Shown: positions 1 through 64,000 of the stretch, one piece after another
Layout of the letters: every line of letters starts with the position of its first letter
Position numbering within the stretch: position 1 is the first letter of the stretch
NCBI RefSeq assembly: GCF_006352065.1
Contig: NZ_CP040915.1
Coordinates: 1,674,001-1,738,000 of the forward strand
Direction of reading: 5' to 3'
DNA from: Georgenia yuyongxinii
GTDB taxonomy: Bacteria; Actinomycetota; Actinomycetes; Actinomycetales; Actinomycetaceae
Length of the DNA stretch: 64,000 nucleotides
Program-made: the position numbers and the translations under genes
Notes under the pieces: generated by a model
Database searches by the model: none
What the model was told of the DNA's origin: nothing
What the model saw: only the letters and a program-made list of their open reading frames with translations

Positions 1-654
1 TACTTGCACTCCGACGTGGACACGCTCCGCCGCGTCGAGCTCCTGCGCGAGCTGAGGCTCGGGCAGTTCGACGTGCTCGTCGGGATCAACCTGCTGCGTG
101 AGGGCCTCGACCTGCCGGAGGTGTCCCTCGTCGCGATCCTGGACGCCGACAAGGAGGGTTTCCTGCGCTCGTCCACGTCGCTGATCCAGACGATCGGCCG
201 CGCCGCCCGCAACGTGTCGGGCCAGGTGCACATGTACGCCGACACCATCACGGCGTCGATGGCGCAGGCGATCGAGGAGACCACCCGCCGGCGCGAGAAG
301 CAGGTGGCCTACAACACCGAGCACGGCATCGAGCCCACCGCCCTGCGCAAGAAGATCGCGGACGTCACCGACATGCTCGCCCGCGAGGACATCGACACCG
401 CCGAGCTGCTCGAGGGCGGCTACCGCGGCTCGGGCAAGGGTGCCGGTGCGAAGGACCGCCGTAAGGCCGGGGAGGGCGTGCGGGAGAAGCTCGCCGGTGC
501 GGCGGCGAGCGATCTCGCCGAGCTCATCCAGGACCTCTCGAGCCAGATGCACGCCGCCGCCGAGGAGCTGAAGTTCGAGCTCGCGGCGCGGCTGCGCGAC
601 GAGATCGCCGACCTGAAGAAGGAGCTGCGGCAGATGGCCGCCGCCAACTCCTGA
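1..654 (+). CDS. uvrB: UvrABC excinuclease subunit B (UvrB), 3' part only
   Basis: C-terminal 217 residues of UvrB, the DNA-loading helicase-like subunit of nucleotide excision repair; the start lies before the window. Visible are the last helicase motifs ([12 protein letters not shown], then QTIGRAARN with the arginine-finger region near residues 60-70), the YAD/TRRR linker, and a C-terminal UVR domain (about residues 168-210) that contacts UvrC and UvrA. It ends in TGA at 652. uvrA (13620) and uvrC (17720) lie further along on the same strand, so the three uvr genes are neighbours but do not form one operon here: the riboswitch-terC unit, the pca cluster and several minus-strand genes separate them. 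Confidence 0.97.
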
Positions 655-772
655 CCGGAGTCCAGTCTGATGACGCGGGTGCCGGTCTGCGGGGGATGTC
701 CGGATCTGCGACTTCGGTCACCACGCCGGGTCGGGGTATCGCGGCGGCCCCGTCCGTGCCGTATTGTGCTGG

Positions 773-925
773 CAGCGGAGGGGAGTATTCCCCCAACAGT
801 GGTGCCGTCATCACGGTGGGTGACGCAGCTCGCTCGGTACCACCGGCCCGGACCATGGCGGTCATCCACCCCAGGTACCGGTGGATCGTCCCGCCCGCCC
901 TGGCGGAAGAGACCTCCGGTACTCG
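773..925 (+). ncRNA. yybP-ykoY (Mn2+) riboswitch aptamer
   Basis: The leader of terC carries the signature of the yybP-ykoY manganese riboswitch: a P1 stem formed by CGGAGG (776-781) and CCTCCG (913-918), directly followed on the 5' side by GGAGTA (782-787), a GTCATCACGG loop (807-816), and GAGAC (910-914) running into the 3' strand of P1. These are the conserved blocks that form the Mn-binding pocket between L1 and L3. A TATTGT box at 762-767 would start transcription just before it. TerC-family exporters are classic genes under this riboswitch. Recognition is by eye; a covariance model search would settle it. Confidence 0.82.
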
Positions 926-942
926 GCCCTACGTACCGGAGG
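916..942 (+). promoter_or_regulatory. Expression platform: hairpin overlapping the terC ribosome binding site
   Basis: CCGGTAC (916-922) can pair with GTACCGG (933-939). The left arm reuses bases of the riboswitch P1 strand (913-918) and the right arm covers the first bases of the GGAGG ribosome binding site (938-942). P1 and this hairpin therefore exclude each other: P1 formed (metal bound) would free the ribosome binding site, and P1 open would hide it. This predicts an ON switch acting on translation. The pairing is seen in the sequence; the mechanism is inferred. Confidence 0.6.
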
Positions 943-949
943 AAAAGAC

Positions 950-2116
950 GTGGAAGTCCACGCAATTGGCTGGATCGCCCTCGCAGCGGTGGTCGTCGTC
1001 CTGATCACCATCGACATCGTCGGGCACGTCAGGACTCCGCACGCACCGACAATTCGCGAGGCTGCCCGCTGGACGACGTTCTACGTCTCCCTCGCCATCG
1101 TGTTCGGCCTGATCCTGTGGGCCATCTACGGCGCGCAGTATGCCGGGGAGTACTTCGCCGGGTACATCACCGAATACAGCCTCTCGGTGGACAACCTCTT
1201 CGTCTTCATCATCATCATCGGCGCCTTCCGGGTGCCGCGAGAGTTCCAGCAGAAGGTGCTCCTCTCCGGCATCATCATCGCGCTGGTTCTGCGCCTGATC
1301 TTCATCCTCGTCGGCGCCGCCGTGATCGCGAACTTCTCCTGGGTCTTCTACCTCTTCGGCGCATTCCTGCTCTACACCGCCTGGTCGCAGGCTCGCCAGG
1401 GCACCGACGCTCCGTCCGAGGAGGACGAGACCTACCACGAGAACCCCGTCGTGCGGCTGATCCGTCGTGTCATGCCGGTGACCGAAGGCTTCGTCGGCGA
1501 CAAGGTGGTGCACCGCGCCCACGGCAAGACCTTCATCACGCCGCTCCTGATCTGCATCTTCGCCCTGGGCACCGCCGACCTCATGTTTGCGGTGGACTCG
1601 ATCCCCGCGGTGTTCGGTCTGACCAAGGAGCCGTACATCGTGTTCGCGGCCAACGCGTTCGCGCTGCTCGGCCTGCGCCAGCTCTACTTCCTCATCGACG
1701 GCCTGCTCGACAAGCTCGTGTACCTCCACTACGGCCTCGCGGCCATCCTGGGGTTCATCGGCGTCAAGCTCGTCATCCACGCCCTGCACGAGAACGAGCT
1801 GCCCTTCATCAACGGCGGCCAGAACTGGGACGCTATCCCCGAGCCGACGATCATCATCTCTCTCGCGTGGATCCTGGGCGTGCTTGCGCTCGTCGTGGTC
1901 ACCAGCCTCGCCAAGAACAAGAAGGACGCCCGCCTGGCGTCCGCGGAGCGCGCCATCGCCGGAGCGCCCGCCGGCACGCAGCCCCACACCATCCCGCCGG
2001 TCGACACGACGCACCGGCCGGCGACGGACGACACCGGCGCCGGTTCCCACGCCACCGGGCCGGGGGAGACCGACCCCGCCGGCGACGACCGGACGATCGC
2101 CCACACGGCCGACTGA
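950..2116 (+). CDS. TerC/Alx-family integral membrane metal (Mn2+) exporter
   Basis: A 388-residue membrane protein of the TerC family, whose members (Alx, MntY, YceF, TerC) export or balance manganese. The GTG start at 950 is chosen over the longer open frame because GGAGG (938-942) sits 7 nt upstream and the protein then begins with a membrane segment. There are about seven to nine hydrophobic helices; the family's acidic motifs are present as EYSLSVDN (Asp about 81) and FAVDSIP (about 210). The last 80 residues are a hydrophilic, Pro/Thr/Asp-rich cytoplasmic tail. The leader holds a manganese riboswitch, so manganese export is the best-supported role. A strong hairpin terminator follows the stop, so it is a single-gene unit. 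Confidence 0.9.
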   Translation: MEVHAIGWIALAAVVVVLITIDIVGHVRTPHAPTIREAARWTTFYVSLAIVFGLILWAIYGAQYAGEYFAGYITEYSLSVDNLFVFIIIIGAFRVPREFQQKVLLSGIIIALVLRLIFILVGAAVIANFSWVFYLFGAFLLYTAWSQARQGTDAPSEEDETYHENPVVRLIRRVMPVTEGFVGDKVVHRAHGKTFITPLLICIFALGTADLMFAVDSIPAVFGLTKEPYIVFAANAFALLGLRQLYFLIDGLLDKLVYLHYGLAAILGFIGVKLVIHALHENELPFINGGQNWDAIPEPTIIISLAWILGVLALVVVTSLAKNKKDARLASAERAIAGAPAGTQPHTIPPVDTTHRPATDDTGAGSHATGPGETDPAGDDRTIAHTAD

Positions 2117-2134
2117 GCCGACAGGCCCCACCTC

Positions 2135-2177
2135 CCGGCCCGCCCCTCGCCACCGCGAGAGGCGGGCCGGCTTGCTT
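2135..2177 (+). terminator. Intrinsic terminator of terC
   Basis: A 10-bp perfect GC stem, CCGGCCCGCC (2135-2144) with GGCGGGCCGG (2161-2170), extended by an inner CTCGC/GCGAG pairing, is followed by CTTGCTT. It lies 19 nt after the terC stop. Confidence 0.75.
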
Positions 2178-2236
2178 GACGGGCAACCTCCTGGGCACCC
2201 GGCGGGGCCTGCCCCGGGCGCCCGGGTGACGGCCAG

Positions 2237-2242
2237 TAGCAT
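2237..2242 (+). promoter_or_regulatory. -10 element TAGCAT, leaderless start of the first iclR gene
   Basis: TAGCAT ends 8 nt before the GTG at 2251 and no Shine-Dalgarno sequence is visible, fitting a leaderless mRNA, which is common in actinobacteria. Confidence 0.45.
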
Positions 2243-2250
2243 CGGCGAGC

Positions 2251-3090
2251 GTGAGTACTCTCGACGACGCGGCCCGGGACGGTGGCGCCCTGCGGGACGC
2301 GGCCGACGACGCGGAGCGCGCGACTGAGATCGTCCGCTCCCTCGAGCGCGGGCTCGCGATCATCCGCGTCTTCGACGCGGAGCACCCGCGCCTGACCCTG
2401 AGCATGGCGGCGGCGCTGTCCGGCATGCCCCGTGCGGGCGCGAGACGCGCGTTGAACACCCTCGTGGAGCTGGGGTACGCCGGGCAGGACGGCCGGGACT
2501 TCTACCTGCGCCCGCGCCTCCTCGAGCTTGGCTTCGAGCTCCTGGCCGATCTGACGCTCGCGGACGTCATCACCCCACACCTGCAGGCGCTGTCCGGGAG
2601 GCTGGGGGAGTCCGCCTCCGCCTCGGTCCTCGACGGTGGCCAGATCGTCTACATCGCCCGGGTGGCGACCCGCTCCATCATGCGGGTGCACATCCGCACG
2701 GGCACCCGGTTCCCCGCCGAGTCGACGTCCATGGGCCGGGTGCTCCTCGCCTCTCGGTCCGCGGAGTGGCTCGAAGGGTTCATCTCCTCGGTGCGCGTCG
2801 AGCGTCGCTCGGCGTACACCACTACCGACACCGGCCAGCTCCGGGCCGTCCTCGCGGGGGTCCGGGAGCAGGGATTCGCCCTGGTCGACCAGGAGCTAGA
2901 GGAGGGACTGCGCTCGCTCGCCGTGCCCGTGCACGGCCGCGAAGGGCGGGTGGTTGCCGCGATCAACGTCGCCACCGCCGTCGTACCGGGCCGCGCCGAC
3001 GACATGGTGGCGCGCGTGCTCCCCGAGCTTCGCCGCGCGGCGGAGGCGATCGACGCCGATCTGCGCCCCTTCGCGCACATGGACACCTGA
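2251..3090 (+). CDS. IclR-family transcriptional regulator (PcaR/PobR type)
   Basis: A 279-residue IclR-family regulator. An N-terminal winged helix-turn-helix (about residues 28-90, with the ERGLAIIRVFD start and SMAAALSGMPRAGARRALN recognition region typical of the PcaR/PcaU/PobR branch) is followed by the effector-binding domain (TSMGRVLLA near 155-165; FALVDQELEEGL near 207-218). It stands at the head of the beta-ketoadipate cluster, 171 bp before pcaB. A second IclR gene follows pcaDC at 5809; one is probably PcaR, and the other may sense a second aromatic such as 4-hydroxybenzoate. Which is which cannot be told from the sequence. Confidence 0.9.
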   Translation: MSTLDDAARDGGALRDAADDAERATEIVRSLERGLAIIRVFDAEHPRLTLSMAAALSGMPRAGARRALNTLVELGYAGQDGRDFYLRPRLLELGFELLADLTLADVITPHLQALSGRLGESASASVLDGGQIVYIARVATRSIMRVHIRTGTRFPAESTSMGRVLLASRSAEWLEGFISSVRVERRSAYTTTDTGQLRAVLAGVREQGFALVDQELEEGLRSLAVPVHGREGRVVAAINVATAVVPGRADDMVARVLPELRRAAEAIDADLRPFAHMDT

Positions 3091-3147
3091 ACCGCACGGA
3101 CGTGAGCGGGTCGCGGCCCCGGTGCCTTGTCCGCCCCCCGGGTGTCG

Positions 3148-3162
3148 GTGCGTAGAGCGAAC
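3148..3162. promoter_or_regulatory. Putative PcaR/IclR operator upstream of pcaB
   Basis: On the minus strand it reads GTTCG-CTCTA-CGCAC. Both half-sites match the 15-bp PcaR site known from Pseudomonas putida (GTTCGATAATCGCAC). It lies 99 bp before the pcaB GTG and just upstream of a possible -10 (CAGAAT, about 3174). A site with the same half-sites occurs before pcaI (9301). Confidence 0.6.
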
Positions 3163-3261
3163 AGCCCTGGGGCAGAATGGGGCGAAGGTCACCCGCATCG
3201 TCGGGCCGATCAAACCGCCTTCGCGATCGCGCGGAGCGTGGACGATCCCGCGGAGGTTGCC

Positions 3262-4608
3262 GTGTTCGACGACGAGCTGTTCGGCTACGGTCCCGGCGGC
3301 GCGGATGCCGACCACCGCGTCGTGGTCGACGACGCCGCCGTCGTCGCCGCCATGCTGCGCGCCGAGGTGGCCCTGCTCCGTGCGCTGCAGACCTGCGGCG
3401 TGGTGCCCGATGCCGACGGCGGCCCGGCCCTCGCCCTGGCGGAGGCGGCCGCGCGGCTCACGATCGACGTGGCGGACCTCGGCCTGCGCGCCCGGGGTGC
3501 CGGCAACCCCGTCGTGCCGCTCGTGAAGACCCTCCTGGTCGCGGTGCCCGAGGACGCCCGACCCTGGGTGCACTACGGCGCCACCAGCCAGGACATCGTG
3601 GACACCGCGCTCATGCTGCTCGCCCGGGACGTCTCGGCCGTCGTCGCCGCGGACCTGCGGGCGGCCACCGAGGCCGCAGCCGCGCTTGCGGCAGACCACC
3701 GCGGCACCGTGATGGCCGGGCGGACCCTCGGCCAGGTGGCCGTGCCGACCACCTTCGGTCTCAAGGCCGCCGGCTGGGCCGCCGGGCTGGCGGCAGCCGC
3801 GGCCGACGTCGAGCGGGTGAAGAGCCGGCTCGCCGTGCAGCTGGCCGGCGCGGCGGGCACCCTGGCCGTCTACGGTGCCAAAGCGTCCGACGTCGTCGCC
3901 GCCTTCGCGGCCGAGCTGGGCCTGGCCGTGCCCGCGGGCCCCTGGCACACGGAACGTTCCCGCGTGCGCGAGCTCGCGGGCGCGTTCGCCGGGGCCGTCG
4001 CCGCACCCGGCAAGGTCGCGACCGACGTCGTCCTCATGGCCATGAGCGAGGTGGGTGAGCTGCGTGAGGGCGGCGGCCCCGGGCACGGCGGGTCCTCGGC
4101 GATGCCGCACAAGCAGAACCCGGTGACCTCCGTGCTGCTGCGGGCGGCGGCGGTGCGCGCACCCGGCCTCCTCGGCACCGTCCACGCCGCCGCGCTGCAA
4201 GAGCACGAGCGTGCCGCGGGTGCCTGGCACGCGGAGTGGCAGCCCCTCGAGGAGCTCCTGCGGCTGGCCGCGGGCTCCGCCCGCCGGGTGCGCGAGCTGC
4301 TCGAGGGGCTTGACGTGGACGCGGCCAGGATGGCGGCCAACCTCGACGCCGCCCGGCCGTGGGTCATGGCCGAGGCGCTGGCCACCCGGCTGGCCCCCCG
4401 GCTGGGCCGGGCCGAGGCACAGGACCTGGTCAAGCACGCCCTCGAGGACGCCGCCCGCGACGGCGTCCCCACCGACGACGCGCTGCTCGCCGAGCTGCGG
4501 CGACACCCGGCGGCCGCGGACCTGCCGGCCGCCGCGCTCGACCCCCGCGCCGCGCTCGAGGGCGTGGACCCGCTCATCGACGCCGCACTGGCCGCCGTGC
4601 GCGGCTGA
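3262..4608 (+). CDS. pcaB: 3-carboxy-cis,cis-muconate cycloisomerase (PcaB)
   Basis: Converts beta-carboxy-cis,cis-muconate to gamma-carboxymuconolactone, the step after protocatechuate ring cleavage. At 448 residues it has the usual length of this fumarase/aspartase-superfamily enzyme. The superfamily signature GSSAMPHKQNP is near residues 277-287, and HYGATSQDIVDT near 105-116. The GTG start at 3262 is chosen because GGAGG (3252-3256) lies 5 nt before it; the open frame runs further upstream without support. It is followed after 30 nt by pcaDC, forming a pcaB-pcaDC-iclR transcription unit. The dioxygenase genes pcaH and pcaG, which usually sit just before pcaB in actinobacteria, are absent here. 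Confidence 0.95.
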   Translation: MFDDELFGYGPGGADADHRVVVDDAAVVAAMLRAEVALLRALQTCGVVPDADGGPALALAEAAARLTIDVADLGLRARGAGNPVVPLVKTLLVAVPEDARPWVHYGATSQDIVDTALMLLARDVSAVVAADLRAATEAAAALAADHRGTVMAGRTLGQVAVPTTFGLKAAGWAAGLAAAAADVERVKSRLAVQLAGAAGTLAVYGAKASDVVAAFAAELGLAVPAGPWHTERSRVRELAGAFAGAVAAPGKVATDVVLMAMSEVGELREGGGPGHGGSSAMPHKQNPVTSVLLRAAAVRAPGLLGTVHAAALQEHERAAGAWHAEWQPLEELLRLAAGSARRVRELLEGLDVDAARMAANLDAARPWVMAEALATRLAPRLGRAEAQDLVKHALEDAARDGVPTDDALLAELRRHPAAADLPAAALDPRAALEGVDPLIDAALAAVRG

Positions 4609-4638
4609 GCACCTCACCCCACGAAAGGACCTGCGCCC

Positions 4639-5808
4639 GTGGCCAGCCGCACCGCCCCGTACCTGCCCGCCCACGACATCACCGGCCCCGAGGACGCCCC
4701 GGTGGTCGTCCTCGGCTCCTCCCTCGGCACCGACCGGCACATGTGGGACGCGCAGGTGCGGCTCCTCGAGCGGCGCTACCGCGTGGTCCGATACGAGCTG
4801 CGCGGGCACGGCCGTTCCGGCGCGCCCCGGGCCGGTGCGGCGCCGACGACGATCGCGGACCTCGGTGAGGACGTCGTGCGGCTCCTGGACCACCTGGGCA
4901 TCGGCAGGGCCCACCACGTGGGCCTCTCCCTCGGCGGGATGATCGCGTTGTGGCTCGCCGAGCACCGCCCCGAGCGGGTGGGCCGGCTGGCCGTGGTGTG
5001 CAGCGCCGCCCACTCGCCCACCGAGGAGAGCTGGCTCACCAGGGCCGCGACGGTGCGCGAACAGGGGATGGGCGCCATCGTCGACGCCGTGACCGCCCGC
5101 TGGTTCACCGACACCTACGACGACGAGACCACCCGCGCCCGCCTGCGCCAGACCTTCCTGGCCGTGGACACTGAGGGGTACGCCCAGTGCTGCGAGGCGA
5201 TCGCGGGCATGGACCTGCGCCCGGACCTGTCCGCCGTCGCCGGGCCGGTGCTGGTGGTCGCCGGCCGGCAGGACACCGCGCTGCCGCCCGCCCTGGCGGA
5301 GGAGGTGGCCGCCGGCATCCGTGCCGGCGGCGCCGACGTGCGGTACGAGACCGTCGACGACGCCGCGCACATCGCCGCCGTCCAGCAGCCCGCCACGGTC
5401 ACCCGGCTCCTCCTGGACCACCTCGACGCCGACCGGCCCGGGCACGCGACCGGCATGCGGGTGCGCCGCGAGGTGCTCGGCGATGCCCACGTGGACCGCG
5501 CCCAGGAGGCCACCACCCCGCTCAACGCGGACTTCCAGGACTTCATCACCCGTTACGCCTGGGGCGACGTGTGGTCCCGGCCCGGGCTCGACCGCCGCAC
5601 CCGCAGCGCGGTCACCCTCGCCTTGCTGATGACGCTCGGCCACGACGGCGAGTTCGCCATGCACGTGCGCGCGGCGCTGCGCAACGGGCTCACCGTCGAC
5701 GAGATCCGCGAGGTGCTCCTGCACGTCGGCGTCTACGCCGGGGTGCCGGTGTCCAACCACGCCTACGCGCTCGCCACAGAGGTGCTCCGCGACGAAGGGC
5801 TGCTCTGA
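4639..5808 (+). CDS. pcaL: Fused 3-oxoadipate enol-lactonase / 4-carboxymuconolactone decarboxylase (PcaL type)
   Basis: A two-domain enzyme of 389 residues. The N-terminal alpha/beta hydrolase (PcaD, about residues 1-265) has the nucleophile elbow GLSLGGM (Ser97), an AGRQDT acid loop (about 213-218) and an AAHIAA histidine region (about 242). The C-terminal domain (about 272-389) is a carboxymuconolactone decarboxylase (PcaC), with HVRAALRNGLTVDEI and HVGVYAGVPVSNHA. In order, the decarboxylase makes the enol-lactone and the lactonase opens it to beta-ketoadipate. Such PcaD-PcaC fusions (PcaL) are known from Rhodococcus and Streptomyces. The GTG at 4639 follows GAAAGGA by about 9 nt. The stop at 5806-5808 directly abuts the next gene. 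Confidence 0.95.
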   Translation: MASRTAPYLPAHDITGPEDAPVVVLGSSLGTDRHMWDAQVRLLERRYRVVRYELRGHGRSGAPRAGAAPTTIADLGEDVVRLLDHLGIGRAHHVGLSLGGMIALWLAEHRPERVGRLAVVCSAAHSPTEESWLTRAATVREQGMGAIVDAVTARWFTDTYDDETTRARLRQTFLAVDTEGYAQCCEAIAGMDLRPDLSAVAGPVLVVAGRQDTALPPALAEEVAAGIRAGGADVRYETVDDAAHIAAVQQPATVTRLLLDHLDADRPGHATGMRVRREVLGDAHVDRAQEATTPLNADFQDFITRYAWGDVWSRPGLDRRTRSAVTLALLMTLGHDGEFAMHVRAALRNGLTVDEIREVLLHVGVYAGVPVSNHAYALATEVLRDEGLL

Positions 5809-6615
5809 GTGGCGGCCGGCACCGACCCCGACGCCCCCACGGAGGGGCTGCAGTCGCTCGGCCGGGGCCTCGCCGTCATCCGGGCGCTGGCGGCAGCCGG
5901 TGAGCCGCTCACCCTCGCGCAGGTCGCCCAGGCCACCTCGCTCAACCGGGCGGTGGCCCGCCGGGTGCTGCTCACCCTGGTCGAGGTCGGCTACGTGCTC
6001 GCCCGCGGTCGGGAGTTCAGCCTGCGGCCCCGGGTGCTGGAGCTGGGGGAGGCCTACCGCACCGCGCTGCGCCTGCCCGAGCTCGCGCTGGGTCCGATGC
6101 GCGGGCTGGTGGAGACGACCGGGCAGTCGTGCTCGATGGCGGTGCTGGACGGCGCCGACATCGTCTACGTCCAGCGCGTGCCGGGCCGGCGCATCATCGA
6201 CGCCGTCATCCACGTCGGCACCCGCCTGCCGGCCGCCGCCACCGCCATGGGACGCGTGCTCCTGGCGGCACTCGACGACGCCGAGCTCGACGCGGTGCTC
6301 GACCGGGACACGCTCGAGGGTCCGACGAGCCCGGCCATGCCCGGACGCACCGTCGAACGCGCCGCGCTGCGGGCGGCGGTCGAGGAGGTGCGCCGGAAGG
6401 GCTACTGCCGCGTCGACCAGGAGTTCGAGCGGGGCCTGACCACGCTCGCGGCGCCGGTCCGGGACGTGACCGGCGCCGTCGTCGCGGCGGTCAACCTGCC
6501 GCTGAGCACCTACACGCTGCCGGACGGGCAGGTGCCGGAGGAGCTCGTCGACGCCATTCGCGCCACGGCGGCGCAGGTCACCGAGCTGGCGGTGCGCGCC
6601 CAAGTCTCCAGGTAG
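5809..6615 (+). CDS. pcaR: IclR-family regulator of the pca genes (PcaR-like)
   Basis: A 268-residue IclR regulator starting with GTG immediately after the pcaDC stop, with no gap, so it is translationally coupled to the catabolic genes. The winged helix is at about residues 12-75 (LGRGLAVIRAL, LTLAQVAQATSLNRAVARRVL), the effector domain at 85-260 (TAMGRVLLA, CRVDQEFERGLTTLAAPV). It resembles the PcaR/PcaU branch and by position is the better candidate for PcaR. It would bind the GTTCG-N5-CGCAC sites before pcaB and pcaI. Its stop codon lies in the first copy of an 18-bp tandem array. Confidence 0.88.
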   Translation: MAAGTDPDAPTEGLQSLGRGLAVIRALAAAGEPLTLAQVAQATSLNRAVARRVLLTLVEVGYVLARGREFSLRPRVLELGEAYRTALRLPELALGPMRGLVETTGQSCSMAVLDGADIVYVQRVPGRRIIDAVIHVGTRLPAAATAMGRVLLAALDDAELDAVLDRDTLEGPTSPAMPGRTVERAALRAAVEEVRRKGYCRVDQEFERGLTTLAAPVRDVTGAVVAAVNLPLSTYTLPDGQVPEELVDAIRATAAQVTELAVRAQVSR

Positions 6616-6694
6616 CGCGAGACCTGCGAGTAGCGCGAGACCGGCGAGTAGCGCGAGACCGGCGAGTAGCGCGAGACCTGCGAGTAGCGCGAGA
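6612..6694. repeat. Tandem array, 18-bp unit, about 4.6 copies
   Basis: Unit GTAGCGCGAGACCKGCGA repeats at 6612, 6630, 6648 and 6666, with a partial copy from 6684 that runs straight into the palindromic element at 6689. Copies differ only at one T/G position. The TAG stop of the upstream regulator lies in the first unit. There are no unique spacers, so it is not a CRISPR array. Confidence 0.9.
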
Positions 6695-6744
6695 TGTCAT
6701 CTTCTCCGTGAGATGTACGTCTCACGGAGAAGATGACATCTCGC
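6689..6744. repeat. 19-bp-unit dispersed repeat, inverted-pair form (copy 1)
   Basis: Two 25-bp arms (6689-6713 and 6720-6744) are exact reverse complements around a 6-nt centre. Each arm contains the unit GAGATGTCATCTTCTCCGT. The element separates the convergent pcaR and pcaF genes, and could act as a two-way transcription stop, although no T-tract follows. Confidence 0.9.
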
Positions 6745-6752
6745 GGGTGGGG

Positions 6753-7925
6753 TTAGGCCTCCAGGACGACCGCGAGCCCCTGGCCCACGCCGATGCAGAT
6801 GGCCGCTACGCCGATGCCGCCGCCGCGGGCTTTGAGCGCGTGCGCGAGGTGGCCGATGATCCGCCCACCGGAGGCGCCCAGCGGGTGCCCGATAGCGATC
6901 GCGCCGCCGTCGACGTTGACCTTCTCCGGGTCCAGGTCCGGCCACTGCTTGAGGCAGGCGATGGACTGCGAGGCGAAGGCCTCGTTCAGCTCGACGAGGT
7001 CGACGTCGTTCCAGGTCTTCCCAGCCCGGCGCAGCGCGATGTTCGCCGCCTCGACGGGCCCGGCGCCGAACAGCTGGGGCTCCAGGGCCGAGACGCCGCG
7101 GGAGACGACGCGGGCCAGCGGCTCGCCGTCGAAGTCCTCGCCGGCGAGCAGGACGGCGGAGGCGCCGTCGGTCAGCGGTGAGGCGTTGCCGGCGGTGACC
7201 GACCCCTCCTCGACGGACCGGAACGCCGGCTTGAGCTTGCCGAGCGACTCGAGGGAGCTGTCAGGGCGGATGTTCTCGTCGCGCTCCAGGTCGACCCCGG
7301 GCACGGCGACGAACTCGGCGTCGTACCGGCCCTCGTCCCAGGCCTTCGTCGCGAGCTGGTGGCTGCGCAGCGCGAAGGCGTCCTGCTCCTCGCGCGAGAC
7401 GCGATACAGGTCGGCGAGGATCTCGGCGCCCTCACCGAGGGAGACGGTCCACTCCTTCGGCATCCGCGGGTTCACCAGGCGCCAACCGAGCGTGGTCGAC
7501 ACGAGCGTCTGATCGCCCGCGGGGAACGGCCGGTCGTTCTTGAGCACCACCCAGGGGGCGCGGGACATGGACTCCGTTCCACCGGCGAGGATCACGTCGG
7601 CGTCCCCGGTCTCGATCGCGCGTGAGCCTTGGATCACCGCCTCGACACCGGAGCCGCACAGCCGGTTGACCGTCACGCCGGGCACCGTGACGGGAACCCC
7701 GGCCAGCAGGGCGGACATGCGGGCGACGTCGCGGTTCTCCTCGCCGGCGCCGTTGGCGTTGCCGAAGATGACGTCGTCGATCCGGGCCGGGTCCAGGCCG
7801 GGGTTGCGCTCGAGCACCGCCTGGATGACGGTGGCGCCGAGGTCGTCGGGCCGCACCTTGGCCAGGGCCTTGCCGTAACGGCCGAACGGGGTGCGGACGG
7901 CGTCGTAGATGAAGCTGGCGGTCAT
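6753..7925 (-). CDS. pcaF: 3-oxoadipyl-CoA thiolase (PcaF)
   Basis: Thiolase of 390 residues that cleaves beta-ketoadipyl-CoA to succinyl-CoA and acetyl-CoA, the last step of the pathway. The acyl-accepting cysteine is Cys90 in NRLCGSGVEA; NEAFAS (about 334), GHPLGASG (about 356) and the second catalytic cysteine in CIGVGQG (about 379) are all present. The ATG at 7925 follows AGGAGG by 6 nt and overlaps the pcaJ stop (ATGA). It is the last gene of pcaI-pcaJ-pcaF, convergent with the plus-strand pca genes. Confidence 0.95.
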   Translation of the reverse strand: MTASFIYDAVRTPFGRYGKALAKVRPDDLGATVIQAVLERNPGLDPARIDDVIFGNANGAGEENRDVARMSALLAGVPVTVPGVTVNRLCGSGVEAVIQGSRAIETGDADVILAGGTESMSRAPWVVLKNDRPFPAGDQTLVSTTLGWRLVNPRMPKEWTVSLGEGAEILADLYRVSREEQDAFALRSHQLATKAWDEGRYDAEFVAVPGVDLERDENIRPDSSLESLGKLKPAFRSVEEGSVTAGNASPLTDGASAVLLAGEDFDGEPLARVVSRGVSALEPQLFGAGPVEAANIALRRAGKTWNDVDLVELNEAFASQSIACLKQWPDLDPEKVNVDGGAIAIGHPLGASGGRIIGHLAHALKARGGGIGVAAICIGVGQGLAVVLEA

Positions 7926-8593
7926 GCGGATCCTCCTGAGCCGACCGGGACGGTCGCGTCGATCAGCGCCAGGCCGGTGGTCTCGCGCAGGGTGTCGATG
8001 GTGTCCTCGCCGTAGATCTCCAGCACGGCGACGCCGTCGGCGGTGATGTCGAAGACCGCGACGTCGGTGTAGACGCGGGACACGCAGCCCACCCCGGTCA
8101 GCGGGTAGGTGCACGCCTCGACGAGCTTGGACTCGCCCTTCTTGGTGAGCAGCTCCATCATCACGTAGGTCTGCTTGGCCCCGATGGCCAGGTCCATCGC
8201 GCCGCCGACGGCGGGGATGGCGCCGGGCTTGCCGGTGTGCCAGTTGGCCAGGTCACCGGTGGCGGAGACCTGGAAGGCGCCCAGCACGCACAGGTCGAGG
8301 TGCCCGCCGCGCATCATCGCGAAGGAGTCGGCGTGGTGGAAGTAGGCGGCGCCGGGCAGCTCGGTGACCGGGATCTTGCCGGCGTTAATGAGGTCGAGGT
8401 CGACATCGGCCCCGCGTGCCTCCGGGCCCATCCCCAGCATCCCGTTCTCGGTGTGCAGGGTGACGCGGCGCTCGGCCTCGAGGTAGTCGGAGACCTTCGT
8501 CGGCATCCCGATGCCGAGGTTGACGTAGGCGCCCTGCGGGATGTCCCGGGCGACGCGCTCGGCGATCTGGTCGCGGGTCAGCGGCTCGCTCAC
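7922..8593 (-). CDS. pcaJ: 3-oxoadipate CoA-transferase, subunit B (PcaJ)
   Basis: Beta subunit (223 residues) of succinyl-CoA:3-oxoadipate CoA-transferase. The family signature around the catalytic glutamate is present as HTENGMLGMG (about residues 46-55), with VNLGIGMPT near 24-32. Its ATG (8593) overlaps the pcaI stop and its own stop overlaps the pcaF start, both as ATGA, which indicates coupled translation and fixed subunit ratio. Confidence 0.93.
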   Translation of the reverse strand: MSEPLTRDQIAERVARDIPQGAYVNLGIGMPTKVSDYLEAERRVTLHTENGMLGMGPEARGADVDLDLINAGKIPVTELPGAAYFHHADSFAMMRGGHLDLCVLGAFQVSATGDLANWHTGKPGAIPAVGGAMDLAIGAKQTYVMMELLTKKGESKLVEACTYPLTGVGCVSRVYTDVAVFDITADGVAVLEIYGEDTIDTLRETTGLALIDATVPVGSGGSA

Positions 8594-9279
8594 TGTCCGG
8601 CCTCCTCGTGCGCCGGTGCGGGCAGGACCTGCACGACGCGGTTGACGTAGATGCCCGGGGTGACGACGACCTCGGGGTCGAGGGCGCCGGTCTCGACGAC
8701 CTCGCTCACCTGGGCGATGGTGGTGGTGGCCGCCGCAGCCATGATGGGCCCGAAGTTGCGGGCGGTCTTGCGGTAGACGAGGTTGCCGGCGCGGTCGGCG
8801 CGCAGCGCCTTGATGAGGGCGAAGTCGGCGCGGATGGGGTGCTCGAGGACGTAGTCGCGCCCGTCGATGCGACGGGTCTCCTTGCCCTCGGCCAGGAGCG
8901 TGCCGTACCCCGTGGGGGTGAAGAAGGCGCCGATGCCGGCGCCCGCGGCGCGGATGCGTTCGGCCAGGTTGCCCTGCGGGACCACCTCGAGCTCGATCTC
9001 GCCGGCGAGGTACCGCTTGTCGAAGTGCCAGGAGTCCTTCTGCCGCGGGAAGGAGCAGACGATCTTGCGGACCCGGCCGAGGCGGATGAGCTCGGCGAGG
9101 CCGACGTCGCCGTTGCCCGCGTTGTTGTTGATGACCGTCAGGTCGGTCGCGCCCTGGGCGATGAGGGCGTCGATGAGCTCGACCGGCTGACCGGCGGTGC
9201 CGAACCCGCCGATCATGACGGTGGCCCCGTCGGGGATGCCCTCGACCGCGTGGGCGGTGTCCTCGGTGATCTGCAGCAT
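8590..9279 (-). CDS. pcaI: 3-oxoadipate CoA-transferase, subunit A (PcaI)
   Basis: Alpha subunit (229 residues) of the CoA-transferase that activates beta-ketoadipate. The coenzyme A transferase signature GATVMIGGFGTAGQP (about residues 18-32) and FFTPTGYGT (about 114-122) are visible. It is the first gene of pcaIJF. A PcaR-type operator lies 22 nt before its ATG. The transporter gene at 9338 ends 58 bp upstream on the same strand, so read-through into pcaI is possible. Confidence 0.93.
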   Translation of the reverse strand: MLQITEDTAHAVEGIPDGATVMIGGFGTAGQPVELIDALIAQGATDLTVINNNAGNGDVGLAELIRLGRVRKIVCSFPRQKDSWHFDKRYLAGEIELEVVPQGNLAERIRAAGAGIGAFFTPTGYGTLLAEGKETRRIDGRDYVLEHPIRADFALIKALRADRAGNLVYRKTARNFGPIMAAAATTTIAQVSEVVETGALDPEVVVTPGIYVNRVVQVLPAPAHEEAGQ

Positions 9280-9300
9280 CCTCGCCGCCGCTCCTCAGTT

Positions 9301-9315
9301 GTTCGTCATGCGCAC
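9301..9315. promoter_or_regulatory. Putative PcaR operator upstream of pcaI
   Basis: GTTCG-TCATG-CGCAC has the same two 5-bp half-sites as the site at 3148 and as the P. putida PcaR site at pcaIJ (GTTCGATAATCGCAC, 11 of 15 matching). It lies 22-36 nt upstream of the pcaI ATG, where it would overlap the transcription start region. Confidence 0.65.
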
Positions 9316-9337
9316 AAGTGGCCGCTTCTTGAACACA

Positions 9338-10336
9338 TCATCGCGGGGGCCGAGCAGGGGTGTCAAGGGAGCCTGAGGCGTGACGGGTCGCCGCGAGCCG
9401 CCGCGCGAGCACCGCGCACACCATCAGCTGCAGCTGGTGGAACACGATCACCGGCACGGCCACCGCGGCCGCGGCCGCCCCCGGGAACAGCACGGCCGCC
9501 ATGGGCAGCCCGGTGGCGAGGGACTTCTTCGACCCGCACATGAGCAGGGCGATCCGGTCGGGCACGTCGAGCCCGAGCACCCGACCGCCCTCCCAGGTGG
9601 CGGCGAGCACCACGGTGAGGAGCACCGCGCACAGCGCCAGTAGTGCCACCAGCATCTGCCAGGACACCGCCGCCCACACCCCGGCCGCGGTGGCCGCGGT
9701 GACGGCGGCGAGGACCACGAGCAGGATCGTGCCGCGGTCCACGGCCAGAGTGAACGACCGGTGCGCCCGGACCCGGGTGCCCACGAAGGGCTGCACGAGC
9801 TGGCCGACGACGAACGGCAGCAGCAGCTGCAGGAGCACCTCGCGCAGCCCGCCGAGGCCCACCGACCCGCTCCGGCCCATGAGCGCGAGCACCAGCAGCG
9901 GCGTCAGGACCATGCCGAGCACGTTCGAGACCGTCGCCGCGCAGATCGCCCCGGCCACGTTGCCCCGCGCGACGGACGTGAAGGCCACCGAGGACTGCAC
10001 GGTGGAGGGCAGCAGCGTCAGGTACAGCACCCCCGCCGCCAGGGCCGTGCCGAGCGCCGGGCCGGTGACGGCGTGCAGTGCCAACCCCAGCAGCGGATAC
10101 AGGGCGTACGTGGCGAGCAGGATCCCGCCCTGCAGCCGGACGTTGCGGAGCCCGCCGAGCACCTCCCGCGTGGACAGCCGCGCGCCGTAGAGAAGAAACA
10201 GGACGACGACGGCGACGTCCGCGGCGACGGCCACGCCGGCACGCGCCGCGGCGGGCAGTGGCACCACGAGGCCCACCACCATTGTGGCCGCGAGGGCCAG
10301 GAGGAACGGGTCGACCCACGCGCGCAGGGCGCGCAC
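9338..10336 (-). CDS. Bile acid:sodium symporter-like (SLC10A7-type, SBF-like) transporter
   Basis: A 332-residue integral membrane protein with about ten hydrophobic helices. The PSTVQSSVAFTS stretch (about residues 109-120), the GNVAGAICAATVSN helix (about 123-136) and the C-terminal CGSKKSLATGLP (about 267-278) are hallmarks of the SBF-like/SLC10A7 branch. Substrate is unknown. Its GTG start (10336) lies 2 nt after the stop of the YCII gene, so the two are co-transcribed. Its end is 58 bp from pcaI, so it might carry an aromatic or dicarboxylic acid, but that is only a guess from position. Confidence 0.85.
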   Translation of the reverse strand: MRALRAWVDPFLLALAATMVVGLVVPLPAAARAGVAVAADVAVVVLFLLYGARLSTREVLGGLRNVRLQGGILLATYALYPLLGLALHAVTGPALGTALAAGVLYLTLLPSTVQSSVAFTSVARGNVAGAICAATVSNVLGMVLTPLLVLALMGRSGSVGLGGLREVLLQLLLPFVVGQLVQPFVGTRVRAHRSFTLAVDRGTILLVVLAAVTAATAAGVWAAVSWQMLVALLALCAVLLTVVLAATWEGGRVLGLDVPDRIALLMCGSKKSLATGLPMAAVLFPGAAAAAVAVPVIVFHQLQLMVCAVLARRLAATRHASGSLDTPARPPR

Positions 10337-10338
10337 AG

Positions 10339-10626
10339 TCAGGAGAGCTGGCCGATGACCGGCTGCCAGGCGCGCGCGGTCCGCCGCACGATCAGGTGCG
10401 CCCGGTGGAACGGGTCGGCGTCCAGGGTCTTGAGGACCTCGTCGTGGTTCGTCGCGTGCACCAGCAGCAAGGCGCCGGGGGCCGCAGCGTCGAGCCAGGG
10501 CCCGTAGGCCACGAGCACACCCGCCTCGTGCAGCCCGGTCAGGAACGCCCGGTGCTGCGGGCGCAAAGTCTCGGTGTCCTGAGTACGGGCGATGTCGTAG
10601 GCGTACTCGACGGCGAAGAGCGTCAT
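10339..10626 (-). CDS. YCII-related domain protein
   Basis: A 95-residue protein covering a whole YCII domain, a small dimeric alpha/beta fold. The family's His-Asp elements are visible in RPQHRAFLTGLHEAG (about residues 22-36) and DPFHRAHLI (about 71-79), with AYGPWLD between. YCII proteins often act in the breakdown of aromatic compounds or remain unassigned. It directly precedes the SLC10-like transporter gene with almost no gap. Confidence 0.85.
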   Translation of the reverse strand: MTLFAVEYAYDIARTQDTETLRPQHRAFLTGLHEAGVLVAYGPWLDAAAPGALLLVHATNHDEVLKTLDADPFHRAHLIVRRTARAWQPVIGQLS

Positions 10627-10777
10627 GGGGTCAGCGTACCGAGAACCGGACCCGCTCCCACCCGGCTGCCCACCCGGCTGCCCGCGCGGCTGCCCGCGCA
10701 GGGAGGCCGTGCCTCACCCGCCGCACCGCTCGCCGACGCGCGCGCCGGTGCGCCGCGCTACCCGCCTGCACGCCGCG

Positions 10778-11458
10778 CTACCAACCCCGCGCCCACCACT
10801 CGGCCAGGTGCGGCCGCTCGCGGCCGAGGGTGGTGTCGTCGCCGTGGCCGGGGTAGACCCGGGTGTCGTCGGCGAACCGGTCGAACACCCGGCGCTCGAG
10901 GTCGGTCATCAGCGACCGGAAGTCCGCGGGCGACCGGGTCCGCCCGGGCCCGCCCGGGAAGAGCGAGTCGCCGGTGAACAGGTGCACCCGGCCGGGGGAG
11001 GGACCGTCGTCGGGCTCGGTCAGGGCGAGCGCCACCGAGCCGGGGGTGTGCCCGCGCAGCGCGACGACCTCGAGGGTGAGCGTCCCGACGGCGACGCGGT
11101 CGCCGTCGGCCAGGGTGCGGTCGACCGGCGCGGGCAGGGCGGCGGCGTCCGCGGCGCCGGCGAGCGCGAGCGCCCCGGTGGCGGCGAGCACGTCCGGCAG
11201 GGCGCGGTGGTGGTCCCAGTGCTGGTGGGTGGTGACGACGGCGTCGAGCCGGCCGGTGCCCTCGGCGACCAGGGCCAGGAGCCGGGGGCTGTCGAAGGCG
11301 GCGTCGACGAGCAGCTGGGCGCCGTCGGCGGCGGTGACGAGGTAGGCGTTGTTGTCCTCGGGGGAGACGCTGGCCTTGCGCACGCTGACCGCGCCCAGCC
11401 GGTGCACGGTGCTCGGGCCGCCGTGCGCGACGTGGGCGCCGGGGAGGGGGTCGGTCAT
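10778..11458 (-). CDS. MBL-fold metallo-hydrolase (glyoxalase II-like)
   Basis: A 226-residue metallo-beta-lactamase-fold hydrolase. The zinc ligands are clear: THQHWDHH (HxHxDH, about residues 76-83), GHTPGS (about 131-136), FTGDSLF (about 155-161) and YPGHGDDT (about 203-210). This spacing fits the glyoxalase II-like subgroup, for which hydroxyacylglutathione or mycothiol thioester hydrolysis is typical in actinobacteria. The ATG at 11458 overlaps the stop of the GH15 gene (11455), so the two are coupled. The same GH15-MBL-uvrA neighbourhood is, as I recall, common in high-GC Gram-positives. Confidence 0.85.
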   Translation of the reverse strand: MTDPLPGAHVAHGGPSTVHRLGAVSVRKASVSPEDNNAYLVTAADGAQLLVDAAFDSPRLLALVAEGTGRLDAVVTTHQHWDHHRALPDVLAATGALALAGAADAAALPAPVDRTLADGDRVAVGTLTLEVVALRGHTPGSVALALTEPDDGPSPGRVHLFTGDSLFPGGPGRTRSPADFRSLMTDLERRVFDRFADDTRVYPGHGDDTTLGRERPHLAEWWARGW

Positions 11459-13397
11459 GGTCGGGCGGGCTCCTTCTCGGCGACGCCCGGAGCGGCGACG
11501 TCGTCCCGGGTGCGGGTGCCGCGCTCGGACGGCGCTACCTCGTCGGTGGGGGCCGCGGCGCCCACGGGCGCCGCGGCGGCGCGGGCCGCGTCGAGGGCGT
11601 GCGCGGCGCGGACCAGGGTCAGGTGCGAGAAGGCCTGCGGGAAGTTCCCGGTGAACCGGTCGCCGACCGGGTCGTACTCCTCGGCCAGCAGCCCGACGTC
11701 GTTGATAACGGCGCACAGCTGCTCCATGTGGTGATGGGCGGTCGCGACGTCGCCGGTGCGGGCGAGGGCGTCGACGAGCCAGAAGCAGCACGCCAGGAAT
11801 GGGTGCTCGTCCCCGGCGAGCCCGTCCACCCCGGTGCTGGTCAGGTACCGGCGCACCCACGGGCCGTCGGCGAGCTCCTGGCGGATGCGGGCGATGGTGC
11901 CGTGCAGGCGTGGGTCGTCCGGTGGCAGGAAACCCACTTGGACCATCTGGAGCAGGGACGCGTCGGTGTGCTTGGCGCCGTAGTACTGCACGAACGAACC
12001 CAGCTCGTCGTCCCAGCCGTGGGCCAGCACGTCGGCGTGGACCTGCGCGCGGGCCTCACGCCACTTCTCCACCGGCCCGCTGCAGCCGTAGTCCTCCACC
12101 GCCCGCACCGCGCAGTCCAGCGCCGCCCAGCACATGACCTTGGAGTGGGTGAAGTGCCGCAGCGGGCCCCGGATCTCCCAGATCCCGTGGTCCGGCTCGG
12201 TCCAGCGCGCCAGCAGGCTGTCCACGAGGTGGCGCTGCAGGGCCCACCCGTCGTCGTCGGCGCGCAGCCCGGCCCGGCGGGCGAGGTCGAGGGCCAGCAT
12301 GACCTCGCCGAGCACGTCGTTCTGGTGCTGGTCCACCGCGGCGTTGCCCACCCGCACGGGCCGGGACCCGGCGTATCCGGGGAGGTGGGCCAGCTCCCGC
12401 TCGGGCAGCTCCCGCGAGCCGTCGAGGCGGTACATGATCTGCAGGTGCTCGGGCTCACCGGCCGCGGCGCGCAGCAGCCACTGGCGCCACGTCTCGCCCT
12501 CGCCGCGGAAGCCCAGCTCGAGCAGCGCCTCGAGGGTGAGGGCGGCGTCCCGCAGCCAGGAGAAGCGGTAGTCCCAGTTCCGTTCGCCGCCGATCTCCTC
12601 GGGCAGCGATGTGGTCGCGGCGGCGGCGATGCCGCCGGTCGGATCCTGGGTCAGCAGGCGCAGCACGAGCAGCGAGCGGCGCACCTGGTCGTCGAACTCG
12701 CCGTCGTACGTGCTCGTGCGTGCCCAGCCCGCCCAGATCTGCTCCGTGCGTACCAGCTCGTCGTCCACGTCCGGCAGCCGCGGCACGGGCTCCCAGGAGT
12801 GGTTCCAGGTGAGCACCAGGTCGTGCGCCTCACCGGCGGTGATGTCGAAGTGGTCGAGGTGGCGGCCGTTGTCGGCGCGGGGCAGCCGGTCACCGTGCAT
12901 GGTGAGGGCGTCCGGGCCGGCGACGGCGCGGATCACCGTGCGGCCGTCAGGGTCTTTCTCCCGGTGTACCCAGGGCCGTGTCTTGCCGTAGCCGAAGCGG
13001 ACCACGAACTCGTGGACGAACGTCACGGTCCCCGACACGCCCTCGATGCGGCGGATGATGTCCGATCGCTCGTCCCGCAACGGCATCGCCTCGATCACCC
13101 GGGCCTGGCCGGTGGGCGTCGTGTACGTCGTCTCCAGCACCCAGCTGTCCCCGAGGTAGCGCCGCTCGACCTGCACCTCGCCGTCGTCCTCGCTGACCGC
13201 CGTGAGCAGCCACCGCCCGTTCTCAGGGGTGCCGAGAAGGGCGGCGAAGCACGCCTCGGAGTCCAGCCAGGGCAGGCAGAGCCAGTCGATCGAGCCCCGC
13301 CGGGAGACCACGGCGACCGACCGTCCCCGAGCACCGCGTACTCCTCGATCGGCGTGGTGCCGGCCCCGTCGGTCGTCGCGACGTCGTGTGACCTCAT
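11455..13397 (-). pseudogene. GH15-family glycoside hydrolase (glucoamylase/trehalase type), frameshifted near the N-terminus
   Basis: About 645 residues. The body is intact: GERNWDYRFSWLRDA (substrate site), GIWEIRGP (general acid Glu) and LLAEEYDP...GNFPQAFSH (general base region), so it would cut terminal alpha-glucosidic bonds or trehalose. The natural N-terminus, ATG 13397 with GGAGG 9 nt before it and the family opening PIEEYAVLGDGRS, is in a different frame from the rest, which resumes at VAVVSRRGSIDWL. The switch falls at 13315-13322, where the coding strand reads GGTCGGTC; a third GGTC would restore one continuous frame giving GDGRSVAVVS. Either a 4-nt slippage mutation or an assembly error explains this. 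An alternative start further upstream (13419) is in frame but lacks a ribosome binding site and the family N-terminus. Divergent from uvrA. Confidence 0.85.
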
Positions 13398-13573
13398 CTG
13401 CGTCATCCTCCCACCACACGTACGCTGGCCGCCGTCCGGGGGATGTCTGGCTCGCCGAAGAGGCGCTCTGCTAGGGCTGGGGCGACGGCCCCACGCGCTC
13501 ACGGGACGCCGCCTACGTGCAGCGTTGGACGCCGCGCCGCTCAACGTGCGGTGGTGACATCCGCCACGAGCGA

Positions 13574-13589
13574 TCGAACAGATGTGCGG
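13574..13589. promoter_or_regulatory. Candidate LexA (SOS) box at the uvrA promoter
   Basis: TCGAAC-AGAT-GTGCGG. The left half matches the actinobacterial LexA site TCGAAC-N4-GTTCGA exactly, and the right half matches at three of six positions. It covers the place where the -35 of the uvrA promoter should be. uvrA is a known SOS gene in many actinobacteria. Confidence 0.4.
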
Positions 13590-13607
13590 CGTGTCGGTGG
13601 GGCCGCA

Positions 13608-13613
13608 TATCAT
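13608..13613 (+). promoter_or_regulatory. -10 element TATCAT of uvrA (leaderless)
   Basis: TATCAT lies 6 nt before the GTG of uvrA and no ribosome binding site is present, so transcription probably starts at the first base of the start codon. Confidence 0.55.
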
Positions 13614-13619
13614 CACCGG

Positions 13620-16481
<2,862 letters not shown>

Positions 16482-16500
16482 GGCCACAGCCCCAACCTCC

Positions 16501-16596
16501 GCGAGATGTCATCTTCTCCGCGAGTCATCTCCTCGGTGAGACGTGGTCTTCTCCGCGGGACGTCAACCAGATCTCGCGGAGACGGTGACATCTCGC
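16501..16596. repeat. 19-bp-unit dispersed repeat, long degenerate form (copy 2)
   Basis: Starts with GAGATGTCATCTTCTCCGC, continues with two altered direct units (about 16521 and 16537), and ends with an inverted unit (about 16573-16596). The outer 24-bp arms pair with two mismatches. It lies 19 bp after the uvrA stop. Confidence 0.85.
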
Positions 16597-16662
16597 CGCT
16601 CGGGCGACTGGCACGGGAGGGGTCACCGTCGCGAATGCCTCGCCCACCCCTCGGCGTGCGGC

Positions 16663-16668
16663 TAGCGT
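16663..16668 (+). promoter_or_regulatory. -10 element TAGCGT of the OsmC-like gene (leaderless)
   Basis: TAGCGT ends 7 nt before the ATG at 16676, with no Shine-Dalgarno sequence. Confidence 0.4.
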
Positions 16669-16675
16669 GGCTGCC

Positions 16676-17179
16676 ATGGGAGCGCTCCAGACGTACAACG
16701 TCACCGTCGACTGGACCGGCGCCGACGAGCGCGGGACCGCGAGCTATACGAGCTACTCCCGCGACCACGAGGTGCGGGTGGAGGGCAAACCCACGCTGCT
16801 GGCGACCTCCGACCTCAAGGTCCGCACCGACGTGAGCCGATACCGCGCCGAGGAGCTCTTTGTCGGCGCCATCTCCCAGGCCCAGATGCTCTGGTTCCTG
16901 CGCACGGCCGCCAAGCACGACGTCGTGGTGCTCGGGTACGCGGACAAGGCCACCGGTACCCAACGCGTCGAGGGCGCCGGCTCCGGCCCCTTCGTGGAGG
17001 TCGTGCTCCGCCCGCGCGTGACCTACGCCGATCCGGGCGTCAGCGCCGAGCTCGCCGCCCGCCTGCATCACGAGGCCCGGGAGCACAACCACATCGCCCG
17101 GTCGGTCCACTTTCCGGTGCGGGTCGAGCCCGCTGTGGTGGCGCCCCAGGCTGAGCGAGCCGCGGTCCCCGCCGAGTAG
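16676..17179 (+). CDS. OsmC-family protein lacking the peroxidatic cysteines
   Basis: A 167-residue protein with the OsmC/Ohr fold pattern: EELFVGAISQAQMLWFL (about residues 57-73) and EHNHIARSVHFPV (about 139-151). In true peroxide reductases these two stretches carry the catalytic cysteines (as in ACHMLxFL and EHCFIANSV). Here they read Gln and Asn, and the whole protein has no cysteine. It cannot be a thiol peroxidase of the usual kind and may bind a ligand instead. Two in-frame ATG codons (16667 and 16676) exist; the second fits a leaderless start. Its last codons lie in a 36-bp tandem array. Confidence 0.85.
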   Translation: MGALQTYNVTVDWTGADERGTASYTSYSRDHEVRVEGKPTLLATSDLKVRTDVSRYRAEELFVGAISQAQMLWFLRTAAKHDVVVLGYADKATGTQRVEGAGSGPFVEVVLRPRVTYADPGVSAELAARLHHEAREHNHIARSVHFPVRVEPAVVAPQAERAAVPAE

Positions 17180-17268
17180 CCCTGCGTCGAGCGCGCCGCG
17201 GTCCCCGCCGAGTAGACCTGCGTCGAGCGCGCCGCGGTCCCCGCCGAGTAGACCTGCGTCGAGCGCGC
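17161..17268. repeat. Tandem array, 36-bp unit, 3 copies
   Basis: Copies start at 17161, 17197 and 17233 and differ at one base (C/A after GAGTAG). The unit contains GCCGAGTAGACCTGCGTCGA. The stop codon of the OsmC-like gene is in copy 1, so the array begins inside its coding end. Like the array at 6612, it starts at a TAG stop codon. Confidence 0.92.
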
Positions 17269-17705
17269 GCGGATCCTGCGCGGAGCGTGCGTGATGGCGG
17301 CTGAGACGAAATGGCGAAATTGGCTGGTACGGCGACCACTTTGACCATGTCGTTGGTCGGTACCGGCGGACCGAGACGGTGATGTCCTGTGAGGCTGCGG
17401 ACCAGCACGGAGTCAGCTTCGTACCGCTGGCTTGCCGCTATCCGTGCATGCTCGGAGGCGCAGCGCCGGAACGGACAGGGAAGCGCCGACTGTGACGCTG
17501 TAGCTGTGTCGCGGGGATGTGAGTCAGCACCAACGTCGCACCAGGGGTCGCGTCAGCGGCACTCAGGTCGGGTGTGACATGTGTGAGGTGTGGCGGGCCG
17601 ATGGGAGGCCCGCACCGTCGCGGCCGCAGTAGCCAGGACAAGTCCAAGCCCCCGGCGCCGACCGTGACGCCGTCGCGCCCCGGCAGACCGCCGTCGGCCC
17701 TGACG
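17269..17705. other. Gene-free stretch before uvrC
   Basis: About 437 bp with no supportable reading frame on either strand. Base composition is less GC-rich than the neighbours (for example around 17305-17350). It holds one small hairpin (GCGGGCC 17593-17599 with GGCCCGC 17607-17613). It could be a decayed gene; nothing recognisable remains. Confidence 0.5.
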
Positions 17706-17711
17706 TAGGCT
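17706..17711 (+). promoter_or_regulatory. -10 element TAGGCT of uvrC (leaderless)
   Basis: TAGGCT ends 8 nt before the uvrC ATG and no Shine-Dalgarno sequence lies between. Confidence 0.45.
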
Positions 17712-17719
17712 TGCCGATC

Positions 17720-19972
17720 ATGGCCGACCCGTCCACGTACCGCCCGCGGCCGGGTGAGGTGCCCGACTCCCCGGGCGTCTACCGGTTCCGCGACCCCCAC
17801 GGCCGCGTCATCTACGTCGGCAAGGCGAAGAGTCTTCGCAGCCGGCTCGGGAGCTACTTCCAGGACCTGTCCGCGCTGCACCCCCGCACCCAGCAGATGG
17901 TCACCACCGCCGCGTCGGTGGAATGGACCGTGGTGAGCACCGAGGTCGAGTCCCTGACGCTGGAGTACGCCTGGATCAAGGAGTTCGACCCGCGGTTCAA
18001 CGTCAAGTACCGCGACGACAAGTCCTACCCCTTCCTCGCCGTCACGATGGGCGAGGAGGTGCCCCGCGTGCAGGTGATGCGCGGCGCCAAGCGGAAGGGC
18101 ACCCGGTACTTCGGGCCCTACACCCACGCCTGGGCGATCCGCGAGACGGTCGACCTCCTGCTGCGCGTCTTCCCGGTGCGGACCTGCTCCGCGGGCGTCT
18201 ACAAGCGCGCGCAGGCGTCCGGCCGGCCGTGCCTGCTCGGGTACATCGACAAGTGCTCCGCGCCGTGCGTGGGCCGCATCTCCACCGACGACCACCGTGC
18301 ACTCGCCGAGGAGTTCTGCCGGTTCATGGAGGGCGAGACCGGCCCCCACCTGCGGCGCCTGGAGAAGGACATGCGCGCGGCGGCCGGGGTGCAGGACTAC
18401 GAGCGCGCCGCCCGGCTGCGCGACGACGTCGGCGCCCTTCGCCGGGTGGTGGAGAAGAACGCGGTCGTCCTGTCGGACGGCACGGACGCGGACATCTTCG
18501 CCCTGGCAGGGGACGAGCTCGAGGCCAGCGTGCAGGTCTTCCACGTGCGCGGAGGGCGCATCCGCGGCCAGCGCGGCTGGGTAGTGGAACGGGTCGAGGA
18601 GCTCGACGACGCAGGTCTCGTCGAGCACCTGCTCCAGCAGGTCTACGGCGACGCCGAGCGTGAGCCCATGGCCCCGAGGGACACCCGGAGCGTGGGCAAG
18701 GCCCGCGCCCGCGCCGCCGACGGCCAGGCCACCAGCGTGGACGACCGCCCGCACACGCCCACCACCGCCGTCCCGCGCGAGATCCTGGTGCCGGTCCTGC
18801 CCACCGACGTCGAGGGCATGACCACGTGGCTCAGCGGGCTGCGCGAGGGCCGGGTGAGCATCCGGGTGCCGCTGCGCGGCGACAAGAAGACCCTCGCCCA
18901 GACCGTCCACACCAACGCCGAGCAGGCCCTGGCGCTGCACAAGGCCCGCCGGGCCGGCGACCTCACCTCCCGGTCCAAGTCCCTCACCGAGCTGCAGGAG
19001 GCCCTCGAGCTCGTCGAGCCGCCGCTGCGCATCGAGTGCTACGACATCTCCCACACCCAGGGCACCCACCAGGTGGGGTCCATGGTGGTCTTCGAGGACG
19101 GGCTGCCCAAGAAGTCCGAGTACCGGCGCTTCGTGATCCGTGGCGAGAACGGCGAGGGCGCCCGGGACGACACCGCGGCCATGGACGAGGTGCTCCGCCG
19201 CCGGTTCAAGCGCTACCTCGCCGAGCGCGAGGCCCTCGAGGCCGGCCCGGACGCGGCGGCCGCCGCCACGGACCCGGTCGCGGCGGCCCTGGAGGGCGAG
19301 GACCCCAACCGTGGCCCGGACCTGGATGCGCTCGACGAGGACGGCGTGCCCCTGCGGTCCGGTCCGGTCGACCCCGCCACCGGCCGGGCACGGAAGTTTG
19401 CGTACCCGCCCAACCTCGTCGTCGTCGACGGCGGCCCGCCGCAGGTGGCCGCCGCCCAGCGGGTGCTCGACGACCTCGGCATCGACGACGTCGCCCTCGT
19501 GGGCCTGGCCAAGCGGCTGGAGGAGGTGTGGGTGCCCGGCGACGACTTCCCGGTCGTGCTCCCGCGCACCAGCCCGGCGCTGTACCTGCTCCAGCACCTG
19601 CGCGACGAGTCGCACCGCTTCGCGATCACCCACCACCGCTCCCGCCGCGCCAAGGCCATGACCCGCTCCGTGCTCGACGACGTCCCCGGGCTCGGTCCGG
19701 CCCGGCAGGCGGCGCTGCTCAAGACGTTCGGGTCCGTGAAGAACGTCCGTGCCGCGAGCGTCGCCGAGATCGCCGCCGTGAAGGGTTTCGGGCCCCGGAC
19801 GGCCCGGGCCGTCCTGGCCGCGCTGGGTGGGGACGTCCAGGCGCCGGACGGCGAGAGCTCCGAGGCCGCCATGCACGACGGCGCCGGCTCCGCCGTCGTG
19901 CCTCCCGATGCCCCCACCCCGTCCGGCGAATCGGACGAAGCCCGCACCGGAAACGCGCACCTGGCATCCTGA
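17720..19972 (+). CDS. uvrC: UvrABC excinuclease subunit C (UvrC)
   Basis: The double nuclease of nucleotide excision repair. The N-terminal GIY-YIG domain (SPGVYRFRD...[13 protein letters not shown], about residues 13-42) makes the 3' cut; a UVR motif is at about 205-240; an RNase H-like domain ([10 protein letters not shown], about 437; [11 protein letters not shown], about 569) makes the 5' cut; and a C-terminal tandem helix-hairpin-helix is at about 655-705. At 750 residues it is longer than most UvrC, because of two polar, low-complexity inserts (about 315-355 and 505-560). rapZ follows after 4 bp. Confidence 0.97.
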
Positions 19973-19976
19973 GGGC

Positions 19977-20924
19977 ATGACTGCAGGCAGCGACGAGACC
20001 AGGCCGCCGACCGTCCCCGAGGGCATCCCGATGCTCGACGACGCCGCGCGCCTGCCGGAGGCCGAGCCGCCCGAGCTGCTCATCCTCACGGGCATGTCCG
20101 GCGCGGGCCGCTCCCGCACGGCTGCGGCCCTGGAGGACCTCGACTGGTACGTCGTGGACAACCTGCCGCCGCGCATGCTCGGCGCGCTCGCCCGCATGAT
20201 GACCCCCACCGGCGGGGGCGTGCACCGGCTCGCGGCCGTGGTCGACGTGCGCAGTGGCGAGTTCTTCGCCGAGCTCGTCGCCGTCCTGGACGAGCTTCGG
20301 CTGCAGGGCACCGACTACCGCATCGTGTTCCTGGACGCCACCGATGAGACGCTCGTGCGCCGGTACGAGTCGGTGCGCCGCCCGCACCCGCTGCAGGGCG
20401 ACGGCCGGCTGCTCGACGGCATCACGGCCGAGCGGCGGCTGCTCACCCACCTGCGGCGCCGCGCCGACGTCCTCATCGACACCACCGACCTGTCGGTGCA
20501 CGACCTTGCCCGCAAGGTCCGCGAGGTCGTGGCGGGGGAGTCGGCGAGGCCGCTGCGGCTGAGCGTGGTGTCCTTCGGGTTCAAGTACGGCCTGCCGCTG
20601 GACGCCGACCACGTCGTCGACGTCCGCTTCCTGACGAACCCGTACTGGGTCACCGAGCTGCGCCACCTCACCGGGCAGGACGAGGCGGTGCGCCAGTACG
20701 TGCTCGGGCAGGACGGCGCCAGCGCGTTCGCCGACCGCTACGTCGACGCGATCGCCCCCGTGCTGGACGGGTACATCAACGAGCTCAAACCCTTCGTCAC
20801 CATCGCGGTGGGCTGCACCGGCGGCAAGCACCGCTCCGTCGCCATGGCCGAGGCCATCTCGGCCCGCTTGCGCGAGCGGGGCCAGTCCGTGCGCACCCTG
20901 CACCGTGACCTGGGGCGCGAATGA
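19977..20924 (+). CDS. rapZ: RapZ-family nucleotide-binding protein (RNase adapter-like, YvcJ)
   Basis: A 315-residue P-loop protein. The Walker A motif GMSGAGRSRTA (about residues 40-50) has Arg in place of the usual Lys, as is normal for actinobacterial members. DLDWYVVDNLPP (about 55-66), DVRSGEFF, the Walker B-like IVFLDATDE and the C-terminal GCTGGKHRSV (about 278-287) identify the family. In Gram-negatives RapZ controls GlmS via RNase E; in Gram-positives YvcJ binds GTP and its role is less clear. It is part of the conserved uvrC-rapZ-yvcK-whiA string, with ATGA overlap to yvcK. Confidence 0.93.
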   Translation: MTAGSDETRPPTVPEGIPMLDDAARLPEAEPPELLILTGMSGAGRSRTAAALEDLDWYVVDNLPPRMLGALARMMTPTGGGVHRLAAVVDVRSGEFFAELVAVLDELRLQGTDYRIVFLDATDETLVRRYESVRRPHPLQGDGRLLDGITAERRLLTHLRRRADVLIDTTDLSVHDLARKVREVVAGESARPLRLSVVSFGFKYGLPLDADHVVDVRFLTNPYWVTELRHLTGQDEAVRQYVLGQDGASAFADRYVDAIAPVLDGYINELKPFVTIAVGCTGGKHRSVAMAEAISARLRERGQSVRTLHRDLGRE

Positions 20925-22042
20925 CCCCTCAGCCGTCCCCGGAGCGGACCGGGGCCACCGAACCCCTGCCCGACCGGCCGCCCGACCCCGTCCTGCCGGG
21001 GCGGCCGCCCGACCCCGTCCTGCCGGGGGTCCTGCCCGGCCGGCCGCCCGACCGCGGGGTGCTTCAACCCGGCGTGCGGGGACCCGCCGTCGTCGCCCTC
21101 GGCGGCGGCCACGGGCTCTCCGCCACCCTCGGCGCTCTGCGGCACCTCACCCAGAACCTCACCGCGATCGTCACGGTCGCGGACGACGGCGGATCCTCCG
21201 GCCGGCTGCGCGAGGAGCTCGGCGTACTGCCTCCCGGGGACCTGCGCATGGCGCTGTCGGCCCTGTGCGACGACGGCGAGTGGGGCCTGACGTGGCGCGA
21301 CGTGCTCCAGCACCGCTTCACGTCCGACGGCCCGCTGAACAACCACGCGGTCGGCAACCTGCTGATCGTGGCGCTGTGGGAGCTGCTCGGCAGCGAGGTC
21401 GCCGGCCTGGACTGGGTGGGCCGGCTCCTCGGCGTGCGCGGGCGGGTCCTGCCGATGGCCGCCGTCCCGCTGGAGATCGAGGCCCGCGTGGCCGACGGCG
21501 AGGGCACCCGCACCGTCCGTGGCCAGTCGCTCGTGGCCGTGACCCACGGCGTCGAGCACGTGCGGATCCTCCCGGAGGACCCGCCGGCGTGCCCCGAGGC
21601 CGTGGCCGCGGTGCGGGCCGCCGACTGGGTCGTGCTCGGACCCGGCTCCTGGTACACCTCCGTCCTGCCGCACCTGATGGTGCCTGCGCTGGCGACGGCC
21701 CTGCACGAGACGAAGGCGCGCCGCGCCCTGACCCTGAACCTCTCCGCGCAGGTGGGGGAGACCGAGGGCATGACCGCCGCCGACCACGTCCGCTCGTTGC
21801 ACGAGCACGCCCCGGACCTGCGGCTCGACGTGGTGGTGGCCGACCCCGCCGCGGTGGAGGACCTCGACGCCCTGTCCGCCGCCGTCCGTGACTGCGGGGC
21901 CAGCCTGCTGCTGCGGCAGGTGGGCGTGGGCGACGGCACCGCACACCACGACACCCTGCGTCTTGCCGCGGCATTCCGCGACGCGTTCGCGGGTGTGCTG
22001 GGGGACGTCGGCACGGGCGAGGCGGGAACCACTCCCCGATGA
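20921..22042 (+). CDS. yvcK: YvcK/GlmR-family (gluconeogenesis factor) protein
   Basis: A 373-residue protein of the CofD/UPF0052 family, which binds UDP-sugars and links carbon source to peptidoglycan precursor supply. [14 protein letters not shown] (about residues 54-67), [12 protein letters not shown] (about 85-96), [10 protein letters not shown] (about 136-145) and GPGSWYTSV (about 238-246) are family blocks. The first 50 residues are not conserved in the family and hold two exact RPPDPVLPG units plus a related third (about 20-45), matching a repeated DNA segment at about 20980-21055. The ATG overlaps the rapZ stop (ATGA). Confidence 0.92.
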
Positions 22043-23040
22043 GTGCGAAGATGGCCGGCATGTCGTTGACCTCTGCCGTGAAGGATGAGCTCGCCCGGTT
22101 GCGTGTGGACAAGGTTTCCGCCCGCAAGGCGGAGGTGGCCGCCACGCTGCGCTTCGCCGGTGGGCTGCACATCATCTCGGGCCGCATCGTGGTCGAGGCC
22201 GAGCTCGACACGGGCATCGCGGCCCGCCGCCTGCGCCAGACCATGCAGGAGGTCTACGGGCACTCCAGCGACATCATCGTGGTCTCCGGTGGCGGACTGC
22301 GCCGCGGCAACCGCTACGTGGTGCGGGTGGTCCGCGACGGTGAGTCCCTCGCCCGGCAGACCGGCCTGCTGGACAACCGCGGCCGCCCCGTGCGCGGGCT
22401 GCCGCCGCAGGTGGTGTCCGCCGGCGTCGCCGAGGCGACGGCGGCCTGGCGCGGGGCGTTCCTCGCGCACGGCTCGCTGACCGAGCCGGGCCGGTCGAGC
22501 TCGCTCGAGGTCACCTGCCCGGGCCCCGAGGCCGCCCTCGCGCTGGTCGGCGCCGCTCGCCGGATGAGCATCGCTTCGAAGGCTCGCGAGGTGCGCGGCA
22601 TCGACCGGGTGGTCATCCGCGACGGCGACGCGATCTCCGCGATGCTCACCCGGATGGGCGCCCACGACGCCGTCCTGGTGTGGGAGGAGCGGCGGATGCG
22701 CCGTGAGGTGCGCGGCACCGCCAACCGGCTGGCCAACTTCGACGACGCGAACCTGCGCCGCTCCGCCCGCGCGGCGGTCGCCGCCGGCACGCGCGTGGAG
22801 CGGGCCTTCGAGATCCTCGGCGAGGACGTCCCCGAGCACCTCGTCCAGGCCGGCCGGCTGCGCCTGGAGCACAAGCAGGCGAGCCTGGAGGAGCTCGGGC
22901 AGCTCTCCAGCCCGCCGTTGACCAAGGACGCCGTCGCCGGCCGCATCCGCCGTCTGCTCGCCATGGCGGACAAGCGCGCCCGCGAGCTCGGCATCGCGGA
23001 CACCGAGGCGGCACTGACCCCGGACATGCTCGACCTCTGA
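22039..23040 (+). CDS. whiA: WhiA sporulation/cell-division regulator
   Basis: DNA-binding protein with a LAGLIDADG-like N-terminal part and a C-terminal helix-turn-helix. Family blocks: [13 protein letters not shown] (N-terminus), [62 protein letters not shown] and [16 protein letters not shown]. In Streptomyces it works with WhiB to start sporulation septation; in non-sporulating actinobacteria it has a general role in division. ATG 22039 overlaps the yvcK stop; ATG 22060 gives the usual family N-terminus and is an equally possible start (326 residues instead of 333). Confidence 0.95.
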
Positions 23041-24304
<1,264 letters not shown>

Positions 24305-24328
24305 TCGCAGTCGCACCCCAGCAGTGAC

Positions 24329-24371
24329 GGACGTCCGCGTGCGCAGCACCTGCTCGCGCACGCGGACGTCC
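24329..24371 (+). other. Strong intergenic hairpin between gap and pgk
   Basis: GGACGTCCGCGTGCG (24329-24343) and its exact complement (24357-24371) form a 15-bp stem with a 13-nt loop; a second small stem, CGGGCC...GGCCCG, follows (about 24379-24395). There is no T-run. It may be an attenuator, an mRNA processing site or a 3' stabiliser that sets gap above pgk expression. Confidence 0.8.
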
Positions 24372-24427
24372 GCGCGTCCGGGCCCAGGTGGCCCGGGCGC
24401 GCCCACGACGACGTAAAGGAGAAGCTC

Positions 24428-25618
24428 GTGAAGACCATCGAGGACCTCGGCGACCTGCGCGGCAAGCGCGTGCTCGTCCGCTCCGACTTCAACGTCCCGC
24501 TCGACGGGACCACCATCACCGACGACGGCCGCATCCGCGCCGCGCTGCCCACCCTGCAGGCGCTGACCGGCGCGGGCGCCAAGGTCGTCGTCACCGCACA
24601 CCTCGGCCGTCCCAAGGGCGCTCCCGACCCCAAGTACTCCCTCGCCCCGGTCGCCGACCGCCTCGGTGAGCTCCTCGGTGCCGCCGTCGTCCTGGCCAAG
24701 GACACCGTCGGCGAGGACGCCAAGGCCGTCGTCGCCGCCCTGGCCGACGGCGAGGTCGCGCTGCTGGAGAACATCCGCTTCGACGCCCGCGAGACGTCCA
24801 AGGACGACGCCGAGCGCGCGGCCCTCGCCGACGAGCTCGCGGCCCTGGCCGACGCCTACGTCTCCGACGGGTTCGGCGTGGTTCACCGCAAGCAGGCCTC
24901 CGTCTACGACGTCGCCAAGAAGCTCCCGCACGCCGCCGGCAAGCTGGTCTTCAAGGAGATCGACTCCCTGAGCAAGGCCACCGAGAACCCCCAGCGGCCC
25001 TACGTCGTCGTCCTGGGCGGCTCGAAGGTCTCCGACAAGCTCGGCGTCATCGCCAACCTGCTGGGCAAGGCCGACCGCCTGCTCATCGGCGGCGGCATGG
25101 TCTTCACGTTCCTGGCCGCCAAGGGCTACCAGGTGGGCAGCTCGCTGCTCGAGAAGGACCAGATCGACACGGTCAAGGGCTACCTGACCGAGGCCGAGGC
25201 CAAGGGCGTCGAGATCGTCCTGCCCACGGACATCGTCGTCGCGCCGGAGTTCAAGGCCGACGCGCCCGCCACCACCGTGGCCGCCGACGCCATCCCGGCC
25301 GACCAGATGGGCCTGGACATCGGCCCCGAGTCCGGGCAGCTGTTCGCCACGAAGATCGCCGACGCGAAGACCGTGGTGTGGAACGGGCCCATGGGTGTGT
25401 TCGAGTTCGACGCCTTCGCGGCCGGCACCAAGGCCGTGGCGCAGGCGATGAGCGAGGCCGACGGCTTCACCATCGTCGGCGGCGGCGACTCCGCCGCGGC
25501 CGTGCGCACGCTCGGCTTCGACGAGTCCACCTTCTCCCACATCTCCACGGGCGGCGGCGCGTCCCTGGAGTACCTGGAGGGCAAGACCCTCCCCGGCATC
25601 GCCGTCCTGGAGGACTGA
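24428..25618 (+). CDS. pgk: Phosphoglycerate kinase
   Basis: A 396-residue two-domain kinase that makes ATP from 1,3-bisphosphoglycerate. The N-domain signature [11 protein letters not shown] (about residues 17-27), substrate-binding TAHLGRPKG (about 57-65) and [13 protein letters not shown] (about 145-157), and the nucleotide-binding [11 protein letters not shown] (about 195-205) and GGGDSAAAV (about 354-362) are intact. The GTG at 24428 has AAGGAG upstream. tpiA starts directly after its stop. Confidence 0.98.
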
Positions 25619-26407
25619 ATGACCACTCGCACCCCGCTGATGGCGGGCAACTGGAAGATGAACCTCGACCACCACGAGGCCATCGCACTGGTCCAGAAGC
25701 TCGCCTGGACGCTCAAGGACGCCAAGCACGACTTCGGCGCCGTCGAGGTGGTGGTGGTCCCGCCGTTCACGGACCTCCGCTCCGTGCAGACCCTGGTCGA
25801 CGGCGACAAGCTGGACGTCCGCTACGGCGCCCAGGACATCTCCGCGCACGCCTCGGGCGCCTACACCGGTGAGATCTCCGCGGCGATGCTGGCCAAGCTC
25901 GGCGTGAGCTACGCGGTCGTCGGCCACTCCGAGCGGCGCCAGTTCCACGCCGAGGACGACGCGCTCGTGGGCGCCAAGGCCAAGGCCGCGCTGGGCGCCG
26001 GCATCACGCCGATCATCTGCGTCGGCGAGGGGCTCGACGTCCGCAAGGCCGGCGACCAGGTGTCCTACACCCTCGCCCAGGTCGACGGCGCGTACGACGG
26101 GATCTCCGCGGAGGACGCCGCGAAGACGGTCATCGCCTACGAGCCCGTGTGGGCCATCGGCACCGGTGAGGTCGCCACGCCTGAGGACGCGCAGGAGGTG
26201 TGCGGCGCGATCCGCGGCCGTCTGGCCGAGCTGTACTCCGCCGACGTCGCCGACGCCGTGCGGGTGCTGTACGGCGGCTCGGTGAAGTCCTCCAACGTGG
26301 CATCGATCATGGCCCAGGAGGACGTCGACGGCGCCCTCGTGGGCGGTGCGAGCCTGAAGGCCGAGGAGTTCGCGGCGATCGCGCGCTTCCGCGACCACCA
26401 GGTCTGA
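25619..26407 (+). CDS. tpiA: Triosephosphate isomerase
   Basis: A 262-residue TIM barrel. Active-site residues are present: GNWKMN (Lys about 13), GHSERR (His about 101), [11 protein letters not shown] (Glu about 173) and GGSVKSSN (phosphate loop, about 220-227). The ATG follows the pgk TGA without a gap, indicating a gap-pgk-tpiA operon. A strong 14-bp hairpin lies about 85 bp after its stop. Confidence 0.98.
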
Positions 26408-26426
26408 CCCACACGCGTACGGCCGC

Positions 26427-26463
26427 CGAGATGTCATCTTCTCCGTGAGATGTCATCTCCTGC
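26427..26463. repeat. 19-bp-unit dispersed repeat, direct tandem form (copy 3)
   Basis: Two direct units: GAGATGTCATCTTCTCCGT (26428-26446) and GAGATGTCATCTCCTGC (26447-26463). It lies 20 bp after the tpiA stop. Confidence 0.9.
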
Positions 26464-26490
26464 TAGAGCGGTCACGACGACGACGGGCCA

Positions 26491-26527
26491 GGACGCCGCG
26501 CGGCAAGCCTTTCGCCGCGCGGCGTCC
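26491..26527 (+). terminator. Hairpin terminator after tpiA
   Basis: Perfect 14-bp GC-rich stem (26491-26504 with 26514-26527) and a 9-nt loop. No clear T-tract follows, as is usual for high-GC terminators. Between here and secG (26528-26721) a TATAAC (-10 type, 26547-26552) and TTGACG (26666-26671) are the only promoter-like words. Confidence 0.65.
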
Positions 26528-26721
26528 GCGTGTTGGGGCGCCGTCGTATAACAGCGCTGCGACCACGGCCCGCCTGAGTTGCCGTGCCCGATGGGGCCAT
26601 GCTCACCCTGCGTGTGCCGACGCGCCCGTCGCGGCGCCCCGAACGGACCGAAGCATCGCTTATCCTTGACGCGGCGCCCCAGCGCGCCGGTAACGACACG
26701 ACGACGAACGGATACTGCCCC

Positions 26722-26967
26722 GTGGATGCACTGCGGATCATCCTGCAGGTGCTGCTGGTACTGACCAGCGTGTTCCTGATCCTGACCATCCTCATGCACA
26801 AGGGCAAGGGCGGCGGCGTCTCTGACATGTTCGGAGGTGGCTTCTCGAGCAGCGTGGGGTCATCCGGCGTGGCGGAGCGCAACCTCAACCGGATCACGAT
26901 CGGCATCTCGCTGGTCTGGATCACGTGCATCGTGCTCATCGGGCTTATCCAGAAGTTCGAGCTGTAG
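26722..26967 (+). CDS. secG: Preprotein translocase subunit SecG
   Basis: An 81-residue two-helix membrane protein of the SecYEG channel. Helix 1 (about residues 3-23, ILQVLLVLTSVFLILTILM), the conserved loop HKGKGGGVSDMFGGG (about 25-39) and helix 2 (about 57-77) give the family layout. The GTG at 26722 is chosen because it yields the family length; the open frame extends upstream without support. Located, as often in actinobacteria, after tpiA and 10 bp before rbpA. Confidence 0.93.
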   Translation: MDALRIILQVLLVLTSVFLILTILMHKGKGGGVSDMFGGGFSSSVGSSGVAERNLNRITIGISLVWITCIVLIGLIQKFEL

Positions 26968-26977
26968 GGAGACTGAC

Positions 26978-27325
26978 GTGGCTGGTGGAAGTGCGATCCG
27001 CGGCTCGCGTGTCGGCGCAGGACCGATGGGAGAGGCCGAGCGGGGCGAGGCAGCCCCTCGGGTCTGGGTGTCCTACTGGTGCTCACAGGGCCACGAGGTG
27101 CGGCCGAGCTTCGCCAAGGAGCCCGACATCGTCATCCCGGCGACATGGGACTGCCCGCGGTGCGGCCTGCCCGCTGGGCAGGACAAGGAGAACCCTCCGA
27201 TGCCGCAGAAGACGGAGCCGTACAAGACCCACCTGGCTTACGTGAAGGAGCGACGCTCCGACGAGGACGGCGCCGCACTTCTCGACGAGGCCCTGGCCGC
27301 CCTGCGCGAGCGTCGCGGGGGCTGA
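26978..27325 (+). CDS. rbpA: RNA polymerase-binding protein RbpA
   Basis: A 115-residue actinobacteria-specific activator that binds the principal sigma factor and the promoter DNA. The N-terminal tail (AIRGSRVGAG), the zinc-type RbpA core with YWCSQGHEV (about residues 36-44) and WDCPRCGLPAG (about 61-71), a basic linker and the C-terminal sigma-interaction helix (about 92-112) are all present. The GTG at 26978 gives the usual N-terminus. A bidirectional terminator follows. Confidence 0.95.
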   Translation: MAGGSAIRGSRVGAGPMGEAERGEAAPRVWVSYWCSQGHEVRPSFAKEPDIVIPATWDCPRCGLPAGQDKENPPMPQKTEPYKTHLAYVKERRSDEDGAALLDEALAALRERRGG

Positions 27326-27395
27326 TCGGCGGCGGGAGCCGACCGTGGGAGAGTGCGGGGCGCTCCGCGGCACACACAGGCGGATAGAAAACGAG

Positions 27396-27427
27396 AAGGC
27401 CGGGCGGCGATGACGCTGCCCGGCCTT
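27396..27427. terminator. Bidirectional intrinsic terminator between rbpA and opcA
   Basis: AAGGCCGGGC (27396-27405) pairs with GCCCGGCCTT (27418-27427), followed by TTCG. On the left, GAAAACGAG gives a T-run when read on the minus strand. It serves the convergent rbpA (plus) and opcA (minus). Confidence 0.85.
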
Positions 27428-27496
27428 TCGCGTGCCCTGCATGTTGTAGGCCCGGCCTCTGTGTGCCCGCCCCTTGTCCGGGGCCGGGCCGTCGAG

Positions 27497-28423
27497 TCAG
27501 TCCATCTCCACCAGCCGCAGCCCCTCGGTGAGCACCTCGCCGTAGGTGATGTCCGGGTCGAGCCGGCGCAGCTCCTCCATGAGGGAGTTCTCGAGCTCAC
27601 GCTGGGGCAGGTTCACCGGCTGGTCGGGTCGGCCGGGCCGGGAGAGCAGCGCCACGGTGGACCCCTGTGCCCGGGTCAGACTGATCGGTCCCGACTCCCG
27701 CTCGAGGATGACGCCGCTGATCGCGTCGTGCCCGTCCGCGACCATGGTGACCGGCACCTGCAGCCGCAGCGCCAGCCAGCCGGCCAGCAGCGCGATCGAC
27801 GGGTGCGAGGACGAGCCGGAGACCGTGACCGCGGTGACGGGCTCGTACGGTGGCTCGTCTAGCGAGGCGGCCAGGACCGTGCGCCACATCGTCAGGCCGG
27901 CCCAGGCCAGGTCGGTGTCTCCGGGGGAGTAGTTCTCCCGGAGCGTGGCCAGGACCGCGCCGGGGTCGGCGCAGTGGATGCTGTTGGTGATCCGGCGGTG
28001 CGCCATCTGACCGATCGGGTCCTTCGACGGCGCCTCCGGCGGGGTGTTGGCCCACCAGGTCACGATCGGGGCGTCGGGCAGCAGCAGCGGCATGATCAGC
28101 GTGTCGGGCCGGGAGCCGGCACCGCCGTACGGGCGCAGGACCACCACCTCGGACGCGCCGGCGTGCGCACCGACGCGGATCTGCGCGTTGAGCCCGGCCC
28201 GGCCGCCGCCGTCGGCGTCGGGCAGCACCGCCAGCACGCGGGCCGGGTGCTCGTGCGAAGCCACGTTGGAGACGCGGATGGCCTGCTCCGCGGAGCGCTC
28301 GTCGTCGGCGAGGATCACCAGGGTGAGCACCCGCCCGAGGGCGACGGCGCCGCCCTCCTCGCGCAGCGAGACAAGCCGGCTGCCCACGGCAGCTGACGTG
28401 GTGTCGTTCAGCGTGACGATCAT
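27497..28423 (-). CDS. opcA: Glucose-6-phosphate dehydrogenase assembly protein OpcA
   Basis: A 308-residue partner of Zwf found in cyanobacteria and actinobacteria, needed for full dehydrogenase activity. Recognised by VLTLVILADD, LRPYGGAGSRPDTLIMPLLLPD, VTWWANTPP (about residues 124-132) and the C-terminal TYGEVLTEGL. The ATG at 28423 follows AAGGA. It lies last in the minus-strand operon. The gene for 6-phosphogluconolactonase, which usually comes next, is missing: rbpA comes instead. A 56-bp palindrome lies between zwf and opcA. Confidence 0.92.
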   Translation of the reverse strand: MIVTLNDTTSAAVGSRLVSLREEGGAVALGRVLTLVILADDERSAEQAIRVSNVASHEHPARVLAVLPDADGGGRAGLNAQIRVGAHAGASEVVVLRPYGGAGSRPDTLIMPLLLPDAPIVTWWANTPPEAPSKDPIGQMAHRRITNSIHCADPGAVLATLRENYSPGDTDLAWAGLTMWRTVLAASLDEPPYEPVTAVTVSGSSSHPSIALLAGWLALRLQVPVTMVADGHDAISGVILERESGPISLTRAQGSTVALLSRPGRPDQPVNLPQRELENSLMEELRRLDPDITYGEVLTEGLRLVEMD

Positions 28424-28467
28424 CGGTTTCCTTCGGACGGACGGCCGGGGGAGTGGCTCACAGTGCG

Positions 28468-28523
28468 GCGAGATGTCATCTTCTCCGTGAGATGTACATC
28501 TCACGGAGAAGATGACATCTCGC
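28468..28523. repeat. 19-bp-unit dispersed repeat, perfect 56-bp palindrome (copy 4)
   Basis: The full 56 bp equals its own reverse complement; each half begins with GCGAGATGTCATCTTCTCCG and the centre is GAGATGTACATCTC. It sits inside an operon, 16 bp after the zwf stop and 44 bp before opcA, where the mRNA could form a stem of up to about 26 bp. Confidence 0.97.
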
Positions 28524-28539
28524 GGGCGAAGGGGTGGGG

Positions 28540-30078
28540 TCAGGGACGGCGCCAGGCGCGCCCATCGAGGGCGAGCATGTCGTGCGAGCCGGGCGGCCCC
28601 CACGAGCCGGGCATGTATGTCTCCGGCTGCCCGCTGCGCGCCCAGGCCTCCATGACCGGGTCGAGGATCTGCCAGGACAGCTCGACCTCCTTCTGGCGCG
28701 GGAACAGCGGCGGGTCACCGAGGAGCACGTCGAGGATGAGCCGCTCGTACGCCTCGGGAGAGTTCTCCGTGAACGCGTGGCCGTAACCGAAGTCCATCGT
28801 GACGTCGCGGACCTCCATCGCGGTGCCCGGCACCTTCGCACCGAACCGGATGGTCACGCCCTCGTCCGGCTGCACCCGGATCACCAGGGCGTTCTGCCCG
28901 AGCTCCTGGGTGTCGGTGAGGTCGAACGGCAGGTGCGGGGCCCGCTTGAAGACGACGGCGATCTCGGTCACCCGGCGGCCCAGACGCTTGCCGGCGCGCA
29001 GGTAGAACGGCACACCCGCCCAGCGGCGGGTGTCCACGTCCAGGCGCATCGCGGCGTACGTCTCGGTGTTGGAGTCGGCCGGGATGCCGTCCTCCCCGAG
29101 GTAGCCGCGCACCTGCACCCCGCCCTGCCACCCGGCGGCGTACTGCCCGCGGGCGGTGTGCAGCGAGAGGTCCTCGGGCAGGGTGACGGCGGCGAGGATC
29201 TTCTCCTTCTCCGCACGCAGCGCGTCGGAGTCGAAGGAGACGGGCTCCTCCATCGCGGTGAGTGCGAGGAGCTGGAGCAGGTGGTTCTGGATGACGTCCC
29301 GCGCCGCGCCGATACCGTCGTAGTAGCCGGCCCGGGTGCCGATGCCGATGTCCTCGGCCATCGTGATCTGCACGTGGTCCACGTAGTGCGCGTTCCACAC
29401 GGGCTCGAAGAACTGGTTGGCGAACCGCAGCGCCAGGATGTTCTGGACGGTCTCCTTGCCCAGGTAGTGGTCGATGCGGAACACCGAGTCGGGCGGGAAG
29501 ACCTCCGAGACCACCCGGTCCAGCTCCTGCGCCGAGGCGAGGTCGTGGCCGAACGGCTTCTCGATGACCACCCGCCGCCAGCCCTCCGCGCGACGTCCGG
29601 ACAGGCCGGACCGGGCGAGCTGGCGCAGCACCACGGGGAAGGCGTCCGGCGGCACGGAGAGGTAGAACGCGTGGTTGCCGCCGGTGCCGCGCTGCTCGTC
29701 GAGCGTCTGGACCGTCTCGGCGAGCCGGTCGAAGGCGTCGTCGTCGCCGAACTCGCCCTGGACGAACCGGAACCCGGAGACCAGCTGGTCCCAGGTCCGC
29801 TCGTTGAACGGCGTGCGAGCGTGCTCCCGGACGGCGTCGTGCACGACCTCCGCGAACTCCGCGGTGCTCCACTTCCGCCGGCCGAACCCGGTCAGCGCGA
29901 ACGAGGGCGGCAGCAGGCCGCGGTTGGCCAGGTCGTAGATGGCGGGCATGAGCTTGCGCTTGGCCAGGTCGCCGGTGATCCCGAAGATCACCAGTCCCGC
30001 GGGCCCGGCGATGCGCGGCAGGCGCCGGTCCCGCCGGTCCCGCAGGGGGTTCGCCGCCGTGGTGGGCGCACTGCTCAT
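28540..30078 (-). CDS. zwf: Glucose-6-phosphate 1-dehydrogenase
   Basis: First enzyme of the oxidative pentose phosphate pathway (NADP-linked), 512 residues. The nucleotide-binding motif GITGDLAKRKLMPA (about residues 33-46), the active-site block RIDHYLGKETVQN (about 199-211) and EKPFGHDL (about 172-179) are intact. The ATG at 30078 overlaps the pgi stop (ATGA). It belongs to tkt-tal-pgi-zwf-opcA. Confidence 0.98.
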   Translation of the reverse strand: MSSAPTTAANPLRDRRDRRLPRIAGPAGLVIFGITGDLAKRKLMPAIYDLANRGLLPPSFALTGFGRRKWSTAEFAEVVHDAVREHARTPFNERTWDQLVSGFRFVQGEFGDDDAFDRLAETVQTLDEQRGTGGNHAFYLSVPPDAFPVVLRQLARSGLSGRRAEGWRRVVIEKPFGHDLASAQELDRVVSEVFPPDSVFRIDHYLGKETVQNILALRFANQFFEPVWNAHYVDHVQITMAEDIGIGTRAGYYDGIGAARDVIQNHLLQLLALTAMEEPVSFDSDALRAEKEKILAAVTLPEDLSLHTARGQYAAGWQGGVQVRGYLGEDGIPADSNTETYAAMRLDVDTRRWAGVPFYLRAGKRLGRRVTEIAVVFKRAPHLPFDLTDTQELGQNALVIRVQPDEGVTIRFGAKVPGTAMEVRDVTMDFGYGHAFTENSPEAYERLILDVLLGDPPLFPRQKEVELSWQILDPVMEAWARSGQPETYMPGSWGPPGSHDMLALDGRAWRRP

Positions 30079-31760
30079 GCGAGGCGACCTCCGAGGACAC
30101 CGGCGAGCCAGGCGAGGGCGTCGGAGGAGGTGACGTGCAGGCGCAGCACGGGCCGCCCCAGCTCGGCGAGCACCCGGGCATCTCCGGCCGCCTGGGCGGC
30201 GATGAGGGTGGCGAAGTCGAAGTCCCGGCCCGGGATCTGCACCAGGTGCTTGGCGGCCCCGGTGATCTGCAGGAACACCCCGACGGCGGGGCCGCCCTTG
30301 TGGAGCTGCCCGGTCGAGTGCAGGAACCGTGGGCCCCAGCCGAAGGTCACCGGCCGGCCGGTGCGGGCGGCCAGGGCCGCGCGGACCCCGCCGAGCGCCT
30401 CGGCCGGCCGGCCCTCGCGGTCGAGGTAGGCCATGACGGCGAGGTAGCCGTTCTCGGGCAGGGTGGCGAGGAGGTTGTCCACCGCCTCCGTGACGGAGGT
30501 GGCGCCGCGCAGGAGGTCCGCGGGGCCGCGGACCTCGACGCCGGAGTCGGCGAACGCAGCAGGCTCTGGGGCCGGGGTCTCCTCGAGCAGCCCGCGGGTG
30601 GCCGCCTTGGCGGATTCCACGTTGGGCTGGTCGAACGGGTCGATGCCCATGAGCCGGCCGGCGACGGCGACCGCGTACTCCCACAGCAGGAGGGTGCCGC
30701 CGAGCGTGCCGGAGACGGTGACCTCGACGGCGGCGCTCTCGCCGTCGTCGTCGGCGTCCTCGGGCTCGTCGGTCAGCGGGGTGAGCAGCACGGGCAGGAC
30801 GTCCGCGGCGACGGGCTCCGTGAGCTCGGGGGCGTCGGCGCCGGCGACCACCGGCAGCAGCCCGGTGCCGTTCTTGCCGGTGGACTCCGCAACCAGCTGC
30901 TCGGCCCAGTCGCCGAAGTGGAACAGTCCGGAGCCGGCGTCGCGGATGACGATCTTGTCCCGCAGTGGCTTGGTGCCGCCCAACGCCGCGCCGAGCACCA
31001 GGGCCGGGTTGGCCTCGGAGTCCTCGGCGAAGAACGGGGCGACGGCGGCGGCGTCGTCGAGCAGCTGCTCGACGTCCACGCCGGCGAGCGCGGCCGGGAC
31101 CAGCCCGAACGCCGTCAGCGCGGAGAACCGGCCTCCGACCTCGGGGTCGGCCGCGAACACGGCCCGGTACCCGGCGTCCTTCGCGACAGTCTCCAGGGGC
31201 GAGCCGGGGTCGGTGACGACGACGATGTGCCGGGCGGCGTCGAGGCCGGCTGCGGTGAACGCGGCCTCGAAGGTGCGGCGCTGGGAGTCGGTCTCGACCG
31301 TGCCGCCCGACTTCGAGGAGACCACCAGGACGGTGGCCGTCAGGTCACCCTCGAGGGCCCGGTGCACCTGCCCGGGGTCCGTGGAGTCCAGGACCACGAG
31401 CTGGGCGCCGGCGGTGCCGGCGAGGACCTCGGGCGCGAGGGAGGAACCGCCCATCCCGGCGAGGACCACCCGGTCGATGCCCTCGGCGGCGAGCTCGTCC
31501 CGCAGTGCCTTGAGCGGGGCGAGCAGCGGGCGGGAGGTCTCGTGCAGCGCGGTCCAGCCGAGCCGGATCGCGGCCTCGGCCTCGGCGGCCTCGCCCCACA
31601 AGGTGGCGTCCCGCGCGGCAAGGCGGCTGGCCACCTTGTCCGCGACGAGGGTCGGGACGTGGGTCTGGACCGCGTGCGCGGCGTCACCCGTGGCGCTGAC
31701 CTCGATGAGGGCGCCGTCCTCCGGGCCCGCCCAGGCCACCGTGCCGGCCGGGGCGCTCAT
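30075..31760 (-). CDS. pgi: Glucose-6-phosphate isomerase (actinobacterial form)
   Basis: A 561-residue Pgi with two SIS domains. [12 protein letters not shown] (about residues 100-111), [11 protein letters not shown] (about 150-160), the KNGTGLLPV stretch (about 296-304) and [19 protein letters not shown] (about 372-390) fit the actinobacterial subfamily that is often found between tal and zwf. The start ATG (31760) overlaps the tal stop and its own stop overlaps the zwf start. Confidence 0.93.
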
Positions 31761-32887
31761 CGGGCCACCCCGGCCCGCGCGAGGGCGGCGGTGACTGTGT
31801 CGGCGAGCTCCGCCCAGCTCTTCTCGAACTTGACCACGGCCTCCTCCTCCAGGGTGTCGGTGACGTCGGTGTAGGAGACGCCGAGGCGTTCGAGCTGGTC
31901 GAGCAGCCGACGGGACTCCTCGTAGGTGCCGTGGACGGTGTCGCCGCGCAGGTTCGCGTGGTCGGCCACCGCGCGCATGGTCTTCTCGGGCATGGTGTTG
32001 ACGACGCCGTCCACGACCAGCTCGTCGACGTACATGGTGTCCGGGTAGGCCGGGTCCTTCACACCGGTGGAGGCCCACAGCGGACGCTGCACATGGGCGC
32101 CGGCCGCGGCCAGCTCCTCCCAGCGCGGCGTGGAGAAGATCTCCTCGAAGGCCTGGAAGGCCAGCCGGGCGTTGGCGATGCCCGCCTTGCCCTTCAGGTC
32201 TTTCGCCTCGTCGGTGCCGATCGCGTCGAGCCGCTTGTCGATCTCGGTGTCCACCCGCGACACGAAGAAGGAGGCCACCGAACGGATGCCGCTCAGGTCG
32301 ATCCCGGCGCGCTGGGCGAGCTCGAGCCCGTCGAGGTAGGCGTTGGCGACGGCGCGGTAGCGGTCCAGGGAGAAGATCAGCGTCACGTTGATGCTGATGC
32401 CCTCGCTGATCGCCTTGGTGATGGCGGGCAGCCCCTCCTTGGTGGCGGGGATCTTCACGAAGATGTTCGGCCGGTCGACGGTGGACCACAGCAGGCGGGC
32501 CTGCTCGATGGTCTTGTCGGTGTCCTTGGAGAGGCGTGGGTCGACCTCGATGGACACGCGCCCGTCCTGGCCGCCTGTCCGGTGGTAGACGTCGGCGAAC
32601 AGGTCTGCCGCGTCCCGGACGTCGTCCGTGGTCGTCGCGATGACGGCGTCGTCCACGCCGCTGCCGGCGGCGGCGAGCATGCCCATCTGCTCGTCGTAGT
32701 CGTGGGCCTTGGCCAGGGCGCCGGCGAAGATCGTCGGGTTGGTGGTCACGCCCACCACGTGCTTGGTCCCGACCAGGTCGGCGAGGAACCCGTCGCGCAG
32801 GTGCCCGCGGGAGAGGTCGTCGAGCCAGATCGACACGCCGTGCCCGCTGAGCTCTGCGAGCCGGTCGGTTGCGGTGTTCTCGGTCAT
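31757..32887 (-). CDS. tal: Transaldolase
   Basis: A 376-residue transaldolase of the longer actinobacterial class. [12 protein letters not shown] (about residues 48-59), the Schiff-base lysine in [13 protein letters not shown] (about 142-154), [12 protein letters not shown] (about 163-174) and [12 protein letters not shown] (about 269-280) are present. The ATG (32887) lies 45 bp after the tkt stop. Confidence 0.97.
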
Positions 32888-32932
32888 TGCTGCTCCAGTC
32901 GGTCGTGGGTGGGTGGTGGGCGTGACCAGGGG

Positions 32933-35128
32933 TTACTTGGGCAGGTCGCCGGTGCCTGCCTGGGTCGGCGTGGTGCCCTGGGTCGGGGCGGCGTCACCGG
33001 CGGTGGCGGCGATGGACTCCTTCGCGGCGGCGGCGACCGCCTCGGCGGTGATCCCGAACTTCTCGTAGATCACCTTGTAGTCGGCGGACGCGCCGTAGTG
33101 CTCGAGGGAGACGGACCGGCCGGCGTCGCCGACCAGGTGGCGCCAGCTCATGGCGAGGCCGGCCTCGACGGAGACGCGCGCACGGACGGCGGCGGGCAGG
33201 ACCTGCTCGCGGTACGCCTCGTCCTGCTCGGCGAACCACTCCTGGCTGGGCACGGAGACCACCCGGGCCTGGACGCCCTCGGCGGCGAGCTGCTCGCGGG
33301 CGGCCAGCGCCAGCTGCACCTCGGAGCCGGTGCCCATGAGGATGACGTCGGGGCGACCGGACGCGGCCTCGGCGAGCACGTAGGCGCCGCGCAGGGTGCC
33401 GGCCGCGGAGGCGAGGGTCGCGCCGTCGGCCGCGCCGTCCCCACGGACGGGGTTGGGCACGTCCTGGCGCGTGAGCACGATGCCGGCGGGCCGGTCGATG
33501 CGCTCGAGGATGCCGCGCCAGGCGTAGGCGGTCTCCGCGGCGTCGGCCGGGCGGACGACGTCCAGGCCCGGGATGGCGCGCAGCGCGGTGAGGTGCTCCA
33601 CCGGCTGGTGGGTGGGGCCGTCCTCGCCCAGACCGATCGAGTCGTGCGTCCACACGAAGGTGGACGGGATGCCCATGAGCGCGGCCAGCCGCACGGCGGG
33701 GCGCATGTAGTCGGAGAACGTCAGGAACGTGCCGCCGTAGGGGCGGGTCAGGCCGTGCAGCACGATGCCGTTGAGGATCGCGCCCATGGCGTGCTCACGG
33801 ATCCCGAAGTGCAGGGTGCGCCCGTACGGGTGGCCGGGGAACATCTCCGTGGAGCGCTCCTCGGGCAGGAAGGACGGCTCGCCCTTCATGGTGGTGTTGT
33901 TCGAGCCGGCGAGGTCCGCGGAGCCGCCCCACAGCTCGGGCAGGGTCTCGGCGAGAGCGGAGAGCACCTCGCCGGAGGCCTTACGGGTGGACACGGCCTT
34001 GCCGCCGTCGAACGTGGGCAGCGCCGCCTCCCAGCCGACGGGCAGGTTGTGCGTGCGCAGCCGGTCCAGCAGTGCGGCCGCCGCGGGGTTGGCTTCGCGC
34101 CACGTCGCGTACGCGGTGTCCCAGGTCTGGCGTGCCTCGGCGGCGCGGGACCGGGCGTTGTCGCGGGTGTGGGCGATGACCTCGTCGGTGACCTCGAAGG
34201 AGGCCTCGGGGTCGAAGCCGAGCACCTTCTTCACCGCGGCCACCTCGTCCGCGCCCAGCGCGGAGCCGTGGATCGCGCCGGTGTTCTGCTTGTTCGGGGC
34301 GGGCCACCCGATGATGGTGCGCAGCGAGATGATCGAGGGCCGTCCGGTCTCGGCCTTGGCGGCCTCGACGGCGGCGTGCAGCGCCGGGACGTCCTCGGCG
34401 TACTCGCCCCCACCGTGGGTCCAGTCCACCCGCTGGGTGTGCCAGCCGTACGCCTCGTACCGGGCGAGGACGTCCTCGGTGAACGCGATGTTCGTGTCGT
34501 CCTCGATGGAGATGTGGTTGTCGTCGTAGATGACGACGAGGTTGCCCAGCTGCTGCGTGCCGGCCAGCGAGGACGCCTCGCCGCTCACGCCCTCCTGGAG
34601 GTCGCCGTCGGAGACGATGACGAAGATGTGGTGGTCGAACGGGCTGGCGCCCGGCGCGGCGTCGGGGTCGAGCAGGCCGCGCTCCTTGCGGGCGGCGAAG
34701 GCCATACCGACGGCGGAGGCCACACCCTGCCCGAGCGGGCCGGTGGTGATCTCCACACCGGTGGTGTGCCGGTACTCCGGGTGGCCCGGGGTCTTCGAGC
34801 CCCAGGTGCGCAGGGCCTTCAGGTCGTCGAGCTCGAGACCGATGCCGGCCAGGTACAGCTGGATGTACTGGGTCAGCGAGGAGTGGCCGGCGGACAGGAC
34901 GAACCGGTCACGGCCCAGCCAGTGCTCGTCGGCGGGGTCCACGCGCATGACCTTCTGGTAGAGCAGGTACGCGGCCGGGGCGAGGGACATCGCGGTGCCG
35001 GGGTGTCCGTTGCCGACCTTCTGGACGGCGTCGGCGGCGAGAACACGGGCGGTGTCGACGGCGCGCTGGTCCAGCTCGGTCCACTCCAGCGCCGTGGCGC
35101 GGTCGGTTGCGGCGGGCGTTGCGTTCAC
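32933..35128 (-). CDS. tkt: Transketolase
   Basis: A 731-residue thiamine diphosphate enzyme. [13 protein letters not shown] (about residues 40-52), the ThDP/Mg motif [13 protein letters not shown] (about 169-181), HTGG-like [28 protein letters not shown] (about 496-513, transketolase signature) and the pyrimidine-binding [12 protein letters not shown] are visible. GTG start at 35128. First gene of the minus-strand pentose phosphate operon; divergent from ctaB. Confidence 0.98.
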
Positions 35129-35471
35129 AGATCCTCAATTCTCTCCGGGGAGCTCTCCCCGAACTTCCTGGACGTGGCGCCTGCGGAGCGACGCGGCGCG
35201 GCACGATCTCTACCTTCGCGACCCTACCGTCGGCGCCCCGGCGGGGAACCTCGAGGTCGGCTGTCGTGCCGGTCACGGTTGTGGTGCTGGTCACGGGCGG
35301 CGGGTGGAGCCGGTGACGGGTCCGGCCGCGACGGACATGGGCCGCCTCGTGCGCAAGGCGGCGGCGACCCGTCCACGTGGCCACGTACGATGGAATGACC
35401 GGGGGCGGAAGGATATTCCGCCCATACGAGTCTCGGAGGCCAGCTCCGGGAGATGGGGAGCAGGGATCCGC
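35129..35471. promoter_or_regulatory. Divergent promoter region between tkt and ctaB
   Basis: 343 bp without a gene. A TACGAT box (about 35387-35392) could be the ctaB -10. The leader it would make contains a 7-bp hairpin, GGGCGGA (35403-35409) with TCCGCCC (35417-35423). No -35 of good quality is seen. Confidence 0.45.
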
Positions 35472-36494
35472 GTGCACAGTGCCCACCCAGCCGCCGAGCG
35501 GCCCGTCGACCGTACCGGCGACGGCGGCACGCGCGACGGCGGGCCCACCGGGGCCGCGGAGACGACGACCGCCGGACCGCTGCACCCACAGGCGACCGTC
35601 TCGGGCCGGCCGGCCCGGTCGAAGCTGCGCGCCTACGTGGCCCTGACCAAGCCCCGGATCATCGAGCTGCTGCTCATCACCACCGTGCCGACGATGATCG
35701 TGGCCGCCGACGGCTGGCCGGGCTGGTGGTTGACGCTGGTGACGCTGGTCGGCGGCGCGTTCGCCGCGGGGTCGGCGAACGCGTTCAACATGTACCTCGA
35801 CCGGGACATCGACCGGTTGATGAACCGGACGAAGCAGCGTCCGCTGGTCACCGGCGAGCTGACCCCGCGCCAGGCGGTGGTGTTCGCCACGGCGCTGGGC
35901 GCGGTGTCCATCGGCTGGTTCGCGCTGCTGGTCAACGCCGTGTCGGCGTGGCTGACGCTGGCCGCGATCCTGCTGTACGTGGTCTTCTACACGATCATCC
36001 TCAAGCGCCGCACGTCCCAGAACATCGTGTGGGGCGGGGCCGCGGGGTGCATGCCGGTGCTCATCGGCTGGTCGGCGGTGACCGGGTCGCTGGACTGGGC
36101 GGCGCTGGTGCTGTTCCTCATCATCTTCTTCTGGACGCCGCCGCACTACTGGCCGCTGTCGATGAAGTTCAAGAAGGACTACGCCCGCGCCGGGGTGCCG
36201 ATGCTTCCGGTGGTCGCGGACGACGTCCGGGTGGCCCGGCAGATCCTCCTCTACGCCGCCGCGATGATCGCTTGCACCTTCGTGCTGGCGCCGGTGGCGT
36301 CGCTGGGCTGGGTGTACGTCGCGGCCGCGGTCGTCGCCGCGGCGTGGTTCCTGTCCGCGTGCGTGCGGCTGTACCGCCGGGCCCTGCACCCCGAGCGGGG
36401 CAAGCTGGCGGCGATGAAGGTCTTCCACGTCTCGATCACGTACCTGACGATCGTGTTCGTCGCCGTGGCCGTCGACCCGCTCCTGCCCTACTGA
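35472..36494 (+). CDS. ctaB: Protoheme IX farnesyltransferase (heme O synthase, CtaB/CyoE)
   Basis: A 340-residue membrane prenyltransferase that turns heme B into heme O for cytochrome oxidase. Around eight or nine helices; the first aspartate-rich motif is [19 protein letters not shown] (about residues 106-124), the second covers [18 protein letters not shown] (about 224-241), with [15 protein letters not shown] before. The first 50 residues are a polar, poorly conserved tail. The GTG at 35472 has AGGGA upstream; longer reading is possible. tkt is divergent; ctaB next to tkt is a common actinobacterial arrangement. Confidence 0.92.
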
Positions 36495-36515
36495 GGCGAG
36501 GGTGCGGGCGGTGAC

Positions 36516-37448
36516 GTGGTGACGGCGCTGGGCGTCGCCCTGCGTGACTACCTCGCGCACCTGGGCGTCGAGCGCGGGATGAGCTCCCACACCATCGCCG
36601 CCTACCGGCGTGACCTCGAGCGGTACACCGCCTACCTGACCGCCCGGGGCATCGCCACGCTTGCCGACGTGCGCGAGCCCGACGTGGCCGGCTACGTCGA
36701 GGTCGTGCGGTCCGGCGCGGACGGGCGCAGCGTGCTCGCGCCGTCCTCCGCGGCCCGCGCCGTCACCGCGGTGCGCGGCTGGCACCGGTTCGCTCTGGAG
36801 GAGGGGACGACGACGGCGGACCCCAGCGCCGCCGTCCGCCCGCCTGTCCCCGGCAAGCGGCTGCCCAAGGCGATCAGCGTCGAGGAGGTCGAGCGGCTGC
36901 TGGAGGCGGCGTCGCTGGGGGAGGGGCCGGTGCCGCTGCGCGACCGTGCCCTGCTGGAGCTGCTCTACGGCACCGGTGCCCGCATCAGCGAGGCGGTCGG
37001 GCTGGCGGTGGACGACCTCGACATGACCGGGGACGTCGCGACCGTGCACCTGTTCGGCAAGGGCCGCAAGGAGCGGGTGGTGCCGGTGGGGCACTACGCC
37101 GTCGAGGCGCTGGAGGCCTACCTGGTGCGGGCCCGGCCCGCGCTGGCCCGTGAGGGGCGGGGCAACCCGAAGGTGTTCCTCAACACCCGCGGCAACCCGC
37201 TGAGCCGGCAGAGCGCCTGGGCGGTGCTGCAGCAGGCCGCCGGCCGGGCCGGGCTGGACCAGCGGATCTCCCCGCACACCCTGCGCCACTCCTTCGCCAC
37301 CCACCTGCTCTCCGGCGGCGCGGACGTCCGCGTGGTCCAGGAGCTGCTCGGTCACGCGTCGGTGACCACCACGCAGATCTACACCCAGGTCACCGTGCAG
37401 ACGATGCGCGAGGTGTACGCCGCGGCGCACCCCCGCGCCCGCGACTGA
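36516..37448 (+). CDS. xerD: Tyrosine recombinase XerD
   Basis: Chromosome-dimer resolution recombinase, 310 residues. An N-terminal SAM-like DNA-binding domain (about residues 5-95; [19 protein letters not shown]) precedes the catalytic domain with Arg in [12 protein letters not shown] (about 153), Lys in [11 protein letters not shown] (about 180), [12 protein letters not shown] (His/Arg about 255-258), [15 protein letters not shown] (His about 281, Tyr about 290). It lies just before the parA-scpAB genes, its usual position. Two adjacent GTG codons (36516 and 36519) can both be the start. Confidence 0.93.
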
Positions 37449-37477
37449 GCTGCAGAAGAAGTGACCATGACTAGCCC

Positions 37478-37508
37478 GCGAGATGTCATCTTCTCCGCGA
37501 CATGTCAC
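37478..37508. repeat. 19-bp-unit dispersed repeat, one and a half units (copy 5)
   Basis: GAGATGTCATCTTCTCCGC (37479-37497) is followed by a partial second unit GACATGTCAC. It lies between xerD and the convergent gene at 37505, whose stop codon lies in the element's last bases. Confidence 0.88.
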
Positions 37509-38464
37509 GGCAAGTCGTGCATGCCCCGCCATCGGCGGCGGGTCGGCACCACCGAGAGCCCGAGCGCTTCGATCACCGTGGCCTCCACCACCGGCCGCCG
37601 GCCCAGCACGTCCCCGGCGTGGAACGCGAACGCCGTCCAGCCCCAGCGGTTCTCGATGTCCTCGCGGCGACGGACGTCGTGCCGCCCCTGCTCGACAGTG
37701 GTCCGATGGAACCGCTCCCCGTCGTACTCCAGGCCCACCTGTTTCTCGTGATAGCCCATGTCGAGGCGGTAGATCTCACGCCCCAACCCGTCCCGGAGGC
37801 TGATCTGCAGGTCCGGGATGGGCAGGCCCGCCTCATGCAGACGCAGCCGCGTCCAGGACTCACCGGGCAGCTCGGCGCGGGGGTCGGCCATCGCGAGGAC
37901 GGCGCGCGCCCGGGCGATCCAGCGCCGTCCCCGCAGCTCTCGGATCCGCTCGGTAATCTCATCGAGAGTGATGAGGCCGGCGTGGCTGAACATGTCCAGG
38001 GCCGCCAAACCCATGTACCTCTCGCTGTGCCTGGCCAGGTCCAGTGCGGTGCGAGCGGGTGACGTGATCGGGACGCCGTCGACCTCGACGATGTCGCCCG
38101 GGCCCAGGTCGGTGAGGTAGCCGCGGATCTCCGGCCGGCGGAGGGGGTTCAGGAAGATCTCACGGTCGCTCAAACACTCCAGCATTGGTGGATCCCGGAA
38201 GCGGTCAGGCGGTCGGACATCCACGCCGTGCAGCCAGGCCGCGGTCTCGCGGCCGAGCGTGGCGCCGTCGGGCAGGAGCATCCCGATTGCGCGGGCACGC
38301 GCCTCGGGGTCTTCGGCGGTGTCGACGGGCAGGTAGATGCCCCGGAACGGCCGGACCAGCGGGCCGTCGCGCACCAGGTCCGTGAGCTGGTTCGGCCCGA
38401 CCCCGGCGGCGCGGGCGGAGTCGAGGGTGATCGGCCGGTCGGTGGGCAGGTCTGTCGTTGTCAT
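37505..38464 (-). CDS. AbiEi-like winged-helix / DUF559-type endonuclease-fold protein
   Basis: 319 residues. The N-terminal part resembles the AbiEi antitoxin-type winged helix seen in many actinobacterial proteins (PITLDSARAAGV...LTDLVRDGPLVRPFRGIYLP, about residues 15-55). The middle part holds ITSPARTALDLAR. The C-terminal part (about 210-310) resembles DUF559, a very-short-patch-repair-like nuclease fold: VGLEYDGERFH (about 255-265) with Asp/Glu, then RREDIENRWGW. No AbiEii toxin gene is next to it. Such solitary proteins are frequent in actinobacteria and have no proven role. Convergent with xerD. Confidence 0.7.
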   Translation of the reverse strand: MTTTDLPTDRPITLDSARAAGVGPNQLTDLVRDGPLVRPFRGIYLPVDTAEDPEARARAIGMLLPDGATLGRETAAWLHGVDVRPPDRFRDPPMLECLSDREIFLNPLRRPEIRGYLTDLGPGDIVEVDGVPITSPARTALDLARHSERYMGLAALDMFSHAGLITLDEITERIRELRGRRWIARARAVLAMADPRAELPGESWTRLRLHEAGLPIPDLQISLRDGLGREIYRLDMGYHEKQVGLEYDGERFHRTTVEQGRHDVRRREDIENRWGWTAFAFHAGDVLGRRPVVEATVIEALGLSVVPTRRRWRGMHDLP

Positions 38465-38598
38465 GCCCGCAGGCTGGCAGGGAGCCGACCCGCGGCACGA
38501 GGAGCTACCGCGAACGCTGTGGACAAGGTGGCGCTCGACGGCGGTCTGGGTGGGTTGAGCGACGACGGGACGTGGCCGGACGGGAGCTGTGACCTCTG

Positions 38599-38619
38599 GC
38601 GGAGAAGATGACATCTCGC
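38599..38619. repeat. 19-bp-unit dispersed repeat, single inverted unit (copy 6)
   Basis: GCGGAGAAGATGACATCTCGC is one unit read on the minus strand, in the gap between the divergent genes at 38464 and 38726. Nothing else of note is seen in this 261-bp gap apart from the parA promoter. Confidence 0.85.
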
Positions 38620-38713
38620 CACGGAAGGGGCGGGAGTGGCAGGGGTGACGAGCCGGGCGCGCGCCGACCACGGCGCGCCGGGGCAGTGCCCAGGACCGCC
38701 GCGAGGCGTCGAC

Positions 38714-38719
38714 TACCCT
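38714..38719 (+). promoter_or_regulatory. -10 element TACCCT of parA (leaderless)
   Basis: TACCCT ends 6 nt before the GTG at 38726, with no Shine-Dalgarno sequence. Confidence 0.45.
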
Positions 38720-38725
38720 CGCAGA

Positions 38726-39610
38726 GTGAGCACCGAGCAACCAGGACTGATCACCAGAACCGCCGCGGGCGTGGGCGAGAGCCCCGACGGCGCGGTGGAG
38801 GACTTCCCGGTCCCTGCCCCGCTCTCCACCCACGGGCCCGCCCGCATCATCGCCATGGCCAACCAGAAGGGCGGCGTGGGCAAGACCACCTCCACGATCA
38901 ACCTCGGCGCGGCGCTGGCCGAGTACGGCCGCCGGGTGCTCATCGTCGACTTCGACCCGCAGGGCGCCGCCTCCGCCGGCCTGGGCATCAACGGCCACGA
39001 GCTGGACGAGACGATCTACACGATGCTCATGACGCCCCGCTCGGACGTGCGGGAGATCATCGAGCACACCGACGTCGAGGGTCTCGACGTGGTCCCCGCC
39101 AACATCGACCTCTCCGCCGCCGAGGTGCAGCTGGTCAACGAGGTGGCCCGCGAGCAGGCCCTCGCCCGTGTCCTGCGCCCGGTGCAGGACGACTACGACG
39201 TCGTCCTCATCGACTGCCAGCCCTCCCTCGGCCTGCTCACCGTCAACGCGCTGGCCGCCGCGCACGGCGTCATCGTGCCGCTCGAGGCGGAGTTCTTCGC
39301 ATTGCGCGGCGTGGCCCTGCTGGTGGAGACCATCGAGAAGGTGCAGGACCGGATCAACCCGCGCCTGCGCATCGACGGCATCCTCGCGACCATGATCGAC
39401 CTGCGCACGCTGCACTCCCGCGAGGTCATCGAGCGGGTCCGGGACGCCTTCGGCGACAAGGTCTACACCACGATGATCGCCCGCACCGTGAAGTTCCCCG
39501 ACGCGTCGGTGGCCACCGAGCCGATCACCACGTTCGCGCCGACCCACCCCGGCGCCGAGGCGTACCGCCGCCTCGCACGCGAGCTCATCTTCCGTGGCGA
39601 CGCCGCCTGA
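38726..39610 (+). CDS. ParA-family ATPase linked to scpAB
   Basis: A 294-residue deviant Walker ATPase. ANQKGGVGKTTSTINLG (about residues 47-63) is the P-loop with the signature lysine; VDFDPQGAAS (about 74-83) and the DVVLIDCQPSLGLLT (about 155-169) are the A' and B motifs. The 40-residue polar N-terminal tail is unusual for ParA partitioning proteins, but typical for the ParA-like (Soj) gene that precedes scpA in actinobacteria. There is no parB next to it, so it is probably not the main chromosome-partition ParA. Its end overlaps scpA by 17 bp. Confidence 0.92.
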   Translation: MSTEQPGLITRTAAGVGESPDGAVEDFPVPAPLSTHGPARIIAMANQKGGVGKTTSTINLGAALAEYGRRVLIVDFDPQGAASAGLGINGHELDETIYTMLMTPRSDVREIIEHTDVEGLDVVPANIDLSAAEVQLVNEVAREQALARVLRPVQDDYDVVLIDCQPSLGLLTVNALAAAHGVIVPLEAEFFALRGVALLVETIEKVQDRINPRLRIDGILATMIDLRTLHSREVIERVRDAFGDKVYTTMIARTVKFPDASVATEPITTFAPTHPGAEAYRRLARELIFRGDAA

Positions 39611-40526
39611 CCCTGCGGCGCCCCCGGCAGTGACGCGCCGTTCCGACGGCGCCGCCGCACCCGTACCTGCCGACGTGGACGACGGCGCCGCCCCGCCCGC
39701 CGCCACCGGTGCCCGCACGTTCGAGCTCACCCTGGAGAACTTCTCCGGCCCGTTCGACCTGTTGCTCTCCCTGATCGCCAAGCACCGTCTCGACATCACC
39801 GAGGTGGCGTTGGCGCAGGTGACCGACGAGTTCATCGGTTACATCTCCGCCCAGAGCGAGTGGGACCTGGGGCAGGCGAGCGAGTTCCTCGTGATCGCCG
39901 CGACCCTGCTCGACCTCAAGGCCGCCCGGCTGCTCCCGCGCGGCGCCGTCGACGACGAGGACGACCTCGAGCTCCTCGAGGCCCGGGACCTGCTCTTCGC
40001 CCGGCTGCTGCAGTACCGCGCGTTCAAAGATGTCGCCGACCACCTGGGGGAGCGGTGGGCGCAGACGGCCAAGACCTACCCCCGCAGCGTCGCCCTCGAG
40101 CCGCACCTCGCCGCCCTGCTGCCCGAGCTGGTCATGCAGATCGGCCCCGAGGAGCTCGCACGCCTGGCCGCCGCGGCGTTCGCGCCCCGTCCCGGGGCGC
40201 CGCAGGTCGACATCACCCACGTGCACGACCCCGCGGTCCCGGTCCGGGAGCAGGCGACCCTCATCGTCGACCGGCTCCGGCGCCTGCGGTCGGCGACCTT
40301 CCGCGCGCTCACGGCCGACGCGACGAGCACCGCCGTCGTCGTCGCCCGGTTCCTGGCCCTGCTGGAGCTGTTCCGGGAGCGGGCGGTGTCCTTCGAGCAG
40401 GCCGAGGCGCTGGGGGAGCTGACCATCCGCTGGTCCGGCGCCGAGGAGGGCGAGGTGGCCGTGGACGACGAGTACGACGACGCCGGCTTCGACGACGCCG
40501 CAGCCCAGAAGGATGACGATGAGTGA
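39594..40526 (+). CDS. scpA: Segregation and condensation protein A (kleisin)
   Basis: A 310-residue kleisin that bridges the SMC heads. The N-terminal helical domain is FELTLENFSGPFDLLLSLIAKHRLDITEV (split: FELTLENFSGPFDLL at about residues 43-57), with ASEFLVIAATLLDLKAARLL (about 95-114). The C-terminal winged helix is at about 225-290. The first 40 and last 25 residues are low-complexity acidic or Ala/Pro rich. The GTG start lies in the end of parA. It forms the SMC-ScpA-ScpB condensin with scpB. Confidence 0.95.
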   Translation: MATPPDPAAPPAVTRRSDGAAAPVPADVDDGAAPPAATGARTFELTLENFSGPFDLLLSLIAKHRLDITEVALAQVTDEFIGYISAQSEWDLGQASEFLVIAATLLDLKAARLLPRGAVDDEDDLELLEARDLLFARLLQYRAFKDVADHLGERWAQTAKTYPRSVALEPHLAALLPELVMQIGPEELARLAAAAFAPRPGAPQVDITHVHDPAVPVREQATLIVDRLRRLRSATFRALTADATSTAVVVARFLALLELFRERAVSFEQAEALGELTIRWSGAEEGEVAVDDEYDDAGFDDAAAQKDDDE

Positions 40527-41121
40527 GCCGCGCTACGGGAGCGTGTCCGACGACGTGCTGCCGGAGGAACACCTGGCGGCCATCGAGGCGGTCCTCATGG
40601 TGACCGACGAGCCCGTCCCCGCGGCGCAGCTCGCGAGCGTGCTCGGGCTGCCCACCGGCCAGGTCCTCGAGCTGCTCGCCGAGCTCGGCGCCGACTACCG
40701 GGGTGAACGGCACGGCCGTCGGCGCGGCTTCGAGCTGCGTGAGGCTGGCGGCGGCTGGCGGGTCTACTCCGCCCCCGCGCACGCCGACGTCGTGGGCCGG
40801 TTCGTGGTCGACGGCCAGACCGCCCGGCTCACCCAGGCCTCGCTGGAGACACTCGCCGTCATCGCCTACCGCCAGCCGGTCGCCCGCGGCCGGATCGCCG
40901 CGATCCGCGGCGTCAACGTCGACGGCGTCGTCCGTACCCTGGTGGCCCGCGGGCTGGTCGAGGAGGCGGGCCACGACCCCGAAGGTGGTGCGATGCTGTA
41001 CCGGACCTCCTCCTACTTCCTCGAGCGCATGGGCCTGCGCTCGTTGGAGGAGCTACCCCCACTGGCGCCCTACCTCCCCGAGGTGGACGCGCTGGACGAC
41101 GTTGATGGAGAGCTGCGATGA
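40513..41121 (+). CDS. scpB: Segregation and condensation protein B
   Basis: 202 residues, two winged-helix domains that bind ScpA. HLAAIEAVLMVTDEPV (about residues 20-35), GGWRVYSAP (about 80-88), LTQASLETLAVIAYRQPVARG (about 104-124; the LETLAVIAYRQP motif is diagnostic), IRGVNVDGVVRTLVARGLVEE (about 127-147). The start overlaps scpA by 14 bp and the stop overlaps rluB (ATGA). Confidence 0.96.
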   Translation: MTMSEPRYGSVSDDVLPEEHLAAIEAVLMVTDEPVPAAQLASVLGLPTGQVLELLAELGADYRGERHGRRRGFELREAGGGWRVYSAPAHADVVGRFVVDGQTARLTQASLETLAVIAYRQPVARGRIAAIRGVNVDGVVRTLVARGLVEEAGHDPEGGAMLYRTSSYFLERMGLRSLEELPPLAPYLPEVDALDDVDGELR

Positions 41122-41867
41122 CCGGAACCGACCCCCACGTCCCCGACGGCGTGCGCCTGCAGAAGGTGCTCGCCGGCGCCGGACTGGGCTCACGCCGCGC
41201 CTGCGAGGAGATCATCGCCTCCGGCCGCGTCAGCGTGGACGGGCAGGTGGTGCGCGAGCTCGGCACCCGGGTGGACCCGGCCACCGCCGTCATCCACGTC
41301 GACGGGCTGCGCGTCCAGCTCGACGACTCCCTGGTCACCCTCGCCCTGAACAAGCCGCGCGGTGTCGTCTCCACCATGGACGACGAGCTCGGCCGGCCGA
41401 GCCTGGCCCAGTTCGTGGCCGACCGGACCGAGCGGCTCTACCACGTGGGCCGCCTCGACGCGGAGACCGAGGGCCTGATCCTGCTCACGAACGACGGCGA
41501 GCTCGCCCACCGCCTCGCGCACCCCTCCTATGAGGTGCTCAAGACCTACATGGCCACCGTCGAGGGGCGGGTGCCCCGGTCCCTCGCACAGCAGCTCAAG
41601 AGCGGCGTCGAGCTCGAGGACGGCCCGGTGCGGGTGGACTCCTTCGTCGTGAAGGAGACGACGGCGGACGCGTCGCTCGTGGAGGTGGTGCTCCACGAGG
41701 GGCGCAACCACATCGTGCGCCGGCTGATGGACGCCGTCGGGCACCCGGTCACCCGGCTCGTGCGCACCCGCATCGGCCCGATCCGGCTCGGGGCGCTCAA
41801 GCCGGGCCGCACCCGCGTCATCGCGGGCGCGGAGCTGGGCACGCTGATGCGCGAGGTGGACCTCTAA
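41118..41867 (+). CDS. rluB: Pseudouridine synthase RluB/RsuA family
   Basis: A 249-residue rRNA pseudouridine synthase; in this context most likely RluB (23S rRNA). The N-terminal S4 RNA-binding domain (VRLQKVLAGAGLGSRRACEEII, start about residue 12) is followed by NKPRGVVST (about 79-87) and the catalytic block VGRLDAETEGLILLTND (Asp about 115). Placement after scpB is its standard position. It is the last gene of parA-scpA-scpB-rluB. Confidence 0.94.
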   Translation: MTGTDPHVPDGVRLQKVLAGAGLGSRRACEEIIASGRVSVDGQVVRELGTRVDPATAVIHVDGLRVQLDDSLVTLALNKPRGVVSTMDDELGRPSLAQFVADRTERLYHVGRLDAETEGLILLTNDGELAHRLAHPSYEVLKTYMATVEGRVPRSLAQQLKSGVELEDGPVRVDSFVVKETTADASLVEVVLHEGRNHIVRRLMDAVGHPVTRLVRTRIGPIRLGALKPGRTRVIAGAELGTLMREVDL

Positions 41868-41884
41868 CCCCCTGCGTCGCGCTG

Positions 41885-41939
41885 GCGAGATGTCATCTTC
41901 TCCGTGAGATGTCATCTCCTCGGTCAGATGTCCTCGCTC
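41885..41939. repeat. 19-bp-unit dispersed repeat, three direct units (copy 7)
   Basis: GAGATGTCATCTTCTCCGT (41887-41905), GAGATGTCATCTCCTCGGT (41906-41924) and CAGATGTCCTCGCTC (41925-41939) show the 19-bp period most clearly. It lies between rluB and tyrA. Confidence 0.92.
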
Positions 41940-41999
41940 AGGTGCCGGGTCCCGGCTCTGACCGCCGACCGCGAGAACGGGGCAGATCCCGCTGCGGGG

Positions 42000-42005
42000 T
42001 AGTCT
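42000..42005 (+). promoter_or_regulatory. -10 element TAGTCT of tyrA (leaderless)
   Basis: TAGTCT ends 6 nt before the GTG at 42012. No ribosome binding site is seen. Confidence 0.5.
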
Positions 42006-42011
42006 GCCCCG

Positions 42012-43142
42012 GTGCCCGTGAACCCTCACCACAGCGTCCCCGTCGCCACCAGGGGACCGGTGCGGGTGGTCGGCACCGGCCTGCTCGGCGCGAGCCTGGG
42101 CCTGGCGCTGAGCGCCGCGGGCGTGGAGGTGCAGCTCGAGGACGCCTCGCCGGCCGCCGTCGCGCTCGGCCGTGACCTCGGCGCTGGGCGGCCCGTCTCC
42201 CCGGACCTGCCGGACCCGCGACTGATCGTCGTCGCCACCCCGCCGGACGTCGCCGGGCCCGTGGTGCTGGCCCAGCTGCGCGCGCACCCGGCCGCCGTCG
42301 TCACCGATGTCGCTTCGGTCAAGGCACGCGTGGCCGAGCATGTGGAGGCCCACGGCGGTGACGACGCCGCCAGGTATGTCGGCTCCCACCCGATGGCCGG
42401 GCGGGAGCGCTCGGGCGCGGCCGCCGCCGACGCCGACCTGTTCGCCGGCCGTCCCTGGGTCATCGTCCCCTCGGCGCGGTCAACGCCCGACGCCGTCCTG
42501 GTGGTGCGGTCGCTCGCCGTCGACGTCGGCGCCACCCCGGTCACGCTCGGCGCTCAGGAGCACGACGACGCCGTCGCCCTCGTGTCCCACCTGCCCCAGC
42601 TGGCTGCGTCGCTGGTCGCCGCCCGGCTGCGCGAGGCGCCCGAGACGGCGCTGGCCCTGGCGGGGCAAGGACTGCGCGACGTCACCCGCATCGCCGCCTC
42701 CGACCCCCAGCTGTGGGCCACGATCCTGGTCGGCAACGCGGGCCCGGTGGCCGCGGCGCTGCGCGCTCTGCGCGACGACGTCGACGTCACCCTCGAGGCC
42801 CTCGAGCGGGCTGCTGCCGATGGCCCGCTCGCGGAGGGTGCCGCCGGGCCTCTTGCGCGGGTGGTCGCCGCGGGCAACACGGGCGTCGCCCGCATCCCGG
42901 GCAAGCACGGCGGGGCGCCGCGCCGCTACGCCGAGGTGACCGTGCTGGTCCCCGACGAGCCGGGCGAGCTCGGCCGGCTGTTCGGCGAGGTGGGGGAGAT
43001 CGGGGTCAACATCGAGGACCTGCAGCTGGAGCACTCGGCAAGGCAGCCGGTCGGGATGGCCACCGTCTCGGTCGACCCGGCCGCCGCGGCACGGCTCGAG
43101 ACCGAGCTGGGGCTGCGGGGCTGGCGCGTCGTTGTGGGATGA
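42012..43142 (+). CDS. tyrA: Prephenate dehydrogenase with ACT domain
   Basis: Oxidative decarboxylation of prephenate to 4-hydroxyphenylpyruvate for tyrosine synthesis. 376 residues: NAD-binding VVGTGLLGASLGLAL (about residues 19-33), substrate histidine in GSHPMAGRERSG (about 121-132), the HDDAVALVSHLPQL helix (about 190-203), and a C-terminal ACT domain (about 308-376; VTVLVPDEPGELGRLFGEVGE), the likely tyrosine or phenylalanine sensor. A second in-frame GTG (42018) could also start it. Single promoter of the leaderless kind. Confidence 0.95.
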   Translation: MPVNPHHSVPVATRGPVRVVGTGLLGASLGLALSAAGVEVQLEDASPAAVALGRDLGAGRPVSPDLPDPRLIVVATPPDVAGPVVLAQLRAHPAAVVTDVASVKARVAEHVEAHGGDDAARYVGSHPMAGRERSGAAAADADLFAGRPWVIVPSARSTPDAVLVVRSLAVDVGATPVTLGAQEHDDAVALVSHLPQLAASLVAARLREAPETALALAGQGLRDVTRIAASDPQLWATILVGNAGPVAAALRALRDDVDVTLEALERAAADGPLAEGAAGPLARVVAAGNTGVARIPGKHGGAPRRYAEVTVLVPDEPGELGRLFGEVGEIGVNIEDLQLEHSARQPVGMATVSVDPAAAARLETELGLRGWRVVVG

Positions 43143-43210
43143 GGCAGGCGCCGTCGGTGGGCGTCGGCTTCGCCCGGCCGCGGCGCGGCGCGGCACCAGC
43201 GGCAACAGAA

Positions 43211-43262
43211 AGATGACATGTCGCCGAGGAGATGACATCTCGCGGAGAAGATGACATCTCGG
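43211..43262. repeat. 19-bp-unit dispersed repeat, three units in minus orientation (copy 8)
   Basis: Read on the minus strand: GAGATGTCATCTTCTCCGC, GAGATGTCATCTCCTCGGC, then GACATGTCATCTTT. It has the same unit order as copy 7 but inverted relative to it; it lies between tyrA and cmk, ending 27 bp before the cmk start. Confidence 0.92.
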
Positions 43263-43289
43263 GCTACTCAGGAAATGCAGGAGGACACG

Positions 43290-44042
43290 GTGGAGCAGGC
43301 AGGCACGGGTCGCACGCGGGGGATCGTCGTGGCGATCGACGGGCCGTCGGGGTCGGGGAAGTCGACCGTCTCCCGGCGCGTCGCGGCCGAGCTCGGGCTC
43401 GCCTATCTCGACACCGGCGCCACGTACCGGGCCGCCACCTGGTGGTGCCTGCGCCGCGGCGTCGAGCTGTCCGACACCGACGCCGTCGCCGCCACGGTCC
43501 GTGACATGCCCCTGGAGATGGTCACCGACCCCGCACGCCCGCGCGTGGTGTGCGACGGCGAGGACATCACCGACGCCATCCGCGCCTCGGCGCTGTCCGC
43601 CGTCGTCTCCCAGGTGGCCACCAACCTTGAGGTGCGCGCCGAGCTGTGCCGGCTCCAGCGCGCCGAGATCGAGGCCGAGGCCACCGGCGCCCCCGGCAGC
43701 CGCTCGGCCGGCCGCGGGATCGTGGCCGAGGGCCGGGACATCACCACCGTCGTCGCGCCCGACGCCGACGTGCGCATCCTCCTCACCGCCGACGAGCAGG
43801 CCCGCCTGGCCCGCCGCGCCAAGGAGCTGCACGGCACCGCCGACGCCGCCACCATCGAGGCCACCCGTGACGAGGTGGTGCGCCGCGACGCCGACGACTC
43901 CACCGTCTCCACGTTCATGACCGCCGCCGACGGCGTCACCACCGTGGACACCTCCGGCTACGGCGTCGAGGAGACGTTCCACGCGGTGCTCGCCGTGATC
44001 CGCGCCGCCTCGACCCGCCCGGCCAGCGGCGGGGAGCGGTGA
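43290..44042 (+). CDS. cmk: Cytidylate kinase
   Basis: Phosphorylates CMP and dCMP. 250 residues: P-loop AIDGPSGSGKST (about residues 14-25), YLDTGATYRA (about 40-49), the NMP-binding REVVAEGRDITTVV-like stretch GRGIVAEGRDITTVVAP (about 143-159) and FLTA-type ILLTADEQARLARR lid. The GTG at 43290 is preferred: AGGAGG (43279-43284) stands 5 nt before it; the upstream ATG codons fall in or next to the repeat element. It starts a cmk-plsC-der operon, as usual in actinobacteria. Confidence 0.94.
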   Translation: MEQAGTGRTRGIVVAIDGPSGSGKSTVSRRVAAELGLAYLDTGATYRAATWWCLRRGVELSDTDAVAATVRDMPLEMVTDPARPRVVCDGEDITDAIRASALSAVVSQVATNLEVRAELCRLQRAEIEAEATGAPGSRSAGRGIVAEGRDITTVVAPDADVRILLTADEQARLARRAKELHGTADAATIEATRDEVVRRDADDSTVSTFMTAADGVTTVDTSGYGVEETFHAVLAVIRAASTRPASGGER

Positions 44043-44815
44043 TGGCCGCACGGAGCCGCGGGCAGCGGGTCCAGCCGGACGACATCTACCGGTGGGGGCC
44101 GATCTGGTCCCGGCGCGTGGGCTGGGCGCTCGACCACCTCTGGTGGAACACCGAGGTGCACGGCGCCGCGAACGTGCCCACCACCGGGCCCGTGATCATC
44201 GCCTCCAACCACACCGGGATCGTCGACGGTCCCGTGCTGCACGGCGCCCTGCCGCGCGGCTCGCACGTCCTGGTCAAGCAGGAGTTCTTCGACTCCAAGA
44301 TCGGCTTCCTCATGACGTGGGCCGGGCAGATCCCGGTGGACCGCGCCTCCGGGCGCGCGGCCCTGGCGGTGGCCAAGGCCATGCTCGACGAGGGCCGCGT
44401 CGTCGGGATCTTCCCCGAGGGCACTCGCGGGCGCGGCGACGTCTCCGAGGTACGCGCCGGCGTCGCCTGGCTGGCGGTGAACACCGGCGCCCCGGTCGTG
44501 CCCGCCGCCTGCCTGGGTACCCGGCGCAGCGGTGACACGCGTGGCTACGTCCCCCCGCCACGCGCGAAGCTGCACGTCGTCCTCGGCGAGCCCATCCCGA
44601 TGGCCATGCCCGACGGCGCCACTCGCCGGGAGCGCATGAGCCATGCCATGGACGCCATCGGCGCTGGCCTGGCGGCCCACGTGGCCACGGCGGTCGCCCT
44701 CACCGGCGTCGCGCTGCCCGCCTCGGCGAGCGACCCCACCACCGCCGGGTCCGGCCCGGACCCTGTCGGCCCGATCGACTCGGTCGGCCTGGCCCCCGGC
44801 GAGAAGGGAGAATGA
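44039..44815 (+). CDS. 1-acyl-sn-glycerol-3-phosphate acyltransferase (PlsC-like)
   Basis: A 258-residue lysophospholipid acyltransferase. [10 protein letters not shown] (HxxxxD catalytic motif, about residues 56-65), [13 protein letters not shown] (about 81-93), FPEGTRGRG (about 124-132) and [10 protein letters not shown] are the four family motifs. The C-terminal 40 residues are low-complexity. GTG 44039 overlaps the cmk stop; ATG 44042 is the alternative. Stop overlaps der (ATGA). Cmk-PlsC-Der order is widespread. Confidence 0.92.
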
Positions 44816-46353
44816 CCCCCATGAGCACCGACCCCGCGCGCGAGCGCCACGATGTCACGGCCCCCGAGCACGACGGCCCGGAGCTGCGCGACCCCGCCGT
44901 GATCGCCGCCGAGGAGGCGGAGGAGAACCGGCGCGCCGAGGCGCTGCGCGCCGGCCTGGCCGAGTACGTCCTCGAGGAGGACGACCTCGCGCTCCTCGAG
45001 TCCGGCGAGGAGGAGATGGAGGCCCCCGCCCCGGCCGGGCTGCCGGTGCTGGCCGTCGTCGGCCGGCCCAACGTGGGCAAGTCGACCCTGGTCAACCGCA
45101 TCCTGGGACGGCGCGAGGCCGTGGTCCAGGACGTCCCCGGTGTCACCCGCGACCGCGTGACCTACCCGGCCGAGTGGGCCGGGCGGAACTTCACCCTCGT
45201 GGACACCGGCGGCTGGGAGGTCGATGTCGCCGGCATCGACGCCCGGGTCGCCGAGCAGGCCGAGGTCGCCGTCCGCATGGCCGACGCGGTGCTGTTCGTC
45301 GTCGACGCCACCGTCGGCCCCACCGACACCGACGAGCGCGTGGTCAAGCTGCTGCGTCGCTCCGGCAAGCCCGTGGTGCTGGCCGCCAACAAGGTCGACT
45401 CGCCCATGCAGGAGTCCGACGCCGCCACCCTGTGGGCCCTGGGCCTGGGCGAGCCGTACGCCGTCTCCGCCCTGCATGGGCGCGGCTCGGGCGAGGTCCT
45501 CGACGCCGCGATGAAGGTGCTGCCCGAGGTCTCCCAGGTCGCCGACGCCATGCCGCGGGGCGGACCACGCCGGGTGGCCCTGGTCGGCCGGCCCAACGTC
45601 GGCAAGTCCTCGCTGCTGAACTCCCTGGCGGGAGCCGAGCGCGTCGTCGTCCACGAGACCGCCGGCACCACCCGCGACCCGGTCGACGAGCTCATCGAGC
45701 TCGGCGGCACGCCGTGGTGGTTCGTCGACACCGCCGGCATCCGCCGCCGCGTCCACCAGACCTCCGGGGCCGACTTCTACGCCTCGCTGCGCACCCAGGC
45801 CGCGCTGGAGAAGGCGGAGGTCGCCGTCGTGCTCGTCGACGCGTCCGCGCCCATGACCGAGCAGGACACCCGGGTGATCCAGCAGGTCATCGACGCCGGC
45901 CGGGCCCTCGTGGTGGCCTACAACAAGTGGGACCTGATGGACGAGGACCGCCGCCCGTTCCTGGAACGAGAGATCGAGATGGACCTCGTCCAGATCCAGT
46001 GGGCGCCGCGGGTCAACCTCTCGGCGAAGACGGGCTGGCACACCAACCGGCTGGTCCGGGCGCTGGAGACCTCCCTGGCGTCGTGGGACACCCGCATCCC
46101 CACCGGCAAGCTCAACGCCTTCCTCGGTGAGCTCACCGCCGCCCACCCGCACCCGGTGCGCGGCGGGAAGCAGTCACGCATCCTCTTCGCCACCCAGGTC
46201 TCCAACCGGCCGCCGCGGTTCGTCCTCTTCGCCACCGGGTTCATCGAGGCGGGCTACCGCCGGTTCGTGGAGAACCGGCTGCGGGAGAGCTTCGGCTTCA
46301 CCGGCACGCCCATCGAGATCAGCGTGCGGGTGCGGGAGAAGCGGCGCCGCTGA
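44812..46353 (+). CDS. der: Ribosome biogenesis GTPase Der (EngA)
   Basis: A 513-residue double GTPase needed for 50S subunit assembly. An acidic N-terminal extension (about residues 1-75), G domain 1 (GRPNVGKST about 84-92; DTGGW; NKVD), G domain 2 (GRPNVGKSS about 261-269; DTAGI; NKWD about 381) and the C-terminal KH-like domain (about 430-513). Starts by ATGA overlap with the acyltransferase; an in-frame ATG at 44821 is a possible alternative. The next gene starts on its stop codon (TGATG). Confidence 0.97.
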
Positions 46354-47444
46354 TGGCCCGCGCTCGGTGGGTCGGTGGCCGGCCGACGGCGGGTGAGTCC
46401 GCAGCGGGCGTGCCTTCGGCGCCGGGCGGGCCGCCACCTCGGCTCCTGCGCTGGGGGCTGCCCCGCGACCCGTACGCCACCGAGCACGTCACCGGGTTCG
46501 TGGTCACCACGGTGCTCACGATCCTGGTGACCCGCGGCTTCCTGGAGCTGGCGGGGTTCCCGCAGATCGGCGGGGGCGGCCTGCACGTGGCACACGTGCT
46601 GTGGGGCGGGCTGCTCATGGGCGTGGCGGTGATCCTCGCGCTGTCGTTCGCCGGCCCGGTGATCCGGCCGCTCGTGGCGTTCCTCGGCGGCATCGGGTTC
46701 GGGCTGTTCATCGACGAGGTCGGCAAGTTCCTCACGCAGGACAACGACTACTTCTACGCCCCGGCACCGACGGTCATGTACGTGACCTTGGTGCTGGTGA
46801 TGATCGGGGCCGACGTGCTGCACGGCCGGCGGGCGCACCACCCTGCCGAGTACCTCGCCGCCGCCGCGGACCACGCGGTCGCCGGCCTGGTGGGCGGGCT
46901 CAGCGAGCGCCGTCGCGCCGTCGCGCGGGAGCTGCTCGACCGCGGCCGGGACGCGCCGGGCGGTGCGGAGACCGCCGCCCTCGTCGCCGCCATCAGCGAC
47001 GACGACGAGGAGGTGCTCGACCCGCTGGACATGGCGCGGCAGCGGCTGCGGAACCTGCTGGGCACGGTCGTGACCCGCCGGTGGGCGACCCGGGCGACGA
47101 CCGTGCTGCTCGTCGCGCTGATCGCCGGAGCCCCGGCCACGCTCGCCGCCCACCTGGCCGAGGGGCAGGCCCCGCCCGGCTGGGCCGGTGCCGGGGTGCT
47201 GGCCGCGACCGCGCTGACCCTGCTCGCCGCGGGCCGTGGCTGGCTGCTGCTGCGCCGCGACCGGTACCTCGCGTTCCGGTGGCTACGGGGCGCGGCGCTG
47301 ATCACGCTCCTGCTGACCCTGGTGGCCCTGTACCGCCTCGAACCCTGGCTGGCCAGCGCCGGGCTCGCCGTCGCGGTCGCCGCGCTGGGCGTCACCGGCG
47401 CGGAGCTGCGTCGCCTGGAGCGGCTGCGCCAGGCGCCGGCATAG
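46353..47444 (+). CDS. Multi-pass membrane protein of unknown function
   Basis: A 363-residue protein with about seven membrane helices in two groups (about residues 50-155 and 250-345), separated by a polar stretch. The motif GFGLFIDEVGKFLTQDNDYFYAP (start about residue 113: GFGLFIDEVGKF) is one I recall from uncharacterised membrane proteins in many bacteria; I know no function. The start codon overlaps the der stop by one base, so it belongs to the cmk-plsC-der operon. Confidence 0.8.
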   Translation: MARARWVGGRPTAGESAAGVPSAPGGPPPRLLRWGLPRDPYATEHVTGFVVTTVLTILVTRGFLELAGFPQIGGGGLHVAHVLWGGLLMGVAVILALSFAGPVIRPLVAFLGGIGFGLFIDEVGKFLTQDNDYFYAPAPTVMYVTLVLVMIGADVLHGRRAHHPAEYLAAAADHAVAGLVGGLSERRRAVARELLDRGRDAPGGAETAALVAAISDDDEEVLDPLDMARQRLRNLLGTVVTRRWATRATTVLLVALIAGAPATLAAHLAEGQAPPGWAGAGVLAATALTLLAAGRGWLLLRRDRYLAFRWLRGAALITLLLTLVALYRLEPWLASAGLAVAVAALGVTGAELRRLERLRQAPA

Positions 47445-47472
47445 CCCTGATGACGGGCGCGCGCCGGGCTAT
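47441..47472. terminator. Stem holding both convergent stop codons
   Basis: ATAGCCC (47441-47447) pairs with GGGCTAT (47466-47472). The TAG of the plus-strand gene and the TAG of the minus-strand gene (47469-47471) lie in the two arms. A possible shared two-way terminator; the stem is short (7 bp). Confidence 0.4.
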
Positions 47473-47648
47473 CGATCCGCCTCGGTGTCGGCGTCCTCCT
47501 CCGCCTCGAACGAGCTGCTCTTGCCCGCGCCGATGCCGGCCCCGGTCTCCGGGTTGGGCACGCCGCCCTCCTCCGGCGGTGCGGTCTGCGCGTCCTTGGT
47601 CTCCGCCGCGCCAGCAGCCTCGGACGATTCCTGGCTGTGCGTGCTCAT
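47469..47648 (-). CDS. Small acidic, probably disordered protein (59 residues)
   Basis: Too short for routine calling, but it has an ATG at 47648, a strong GAGGAGG ribosome binding site about 5 nt upstream, and an uninterrupted frame to TAG at 47469. The protein is rich in Glu, Ala, Gly, Thr and Ser, has no Cys and only one Lys; the core NPETGAGIGAGKSSSFEAEE and the acidic tail suggest a disordered peptide. I do not recognise a family. Confidence 0.65.
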   Translation of the reverse strand: MSTHSQESSEAAGAAETKDAQTAPPEEGGVPNPETGAGIGAGKSSSFEAEEDADTEADR

Positions 47649-47743
47649 CGAGCCCTCCTCGGTTCGGGATTTCCTCCGAGTGTGGGCCCGGGTCGCCGGG
47701 GCGGCAAGGCGGGTGAGCCCGTCACCGCGGCGGCGTCAGCCCG

Positions 47744-49033
47744 TCAGCCGCGCACCGTCAGTGTCGCGAGCTCAGCCACCAGGCCCAGCAGCTCGTCGCC
47801 GAGCCCGTCGTTCGTCATGACGACCACGACGACGCCGTCCACCGGTTGGCAGTACGCCCAGGCTCGCGCCAGGGGCAGGGTGTCCGCGTAGCCGACCGCC
47901 GGGACGTCGGCGACCTCGGAGAGGTCCATCAGGCCGAGGCCGTAGCTGCGCAGCGTCCGAGCACCCTCCGCGGGGAACGCGGCCATCTCGGACAGGGAGG
48001 TCCGCGAGACCACCCGCCCCCCGCCCAGCTGCTGCCACCAGCGTGCGAGGCCGGCCGGGTCGCCCGCCAGCGCCCGGGCACCGCCGAGCGCGGACACCAC
48101 CGCCTGGGAGGGGAGCGGCCCGCCGGACGGTGCCGCGTCGACGTCACGCGCCGACGGCCCGGTCACGACCTCGTCGGGCTGCACCGCGAGACCCCCGAGC
48201 GCGGGGTCCGCGAGCACACCGCCGCGCAGGACCGCGGCGAGGGGGCGGCCGGTGACGTGCTCGAGCAGCTTCCCGAGCAGCACGTAGTTCGTCCCGGAGT
48301 ACGCCACGTCCTGACCGGGCCGACGGCGGGTCTGCGCCGGCGTCGCTGCCCTGAGCAGGTCGGCCGGTTCCCACGTGCGCGCCGGCTCGGCCCGTAGCTC
48401 GGCCGTGTACCAGGCTTTGTCCACGTCACGCAGGCCGCTGCGCATGCCGAGCAGCTCCCGGACGGTCGCCTCACCGACGGCGCCCGCCAGGGTCCCCGGC
48501 AGGTGCGCACGGGCGGGGTCGTCGAGACCGAGCACCCCGTCCTCGACGAGCCGCATCACCTGGGCAGCGACCACGGGTTGGGTCAGCCGCCCGGCGGCGA
48601 ACACGTGCCGCGGGGTCAGCGCGACGCCGTCGCCCGCGCTGCCGGACGCCCCGCTCCAGCGGCCGTGCGGCGAGATGACGGCGGCGCTGATGCCGCCGTC
48701 GAAGCGGGCGGCGATCCCCTCGGTGGATCGCGGTGCCGCGGCCCGGTCGACGGCGCGCTGGAGCGCGCGGGCCAGCGGGGCCGGCACCGGGCCGTCCGGG
48801 GCGCGGGCGAGCGGCGCGGTCGTGAACGGCAGCGGGAAGAGGGTCACGACGTCGGCCGGATCCGGTGCCGGGGGCACGCTGGACCGGACAGGCGTGGGCG
48901 CGGAGCGGCGGGCGACCGGCGCGGCGGCGGCCGGCGCGCTCGCCTGGTCTGCCCCGTCCGGCGGGCCGGGCGCGCACGCCCCACCGAGCGCGACGGCCAG
49001 GGCGATGACGAGGACGCCCCGGAGTGCGCGCAC
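47744..49033 (-). CDS. Lipoprotein, serine beta-lactamase-like pseudoenzyme
   Basis: A 429-residue protein of the beta-lactamase/D-alanyl-D-alanine carboxypeptidase fold (class C-like). The N-terminus is a signal peptide with a lipobox-like LGGAC (Cys20), then a Pro/Ala-rich linker to about residue 95. Where the family has the catalytic SxxK (as in FxxxSVTK), this protein reads FAAGRLTQ (about 144-151), so both Ser and Lys are gone; the second motif YxN reads YSG in AYSGTNYVLLGKLLEHVTG. The fold appears kept (the region from MRLVEDGVLGLDDP onward is well preserved), so it probably binds rather than cuts. GTG start; 15 bp after the transglutaminase gene on the same strand, so it is the last gene of that operon. 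Confidence 0.85.
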   Translation of the reverse strand: MRALRGVLVIALAVALGGACAPGPPDGADQASAPAAAAPVARRSAPTPVRSSVPPAPDPADVVTLFPLPFTTAPLARAPDGPVPAPLARALQRAVDRAAAPRSTEGIAARFDGGISAAVISPHGRWSGASGSAGDGVALTPRHVFAAGRLTQPVVAAQVMRLVEDGVLGLDDPARAHLPGTLAGAVGEATVRELLGMRSGLRDVDKAWYTAELRAEPARTWEPADLLRAATPAQTRRRPGQDVAYSGTNYVLLGKLLEHVTGRPLAAVLRGGVLADPALGGLAVQPDEVVTGPSARDVDAAPSGGPLPSQAVVSALGGARALAGDPAGLARWWQQLGGGRVVSRTSLSEMAAFPAEGARTLRSYGLGLMDLSEVADVPAVGYADTLPLARAWAYCQPVDGVVVVVMTNDGLGDELLGLVAELATLTVRG

Positions 49034-49048
49034 GGTGGCCCACCGGTC

Positions 49049-51262
49049 CTAACGCCGTCGTGCGCGCGGCGAGAGGAACACGCCGCGCAGCGCACCGGCC
49101 CGGCGCGAGGGCCACAGCCGCACCCGGGCCCGTGCACGCCACGGCGCGGCCCGGCGCACCTGGTCGACGACGGCGCGCACGTCCGCGCCCACGTCGCCCG
49201 CCGCGGCACCACCGGGGTGGTACCGCGACCGCTCGACCGTGGCGACCACCCGGCCCAGCGCCCCGGAGGCCGTCCCCACCGTCGGCCCGTACTGCCCACC
49301 GGCCTGCCGCGGCGTGGCCGACGCCGCCAGGGCGGGCACGCCCAGGTCACCGAGGTCGGCGACCAGACGCCGCCACTCCCGTTCGATCCGGTCGGCGTCC
49401 GGCTCAACCGGCCGGCGCCGCCGGTGCAGGACGGCGGCCGCGACCACGGCGCCGGCCCCCACCACCGCCACCCCGAAGCCCAGGGCCGCGGTGCTGCCGG
49501 CAGCCCGCGCCGCGGCTTCGGTCGGCGCCGCCGCAGCGTCCGGGACGGTCTCGGTGGGCGGTGCCGTGGCGCGCGAGCCGGGCACCGGCCCCGGGTCGTC
49601 CCCGCCGGCCGGCACGTAATACAGCGGCACGTCGCCCCCCACCCCGGGGGTCGGCTCGAAGCGGGTCCAGCCCAGCCCGTTGATGTACAGCTCGGGCCAC
49701 GCGTGAGAGTCGGCGAGCACCACGGTGTGCACGCCGTCGCTCCCCACGTCGCCGATCGCGAACCCGACGGCGAGCCGTGCGGGGATGTCGAGCGCCCGCG
49801 CGAGCATGACCATCGCCGTCGCGAACTGGACGCAGTAGCCCTGCCGGGAGTCCAGGAAGCTCGTGAGCGGATCGGGGTTGCCAGGTCCGGGGTCGGCGAG
49901 CTCGCGCGAGTACGTGTACGCCGGGCTGCGCAGGTGCTGCTGGATCGCCATGGCGCGGTCCACCTGGTTCGTCGCGTCCCCGGCCAGGTCCGTGGCGAGC
50001 TTCGTGACCCGGTCGCGGGCCTCCTCGTCGACGGCGAGGAGGTCGGGGCCGACCTCGCTGGGGGCGCCGGGCCGGCCCACACCGGCCGGCAGCGTGCTGC
50101 CGTACGCGTAGTACGTCGCGGTGTACGTGGTGACCGGGTCCTGCACGCGGGCGACCCCGAGGGAGTCGACGCCCCAGCCGGCCGGGACGTCCGCACCGGC
50201 CAGCGGTTCCGGCAGCGCGAGGCGGGGCCGGGGCAGCGCGTTGCGGGTCACCTCGAGCGTGTGCTCCTCGGCGCCGGCGGGTGGTGGCGTCGGGGCGAAC
50301 TCGTCGACCCCGCGCGTTGGGCCGACGAGCCACCGACCGTCGACGAAGCGCGTGCTGCCGGCCACCTTCAGCGGCGGCGGCTCGGCCTCGTCGGCGTGGA
50401 CCCGCAGGATCGGAGCCTGGCTCCGGTCGGGCAGGTCGGCCGCGAGGTCCAGCGAGCCGGTGAAGGTCCCGCCCGTGGCCGCGGCGACCGCCGTGGGTGT
50501 GCTCCGCGGGACTTGGGGCGCCAGGAGTGGCACGGCCGTCGCGGCTACGGTCACCGCACCGGCCAGCCACACCGCACCCATGCGGCCACGGCCCCGGGAG
50601 ACAGGCGCCTCGCCCGGCCGGCTGGTCCCGTGGCCGAGCATGAGCAGCCACGCGGCGGCTGGGGCGAGGAAGAACGCCGCGGGCAGCGGGCCGCCGTCGT
50701 TGGGGGCCGCGGCCAGGCACACCACCGCCAGCGGCACTCCCGCGAGCGCGGGGGACTCGTACGAGACCGCGACGGCGTGGACGGCGATGGCGAGACCGAT
50801 GAGCGCGGCGATGAGGAGCAGGACGACGCCGTCCGTCGCAGCCAGGGGGGCGACGTGCCGGCGGGCTGTCCAGGCCCCGTCCTCGAGGAGGCGGGCCGCC
50901 GCGGACATCGCGGAAGGCCGGGGCAGACCGAGCCAGGTGTGGTCGGGCAGGAGCAGCCAGCACGTGACGAGGGCCGCGGCGGCCGCCTGGGCACCCGCCG
51001 TCGGGGCGGCCCCCCACGCTCTGGAGCGCCCGATCGACCCCGCCGCCACGACGGCGACCGCCGCCGCGACGAACGGGCCGATCCAGCGGGGGTCGGCCAC
51101 CACGCGGAGCAGGGACCAGCCCGCCGCCACCGTGGCGAGACCGGCGAGAGCGGGGTCCACCACGTGGCGCAGCCGTGGCAACGCGGCGCCGGGCCGCGGC
51201 GGCCGCGGCGGCCGCGGCGGCCGCGGTGGCCGCGGCGGCCGCGGCTGACGTGCGGCCGTCAC
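49049..51262 (-). CDS. Membrane-bound transglutaminase-like protein (TgpA-type, DUF3488)
   Basis: A 737-residue protein. After an N-terminal tail with six RPP repeats (about residues 6-24), there are about six membrane helices (35-230), an extracytoplasmic part with the transglutaminase-like cysteine protease core (QGYCVQFATAMVMLAR, Cys about 479; VLADSHAWPELY, His about 515; Asp/Glu in WTRFEPTPG), one more helix (about 580-605) and a cytoplasmic tail. Such proteins are found with DUF58 and MoxR genes. Function in actinobacteria is unknown; a role in cell-surface protein processing or crosslinking is often supposed. The GTG at 51262 overlaps the DUF58 stop (GTGA). Confidence 0.9.
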   Translation of the reverse strand: MTAARQPRPPRPPRPPRPPRPPRPGAALPRLRHVVDPALAGLATVAAGWSLLRVVADPRWIGPFVAAAVAVVAAGSIGRSRAWGAAPTAGAQAAAAALVTCWLLLPDHTWLGLPRPSAMSAAARLLEDGAWTARRHVAPLAATDGVVLLLIAALIGLAIAVHAVAVSYESPALAGVPLAVVCLAAAPNDGGPLPAAFFLAPAAAWLLMLGHGTSRPGEAPVSRGRGRMGAVWLAGAVTVAATAVPLLAPQVPRSTPTAVAAATGGTFTGSLDLAADLPDRSQAPILRVHADEAEPPPLKVAGSTRFVDGRWLVGPTRGVDEFAPTPPPAGAEEHTLEVTRNALPRPRLALPEPLAGADVPAGWGVDSLGVARVQDPVTTYTATYYAYGSTLPAGVGRPGAPSEVGPDLLAVDEEARDRVTKLATDLAGDATNQVDRAMAIQQHLRSPAYTYSRELADPGPGNPDPLTSFLDSRQGYCVQFATAMVMLARALDIPARLAVGFAIGDVGSDGVHTVVLADSHAWPELYINGLGWTRFEPTPGVGGDVPLYYVPAGGDDPGPVPGSRATAPPTETVPDAAAAPTEAAARAAGSTAALGFGVAVVGAGAVVAAAVLHRRRRPVEPDADRIEREWRRLVADLGDLGVPALAASATPRQAGGQYGPTVGTASGALGRVVATVERSRYHPGGAAAGDVGADVRAVVDQVRRAAPWRARARVRLWPSRRAGALRGVFLSPRARRR

Positions 51263-52578
51263 CGCCGGCTCCAGCCGGCCGGGACAGGACCGGGGACGGC
51301 GGCGTGATGCCAGGCCGCCCGTACGGTCGTGCCGGCCCGCACCTCGACGCATCGCCATCCCGGTGTGCGCGGGAGCCCGGGGAGCGGGGCGGGCGCTGCC
51401 GGTACCGGGCCGCCGTACGAGAGGCGGCCTGCGCCGTCGAACGTCCTGGTCCGCAGGACGAGAAGCACATCGTCCCCGGCGCGCGAGCGGGTGCCCGCGC
51501 CCGCGAGGAACAGCGCCAGGTCCCGGTCGGGCACGACGGCCACGGTCGTGCCCCCACCGGCGCGGCCCAGGACGGGGAGGAGGCCGCCGAGGTCGTCGTC
51601 GACGAGGTCCGCGACGGCCAGGTACCGCAGCACCGTGGCGAGCACGAGCGGCCGGTCGGCGACGTCGTCGCGCACCGTCTCCGCCGTGACGAGGTGAAGA
51701 CCGCAGCCGTGCGTGGCCAGGGCGGTCGCGACGGACGCGAGCGCGGTGACCGCCCACTCGAAGGACGAGGTCGGGCCTGTGCCGCGGTGGGCCGACCATG
51801 ACGCGTCCAGGAGCAGCCGGGCCCGCGGCCCGACCGGGTGGTCCTCCTGGCGCACGATGAGATGGCCGTGGTGGGCGGAGGCGGGCCAGTGGACGCGCCG
51901 CAGGTCGTCGCCGACGCGGAAGGGACGGGTGGCGACGTCGTTCTCCCCGGCGGTGGGTGAGGGGAGGGACCGGGCACCAGCCCCCGCCAGCCCGGTCTCC
52001 CCGGGCAAGGCCTCCACCCGCGGCAGGACCACGATGTCGGTGGCCGGCAGCAGCTCGAGGTCGGTCCGGGTCAGACCGAACGGGTCCGAGCGGTGCAGCA
52101 CCAGCGGGCCGAGGGTGTGCCGGCCGCGGGCCGTGCCGCGCACCAGGTACGCGTGGGAGCTCCACGTGCCCGGCTCGGTCGTGGGCAGGACAAGGGGGTG
52201 CGAGCCGCCCAGGGCCGGGGAGAGGTGCTCGACGGCGGCCGCGGGCGGCGCGGTCCGCCACCCTGGGTTGGTGATCCGGAGCTCGACCTGGGCCGCCCCG
52301 TCGTGCGGGAGCAGGGGCATGGAGACGGCGCGGTGGGCGGCGAGGGACGGTGTGCGGCGGCCCGTGAGCACCAGCGCGGCGGGCAGGAGAAAGAGCAGCA
52401 GGCCGATGCGGGTGACGTCCGGGACCTCGACCACCAGGCCCACGACGACGGTGGCACCGCCGGCGATGGTGAACGCCCGGCCGCGGGCGGTCAGGTGCGA
52501 GGTGGCCATCGCCGCCCATGGCCGCAGGCCCGCCCGAAGGAGCGGACGGGGGGTACGGACCGCGGCTGGAGGCGTCAT
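51259..52578 (-). CDS. DUF58 domain protein (von Willebrand A-like), membrane-anchored
   Basis: 439 residues. Two hydrophobic helices near the N-terminus (about 33-75), then a DUF58 domain: LGPLVLHRSDPFGLTR (about 157-172), and the conserved DDLRRVHWPASAHHG (about 234-248) followed by LLLDASW (MIDAS-like Asp, about 268-274). The canonical context is MoxR-DUF58-transglutaminase; here the MoxR ATPase gene is absent and the LuxR regulator gene lies upstream instead. ATG 52578 is chosen; ATG 52510 would leave out 23 residues. The promoter region carries two TGTAAGGGGT-type boxes. Confidence 0.88.
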   Translation of the reverse strand: MTPPAAVRTPRPLLRAGLRPWAAMATSHLTARGRAFTIAGGATVVVGLVVEVPDVTRIGLLLFLLPAALVLTGRRTPSLAAHRAVSMPLLPHDGAAQVELRITNPGWRTAPPAAAVEHLSPALGGSHPLVLPTTEPGTWSSHAYLVRGTARGRHTLGPLVLHRSDPFGLTRTDLELLPATDIVVLPRVEALPGETGLAGAGARSLPSPTAGENDVATRPFRVGDDLRRVHWPASAHHGHLIVRQEDHPVGPRARLLLDASWSAHRGTGPTSSFEWAVTALASVATALATHGCGLHLVTAETVRDDVADRPLVLATVLRYLAVADLVDDDLGGLLPVLGRAGGGTTVAVVPDRDLALFLAGAGTRSRAGDDVLLVLRTRTFDGAGRLSYGGPVPAAPAPLPGLPRTPGWRCVEVRAGTTVRAAWHHAAVPGPVPAGWSRR

Positions 52579-52620
52579 GACGGGCCATTTCGACGGCGTG
52601 GTCGAAGCGTCCCCCGCCGG

Positions 52621-52656
52621 ACCCCTTACAGGCATCGCCTGAGGACCCTTACACGC
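52621..52656 (-). promoter_or_regulatory. Two direct TGTAAGGGGT-type boxes before the DUF58 operon
   Basis: On the minus strand: GTGTAAGGGT (52654-52645) and CTGTAAGGGGT (52631-52621), with equal bases 23 bp apart. The nearer box ends 43 bp before the ATG at 52578. The same pair with the same spacing precedes the secreted-protein gene at 55878; the regulator gene lies between the two. Confidence 0.65.
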
Positions 52657-52685
52657 GCTCGATAGGCACTCAGGCACCGCTTTGT

Positions 52686-55600
52686 TCAGCCGGGCGGGCC
52701 GCGTCCGGGCCGCCGCGCCCGTTCCGGGCCCGGTCGCTCGGGGCCCGGCCGTTCCGGGCCCGACCGTCCCGCCTCGTCCGACGGCTGTCCCGGATGTTCT
52801 GGCCCGGCTTGTCCCGCCTGCTCCGAGCCGGGCCGCTCCGCACGTTGCGCGAGCCGGGCCAGCTCCAGCCGGCTGGCCGTCCCCGTCTTCTGCAGCAGGT
52901 GGGAGATGTGCACGCTGACCGTCTTCTCACTGATGGACAGGGCACGCGCGATCTCGCCGTAGGTCCGTCCGGCGACCACGAGACCGAGCACCTCCTGCTC
53001 GCGCGCCGTGATGCCGGCCAGCGCCGAGAACGCGTGGCCCGCGCTCGCCGGCTTGCCGTCCGTGTCCCGGCTCGGGCCGGGGATGGCCGAGAGGCTGATC
53101 CGGGCGGTGCGCGCCAGGTCTTCCAGCTCGGTCAGCAGCGGCACGGCGCGCAGGTCCGAGGCCATCTCGTGGGCGCGCCGCAACCACGCCGTCCCGCGGG
53201 CCCGGCCCCGCCGGTCGGTCAGGTACGCCTCGGCCGCCCGGCACGCGGCGTAGGCGGCGTCCCAGGGCAGCGACACCGCGGCGCACCGGTCTGCCACCTC
53301 CGCCCACGCGGGACCGGCGCCGGGGTCGGCCTGGGCACGCAGCCACTCGACGTCGTACATCGCCTGCAGCGCGGCGAGCTGTTCCGCGTACCAGGGCGGG
53401 GCGGACCCGCCGTCCTGCAGGACGGCGGGGTGCGCCCGGCGCAGCTCGCGCAGCCGGTCGAAGGTCTCGGTCAGCGCGGTGCCGTGGTCCCGGTGCTCCT
53501 GGGCCAGGTCGGCCAGCGCCCGGGCCGCCAGCGGGAGGAGCCACTCGGCGCGGGTGGGCGGCGGGCCCGGCGTGCTCACCCCGGTCAGTGCCGCGGCGAC
53601 GGCGCCCTCGAGGTCGCCCGCCGCCAGGGCGACCTCGGCCCGGGAGGCGTCGAACTCGAACGCGAGGAACTCGGACCGTTCCTCGTAGAGCTCCTCGGCC
53701 CGGTGCAGGTGACCCTGGGCCTCGGGCAGCCGGCCCTGACGGGTGGCGAGGAGCGCGGCGGTGAGGCGGGCGGTGACCTCGCCCATGGGACCGGGGGAGG
53801 ACCCGAGCGCCACGCGCAGGTTCTCCTGGCACTCCCGCCAGCGCCCCACCGTCAGCAGCGAGGAGGCCTCCGCCGCGCACAAGAACCCGACGTAGGTGTG
53901 CGGGGCGCCGAGCGCCGCGAGCTGCCGGCGCCGGGCACGCAGGGGCACGGTGTAGGCGGGTTCGGACCCGGCGGCCAGGGCGTTGGCCTCCCACAGGGCC
54001 ACGTGGCTGAACGCCCACCAGTCCTGCGCGTCGACCGCGGCGTCGATGGCCTCGTCGGCCCAGTCGGGGGCCGGGCGACCACCGCCCCACATGGTGCGGG
54101 CCATGGACCGGGCGGCGAGGGCGTAGGGCAGGGCGCGCCGGTCGTCGGCGACGCGGGCCGCCTCGACCGCCGCCTCGGCGTGGGCGTCGCCTGCGGGGTC
54201 GTCGTGCCAGATCTCCGCGTGGGCCAGCTCGGCGAGGGCGTAGGCGTACTGCCAGCTGTGCGGCCACGGGGCGGCGAGGCGGACGGCCTCGCGCACGTCG
54301 TCCAGGCCGGCGAACTTCCGGCCGGTGGAGTGGCGCAGGTTCATGCGTCGCACGCGCAGCGCGGCGGCCTCCAGCGGGTCGTCCAGCGGCTCGGCGAGCA
54401 GCTGGTCCACCGCGGTGAGCTCCTCCTCCTGCCGGCCGACCCGCTCGGCCGCCCTCCGGACCTGCTGGAGCAGCTCGACGCGTGACTCCGGCGGGTCGTG
54501 GACACGGCGGTGGAGCACGACGGCACGGCGCAGCAGCCGCAGCATCTCGGCGGTGCCGTGGGCGTCCGCGGCGGCCCGGGCCGCGCGTAACGCCCAGCGA
54601 TAGGCGAGCTCGTCGTTCCCGGCGCGGAAGTGATGGTCGGCGACGGCGGCCACCGCCCGCACGCCGTGGGACGCCGTCCGGGGCTCGAGCGCCGTCGCGA
54701 AGGCCGTGTGCCAGGCGCGGCGCTCCTCCGGCAGCACCCCGCTCTCGAGCACCTCGGCCTGCAGCGGGTGCCGGAACCAGTACGCGCCGCTGGCATGCAC
54801 CTCGAGCAGCCCCGCCGCGACGGCCTCGTGGAGGAGGGGGACGACGTCGTCCGGCAGTCCCACCGCGGCGCTGACGGTGCTCAGCACGGCCGCGGGCACC
54901 GGCGCGGCGCCGACCGCGAGCAGCCGGGTGAGCTCGCGGGCGGCCGGGGTCATGTCGTGCCAGGGCTGGAGCACCGCCTCGCGCAACGTGGTCGGGAGCT
55001 CGGCCGGCAGCCGGTGAGCGTCGAGGGGGAGGTGCTCGACGATCAGGCGGGTGAGGTACGCGTTGCCGCGCGTGTGCGAGTAGACGTCGTCGACCAGCGA
55101 CTCCCGGGCTGGGCCGCCCAGGATGGCGGCCATCTGGTTCGCGGTGCCGAGCCGGTCGAGCGGGCCGACCGGTGTCTGGGAGAAGCGCGGCATCCGGGCC
55201 GAGTCGGCCAGCCAGCGGTGCAGCGGGTGCCCGTCCCGCAGAAGCGTGAGGTCGCGGGAGGCGAGGAGCACCGCCAGCGGGCGCTCCGGCGGGCCGGCCA
55301 GCACGTAGGTGAGCAGGTCGAGGGTGCTCTGGTCCGCCCAGTGGAGGTCGTCGACGGCGAGCAGCACGGGCCGGCGTGCGCACAGCCGGTCCAGCCAGGA
55401 GTCGAACTCGACCACGACGTGATCGGTGCCCTCGCCGGGCTGGGGCAGCGTCGGGATGGGCGCTCCGGTGGTGCTCGCCCAGCGGCGGACCGCGGCGGCG
55501 ATCGGCAGCAGGGGCACGGACAGCGAGGTCAGTGGCAGGCCGGCACCCATCATGATCTCGGCCCGGGACGAGGTGAGACGGCAGACCTCCGAGAGCAGTG

Positions 55601-55739
55601 CCGTCTTCCCAATACCCGGCGCGCCGACCAGCAGGCGCATCCCGGAGCGGCCGGCGGCGGCGTCGTCGACCACCTCGAGGAGCTGGGCCAGCTCGACGTC
55701 GCGCCCCGCCAGCACCGGGTACTCGGCACCGACACTCAC
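52686..55739 (-). CDS. LuxR-family regulator with ATPase domain (LAL / MalT-like)
   Basis: A 1017-residue signal-transducing ATPase. The N-terminal AAA-type module has Walker A LLVGAPGIGKTALL (about residues 35-48) and Walker B VLLAVDDLHWAD (about 128-139). A long TPR-like helical region (about 300-880) should sense a ligand or protein. The C-terminal LuxR DNA-binding domain is complete (ITAREQEVLGLVVAGRTYGEIARALSISEKTVSVHISHLLQKTG, beginning about residue 920). A Pro/Glu/Arg-rich tail with RPGPE repeats follows. GTG start at 55739. Proteins of this type often bind direct repeats (as MalT does), and paired direct boxes exist in both flanking promoters. Confidence 0.93.
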   Translation of the reverse strand: MSVGAEYPVLAGRDVELAQLLEVVDDAAAGRSGMRLLVGAPGIGKTALLSEVCRLTSSRAEIMMGAGLPLTSLSVPLLPIAAAVRRWASTTGAPIPTLPQPGEGTDHVVVEFDSWLDRLCARRPVLLAVDDLHWADQSTLDLLTYVLAGPPERPLAVLLASRDLTLLRDGHPLHRWLADSARMPRFSQTPVGPLDRLGTANQMAAILGGPARESLVDDVYSHTRGNAYLTRLIVEHLPLDAHRLPAELPTTLREAVLQPWHDMTPAARELTRLLAVGAAPVPAAVLSTVSAAVGLPDDVVPLLHEAVAAGLLEVHASGAYWFRHPLQAEVLESGVLPEERRAWHTAFATALEPRTASHGVRAVAAVADHHFRAGNDELAYRWALRAARAAADAHGTAEMLRLLRRAVVLHRRVHDPPESRVELLQQVRRAAERVGRQEEELTAVDQLLAEPLDDPLEAAALRVRRMNLRHSTGRKFAGLDDVREAVRLAAPWPHSWQYAYALAELAHAEIWHDDPAGDAHAEAAVEAARVADDRRALPYALAARSMARTMWGGGRPAPDWADEAIDAAVDAQDWWAFSHVALWEANALAAGSEPAYTVPLRARRRQLAALGAPHTYVGFLCAAEASSLLTVGRWRECQENLRVALGSSPGPMGEVTARLTAALLATRQGRLPEAQGHLHRAEELYEERSEFLAFEFDASRAEVALAAGDLEGAVAAALTGVSTPGPPPTRAEWLLPLAARALADLAQEHRDHGTALTETFDRLRELRRAHPAVLQDGGSAPPWYAEQLAALQAMYDVEWLRAQADPGAGPAWAEVADRCAAVSLPWDAAYAACRAAEAYLTDRRGRARGTAWLRRAHEMASDLRAVPLLTELEDLARTARISLSAIPGPSRDTDGKPASAGHAFSALAGITAREQEVLGLVVAGRTYGEIARALSISEKTVSVHISHLLQKTGTASRLELARLAQRAERPGSEQAGQAGPEHPGQPSDEAGRSGPERPGPERPGPERARRPGRGPPG

Positions 55740-55794
55740 CGGCTCAGTCTCGCACCGGCCCACGGCGGGCGATAGGCCGCGGCGGCCCCCCGAT

Positions 55795-55825
55795 CTAAGG
55801 GGTGACCCCCGATGCTTGTAAGGGT
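55795..55825 (+). promoter_or_regulatory. Two direct TGTAAGGGGT-type boxes before the secreted-protein gene
   Basis: CTAAGGGGT (55795-55803) and TGTAAGGGT (55817-55825); the TAAG words are 23 bp apart, the spacing also found at 52621-52656. They lie in the divergent gap between the LuxR gene and the small secreted-protein gene, in the orientation facing the latter, with 52 bp from the last box to its ATG. Confidence 0.6.
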
Positions 55826-55877
55826 GTGCGTTAGGGAGCGTGGGGCCCACGACCTCGTGCGCAGAAGGAAGATCACC

Positions 55878-56138
55878 ATGAACCAGCACCGTTCCCTCAC
55901 AAGGCTCGCGGCTGCGGCCGGCGCGGCGGCGCTGACCATGCTGGCTCTGGCGCCGGCGGCCAGTGCGGCGGACCCAGACGCCCACCTGGCCTCGACGACC
56001 CAGACGGTCTACGAGACTTACCAACAGTGCCCCATCACCCAGATCGGCGGCCAGCTGTTCCGTTGCGACGTGGCCACCGGCGGGGGAGTCCGGGCACCGG
56101 CGCACGTCCCGCAGGGCGCGCACAGCACCAACGGCTGA
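55878..56138 (+). CDS. Small secreted protein with two cysteines
   Basis: 86 residues. A typical Sec signal peptide (about residues 1-30: basic MNQHR, hydrophobic core, ASA cleavage site) leaves a mature peptide of about 56 residues, with a short QCPITQIGGQLFRCD segment whose two cysteines (about 49 and 62) could form a disulfide loop. ATG at 55878 follows AAGGAAG. I recognise no family. It is divergent from the LuxR-family regulator and shares paired boxes with the DUF58 operon. Confidence 0.8.
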   Translation: MNQHRSLTRLAAAAGAAALTMLALAPAASAADPDAHLASTTQTVYETYQQCPITQIGGQLFRCDVATGGGVRAPAHVPQGAHSTNG

Positions 56139-56415
56139 CAGGGCGACTGACCAACCTAGACGCCCGGGCCGGCGGCCGGCGGTAAGGGCAGGTGGCCCCG
56201 GCTACCTGCGCTGCCGTCCCGCCGGCCCGGTGCTGTGTCGTGTGTCGGCCCGCTCCGCGCGTGGGCGCGCCTCGGCGTCCGACCATCGCACCGCACGATC
56301 GCCGCAGGCTCGGCGACCGCGGCCGCTTCGGTGAGGTCACCGTCACAGCGAGGCGGATTCGGTAGCGCCGGGACCGCTGCGGTAGTGTTCCTCTCGGCCC
56401 GCTGAGCGGGTCGGA

Positions 56416-56489
<74 letters not shown>

Positions 56490-56658
56490 CAAAATTGGTG
56501 TATAACCGCAGGTCAGAGGCTCGTAGAGGGACTTTTCGGAGTCTCGCGGCGGGCCTCTTTTCACGCGTTGACATCAGGTTTGACATCAAACGGCGGGTTT
56601 CGGCTGCCGCGGCCGGCTCCGGCACGTCCAACGGCCGTGCCGCAGCGGTCACGGCGCG
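56490..56658. other. Putative attachment-site flank with TTGACATCA direct repeats
   Basis: Lower-GC stretch after the tRNA. GTTGACATCAGG (about 56568) and TTTGACATCAAA (about 56579) share a TTGACATCA-like word 11-12 bp apart, resembling accessory binding sites near phage attachment sites. No gene is seen. Confidence 0.35.
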
Positions 56659-57134
56659 CTACTTCCGGAGGGCTTCGCAGAGCACGGAGAGGGCGGCGTG
56701 GGACGACTCGGGCGTCACGTGCCCGTAGACGTCGCCGGTGATGGCGATCGAGCTGTGGCGAGCAGCTAAGAGACGACCTTGAGGGGCACGCCGTTCTCGA
56801 GCATCACCGAGGCCGCCAAGTGCCGCAGCGTGTGGAGACCGACCCCGGGGAGGTTCGCCCTCTTCGCGGCCGCCTTCAATGCCCGCAGCGCGTCACGGGG
56901 GTCGCTCGGCTGGCCGGTCTCGGTGGTGAAGACGTAGGGCGTCTGGACCCACGCCGACCCTGCGGAGCGCCGCTCGATCTTCTGCCGCTCGCGGACGGTG
57001 CCGAGGATGGTGACCGCCGCGGGCGAGAGCGGCACGACGCGACGGGACTTCTCCGTCTTGGTGGTGGTGCGCAGGCTGTGCCCGGCCGGCGACAGGCGCC
57101 AGCGGGCGCGGACCCCGAGCGGGGGCCGTTTCAA
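56659..57134 (-). pseudogene. Tyrosine integrase remnant 1 (C-terminal domain)
   Basis: Catalytic domain of a phage/ICE-type integrase: KTEKSRRVVPLS, VFTTETGQP, HTLRHLAASVML (His/Arg motif). After PLKVVS, GAG has become TAG (stop at 56766) and one G is lost shortly after (about 56757-56760). In the shifted frame the end continues with SSIAITGDVYGHVTPE (catalytic Tyr) to a stop at 56659. The N-terminal half is missing: the frame breaks off 6 bp before the nitroreductase gene. So it is inactive by truncation, nonsense and frameshift. Confidence 0.85.
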
Positions 57135-57140
57135 TCAAGC

Positions 57141-57773
57141 TCAGAGGGCCGTGACGACCTCGTCGAAGGGAAGACGGGGCAGGCGGTCCTTCCACGCGTC
57201 CTCGGCGGGCTCGCCCATGTTGATGGCGACGAGTACGCGGTGGCGGCCGTCCGGGAAGAACTCGCGGGAGATCGCGTCGGCGTCGAAGCCGGTCATCGGC
57301 CCGGCGGCGAGGCCGGCCGCGCGGATGCCGATGATCGCGTAGCCGACCTGGAGGTCTGTGTTGAGCTCCGCCGTGCGGGCGCGTGACTCCTCGTCGCCGG
57401 CGAACATGTCGCGGGCGCCAGGGAAGTGCGGGAAGGTCCGCGGCAGCTCCTTGTGGAAGTCGATGTCCGCAGCGAGAAGCGTGTTGGCGGGGGCGGCCGC
57501 CGTCTTCGCCCGGTTGCCCTCGGCCATGTGGGGGAGGAGGCGTTCCTTGGCGTCGGCGGAGCGGACGATGACGACGCGCAGCGGCTGGGTGTTCGTCGAC
57601 GTGGGCGCCCTTTTGACGAGCTCGAAGATCGCGGCGATCTGCTCGTCGGTGACTGGCTCGTGCGTGAAGGCGCTGGCCGTGCGGGCGTGGTGGAAGAGCA
57701 GATCTTGCGCGTGGTCGTCGAGGAGGAGCGGGTCCTGGGTCTGGTGCCCCTTTTCCGTTCCCCACGCGGTCAT
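57141..57773 (-). CDS. Nitroreductase-family flavoprotein, RutE/HadB-like
   Basis: 210 residues, full length for the malonic semialdehyde reductase (RutE)/HadB branch: LFHHARTASAFTHEPV (about 25-40), KRAPTSTNTQPLRVVIV (FMN-binding, about 53-69), AEGNRAKTAAAPANTLLAA (about 83-101), AGLAAGPMTGFD (about 153-164) and LPRLPFDE near the end. It would reduce aldehydes or nitro groups with NAD(P)H. ATG 57773 gives the family N-terminus; the open frame extends upstream. It lies between two integrase remnants, so it was probably brought in as cargo. No rut genes are near. Confidence 0.85.
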   Translation of the reverse strand: MTAWGTEKGHQTQDPLLLDDHAQDLLFHHARTASAFTHEPVTDEQIAAIFELVKRAPTSTNTQPLRVVIVRSADAKERLLPHMAEGNRAKTAAAPANTLLAADIDFHKELPRTFPHFPGARDMFAGDEESRARTAELNTDLQVGYAIIGIRAAGLAAGPMTGFDADAISREFFPDGRHRVLVAINMGEPAEDAWKDRLPRLPFDEVVTAL

Positions 57774-57871
57774 ATGGCCACGGATGTAGCCATGACACAC
57801 GAACCCTGCCCTGACGGTCGCTTCCCTTCGCGGGATGGATCGCACGATGCGTACGGGCACCCTCAAGGTGC

Positions 57872-58150
57872 CTACAGGTACGAGGCGCGCTTGAGTTCGG
57901 TCGACTCGGGCGCGCGGCGGCTACCGCCCCAGCGCCGAGGCGAGACGATCGATGGCGGATCGGCCCCCTCGGTGGAGACGTGCCCGTAGAGGTTCCCTGT
58001 GACCTGGACAGAGGCAGGGTCGAGGATTTCCGAGACGGTGCGCAAGGGGACGCCGGCCTCGAGCATGGTGGACGCGGCGGGGTGCCGAAGCGTGTGTATG
58101 CCGACGCCGTGGAGGGCCGCCTTCAGAGCGAGCCACCACCACGCGACCCG
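57872..58150 (-). pseudogene. Tyrosine integrase remnant 2 (C-terminal domain)
   Basis: About 90 residues resembling the end of an integrase: GVGIHTLRHPAASTMLEAGV (the HxLRH box), then VSEILDPASVQVTGNLYGHV with the catalytic Tyr, but the usual GH before AS is changed to DP. It is similar to remnant 1 (HTLRH.AAS.MLE.GVPL), so two related elements entered here. Upstream sequence shows no integrase start. Confidence 0.7.
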
Positions 58151-58559
58151 CCGCGGGTCAGAGCAGCGCCGGCCCTCGCGTAGGCGAGCGCGGCGTCGGG
58201 AGCGTGGACGCGGACGCCGCGTGAGCGATTGCCGATCGGTTATCTGGCGCCTCTGGCGGTTCGAAGCGGCCGAGCGGAGGGACGTCGCGCGCGGCCAGTC
58301 TCGGCCTCTGCGCCCAGAGTTTCGTTCGCCGCGCCCGGCGGCCTCCGCGGCTTTCGCCGGCGCTCGACCTTCGCACCAGGGATGACGAGAACGGGCCTCA
58401 CCCCGCACCCAGATCGTCCAGCGACGGTACTCAACCTGCCTTCGGTCGGTACCTAGGCCTCCCTTCCGGTCCCGAACGTCCTACGAATTCGTGCGCCAAC
58501 CGTCCGAACCTGGCTCTCGTACAGCGCCGGCTCACGGCGCTCCGGCCGAGGAGACAAAG
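58151..58559. other. Gene-free leader of the cai-like operon
   Basis: About 400 bp with no supported gene. It contains a perfect 10-bp palindrome ACGAATTCGT (58483-58492) and paired GGTAC words (58428 and 58449), possible operator sites for the operon starting at 58560. GAGGAGA precedes the ATG of the MFS gene. Confidence 0.4.
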
Positions 58560-59951
58560 ATGGCGGCTACCGCCAAGGGTGAGAAGAGGGCGTCCGACCT
58601 CTCGACGGCCCGCCGATGGTTCGTGCTGATCCTGGTGAGTGCAGGGAGCTCGACCATCTACGGACCTGCCTATCTCAAGAACGCGTTCTACGACTCGCAG
58701 CGCGTCGCACTGGACCTGACGAACACGCAGGTCGGCGCACTGCTCTCGGCGTACGCGATCACCGCGATGATCTGCTACCTGCCCTCGGGCCTCGTGGCGG
58801 ACCGGATGCGGATGCGGACACTGTCCGCGACCGGGTTCCTGCTCACGGCGGGCCTGACGTTCTGGTACGCGACGCTCCCGTCCTTCAACACCCTGCTGCT
58901 GATCTTCGTCGCGATGGGTGTCACCACGATCCTGCTGTGGTGGGGCGTGCGCTACAAGCTGGTGCGCCTCATCGCCGATGAGTCCGAGTACTCCCGCAAC
59001 ATCGGGATCAGCTACGGGTTCTACGGTGCCGCTGGGCTCCTGGTCGGGCTTGTCGGTTCGGCGATCCTCGCCCGGCTCGGATCGACCTCCCCGGAGGCGT
59101 TCCGCGCCTTCCTGCTGGTCTACGCGTTCCTCATCCTGGCCCTGGGCCTGCTCTCGATCGTGGTCATCCCCAAGTTCGAGGGGGAGATCGTCGAGGGTCG
59201 TTCCGTCAAGCAGGTCTTCGTCGACGCCGTCGGTTCGCTGAGCAACCCGGTCGTCCTGATCACCGCGGCGACCATGTTCTTCGTCTACTTCTACTACACG
59301 GGTGTCAACTACGCGACGACCTACCTGGCGTACCTCGGCGCTGACGCCAACCTCAACAACATCACCTCCGTGGTGCGCACGTACGGCGTCACGCTGCTCG
59401 CCGGCCCGATCTTCGGCGCGCTGGCCTTCAAGGCGAAGCGCCCGTCGCGTGTGATCTCGATCGGCTCCCTCATCGCCGTCGTCGGGCTCGCAGTGCTCGC
59501 GCTCGTGCCGACCCCGGCACCGGCCTCCCTGCCCGCCACCATGGCCCTCGTCCTGACCGTGGCCCTGCTGGGTGTGGCCCTGGGCTTCATCGCCAATGGC
59601 GTGTTCGGGATCGTCTCCAGCCAGCTCACCGAGGGCAAGGTTCCGCTGCCGGTCTTCGGTGCGGCCACCGGCGTGATCTCGGTCGTCGGGTTCTTGCCGG
59701 ACACCTTCTCCAGCACGTGGTTCGGCACGATCATCGACGGTGCCGCCGCTGCAGGTGACGAGGGTTCCGCCTACCCGGTGATCTTCTGGATCCTCGCCGG
59801 CTCCGCCGTGATCGCTGTCGTGTGCGCACAGATGCTGGCTGTCTACGTCCGCCGCAACGCGCAGAAGCTGGAGGATGAGTATGCCGCCGCGGAGGCCGCG
59901 GCCGCTGCCTCTACCAAGGACCGCGAGTCCCGCATGGCTGCAGCGTCATGA
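58560..59951 (+). CDS. MFS transporter (probably carnitine/betaine-type substrate)
   Basis: A 463-residue major facilitator with 12 predicted helices. The loop 2-3 signature is visible as SGLVADRMRMR (about residues 80-90) and YAITAMICYLPSG in helix 2. It is followed by an ATGA overlap with the hydrolase gene. It occupies the place of the carnitine antiporter CaiT of enterobacterial cai operons, but is from an unrelated family. ATG 58560 has GAGGAGA about 6 nt upstream; the frame continues upstream without a good ribosome binding site. Substrate is inferred only from the neighbours. Confidence 0.85.
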   Translation: MAATAKGEKRASDLSTARRWFVLILVSAGSSTIYGPAYLKNAFYDSQRVALDLTNTQVGALLSAYAITAMICYLPSGLVADRMRMRTLSATGFLLTAGLTFWYATLPSFNTLLLIFVAMGVTTILLWWGVRYKLVRLIADESEYSRNIGISYGFYGAAGLLVGLVGSAILARLGSTSPEAFRAFLLVYAFLILALGLLSIVVIPKFEGEIVEGRSVKQVFVDAVGSLSNPVVLITAATMFFVYFYYTGVNYATTYLAYLGADANLNNITSVVRTYGVTLLAGPIFGALAFKAKRPSRVISIGSLIAVVGLAVLALVPTPAPASLPATMALVLTVALLGVALGFIANGVFGIVSSQLTEGKVPLPVFGAATGVISVVGFLPDTFSSTWFGTIIDGAAAAGDEGSAYPVIFWILAGSAVIAVVCAQMLAVYVRRNAQKLEDEYAAAEAAAAASTKDRESRMAAAS

Positions 59952-60922
59952 GCACCGACGTCCTTCCCTTGCTGACCGAGCCCATGCGCGAGGTGCTCCG
60001 GATCCAGTCCCGACAGAACGTGGGCTCCACCAGGGAGACGACCCCCGCGGAGCAGCGTCGGCAGTACGCGGCTGAACGCGCGTACTGGAACGAAGGCGGG
60101 CCCACGATGGCCGAGACGGTCGACGACCTGGTCGCCGGCCCCCACGGGCCGCTGACCGTTCGCTGGCACCGCCCGGAAGGCGCGGTACGGTCCGTCATCG
60201 TCTTCATCCACGGCGGCGGGTTCGTCGTGGGCGGCCTCGACACGCACGACCGGATCATGCGAGCCCTCGCGGCCGATTCCGGTGCCGTCGTCGTCGGCGT
60301 GGACTACAGCCTCTCCCCGGAGGCCAAGTTCCCGCAGGCGGTGCACGAGTGTGCCGCTGCTGCCCGCCACGTGGCAGAACGGGCCCACGAGCACGGGGTC
60401 GCCGAAGGCGCCATCTCCCTCGCCGGCGACTCCGGCGGAGCCAGCCTGGCGCTGGCAGCCACGCTCCTGCTGCGCGACCAGGGCGGCCCGGAGGTCGAGT
60501 CACTCCTCCTCTACTACGGGATGTACGGGCTCGTGGACTCCCGCTCGCGACGCCGCCTGGGCAACGAGTGGGACGGTCTGACGCCGTCGGACCTGGAGTT
60601 CTACCTCAAGGCATACACGTCCGGGTCGCAGGACCTCGCCGACCCCTACCTGGACTGCCTCGGTGCCGACCTCTCCTTCGGCCTGCCGCCGACGTATCTC
60701 CTCGCAGCGACGCTCGACCCGCTCCTGGACGACACCCTCGCCCTCATGGACGCCCTCGAGGAGTACGGCGTGCCGCACCAGCTGCGGCTTGTCGACGGCG
60801 TCCTTCACGGCTTCCTGCACTACTCCCGACTCCTCCCCGAAGCGGTGGAGGCACTGGCCGAGGGAGCTGCGTTCCACCGATCCGTCGTCGCCGGCCGGCA
60901 GCCGGCTACCGCCCACCACTGA
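59948..60922 (+). CDS. Alpha/beta hydrolase, hormone-sensitive lipase (HSL) family
   Basis: 324 residues. The oxyanion-hole motif HGGGFV (about residues 90-95), nucleophile elbow GDSGGAS (Ser about 161), an acid in DPLLDD (about 258) and HGFLHYSR (His about 287) give a full catalytic set of an Aes/HSL-type carboxylesterase. In this operon it could free carnitine from acyl esters; this is inference from position. Overlaps the MFS stop (ATGA); 37 bp before caiA. Confidence 0.88.
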
Positions 60923-60959
60923 CCGACGGACACCACCAAGACACCGAAAGGCATCACCC

Positions 60960-62093
60960 ATGGACTTCTCTCTGACCGAGGACCAGGACCTGATGGTCCA
61001 GGCCGTCCGCGAGCTCATGACACGCGAGAACTGGGAGCCGTACTTCGCCGAGTGCGACGCCGAGCACAAGTACCCGCAGCGCTGGGTCGCCGAGCTGGCG
61101 GCGATCGGCGTCGACACGATCCTCCTGCCCGAGGCGCACGGCGGCCTGGACGCCGGCTGGACGACGATCGCGGCGGTGTGGGAGGAGCTGGGCCGCCTCG
61201 GCGCCCCCACCTACGTCCTCTACCAGCTCCCGACGCTCGAGACCGTCGTCCGGGTGGGCAGCGAGGAGCAGCAGAAGAAGATCCTCGCCAAGGTCGGCAC
61301 CGGCGAGCAGATCTGGAACTTCGCCATGACGGAGCCGGGCGCGGGCTCCAGCTTCGCGGCCATGGCCACGACGTACACCCGCCGTGACGGGAAGTTCTAC
61401 CTCAACGGCCACAAGACGTTCATCACCTCCAGCAAGTACGTGCCGTACCTGATCGTCATGGCGCGCAACGCGGAGAACATGGAGCAGTACACCGAGTTCT
61501 TCGTCGACATGACCAAGGCAGGCATCACCAAGGAGCCGCTGGAGAAGCTCGGGCTGCGCATGGACTCCTGCTGCGAGATCTACTTCGACGACGTCGAGCT
61601 CGACGAAGCGGACATGTTCGGTGGCGAGGGTGAGGGCTTCGCCCGCACCGTCGCCGACTTCGACCTGGAGCGGTTCCTCGTCGCCGCCTGCGACTACGGG
61701 TGGGCCCTGTGCGCGTTCGAGGACGCGGCCAGGTACGCCAACCAGCGGGTGCAGGGCGGTCAGACGATCGCCCGGTACCAGCTCATCCAGGACAAGTTCG
61801 CCAACATGAAGATCGCGTTGACGAACATGCGCAACATGATCTATGAGGTCGCGTGGAAGGCAGACAACGGCCTGCTCGGCAAGGGCGACGCCTCGATGGC
61901 GAAGCTCTACTGCACCCGGGCGGCCGGCGAGGTCGTCGACGACGCGATCCAGGTGCTCGGCGGCATCGCCGTCACGGGCGACCACCGGGTGGCGCGCTTC
62001 TACCGCGACCTGCGCGTGGAGCGGATCTCGGGCGGCACCGACGAGATGATGGTCCTCACGGCCGGCCGTGCGGCGCTGAAGGACTTCCGATGA
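60960..62093 (+). CDS. caiA: CaiA-like acyl-CoA dehydrogenase (crotonobetainyl-CoA reductase)
   Basis: 377 residues, close in length and motifs to E. coli CaiA (380). Recalled shared blocks: EHGGLDAGW (E. coli EEHGGLDAGF), [23 protein letters not shown]-type [44 protein letters not shown] and [13 protein letters not shown]. This goes well beyond general acyl-CoA dehydrogenase similarity. FAD enzyme that reduces crotonobetainyl-CoA to gamma-butyrobetainyl-CoA with electron transfer flavoprotein; it might run in the oxidising direction in an aerobe. The ATG at 60960 gives the family N-terminus MDFSL. caiB overlaps its stop (ATGA). Confidence 0.88.
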
Positions 62094-63322
62094 ACAGCGC
62101 CGAGAAGAAGCAGCCTGCCATGACCACCGTCCCCGCCTTCGGCCCGCTCCAGGGCGTCAAGGTCGTCTACTCGGCCGTCGAGATCGCCGCCCCGTCCGCG
62201 GCCGCGATCATGGCCGAGTGGGGAGCCGACGTCGTCTGGATCGAGAACACCCGTACGGGCGACTCGATGCGCGACACCACCCACATCAAGGAGCTCGAGC
62301 GTCGCAACCAGCGCTCGATCGCACTCAACCCGTTCACGGACGAGGGCCGGGAGGTGCTGCTCTCGCTCATCGCCGACGCCGACATCTTCATCGAGTCGTC
62401 CAAGGGCCCGACGTACGTGCGGCGCGGAATCACCGACGAGCTGCTCTGGGAGCGCAACCCGAAGCTCGTCATCGTCCACGTGTCCGGCTTCGGGCAGTAC
62501 GGCGTGCCGGAGCGGGTCAACCGTGCGGCGTACGACCTGACGGTCCAGGCCTACAGCGGCTACATGGCGCAGAACGGCACGCCCGAGCAGCCGATGGCCG
62601 CGGTGCCGTACGTCGGTGACTACTTCACCTCCCTCATGGTCGTCTCGTCGGCGCTCGCAGCGCTCAACCGGGCCAAGGCCACGGGCGAGGGGGACAGCGT
62701 CGACGTGGCGATGTACGAGGTGATGCTGCGCGTCGGTGCGTACTACCTCATGGACTACCTCAACGACGGCACGGTGTACCCCCGGCCGGGCGCCCGGCAC
62801 CCGAACCTGTGCGGGATCGGGGAGTACCGCACGTCCGACGGGTTCATCGGGCTGTGCGTGTACGGCGTCAAGCAGAACAAGTACCTGCTCGAGCGCATCG
62901 GTCTGGGTCACCTGTGGGGCACCGAGGAGTACCCCGACGACACCAGCGCGCTGTGGCTCGACGGGCCCCAGGCGGAGCTCATCGAGGCGAAGCTCGACGA
63001 GTTCTGCCTGACCCAGAAGGCGCTGGAGCTGGAGAAGGAGTTCTCCGGCGTCGGCATCGCCGCCAACGCCGTGCTCGAGTTCGATCAGCTCGTCGCCGAG
63101 GAGCACCTCGCCCAGCGCGAGGCCCTCGTCGAGTGGGAGCGGCAGGACGGCAGCCCGGTCAAGGGAGTCGGCATCTTCCCGAAGTTTGTGCGTAACCCGG
63201 GCCAGATCTGGCGGCCCATGCCGGACCTCGGGCAGGACACCGACGACGTGCTCGCCGAGGCCGGGTACACGCCCGACCAGATCGCGCAGCTGGCCGACAA
63301 CGGAACCGTCAGAAGGAGCTGA
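62090..63322 (+). CDS. caiB: CaiB-like type III CoA-transferase (L-carnitine CoA-transferase)
   Basis: 410 residues (E. coli CaiB has 405). [10 protein letters not shown] (about residues 17-26), [12 protein letters not shown] (about 43-54), [18 protein letters not shown] (about 102-119), HVSGFGQYG (about 129-137), the catalytic aspartate in [10 protein letters not shown] (about 178) and [10 protein letters not shown] near the end match CaiB as I recall it rather than other CaiB/BaiF (Frc-type) members. It moves CoA between betaine derivatives. ATG 62090 overlaps the caiA stop; an internal ATG (62120) is possible. Confidence 0.88.
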
Positions 63323-63381
63323 ACCAGCCACGGGCGCGTGCGGGGCGACCCCGCTCCGCACGCGCCGACGGCACCACCACC

Positions 63382-64000
63382 ATGGACATCATCGGCAACC
63401 GCACCCTGCGGGACCTCTGGGACGAGCTGGCGCGCACGCGCACCGAGGACGTGTTCCTCGTGCACGAGGACCCCGACGGTCACACCACATCGTTCACGTA
63501 CGGCGAGTTCGGCACGCGCATCGTGCGCGCGACGAACCTCCTGCGCAGCCTGGGCATCCGGCCCGGTGAGTGCGTGGGCATGCACATGGGGAACGGCCCG
63601 CAGCAGCTCGAGTGCCTCTTCGCGCTCGCCTGCATCGGTGCGGTGGCCGTGCCGCTCCACCCGCGCAGCACCGCGGCCGAGTGCGCCCGGAGCCTCGCCC
63701 GGGTGGGAGCCGCCCTCGTGGTGTGCGAGCCGGAGGTACGCCCCGCGGAGGGGTACCCCGCCGGTGTCCGGGTCCTGGTGGCTCGCGAGCCGGTCCCGGG
63801 GCCGGACTCCTACGACGACGCGCGTGACCGGCAACCGGACACCCTCGTGGACCCGGCACCGCTCACGAGCGACGACCCCGCGGTCATCGTCTTCTCCTCC
63901 GGTTCCACGGCCGAGCCGAAGGGGGTGGTGCTCACGCACGCGAACCTGTTGTTCTCGGGCATCTTCGTCGCCTGGCAGGCAACGATGACATCGGCCGACC
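63382..64000 (+). CDS. caiC: CaiC-like betaine/carnitine-CoA ligase, 5' part
   Basis: First 206 residues of an AMP-binding acyl-CoA synthetase that runs past the window end. LRDLWDELA (about residues 9-17), FTYGEFGTRIVRATNLL, ACIGAVAVPLHPRS (about 82-95) and the P-loop VFSSGSTAEPKGVVLTHANL (about 174-193) show the family; THANLLFSGIFVAWQ resembles E. coli CaiC THYNLRFAGYYSAWQ. The ATG at 63382 lies 59 bp after caiB. With CaiA and CaiB it completes the activation and reduction core of the carnitine pathway. Confidence 0.85.
   Translation, partial: MDIIGNRTLRDLWDELARTRTEDVFLVHEDPDGHTTSFTYGEFGTRIVRATNLLRSLGIRPGECVGMHMGNGPQQLECLFALACIGAVAVPLHPRSTAAECARSLARVGAALVVCEPEVRPAEGYPAGVRVLVAREPVPGPDSYDDARDRQPDTLVDPAPLTSDDPAVIVFSSGSTAEPKGVVLTHANLLFSGIFVAWQATMTSAD

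Follow-up and report, generated by a model that had tools for sequence, protein, structure and literature searches.

The window analyzed here, a 64,000-nt stretch of the Georgenia yuyongxinii genome, encodes on its minus strand glucose-6-phosphate dehydrogenase (zwf, 28540..30078; TIGR00871, 640.7 bits) and the G6PDH assembly protein (opcA, 27497..28423; TIGR00534, E 1.9e-69, 234.3 bits, a score below the curated cut-off of 256.25 for this model). The two genes close a tightly packed co-directional run, tkt-tal-pgi-zwf-opcA, which presumably represents a single operon. A perfect palindrome of 56 bp (28468..28523) is located between them, 16 nt past the zwf stop codon and 44 nt ahead of the opcA ATG. 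It is identical to its own reverse complement in 56/56 bases, and the symmetry ends exactly at its borders. Chance alone would produce about 2e-10 palindromes of this kind in 64 kb of this base composition; the runner-up among the perfect palindromes of the window is 24 bp long. The predicted RNA fold consists of a 26-bp stem with a 4-nt loop (-48.7 kcal/mol, z-score -13.9). Thus, the original prediction of a perfect 56-bp palindrome between two co-directional genes, forming a stem of over 25 bp, was correct in its description of the site.

The palindrome is an inverted doublet of a repeated unit. Its core 16-mer, GAGATGTCATCTTCTC, is present on the plus strand in the opcA-side arm (28470..28485) and on the minus strand, in the sense of zwf, in the zwf-side arm (28506..28521). 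The spacer from the zwf stop codon to the element (28524..28539, minus strand) comprises 16 nt, is C-rich and G-poor, and reads CCCCACCCCTTCGCCC on the zwf strand; such a C-rich 5' side is common across the repeat family. At the Rfam gathering threshold, a tRNA alone was detected in the whole window and the element matched nothing; of the 11 matches below the threshold at the element, 10 were to microRNA hairpin models. A terminator scan of positions 27300-28800 revealed 0 terminator-like sites, and a U-run was not found. The core 16-mer occurs in 10 exact copies in the window and in 103 (48 on the plus and 55 on the minus strand) in the 4.17-Mb genome, where approximately 0.0001 are expected, confirming the claim that the element is a dispersed repeat.

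The window's own genome (G000) was compared with the genomes of eight Georgenia congeners (G001–G008), nine genomes in all, each species being represented by a single one. The exact 16-mer was present in only one congener, G003, in 6 copies. In two sets of relatives, both including the window's own genome, it was matched in 2 of 59 and 1 of 396 genomes. According to looser pattern searches, the family unit is 19 nt long, roughly YGAGNNGTCANNTYCTCC, and is arranged singly, in tandem, or in inward-facing inverted arrays. The pattern GAGNNGTCANNTYCTCS was counted 167 times in G000, 142 in G003, 34 in G008, 8 in G001, 3 in G004, and once in G002, with 0 copies in G005, G006, and G007; its reversed control gave 0 matches in all nine genomes. 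Three of the nine genomes (G000, G003, and G008) are therefore repeat-rich, the others having 0–8 copies. The prevailing dialects, among the matches listed, were GAGATGTCATCTTCTCC in G000, GAG(A/T)(C/G)GTCAASTYCTCC in G003, and GAGCGGTCAAGTCCTCG in G008. By OpcA identity to G000, the closest genomes are G008, G004, and G002 (79–81%), and the repeat-rich G003 has 70%; thus, the abundance of the repeat does not simply track kinship. G. thermotolerans NBRC 104148 has a contig that matches G002 loci at 100% identity across 2.5 kb.

A 12-bp hairpin is predicted for a pair of tandem units; its stability does not stand out against shuffles (z -1.8 and -1.4 for two stretches). Neither a GTAG tag nor a conserved CGTC tag was found in the position counts of 96 G000 arms, chosen via the exact 16-mer, or in the listed variants of the other genomes; the CGTC position varies, with TGTC in G000 and GGTC common in G008. 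A wide distribution of the family was considered and rejected: one pattern variant gave only 11 single hits in GTDB contigs, 1 of them in Georgenia, in a collection that may omit this and very near genomes. A phage or plasmid origin was likewise rejected, as window positions 28448-28543 had no match and the 19-mer was found in no contig of IMG/VR, a collection that may also omit very near genomes. Within the searches made, the family appears to be restricted to Georgenia. We failed to find a description of Georgenia repeats in the literature searched.

Inverted arrays of the family follow one plan. In gaps containing both orientations, the order was plus followed by minus, i.e., with the arms facing inward, in 55 of 55 cases (29 in G000, 13 in G003, and 13 in G008), and the same count with the looser unit set gave 58 of 58. 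Neighbors in the order minus–plus do occur across genes; the rule is valid inside single gaps. In G000, both 16-mers are exact in 16 pairs, of which 8 have a 24-nt center (60-bp form) and 3 a 20-nt center (56-bp form); the center of the less common 56-bp form, CGTGAGATGTACATCTCACG, is without the CATG present in the 60-bp form. The copy at 28468 is identical to that at genome position 1851657, which has unrelated flanks. A second 56-bp form in the window (6689..6744) differs from it at 1 position and has unlike flanks, and a degenerate 56-bp copy is present at genome position 1899558. Since an unrelated locus carries the 56-bp form as well, the whole palindrome was seemingly copied as a unit.

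In G000, two arms match more closely if they come from one locus than if they come from different loci (25.45 vs. 24.24 of 30; 0/5000 permutations). This was also the case in G008 and failed in G003; it could result from selection acting on the stem as well as from local copying. In the 60 single-orientation gaps of G000, an inward mate was detected in 6 at the loosest threshold, which was reached by 0 of 256 control gaps. Thus, most G000 singlets do not resemble decayed doublets.

Placement relative to genes was analyzed; genes were called by a codon-usage script, and the counts depend on these calls. The exact 16-mer served to select the G000 loci (61 initial sequences containing 96 of its 103 copies, plus two added loci), and looser patterns those of G003 and G008. 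Unit counts leave out isolated one-mismatch hits, random sequence giving 1–11 one-mismatch and 0–2 exact hits per 400 kb; the conclusions were the same with the looser set. The 86 element-bearing gaps of G000 comprised 34 convergent, 50 co-directional, and 2 divergent ones, and the 358 gaps of 20 evenly spaced 20-kb stretches comprised 56, 242, and 60, respectively. Convergent gaps were thus enriched (Fisher P 4e-6) and divergent ones depleted (Fisher P 2e-4). Within these stretches, an exact-pattern unit was present in 7 of 358 gaps (3 convergent and 4 co-directional); 2 units in divergent gaps and 2 within genes were isolated one-mismatch hits. Divergent element gaps numbered 5 of 35 in G003 and 1 of 20 in G008. 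Units inside called genes at the selected loci were few: 7 of 158 in G000, 7 of 186 in G003, and 6 of 58 in G008. Some convergent gaps are nearly filled by the element, as at genome positions 3044040 (14 + 60 + 11) and 2558775.

In co-directional gaps, the block was nearer to the upstream stop than to the downstream start in 45 of 50 cases in G000 (P 4e-9), 9 of 12 in G003, and 9 of 10 in G008, and the median distance from the stop to the first sense unit was 24, 22, and 18 nt, respectively. The co-directional gaps of G000 held sense units only in 31 cases, antisense units only in 5, and both in 14 (sense bias P 1e-5). Of the 19 single-orientation convergent gaps of this genome, 15 had the array beside its own stop (P 0.02). 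The sense rule was not repeated in G003 (2 sense vs. 6 antisense; array beside its own stop in 5 of 9 convergent gaps); the G008 counts were too few (2 vs. 1; 1 of 3 convergent gaps). The stretch from the stop to the first sense unit had C and G fractions of 0.59 and 0.20 in G000, 0.63 and 0.18 in G003, and 0.48 and 0.28 in G008, compared with C 0.41–0.42 and G 0.34–0.37 at control 3' ends, barring two G008 convergent controls. This flank was mostly kept at arrays away from stops in G000 and G003 and was weaker in G008, as well as at 8 G000 arrays at most 60 nt from a start (C 0.39, G 0.31); both flank counts are based on the looser unit set. The C-rich flank therefore seems to travel with the element, or to be chosen by it, rather than to belong to the gene end. 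A Rho-type reading of the C-rich stretch was weakened by its presence at arrays away from stops in G000 and G003.

Other members of the family were found elsewhere in the window. They include a degenerate doublet with a spacer (16501..16596), tandem units 3' of tpiA (26426..26476, plus strand), tandem units 3' of an RluB-like pseudouridine-synthase gene (41885..41935, plus strand), and a single arm 3' of a XerD-like tyrosine-recombinase gene (37478..37509, plus strand). Another single arm is located in the divergent gap between the AbiEi-like and ParA-type ATPase genes (38588..38619, minus strand). Tandem units in the gap between prephenate dehydrogenase and cytidylate kinase (43212..43262, minus strand) are antisense to both genes and represent an exception to the rule.

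Across the nine Georgenia genomes, 10 zwf-opcA gaps were read; OpcA loci L176 and L178 (no zwf hit in the piece) and second matches in G001 and G003 were left out of this set. Measured between the Zwf match and the first base of OpcA, the gap spans 20–128 nt. Judged by eye, the element was present in 1 of the 10 gaps, the syntenic copy of G000 itself, and none of the eight congeners showed it in the gap read, including the nearest relatives compared (OpcA 79–81%). A second zwf-opcA pair of G000 (2260749-2261663; Zwf 82% and OpcA 55% identical) has a 20-nt gap with no element. The original prediction had proposed that the hairpin could set the Zwf to OpcA ratio, through partial termination or RNase III-type cutting, and that relatives be compared. 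The hairpin and its co-directional gap are real; nothing specific supports the setting of a ratio, and since the element is missing from the gap in each congener, a conserved role of this kind is unsupported. Conservation thus does not identify the element as a control of Zwf and OpcA.

Certain element-bearing gaps are common to different species. Four, supported by reciprocal best hits to the left and right, are shared by G000 and G003, and a fifth (AbiEi/ParA) was judged from its flanks; two are shared by G000 and G008. Expected numbers were 1.2 for G003 and 0.65 for G008, with P values of 0.035 (four gaps), 0.008 (five), and 0.14 (two) that are rough and post hoc. In the shared gap at genome position 504463, the orientation of the array relative to the genes is reversed in G003. 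By eye, a separate GC-rich hairpin lies ahead of the element in the G000 gap at 504463 and in another G003 gap; thus, the element is not the sole terminator candidate there.

The AbiEi-like gene of the window (37505-38464) is flanked by inward arms in G000, and its orthologue in G003 also has arrays on its flanks and the same neighbor genes. Orthologues (68–70% identity) were found in four of the nine genomes, namely G000, G003, G008, and G002, a set that includes every repeat-rich genome. The matches in G008 and G002 were reported with one internal TGA, yet G002 has an open frame of 325 aa. The AbiEi-like protein was considered as a mobilizer of the repeat and rejected, the presence pattern (Fisher P 0.048) being too weak.

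Genes of the Y1_Tnp/RAYT family (PF01797) were detected in 0 of the 9 Georgenia genomes; the same search was positive in 5 of 14 named control genomes. Inspection of the compared elements by eye revealed no obvious target-site duplication. Within the window, the arms were also considered as ends of insertion sequences and rejected: those at 37480/38602 enclose the AbiEi-like gene and those at 41887/43245 the prephenate dehydrogenase gene, neither being a transposase.

REPs shield upstream mRNA against 3' exonucleases. Like the REP/BIME elements of E. coli and Pseudomonas, as described in the available text of PMC3733652, the Georgenia repeat is short, dispersed, palindromic, intergenic, and often dimeric, and adjoins 3' ends in convergent and co-directional gaps; the CGTC-tagged REP families described there are likewise without a dedicated transposase. 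It differs from REP/BIME in the tandem arrays of its 19-nt unit, in the lack of GTAG and of a conserved CGTC, in its occurrence in one genus only as seen here, and in that RAYT was not found in the nine genomes. The family is therefore REP-like in the broad sense of a high-copy, short, palindromic, extragenic repeat placed at 3' ends, and lacks the end tag of the GTAG/CGTC superfamilies. With REPINs, which in the available text of PMC3116915 are hairpin-forming inverted doublets around a repeated 16-mer, it shares this plan and the seeming copying as a unit. In contrast to REPINs, RAYT was not detected in the nine genomes, and the numerous single-orientation arrays mostly lack a decayed mate. 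The species-specific dialects resemble those of the Neisseriaceae DNA uptake sequences (PMC3630211). The Georgenia copies are far fewer, ranging in the three rich genomes from tens to about 200, with few in genes. Intrinsic terminators share with the element a strong RNA hairpin shortly past the stop codon and differ from it in having a U-run. Neisseriaceae DNA uptake sequences form inverted pairs at gene ends, a trait shared with the Georgenia repeat.

Taken together, the palindrome is probably a recent copy of a scattered Georgenia inverted-repeat family and not a switch specific to zwf and opcA. Its identity as a full inverted-doublet copy of a RAYT-less REP/REPIN-like repeat is very likely; the chances that it affects the zwf-opcA mRNA are about even. 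The best explanation overall, which we favor with some reserve, is a REP/REPIN-like insertion having a weak 3'-barrier side effect. The element would have been copied into the gap, as a 56–60-bp unit and by some enzyme, after the lineage split from the eight congeners. The zwf-opcA message can fold into the 26-bp hairpin 16 nt past the zwf stop; by analogy with REP elements, this hairpin may act as a weak barrier at the 3' end, stabilizing the zwf side and somewhat attenuating or splitting off opcA. Such an effect is presumably modest and a consequence of the insertion rather than a conserved control. Speaking against this explanation are the negative Y1_Tnp/RAYT search in the nine genomes, the lack of a GTAG tag, the scarcity of inward mates (6 of 60 G000 gaps), and the failure to see a target-site duplication by eye. 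A purely recent burst of copying does not predict the four to five gaps shared by G000 and G003 against 1.2 expected.

A neutral insertion, i.e., a selfish repeat that survives in non-promoter intergenic DNA and does not measurably alter zwf or opcA, is unlikely. It would agree with the empty gap of each congener and with the same element behind many unrelated genes, and purifying selection alone could give the 2 divergent gaps of 86 in G000. However, the short distance to the stop (median 24 nt) and the sense bias of 31 vs. 5 in the single-orientation co-directional gaps of G000 exceed plain tolerance, and a perfect 26-bp stem in mRNA would seldom be without effect.

An oriented 3'-end module, in which the units and the preceding C-rich stretch are recognized by a lineage-specific factor co-evolving with the dialects, is quite unlikely; candidates for the factor are Rho-type termination, a protein that binds the RNA, and a roadblock bound to the DNA. 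The position of the units close to stops in three genomes of differing dialect, the C-rich and G-poor stop-to-unit stretch of G000 and G003 relative to control 3' ends, the G000 sense bias (31:5, P 1e-5), the orthologous gaps of which some carry elements in different dialects, and same-locus arm matching in G000 and G008 are consistent with it. The module is disfavored by the C-rich side following arrays with no adjacent stop in G000 and G003 and being weak in G008, by the lack of sense bias in G003 (2 vs. 6; G008 2 vs. 1), by G003 arrays in 5 divergent gaps, by the GC-rich hairpins seen by eye ahead of the element in some gaps, and by the failure of arm matching in G003. Its genus-wide form—a C-rich stretch plus 19-nt units as a 3'-end signal with a co-evolving factor, the dialect rewritten in each species and some sites retained—is harder still to credit. 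A bidirectional intrinsic terminator, suggested by the convergent gaps that the element nearly fills (3044040, 2558775), is improbable, because the U-run is absent, the scan of 27300-28800 gave 0 sites, and termination here would sever opcA from its likely promoter. An attenuator or RNase III site dedicated to setting the Zwf to OpcA ratio, along the lines of the original prediction, which the position in the gap and the 26-bp stem had suggested, is highly improbable with the element in just 1 of 10 zwf-opcA gaps and an identical 56-mer at another locus.

On the preferred reading of a REP/REPIN-like insertion, a supposed zwf-opcA regulator becomes one site of a repeat family in a high-GC actinobacterial genus. 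The family may serve as a test case for REP-like spread without RAYT transposases and bears on why elements settle just past stop codons and on how one unit turns into a different dialect in each species. In practical terms, a striking hairpin is not proof of gene-specific regulation.

Several further repeats were observed. In the window, an 18-nt repeat, GTAGCGCGAGACCKGCGA, is present in four tandem copies (6612-6683) that begin at the end of an IclR-type gene and adjoin the 56-bp element at 6689. At two G000 loci (near genome positions 503033-503163 and 1878046-1878174), a near-identical insert of about 95 nt, itself holding the inverted repeat GGAAATGCTCGCG...CGCGAGCATTTCC, lies between the arms. 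Arrays at two G003 loci (L137 and L141) enclose a near-identical second hairpin, CCTGGACC...GGTCCAGG, between their arms. An unrelated perfect 40-bp palindrome, CGGGCCGACCGAGGGTGGCC/GGCCACCCTCGGTCGGCCCG, was found at genome position 3978235 (L197). Additionally, a called gene with no Pfam match carries at its 3' end a 36-nt tandem repeat in three copies (window 17153-17268).

Follow-up and report, generated by a model that had tools for sequence, protein, structure and literature searches.

LAL regulators are, to our knowledge, numerous in actinobacteria, and for most of them the operator, the target and the inducer are all unestablished. MalT of Escherichia coli combines a STAND ATPase, a superhelical sensor and a LuxR helix-turn-helix (HTH) domain, and it oligomerises and binds promoters cooperatively at its own direct-repeat sites, an arrangement that suits cooperative oligomers (PMC10427625). 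The MalT box is GGGGA(T/G)GAGG (PMC7567727). A MalT-like LuxR regulator of the actinobacterium Actinoplanes sp. SE50/110 uses the site TCATCC-N5-GGATGA, which stands upstream of genes within a 51-gene region (PMC7567727). The SARP-LAL regulators, e.g. PimR, are actinobacterial and LAL-related as well, and they act on direct repeats (PMC5930380, PMC3367932). RRNPP pairs are defined by a propeptide of 10-100 aa with a Sec signal and a receptor of 250-500 aa with TPRs, encoded by adjacent genes (PMC10075063). None of the papers searched describes a system of a LAL and a secreted peptide.

The locus described here lies in a window of 64,000 nucleotides of the Georgenia yuyongxinii genome. Across several soil-actinobacterial families, a set of short boxes stands almost only before one secreted-peptide gene beside a MalT-like regulator. 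For one LAL clade there is now a defined candidate operator about 45 bp long, together with one conserved target and a secreted peptide family not described before, so that inducer, binding and peptide function become directly testable in ordinary soil bacteria.

The LAL gene (52686-55739, minus strand) encodes about 1017 aa from a presumed GTG start. The protein has an N-terminal STAND/AAA ATPase domain (Pfam AAA_16, E 2.1e-18) and a C-terminal LuxR HTH (Pfam GerE, E 7.2e-16, residues 912-966 of a 1019-aa query). A SARP domain is absent from the Pfam matches above the cut-off, which are AAA_16 and GerE only; matches to the sigma-70 region 4 HTH are sub-threshold. The AlphaFold2 model (mean pLDDT 78.5) predicts a STAND-TPR-LuxR fold, in which helical repeats at about 339-880 form a TPR-like superhelical sensor. 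The model matches the NOD/ATPase module of MalT (8bob; Z 20.5, rmsd 6.1, 373 residues) and MalT domain III (1hz4; Z 19.0, rmsd 5.5, 333 residues), and a structure search with it also matches the ATPase module to Apaf-1. The regulator has the features of the LAL family that were tested, namely an AAA/STAND ATPase, a TPR-like sensor, a LuxR/GerE HTH and a length near the 900-1000 aa usual for the family.

Operator 1 (55793-55826, plus strand) contains the box TCTAAGGGG, which includes CTAAGGGGT at 55795-55803, followed by CCGATGC at 55809-55815 and a second box, TGTAAGGGT, at 55817-55825. Operator 2 (52621-52672, minus strand) reads TGAGTG (52672-52667), TGTAAGGG (TAAGGG at 52651-52646), GCGATGC and CTGTAAGGGG (TAAGGG at 52628-52623); read directly, its minus-strand boxes are GTGTAAGGGT and CTGTAAGGGGT, around 52654-52621. 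The TAAGGG starts are 23 bp apart in both operators, each pair is directed at its own gene, and CGATGCYTGTAAGGG is common to the two. The pair ends 52 bp before the ATG at 55878 in operator 1 and 43 bp before the ATG at 52578 in operator 2, where a third box, TGAGTG, lies 21 bp upstream of the first. This direct reading agrees with the sequence-only reading in the coordinates of the boxes, their spacing and orientation. Beyond a 29-bp core the two promoters are identical at only 27 of 97 positions, which rules out a recent promoter duplication as the origin of the two sites.

A genome-wide search for the pair, which the sequence-only reading had suggested, located TAAGGG-N17-TAAGGG once on either side of the LAL gene and nowhere else, even with one mismatch allowed (genome of 4,171,640 bp, one contig); both matches are exact. 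The longer pattern TAAGGG-N9-GATG-N4-TAAGGG, searched with up to two mismatches in nine Georgenia genomes, has four matches in all: operators 1 and 2 (exact), one site before the orthologous peptide gene of Georgenia subflava and one elsewhere. From base composition, 0.0003 exact matches are expected per genome. The element TRAGG-N8-CYGATG alone is unspecific, with six matches in its own genome and one of them at the locus. With a matrix derived from other genera without the Georgenia sites, operator 1 ranks first of about 128,000 window positions and operator 2 third; operator 2 scores 1.5, and one unrelated window position scores higher.

The operator consensus from 25 non-redundant sites is AATCTSAGGGT and, at a spacing of 21 bp, TCTSAGGGG-N5-YCCGATGC, the whole operator covering about 45 bp. 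TCTSAGGG repeats with CCGATG therefore replace the TGTAAGGG pair, which had been taken for the full motif. In the Georgenia sites a further box lies 23 bp beyond, in a shifted arrangement, and all three boxes are present at the DUF58 site and at the site in a Micromonosporaceae MAG. The MalT box is absent from this consensus. The operator thus differs from that of MalT, and the target is a secreted peptide rather than maltose genes. The Actinoplanes site is likewise short, two-part and promoter-near with a GGATG-type half-site, whereas here an asymmetric repeat operator serves one peptide gene (PMC7567727). Unlike PimR, the regulator is predicted to bind DNA through its LuxR domain, lacks a SARP domain and has other repeats.

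The boxes are present in all six genomes with LAL orthologues, and the operator of the peptide gene occurs in Micrococcaceae, Nocardioidaceae and Georgenia. In the Micromonosporaceae MAG (L045:4539-5792), the three-box operator precedes a PAP2/vanadium-haloperoxidase-like gene in place of the peptide gene. Among 395 Micrococcaceae genomes, the pattern TNAGGG-N15-TNAGG-N8-CNGATG has 22 exact matches, compared with 4 for the reversed control. Nineteen of them lie at peptide-LAL loci, 18 with intact peptide genes and one (G739) before a truncated peptide beside a broken LAL; near the remaining three, neither LAL nor peptide was found. A leave-one-out matrix detects the operator at 30 of the 32 peptide genes that adjoin a LAL or LAL remnant and at none of the 10 that have no LAL neighbour (Fisher p = 4.5e-8, with related genomes counted as independent and the matrix refined on such loci). 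By this matrix one LAL-adjacent peptide gene (L266, LAL truncated) has no operator, and the Georgenia subflava operator falls below the threshold because of the shifted Georgenia arrangement. Chance repeats as the source of the boxes are ruled out by their uniqueness in the genome, by the low number expected and by their specificity in Micrococcaceae. Against the refuting conditions named in the sequence-only reading, the boxes are kept at orthologous loci and are not spread over many unrelated promoters: the operator is conserved, lies almost exclusively at this locus and co-occurs tightly with LAL. Upstream of LAL-less peptide genes of Micrococcaceae (L240, L241, L244, L252, L255 and L263) stands a GGGTAG or GGGGT-type sequence, then ACCCTTA(T/C), and this other element suggests a different regulator.

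LAL orthologues with 40-50% identity over nearly the full length occur in Georgenia subflava, the Micromonosporaceae MAG, Pseudarthrobacter, Sinomonas and two Mumia; the next homologues reach at most 33%. Twenty-eight peptide-linked LALs, among which the MAG LAL is counted (operator present, peptide absent), form one clade against 14 other LALs with a support of 100/100. LAL genes beside the peptide are broken or truncated at five Micrococcaceae loci (L249, L260, L266, L268 and L272), as if the regulator had often been lost in this family. Tandem LAL duplicates occur at L048, L238, L243, L253 and L258; at L243 and L253 another peptide, aberrant in its tail and with a weaker operator of its own, goes with the second LAL.

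The small secreted peptide gene behind operator 1 (55878-56138, plus strand), recognised from the family beside LAL orthologues and its profile, encodes 86 aa, an apparent signal peptide followed by CPITQIGGQLFRCDVATGGGVRAPAHVPQ. Members of the family are 70-95 aa long, those compared with RRNPP propeptides 75-93 aa, with signal peptides judged by eye, and carry the C-terminal signature CPLxRIGTQLVRCDxLTGAGVxAPxWVPE; the last 30 residues are nearly constant, and the N-terminal parts and the middle are variable. The gene adjoins LAL in five of the six orthologue genomes, the MAG being the exception, and the two genes are divergent in Georgenia, Pseudarthrobacter and Sinomonas and convergent in Mumia. 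The family profile finds the peptide in about 30 of 395 Micrococcaceae genomes and, at convincing E-values, in 5 of 342 Nocardioidaceae genomes. Micrococcaceae peptides without a LAL neighbour read TYVDCPLERIGxQLVRCDNLTG. The two cysteines, 11 residues apart, are either both kept or both missing (Sinomonas), and this joint presence or absence suggests a disulfide. The AlphaFold2 model of the peptide has a low mean pLDDT (58.9), with about 73 around a beta hairpin between the cysteines, and the conserved C-terminal hairpin is probably closed by that disulfide. The peptide is an undescribed secreted family: searches of Pfam and NCBIfam families and solved structures gave nothing above the cut-off, a plasmid search gave zero matches, and a literature text search for the motif found no paper. 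At E 0.012 and 16 bits, where the cut-off is 197, an NCBIfam match to 'protease inhibitor' has no significance.

Operator 2 precedes the gene of a DUF58 protein (51259-52578, minus strand; Pfam DUF58). Further downstream lie the genes of a TgpA-like membrane transglutaminase (49049-51262, minus strand; Pfam TgpA_N and Transglut_core), whose start overlaps the DUF58 stop (GTGA), and of an apparently exported beta-lactamase-fold protein (47744-49033, minus strand; Pfam Beta-lactamase). The last has, by eye, AAGRLTQ at the expected SxxK position and is probably not an active enzyme, its catalytic SxxK apparently being replaced. The genome has a DUF58 paralogue elsewhere (C1:2598411-2599541), 45% identical to the window copy, and other Georgenia species have one main DUF58 copy with 44-46% identity. 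Homologues of DUF58, transglutaminase or beta-lactamase were found near LAL in none of the six orthologous loci and none of 33 Micrococcaceae peptide loci, which suggests that the envelope link is a local addition and not the core of the system. The DUF58 operon would thus be a second target, specific to this lineage and seen in this genome only, and its site is the weaker one. These comparisons support the earlier proposal as far as it concerns a regulator of the MalT class (LAL) that has a direct-repeat operator of its own and would control, among other genes, that of the secreted two-cysteine protein, and a predicted conserved regulon of LAL and secreted peptide is well supported. The extension of the proposal to an undescribed regulon with a core of DUF58, transglutaminase and lipoprotein is not supported in that form, because homologues of DUF58, transglutaminase or beta-lactamase are absent near LAL at the other loci examined.

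The boxes are likely to be the operator of the LAL encoded between them, which would act as a MalT-like STAND activator of the peptide gene and, in this genome, also of the DUF58 operon. An inducer that binds the TPR sensor would bring the ATPase module into an open and oligomeric state. The LuxR domains would then bind cooperatively to the direct TCTSAGGG repeats, whose spacing of 21-23 bp would correspond to about two helical turns, and to the adjoining CCGATG half-site. Bound LAL would recruit RNA polymerase to a promoter that lies some tens of bp further downstream, and its conserved target would be the adjacent gene, which encodes a small exported peptide. The second operator would bring the DUF58/transglutaminase/pseudo-beta-lactamase operon under the same control, and because the same site precedes that operon here, peptide and envelope operon would switch together.

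Being short, conserved and set at a fixed distance before genes, the boxes could also be promoter elements, e.g. of an ECF sigma factor, and a strong sigma-70 promoter is not obvious by eye. However, two or three copies 21-23 bp apart with CCGATG are unlike a -35/-10 pair, the element is nearly private to the peptide-LAL locus in Micrococcaceae, and its presence follows an adjacent LAL, LAL-less peptide homologues having other upstream sequence. This makes an origin as promoter elements very improbable. Control of the peptide gene alone, with the DUF58 boxes fortuitous or serving another factor, would be in line with the absence of the envelope genes near LAL at all other loci examined and with the weak external-matrix score of the DUF58 site. 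This site nevertheless agrees with the Georgenia pattern at each of its 16 fixed positions, for an expectation of 0.0003 per genome. It also has the third box, spaced by the canonical 21 bp, stands about as far from its start codon as operator 1 does and borders the LAL gene at the 3' end, so that we regard peptide-only control as rather unlikely. LAL might instead repress the peptide gene as well as its own expression until relieved by a ligand, since in divergent arrangements the LAL and peptide genes have the operator between them, from where it could act on either. In Mumia, however, the two genes are convergent and the operator stands before the peptide gene only. Most MalT-class regulators are activators, and repression by LAL seems improbable.

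The activator reading is compatible with an autoinducing loop, which would also say what the inducer is: in such a peptide quorum-sensing pair, LAL's own ligand would be the secreted peptide, whole or as a fragment. Such a loop is conceivable because the peptide gene adjoins that of a TPR regulator, and in the peptide a variable middle precedes a conserved C-terminal segment. Peptide-bound Rap is among the top structural matches of the sensor (Z 23.0, rmsd 5.7, 339 residues), but high Z values are common for helical-repeat folds in general. Moreover, the C-terminal segment is near-invariant between genera, unlike typical pheromones, some peptide copies have no LAL neighbour, and the peptide would have to be imported. 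The gene layout, a small exported propeptide directly beside an intracellular, TPR-bearing DNA-binding regulator, is the one that defines RRNPP pairs (PMC10075063). In contrast to those pairs, the regulator here has an ATPase and, at about 1017 aa, exceeds the 250-500 aa range by roughly a factor of two, the system belongs to actinobacteria and not Firmicutes, and the peptide segment is conserved across genera and likely disulfide-closed (PMC10075063). We consider the putative autoinducing loop quite unlikely. Also doubtful is the wider proposal that a STAND regulator senses its own adjacent, disulfide-closed secreted peptide and here switches on a DUF58/transglutaminase envelope operon. The peptide may act as effector or signal or in both ways; an effector role is favoured because the peptide is near-invariant across genera and has copies without a LAL neighbour. 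The locus raises the question whether peptide signalling can be linked to STAND regulators in actinobacteria.

Just past the peptide gene there is a tRNA-Pro gene, and beyond it a nitroreductase gene with one Phage_integrase fragment on either side (56416-56490, 56769-57134 and 57875-58408). This stretch apparently represents the remains of a mobile-element integration site beside the LAL-peptide locus.
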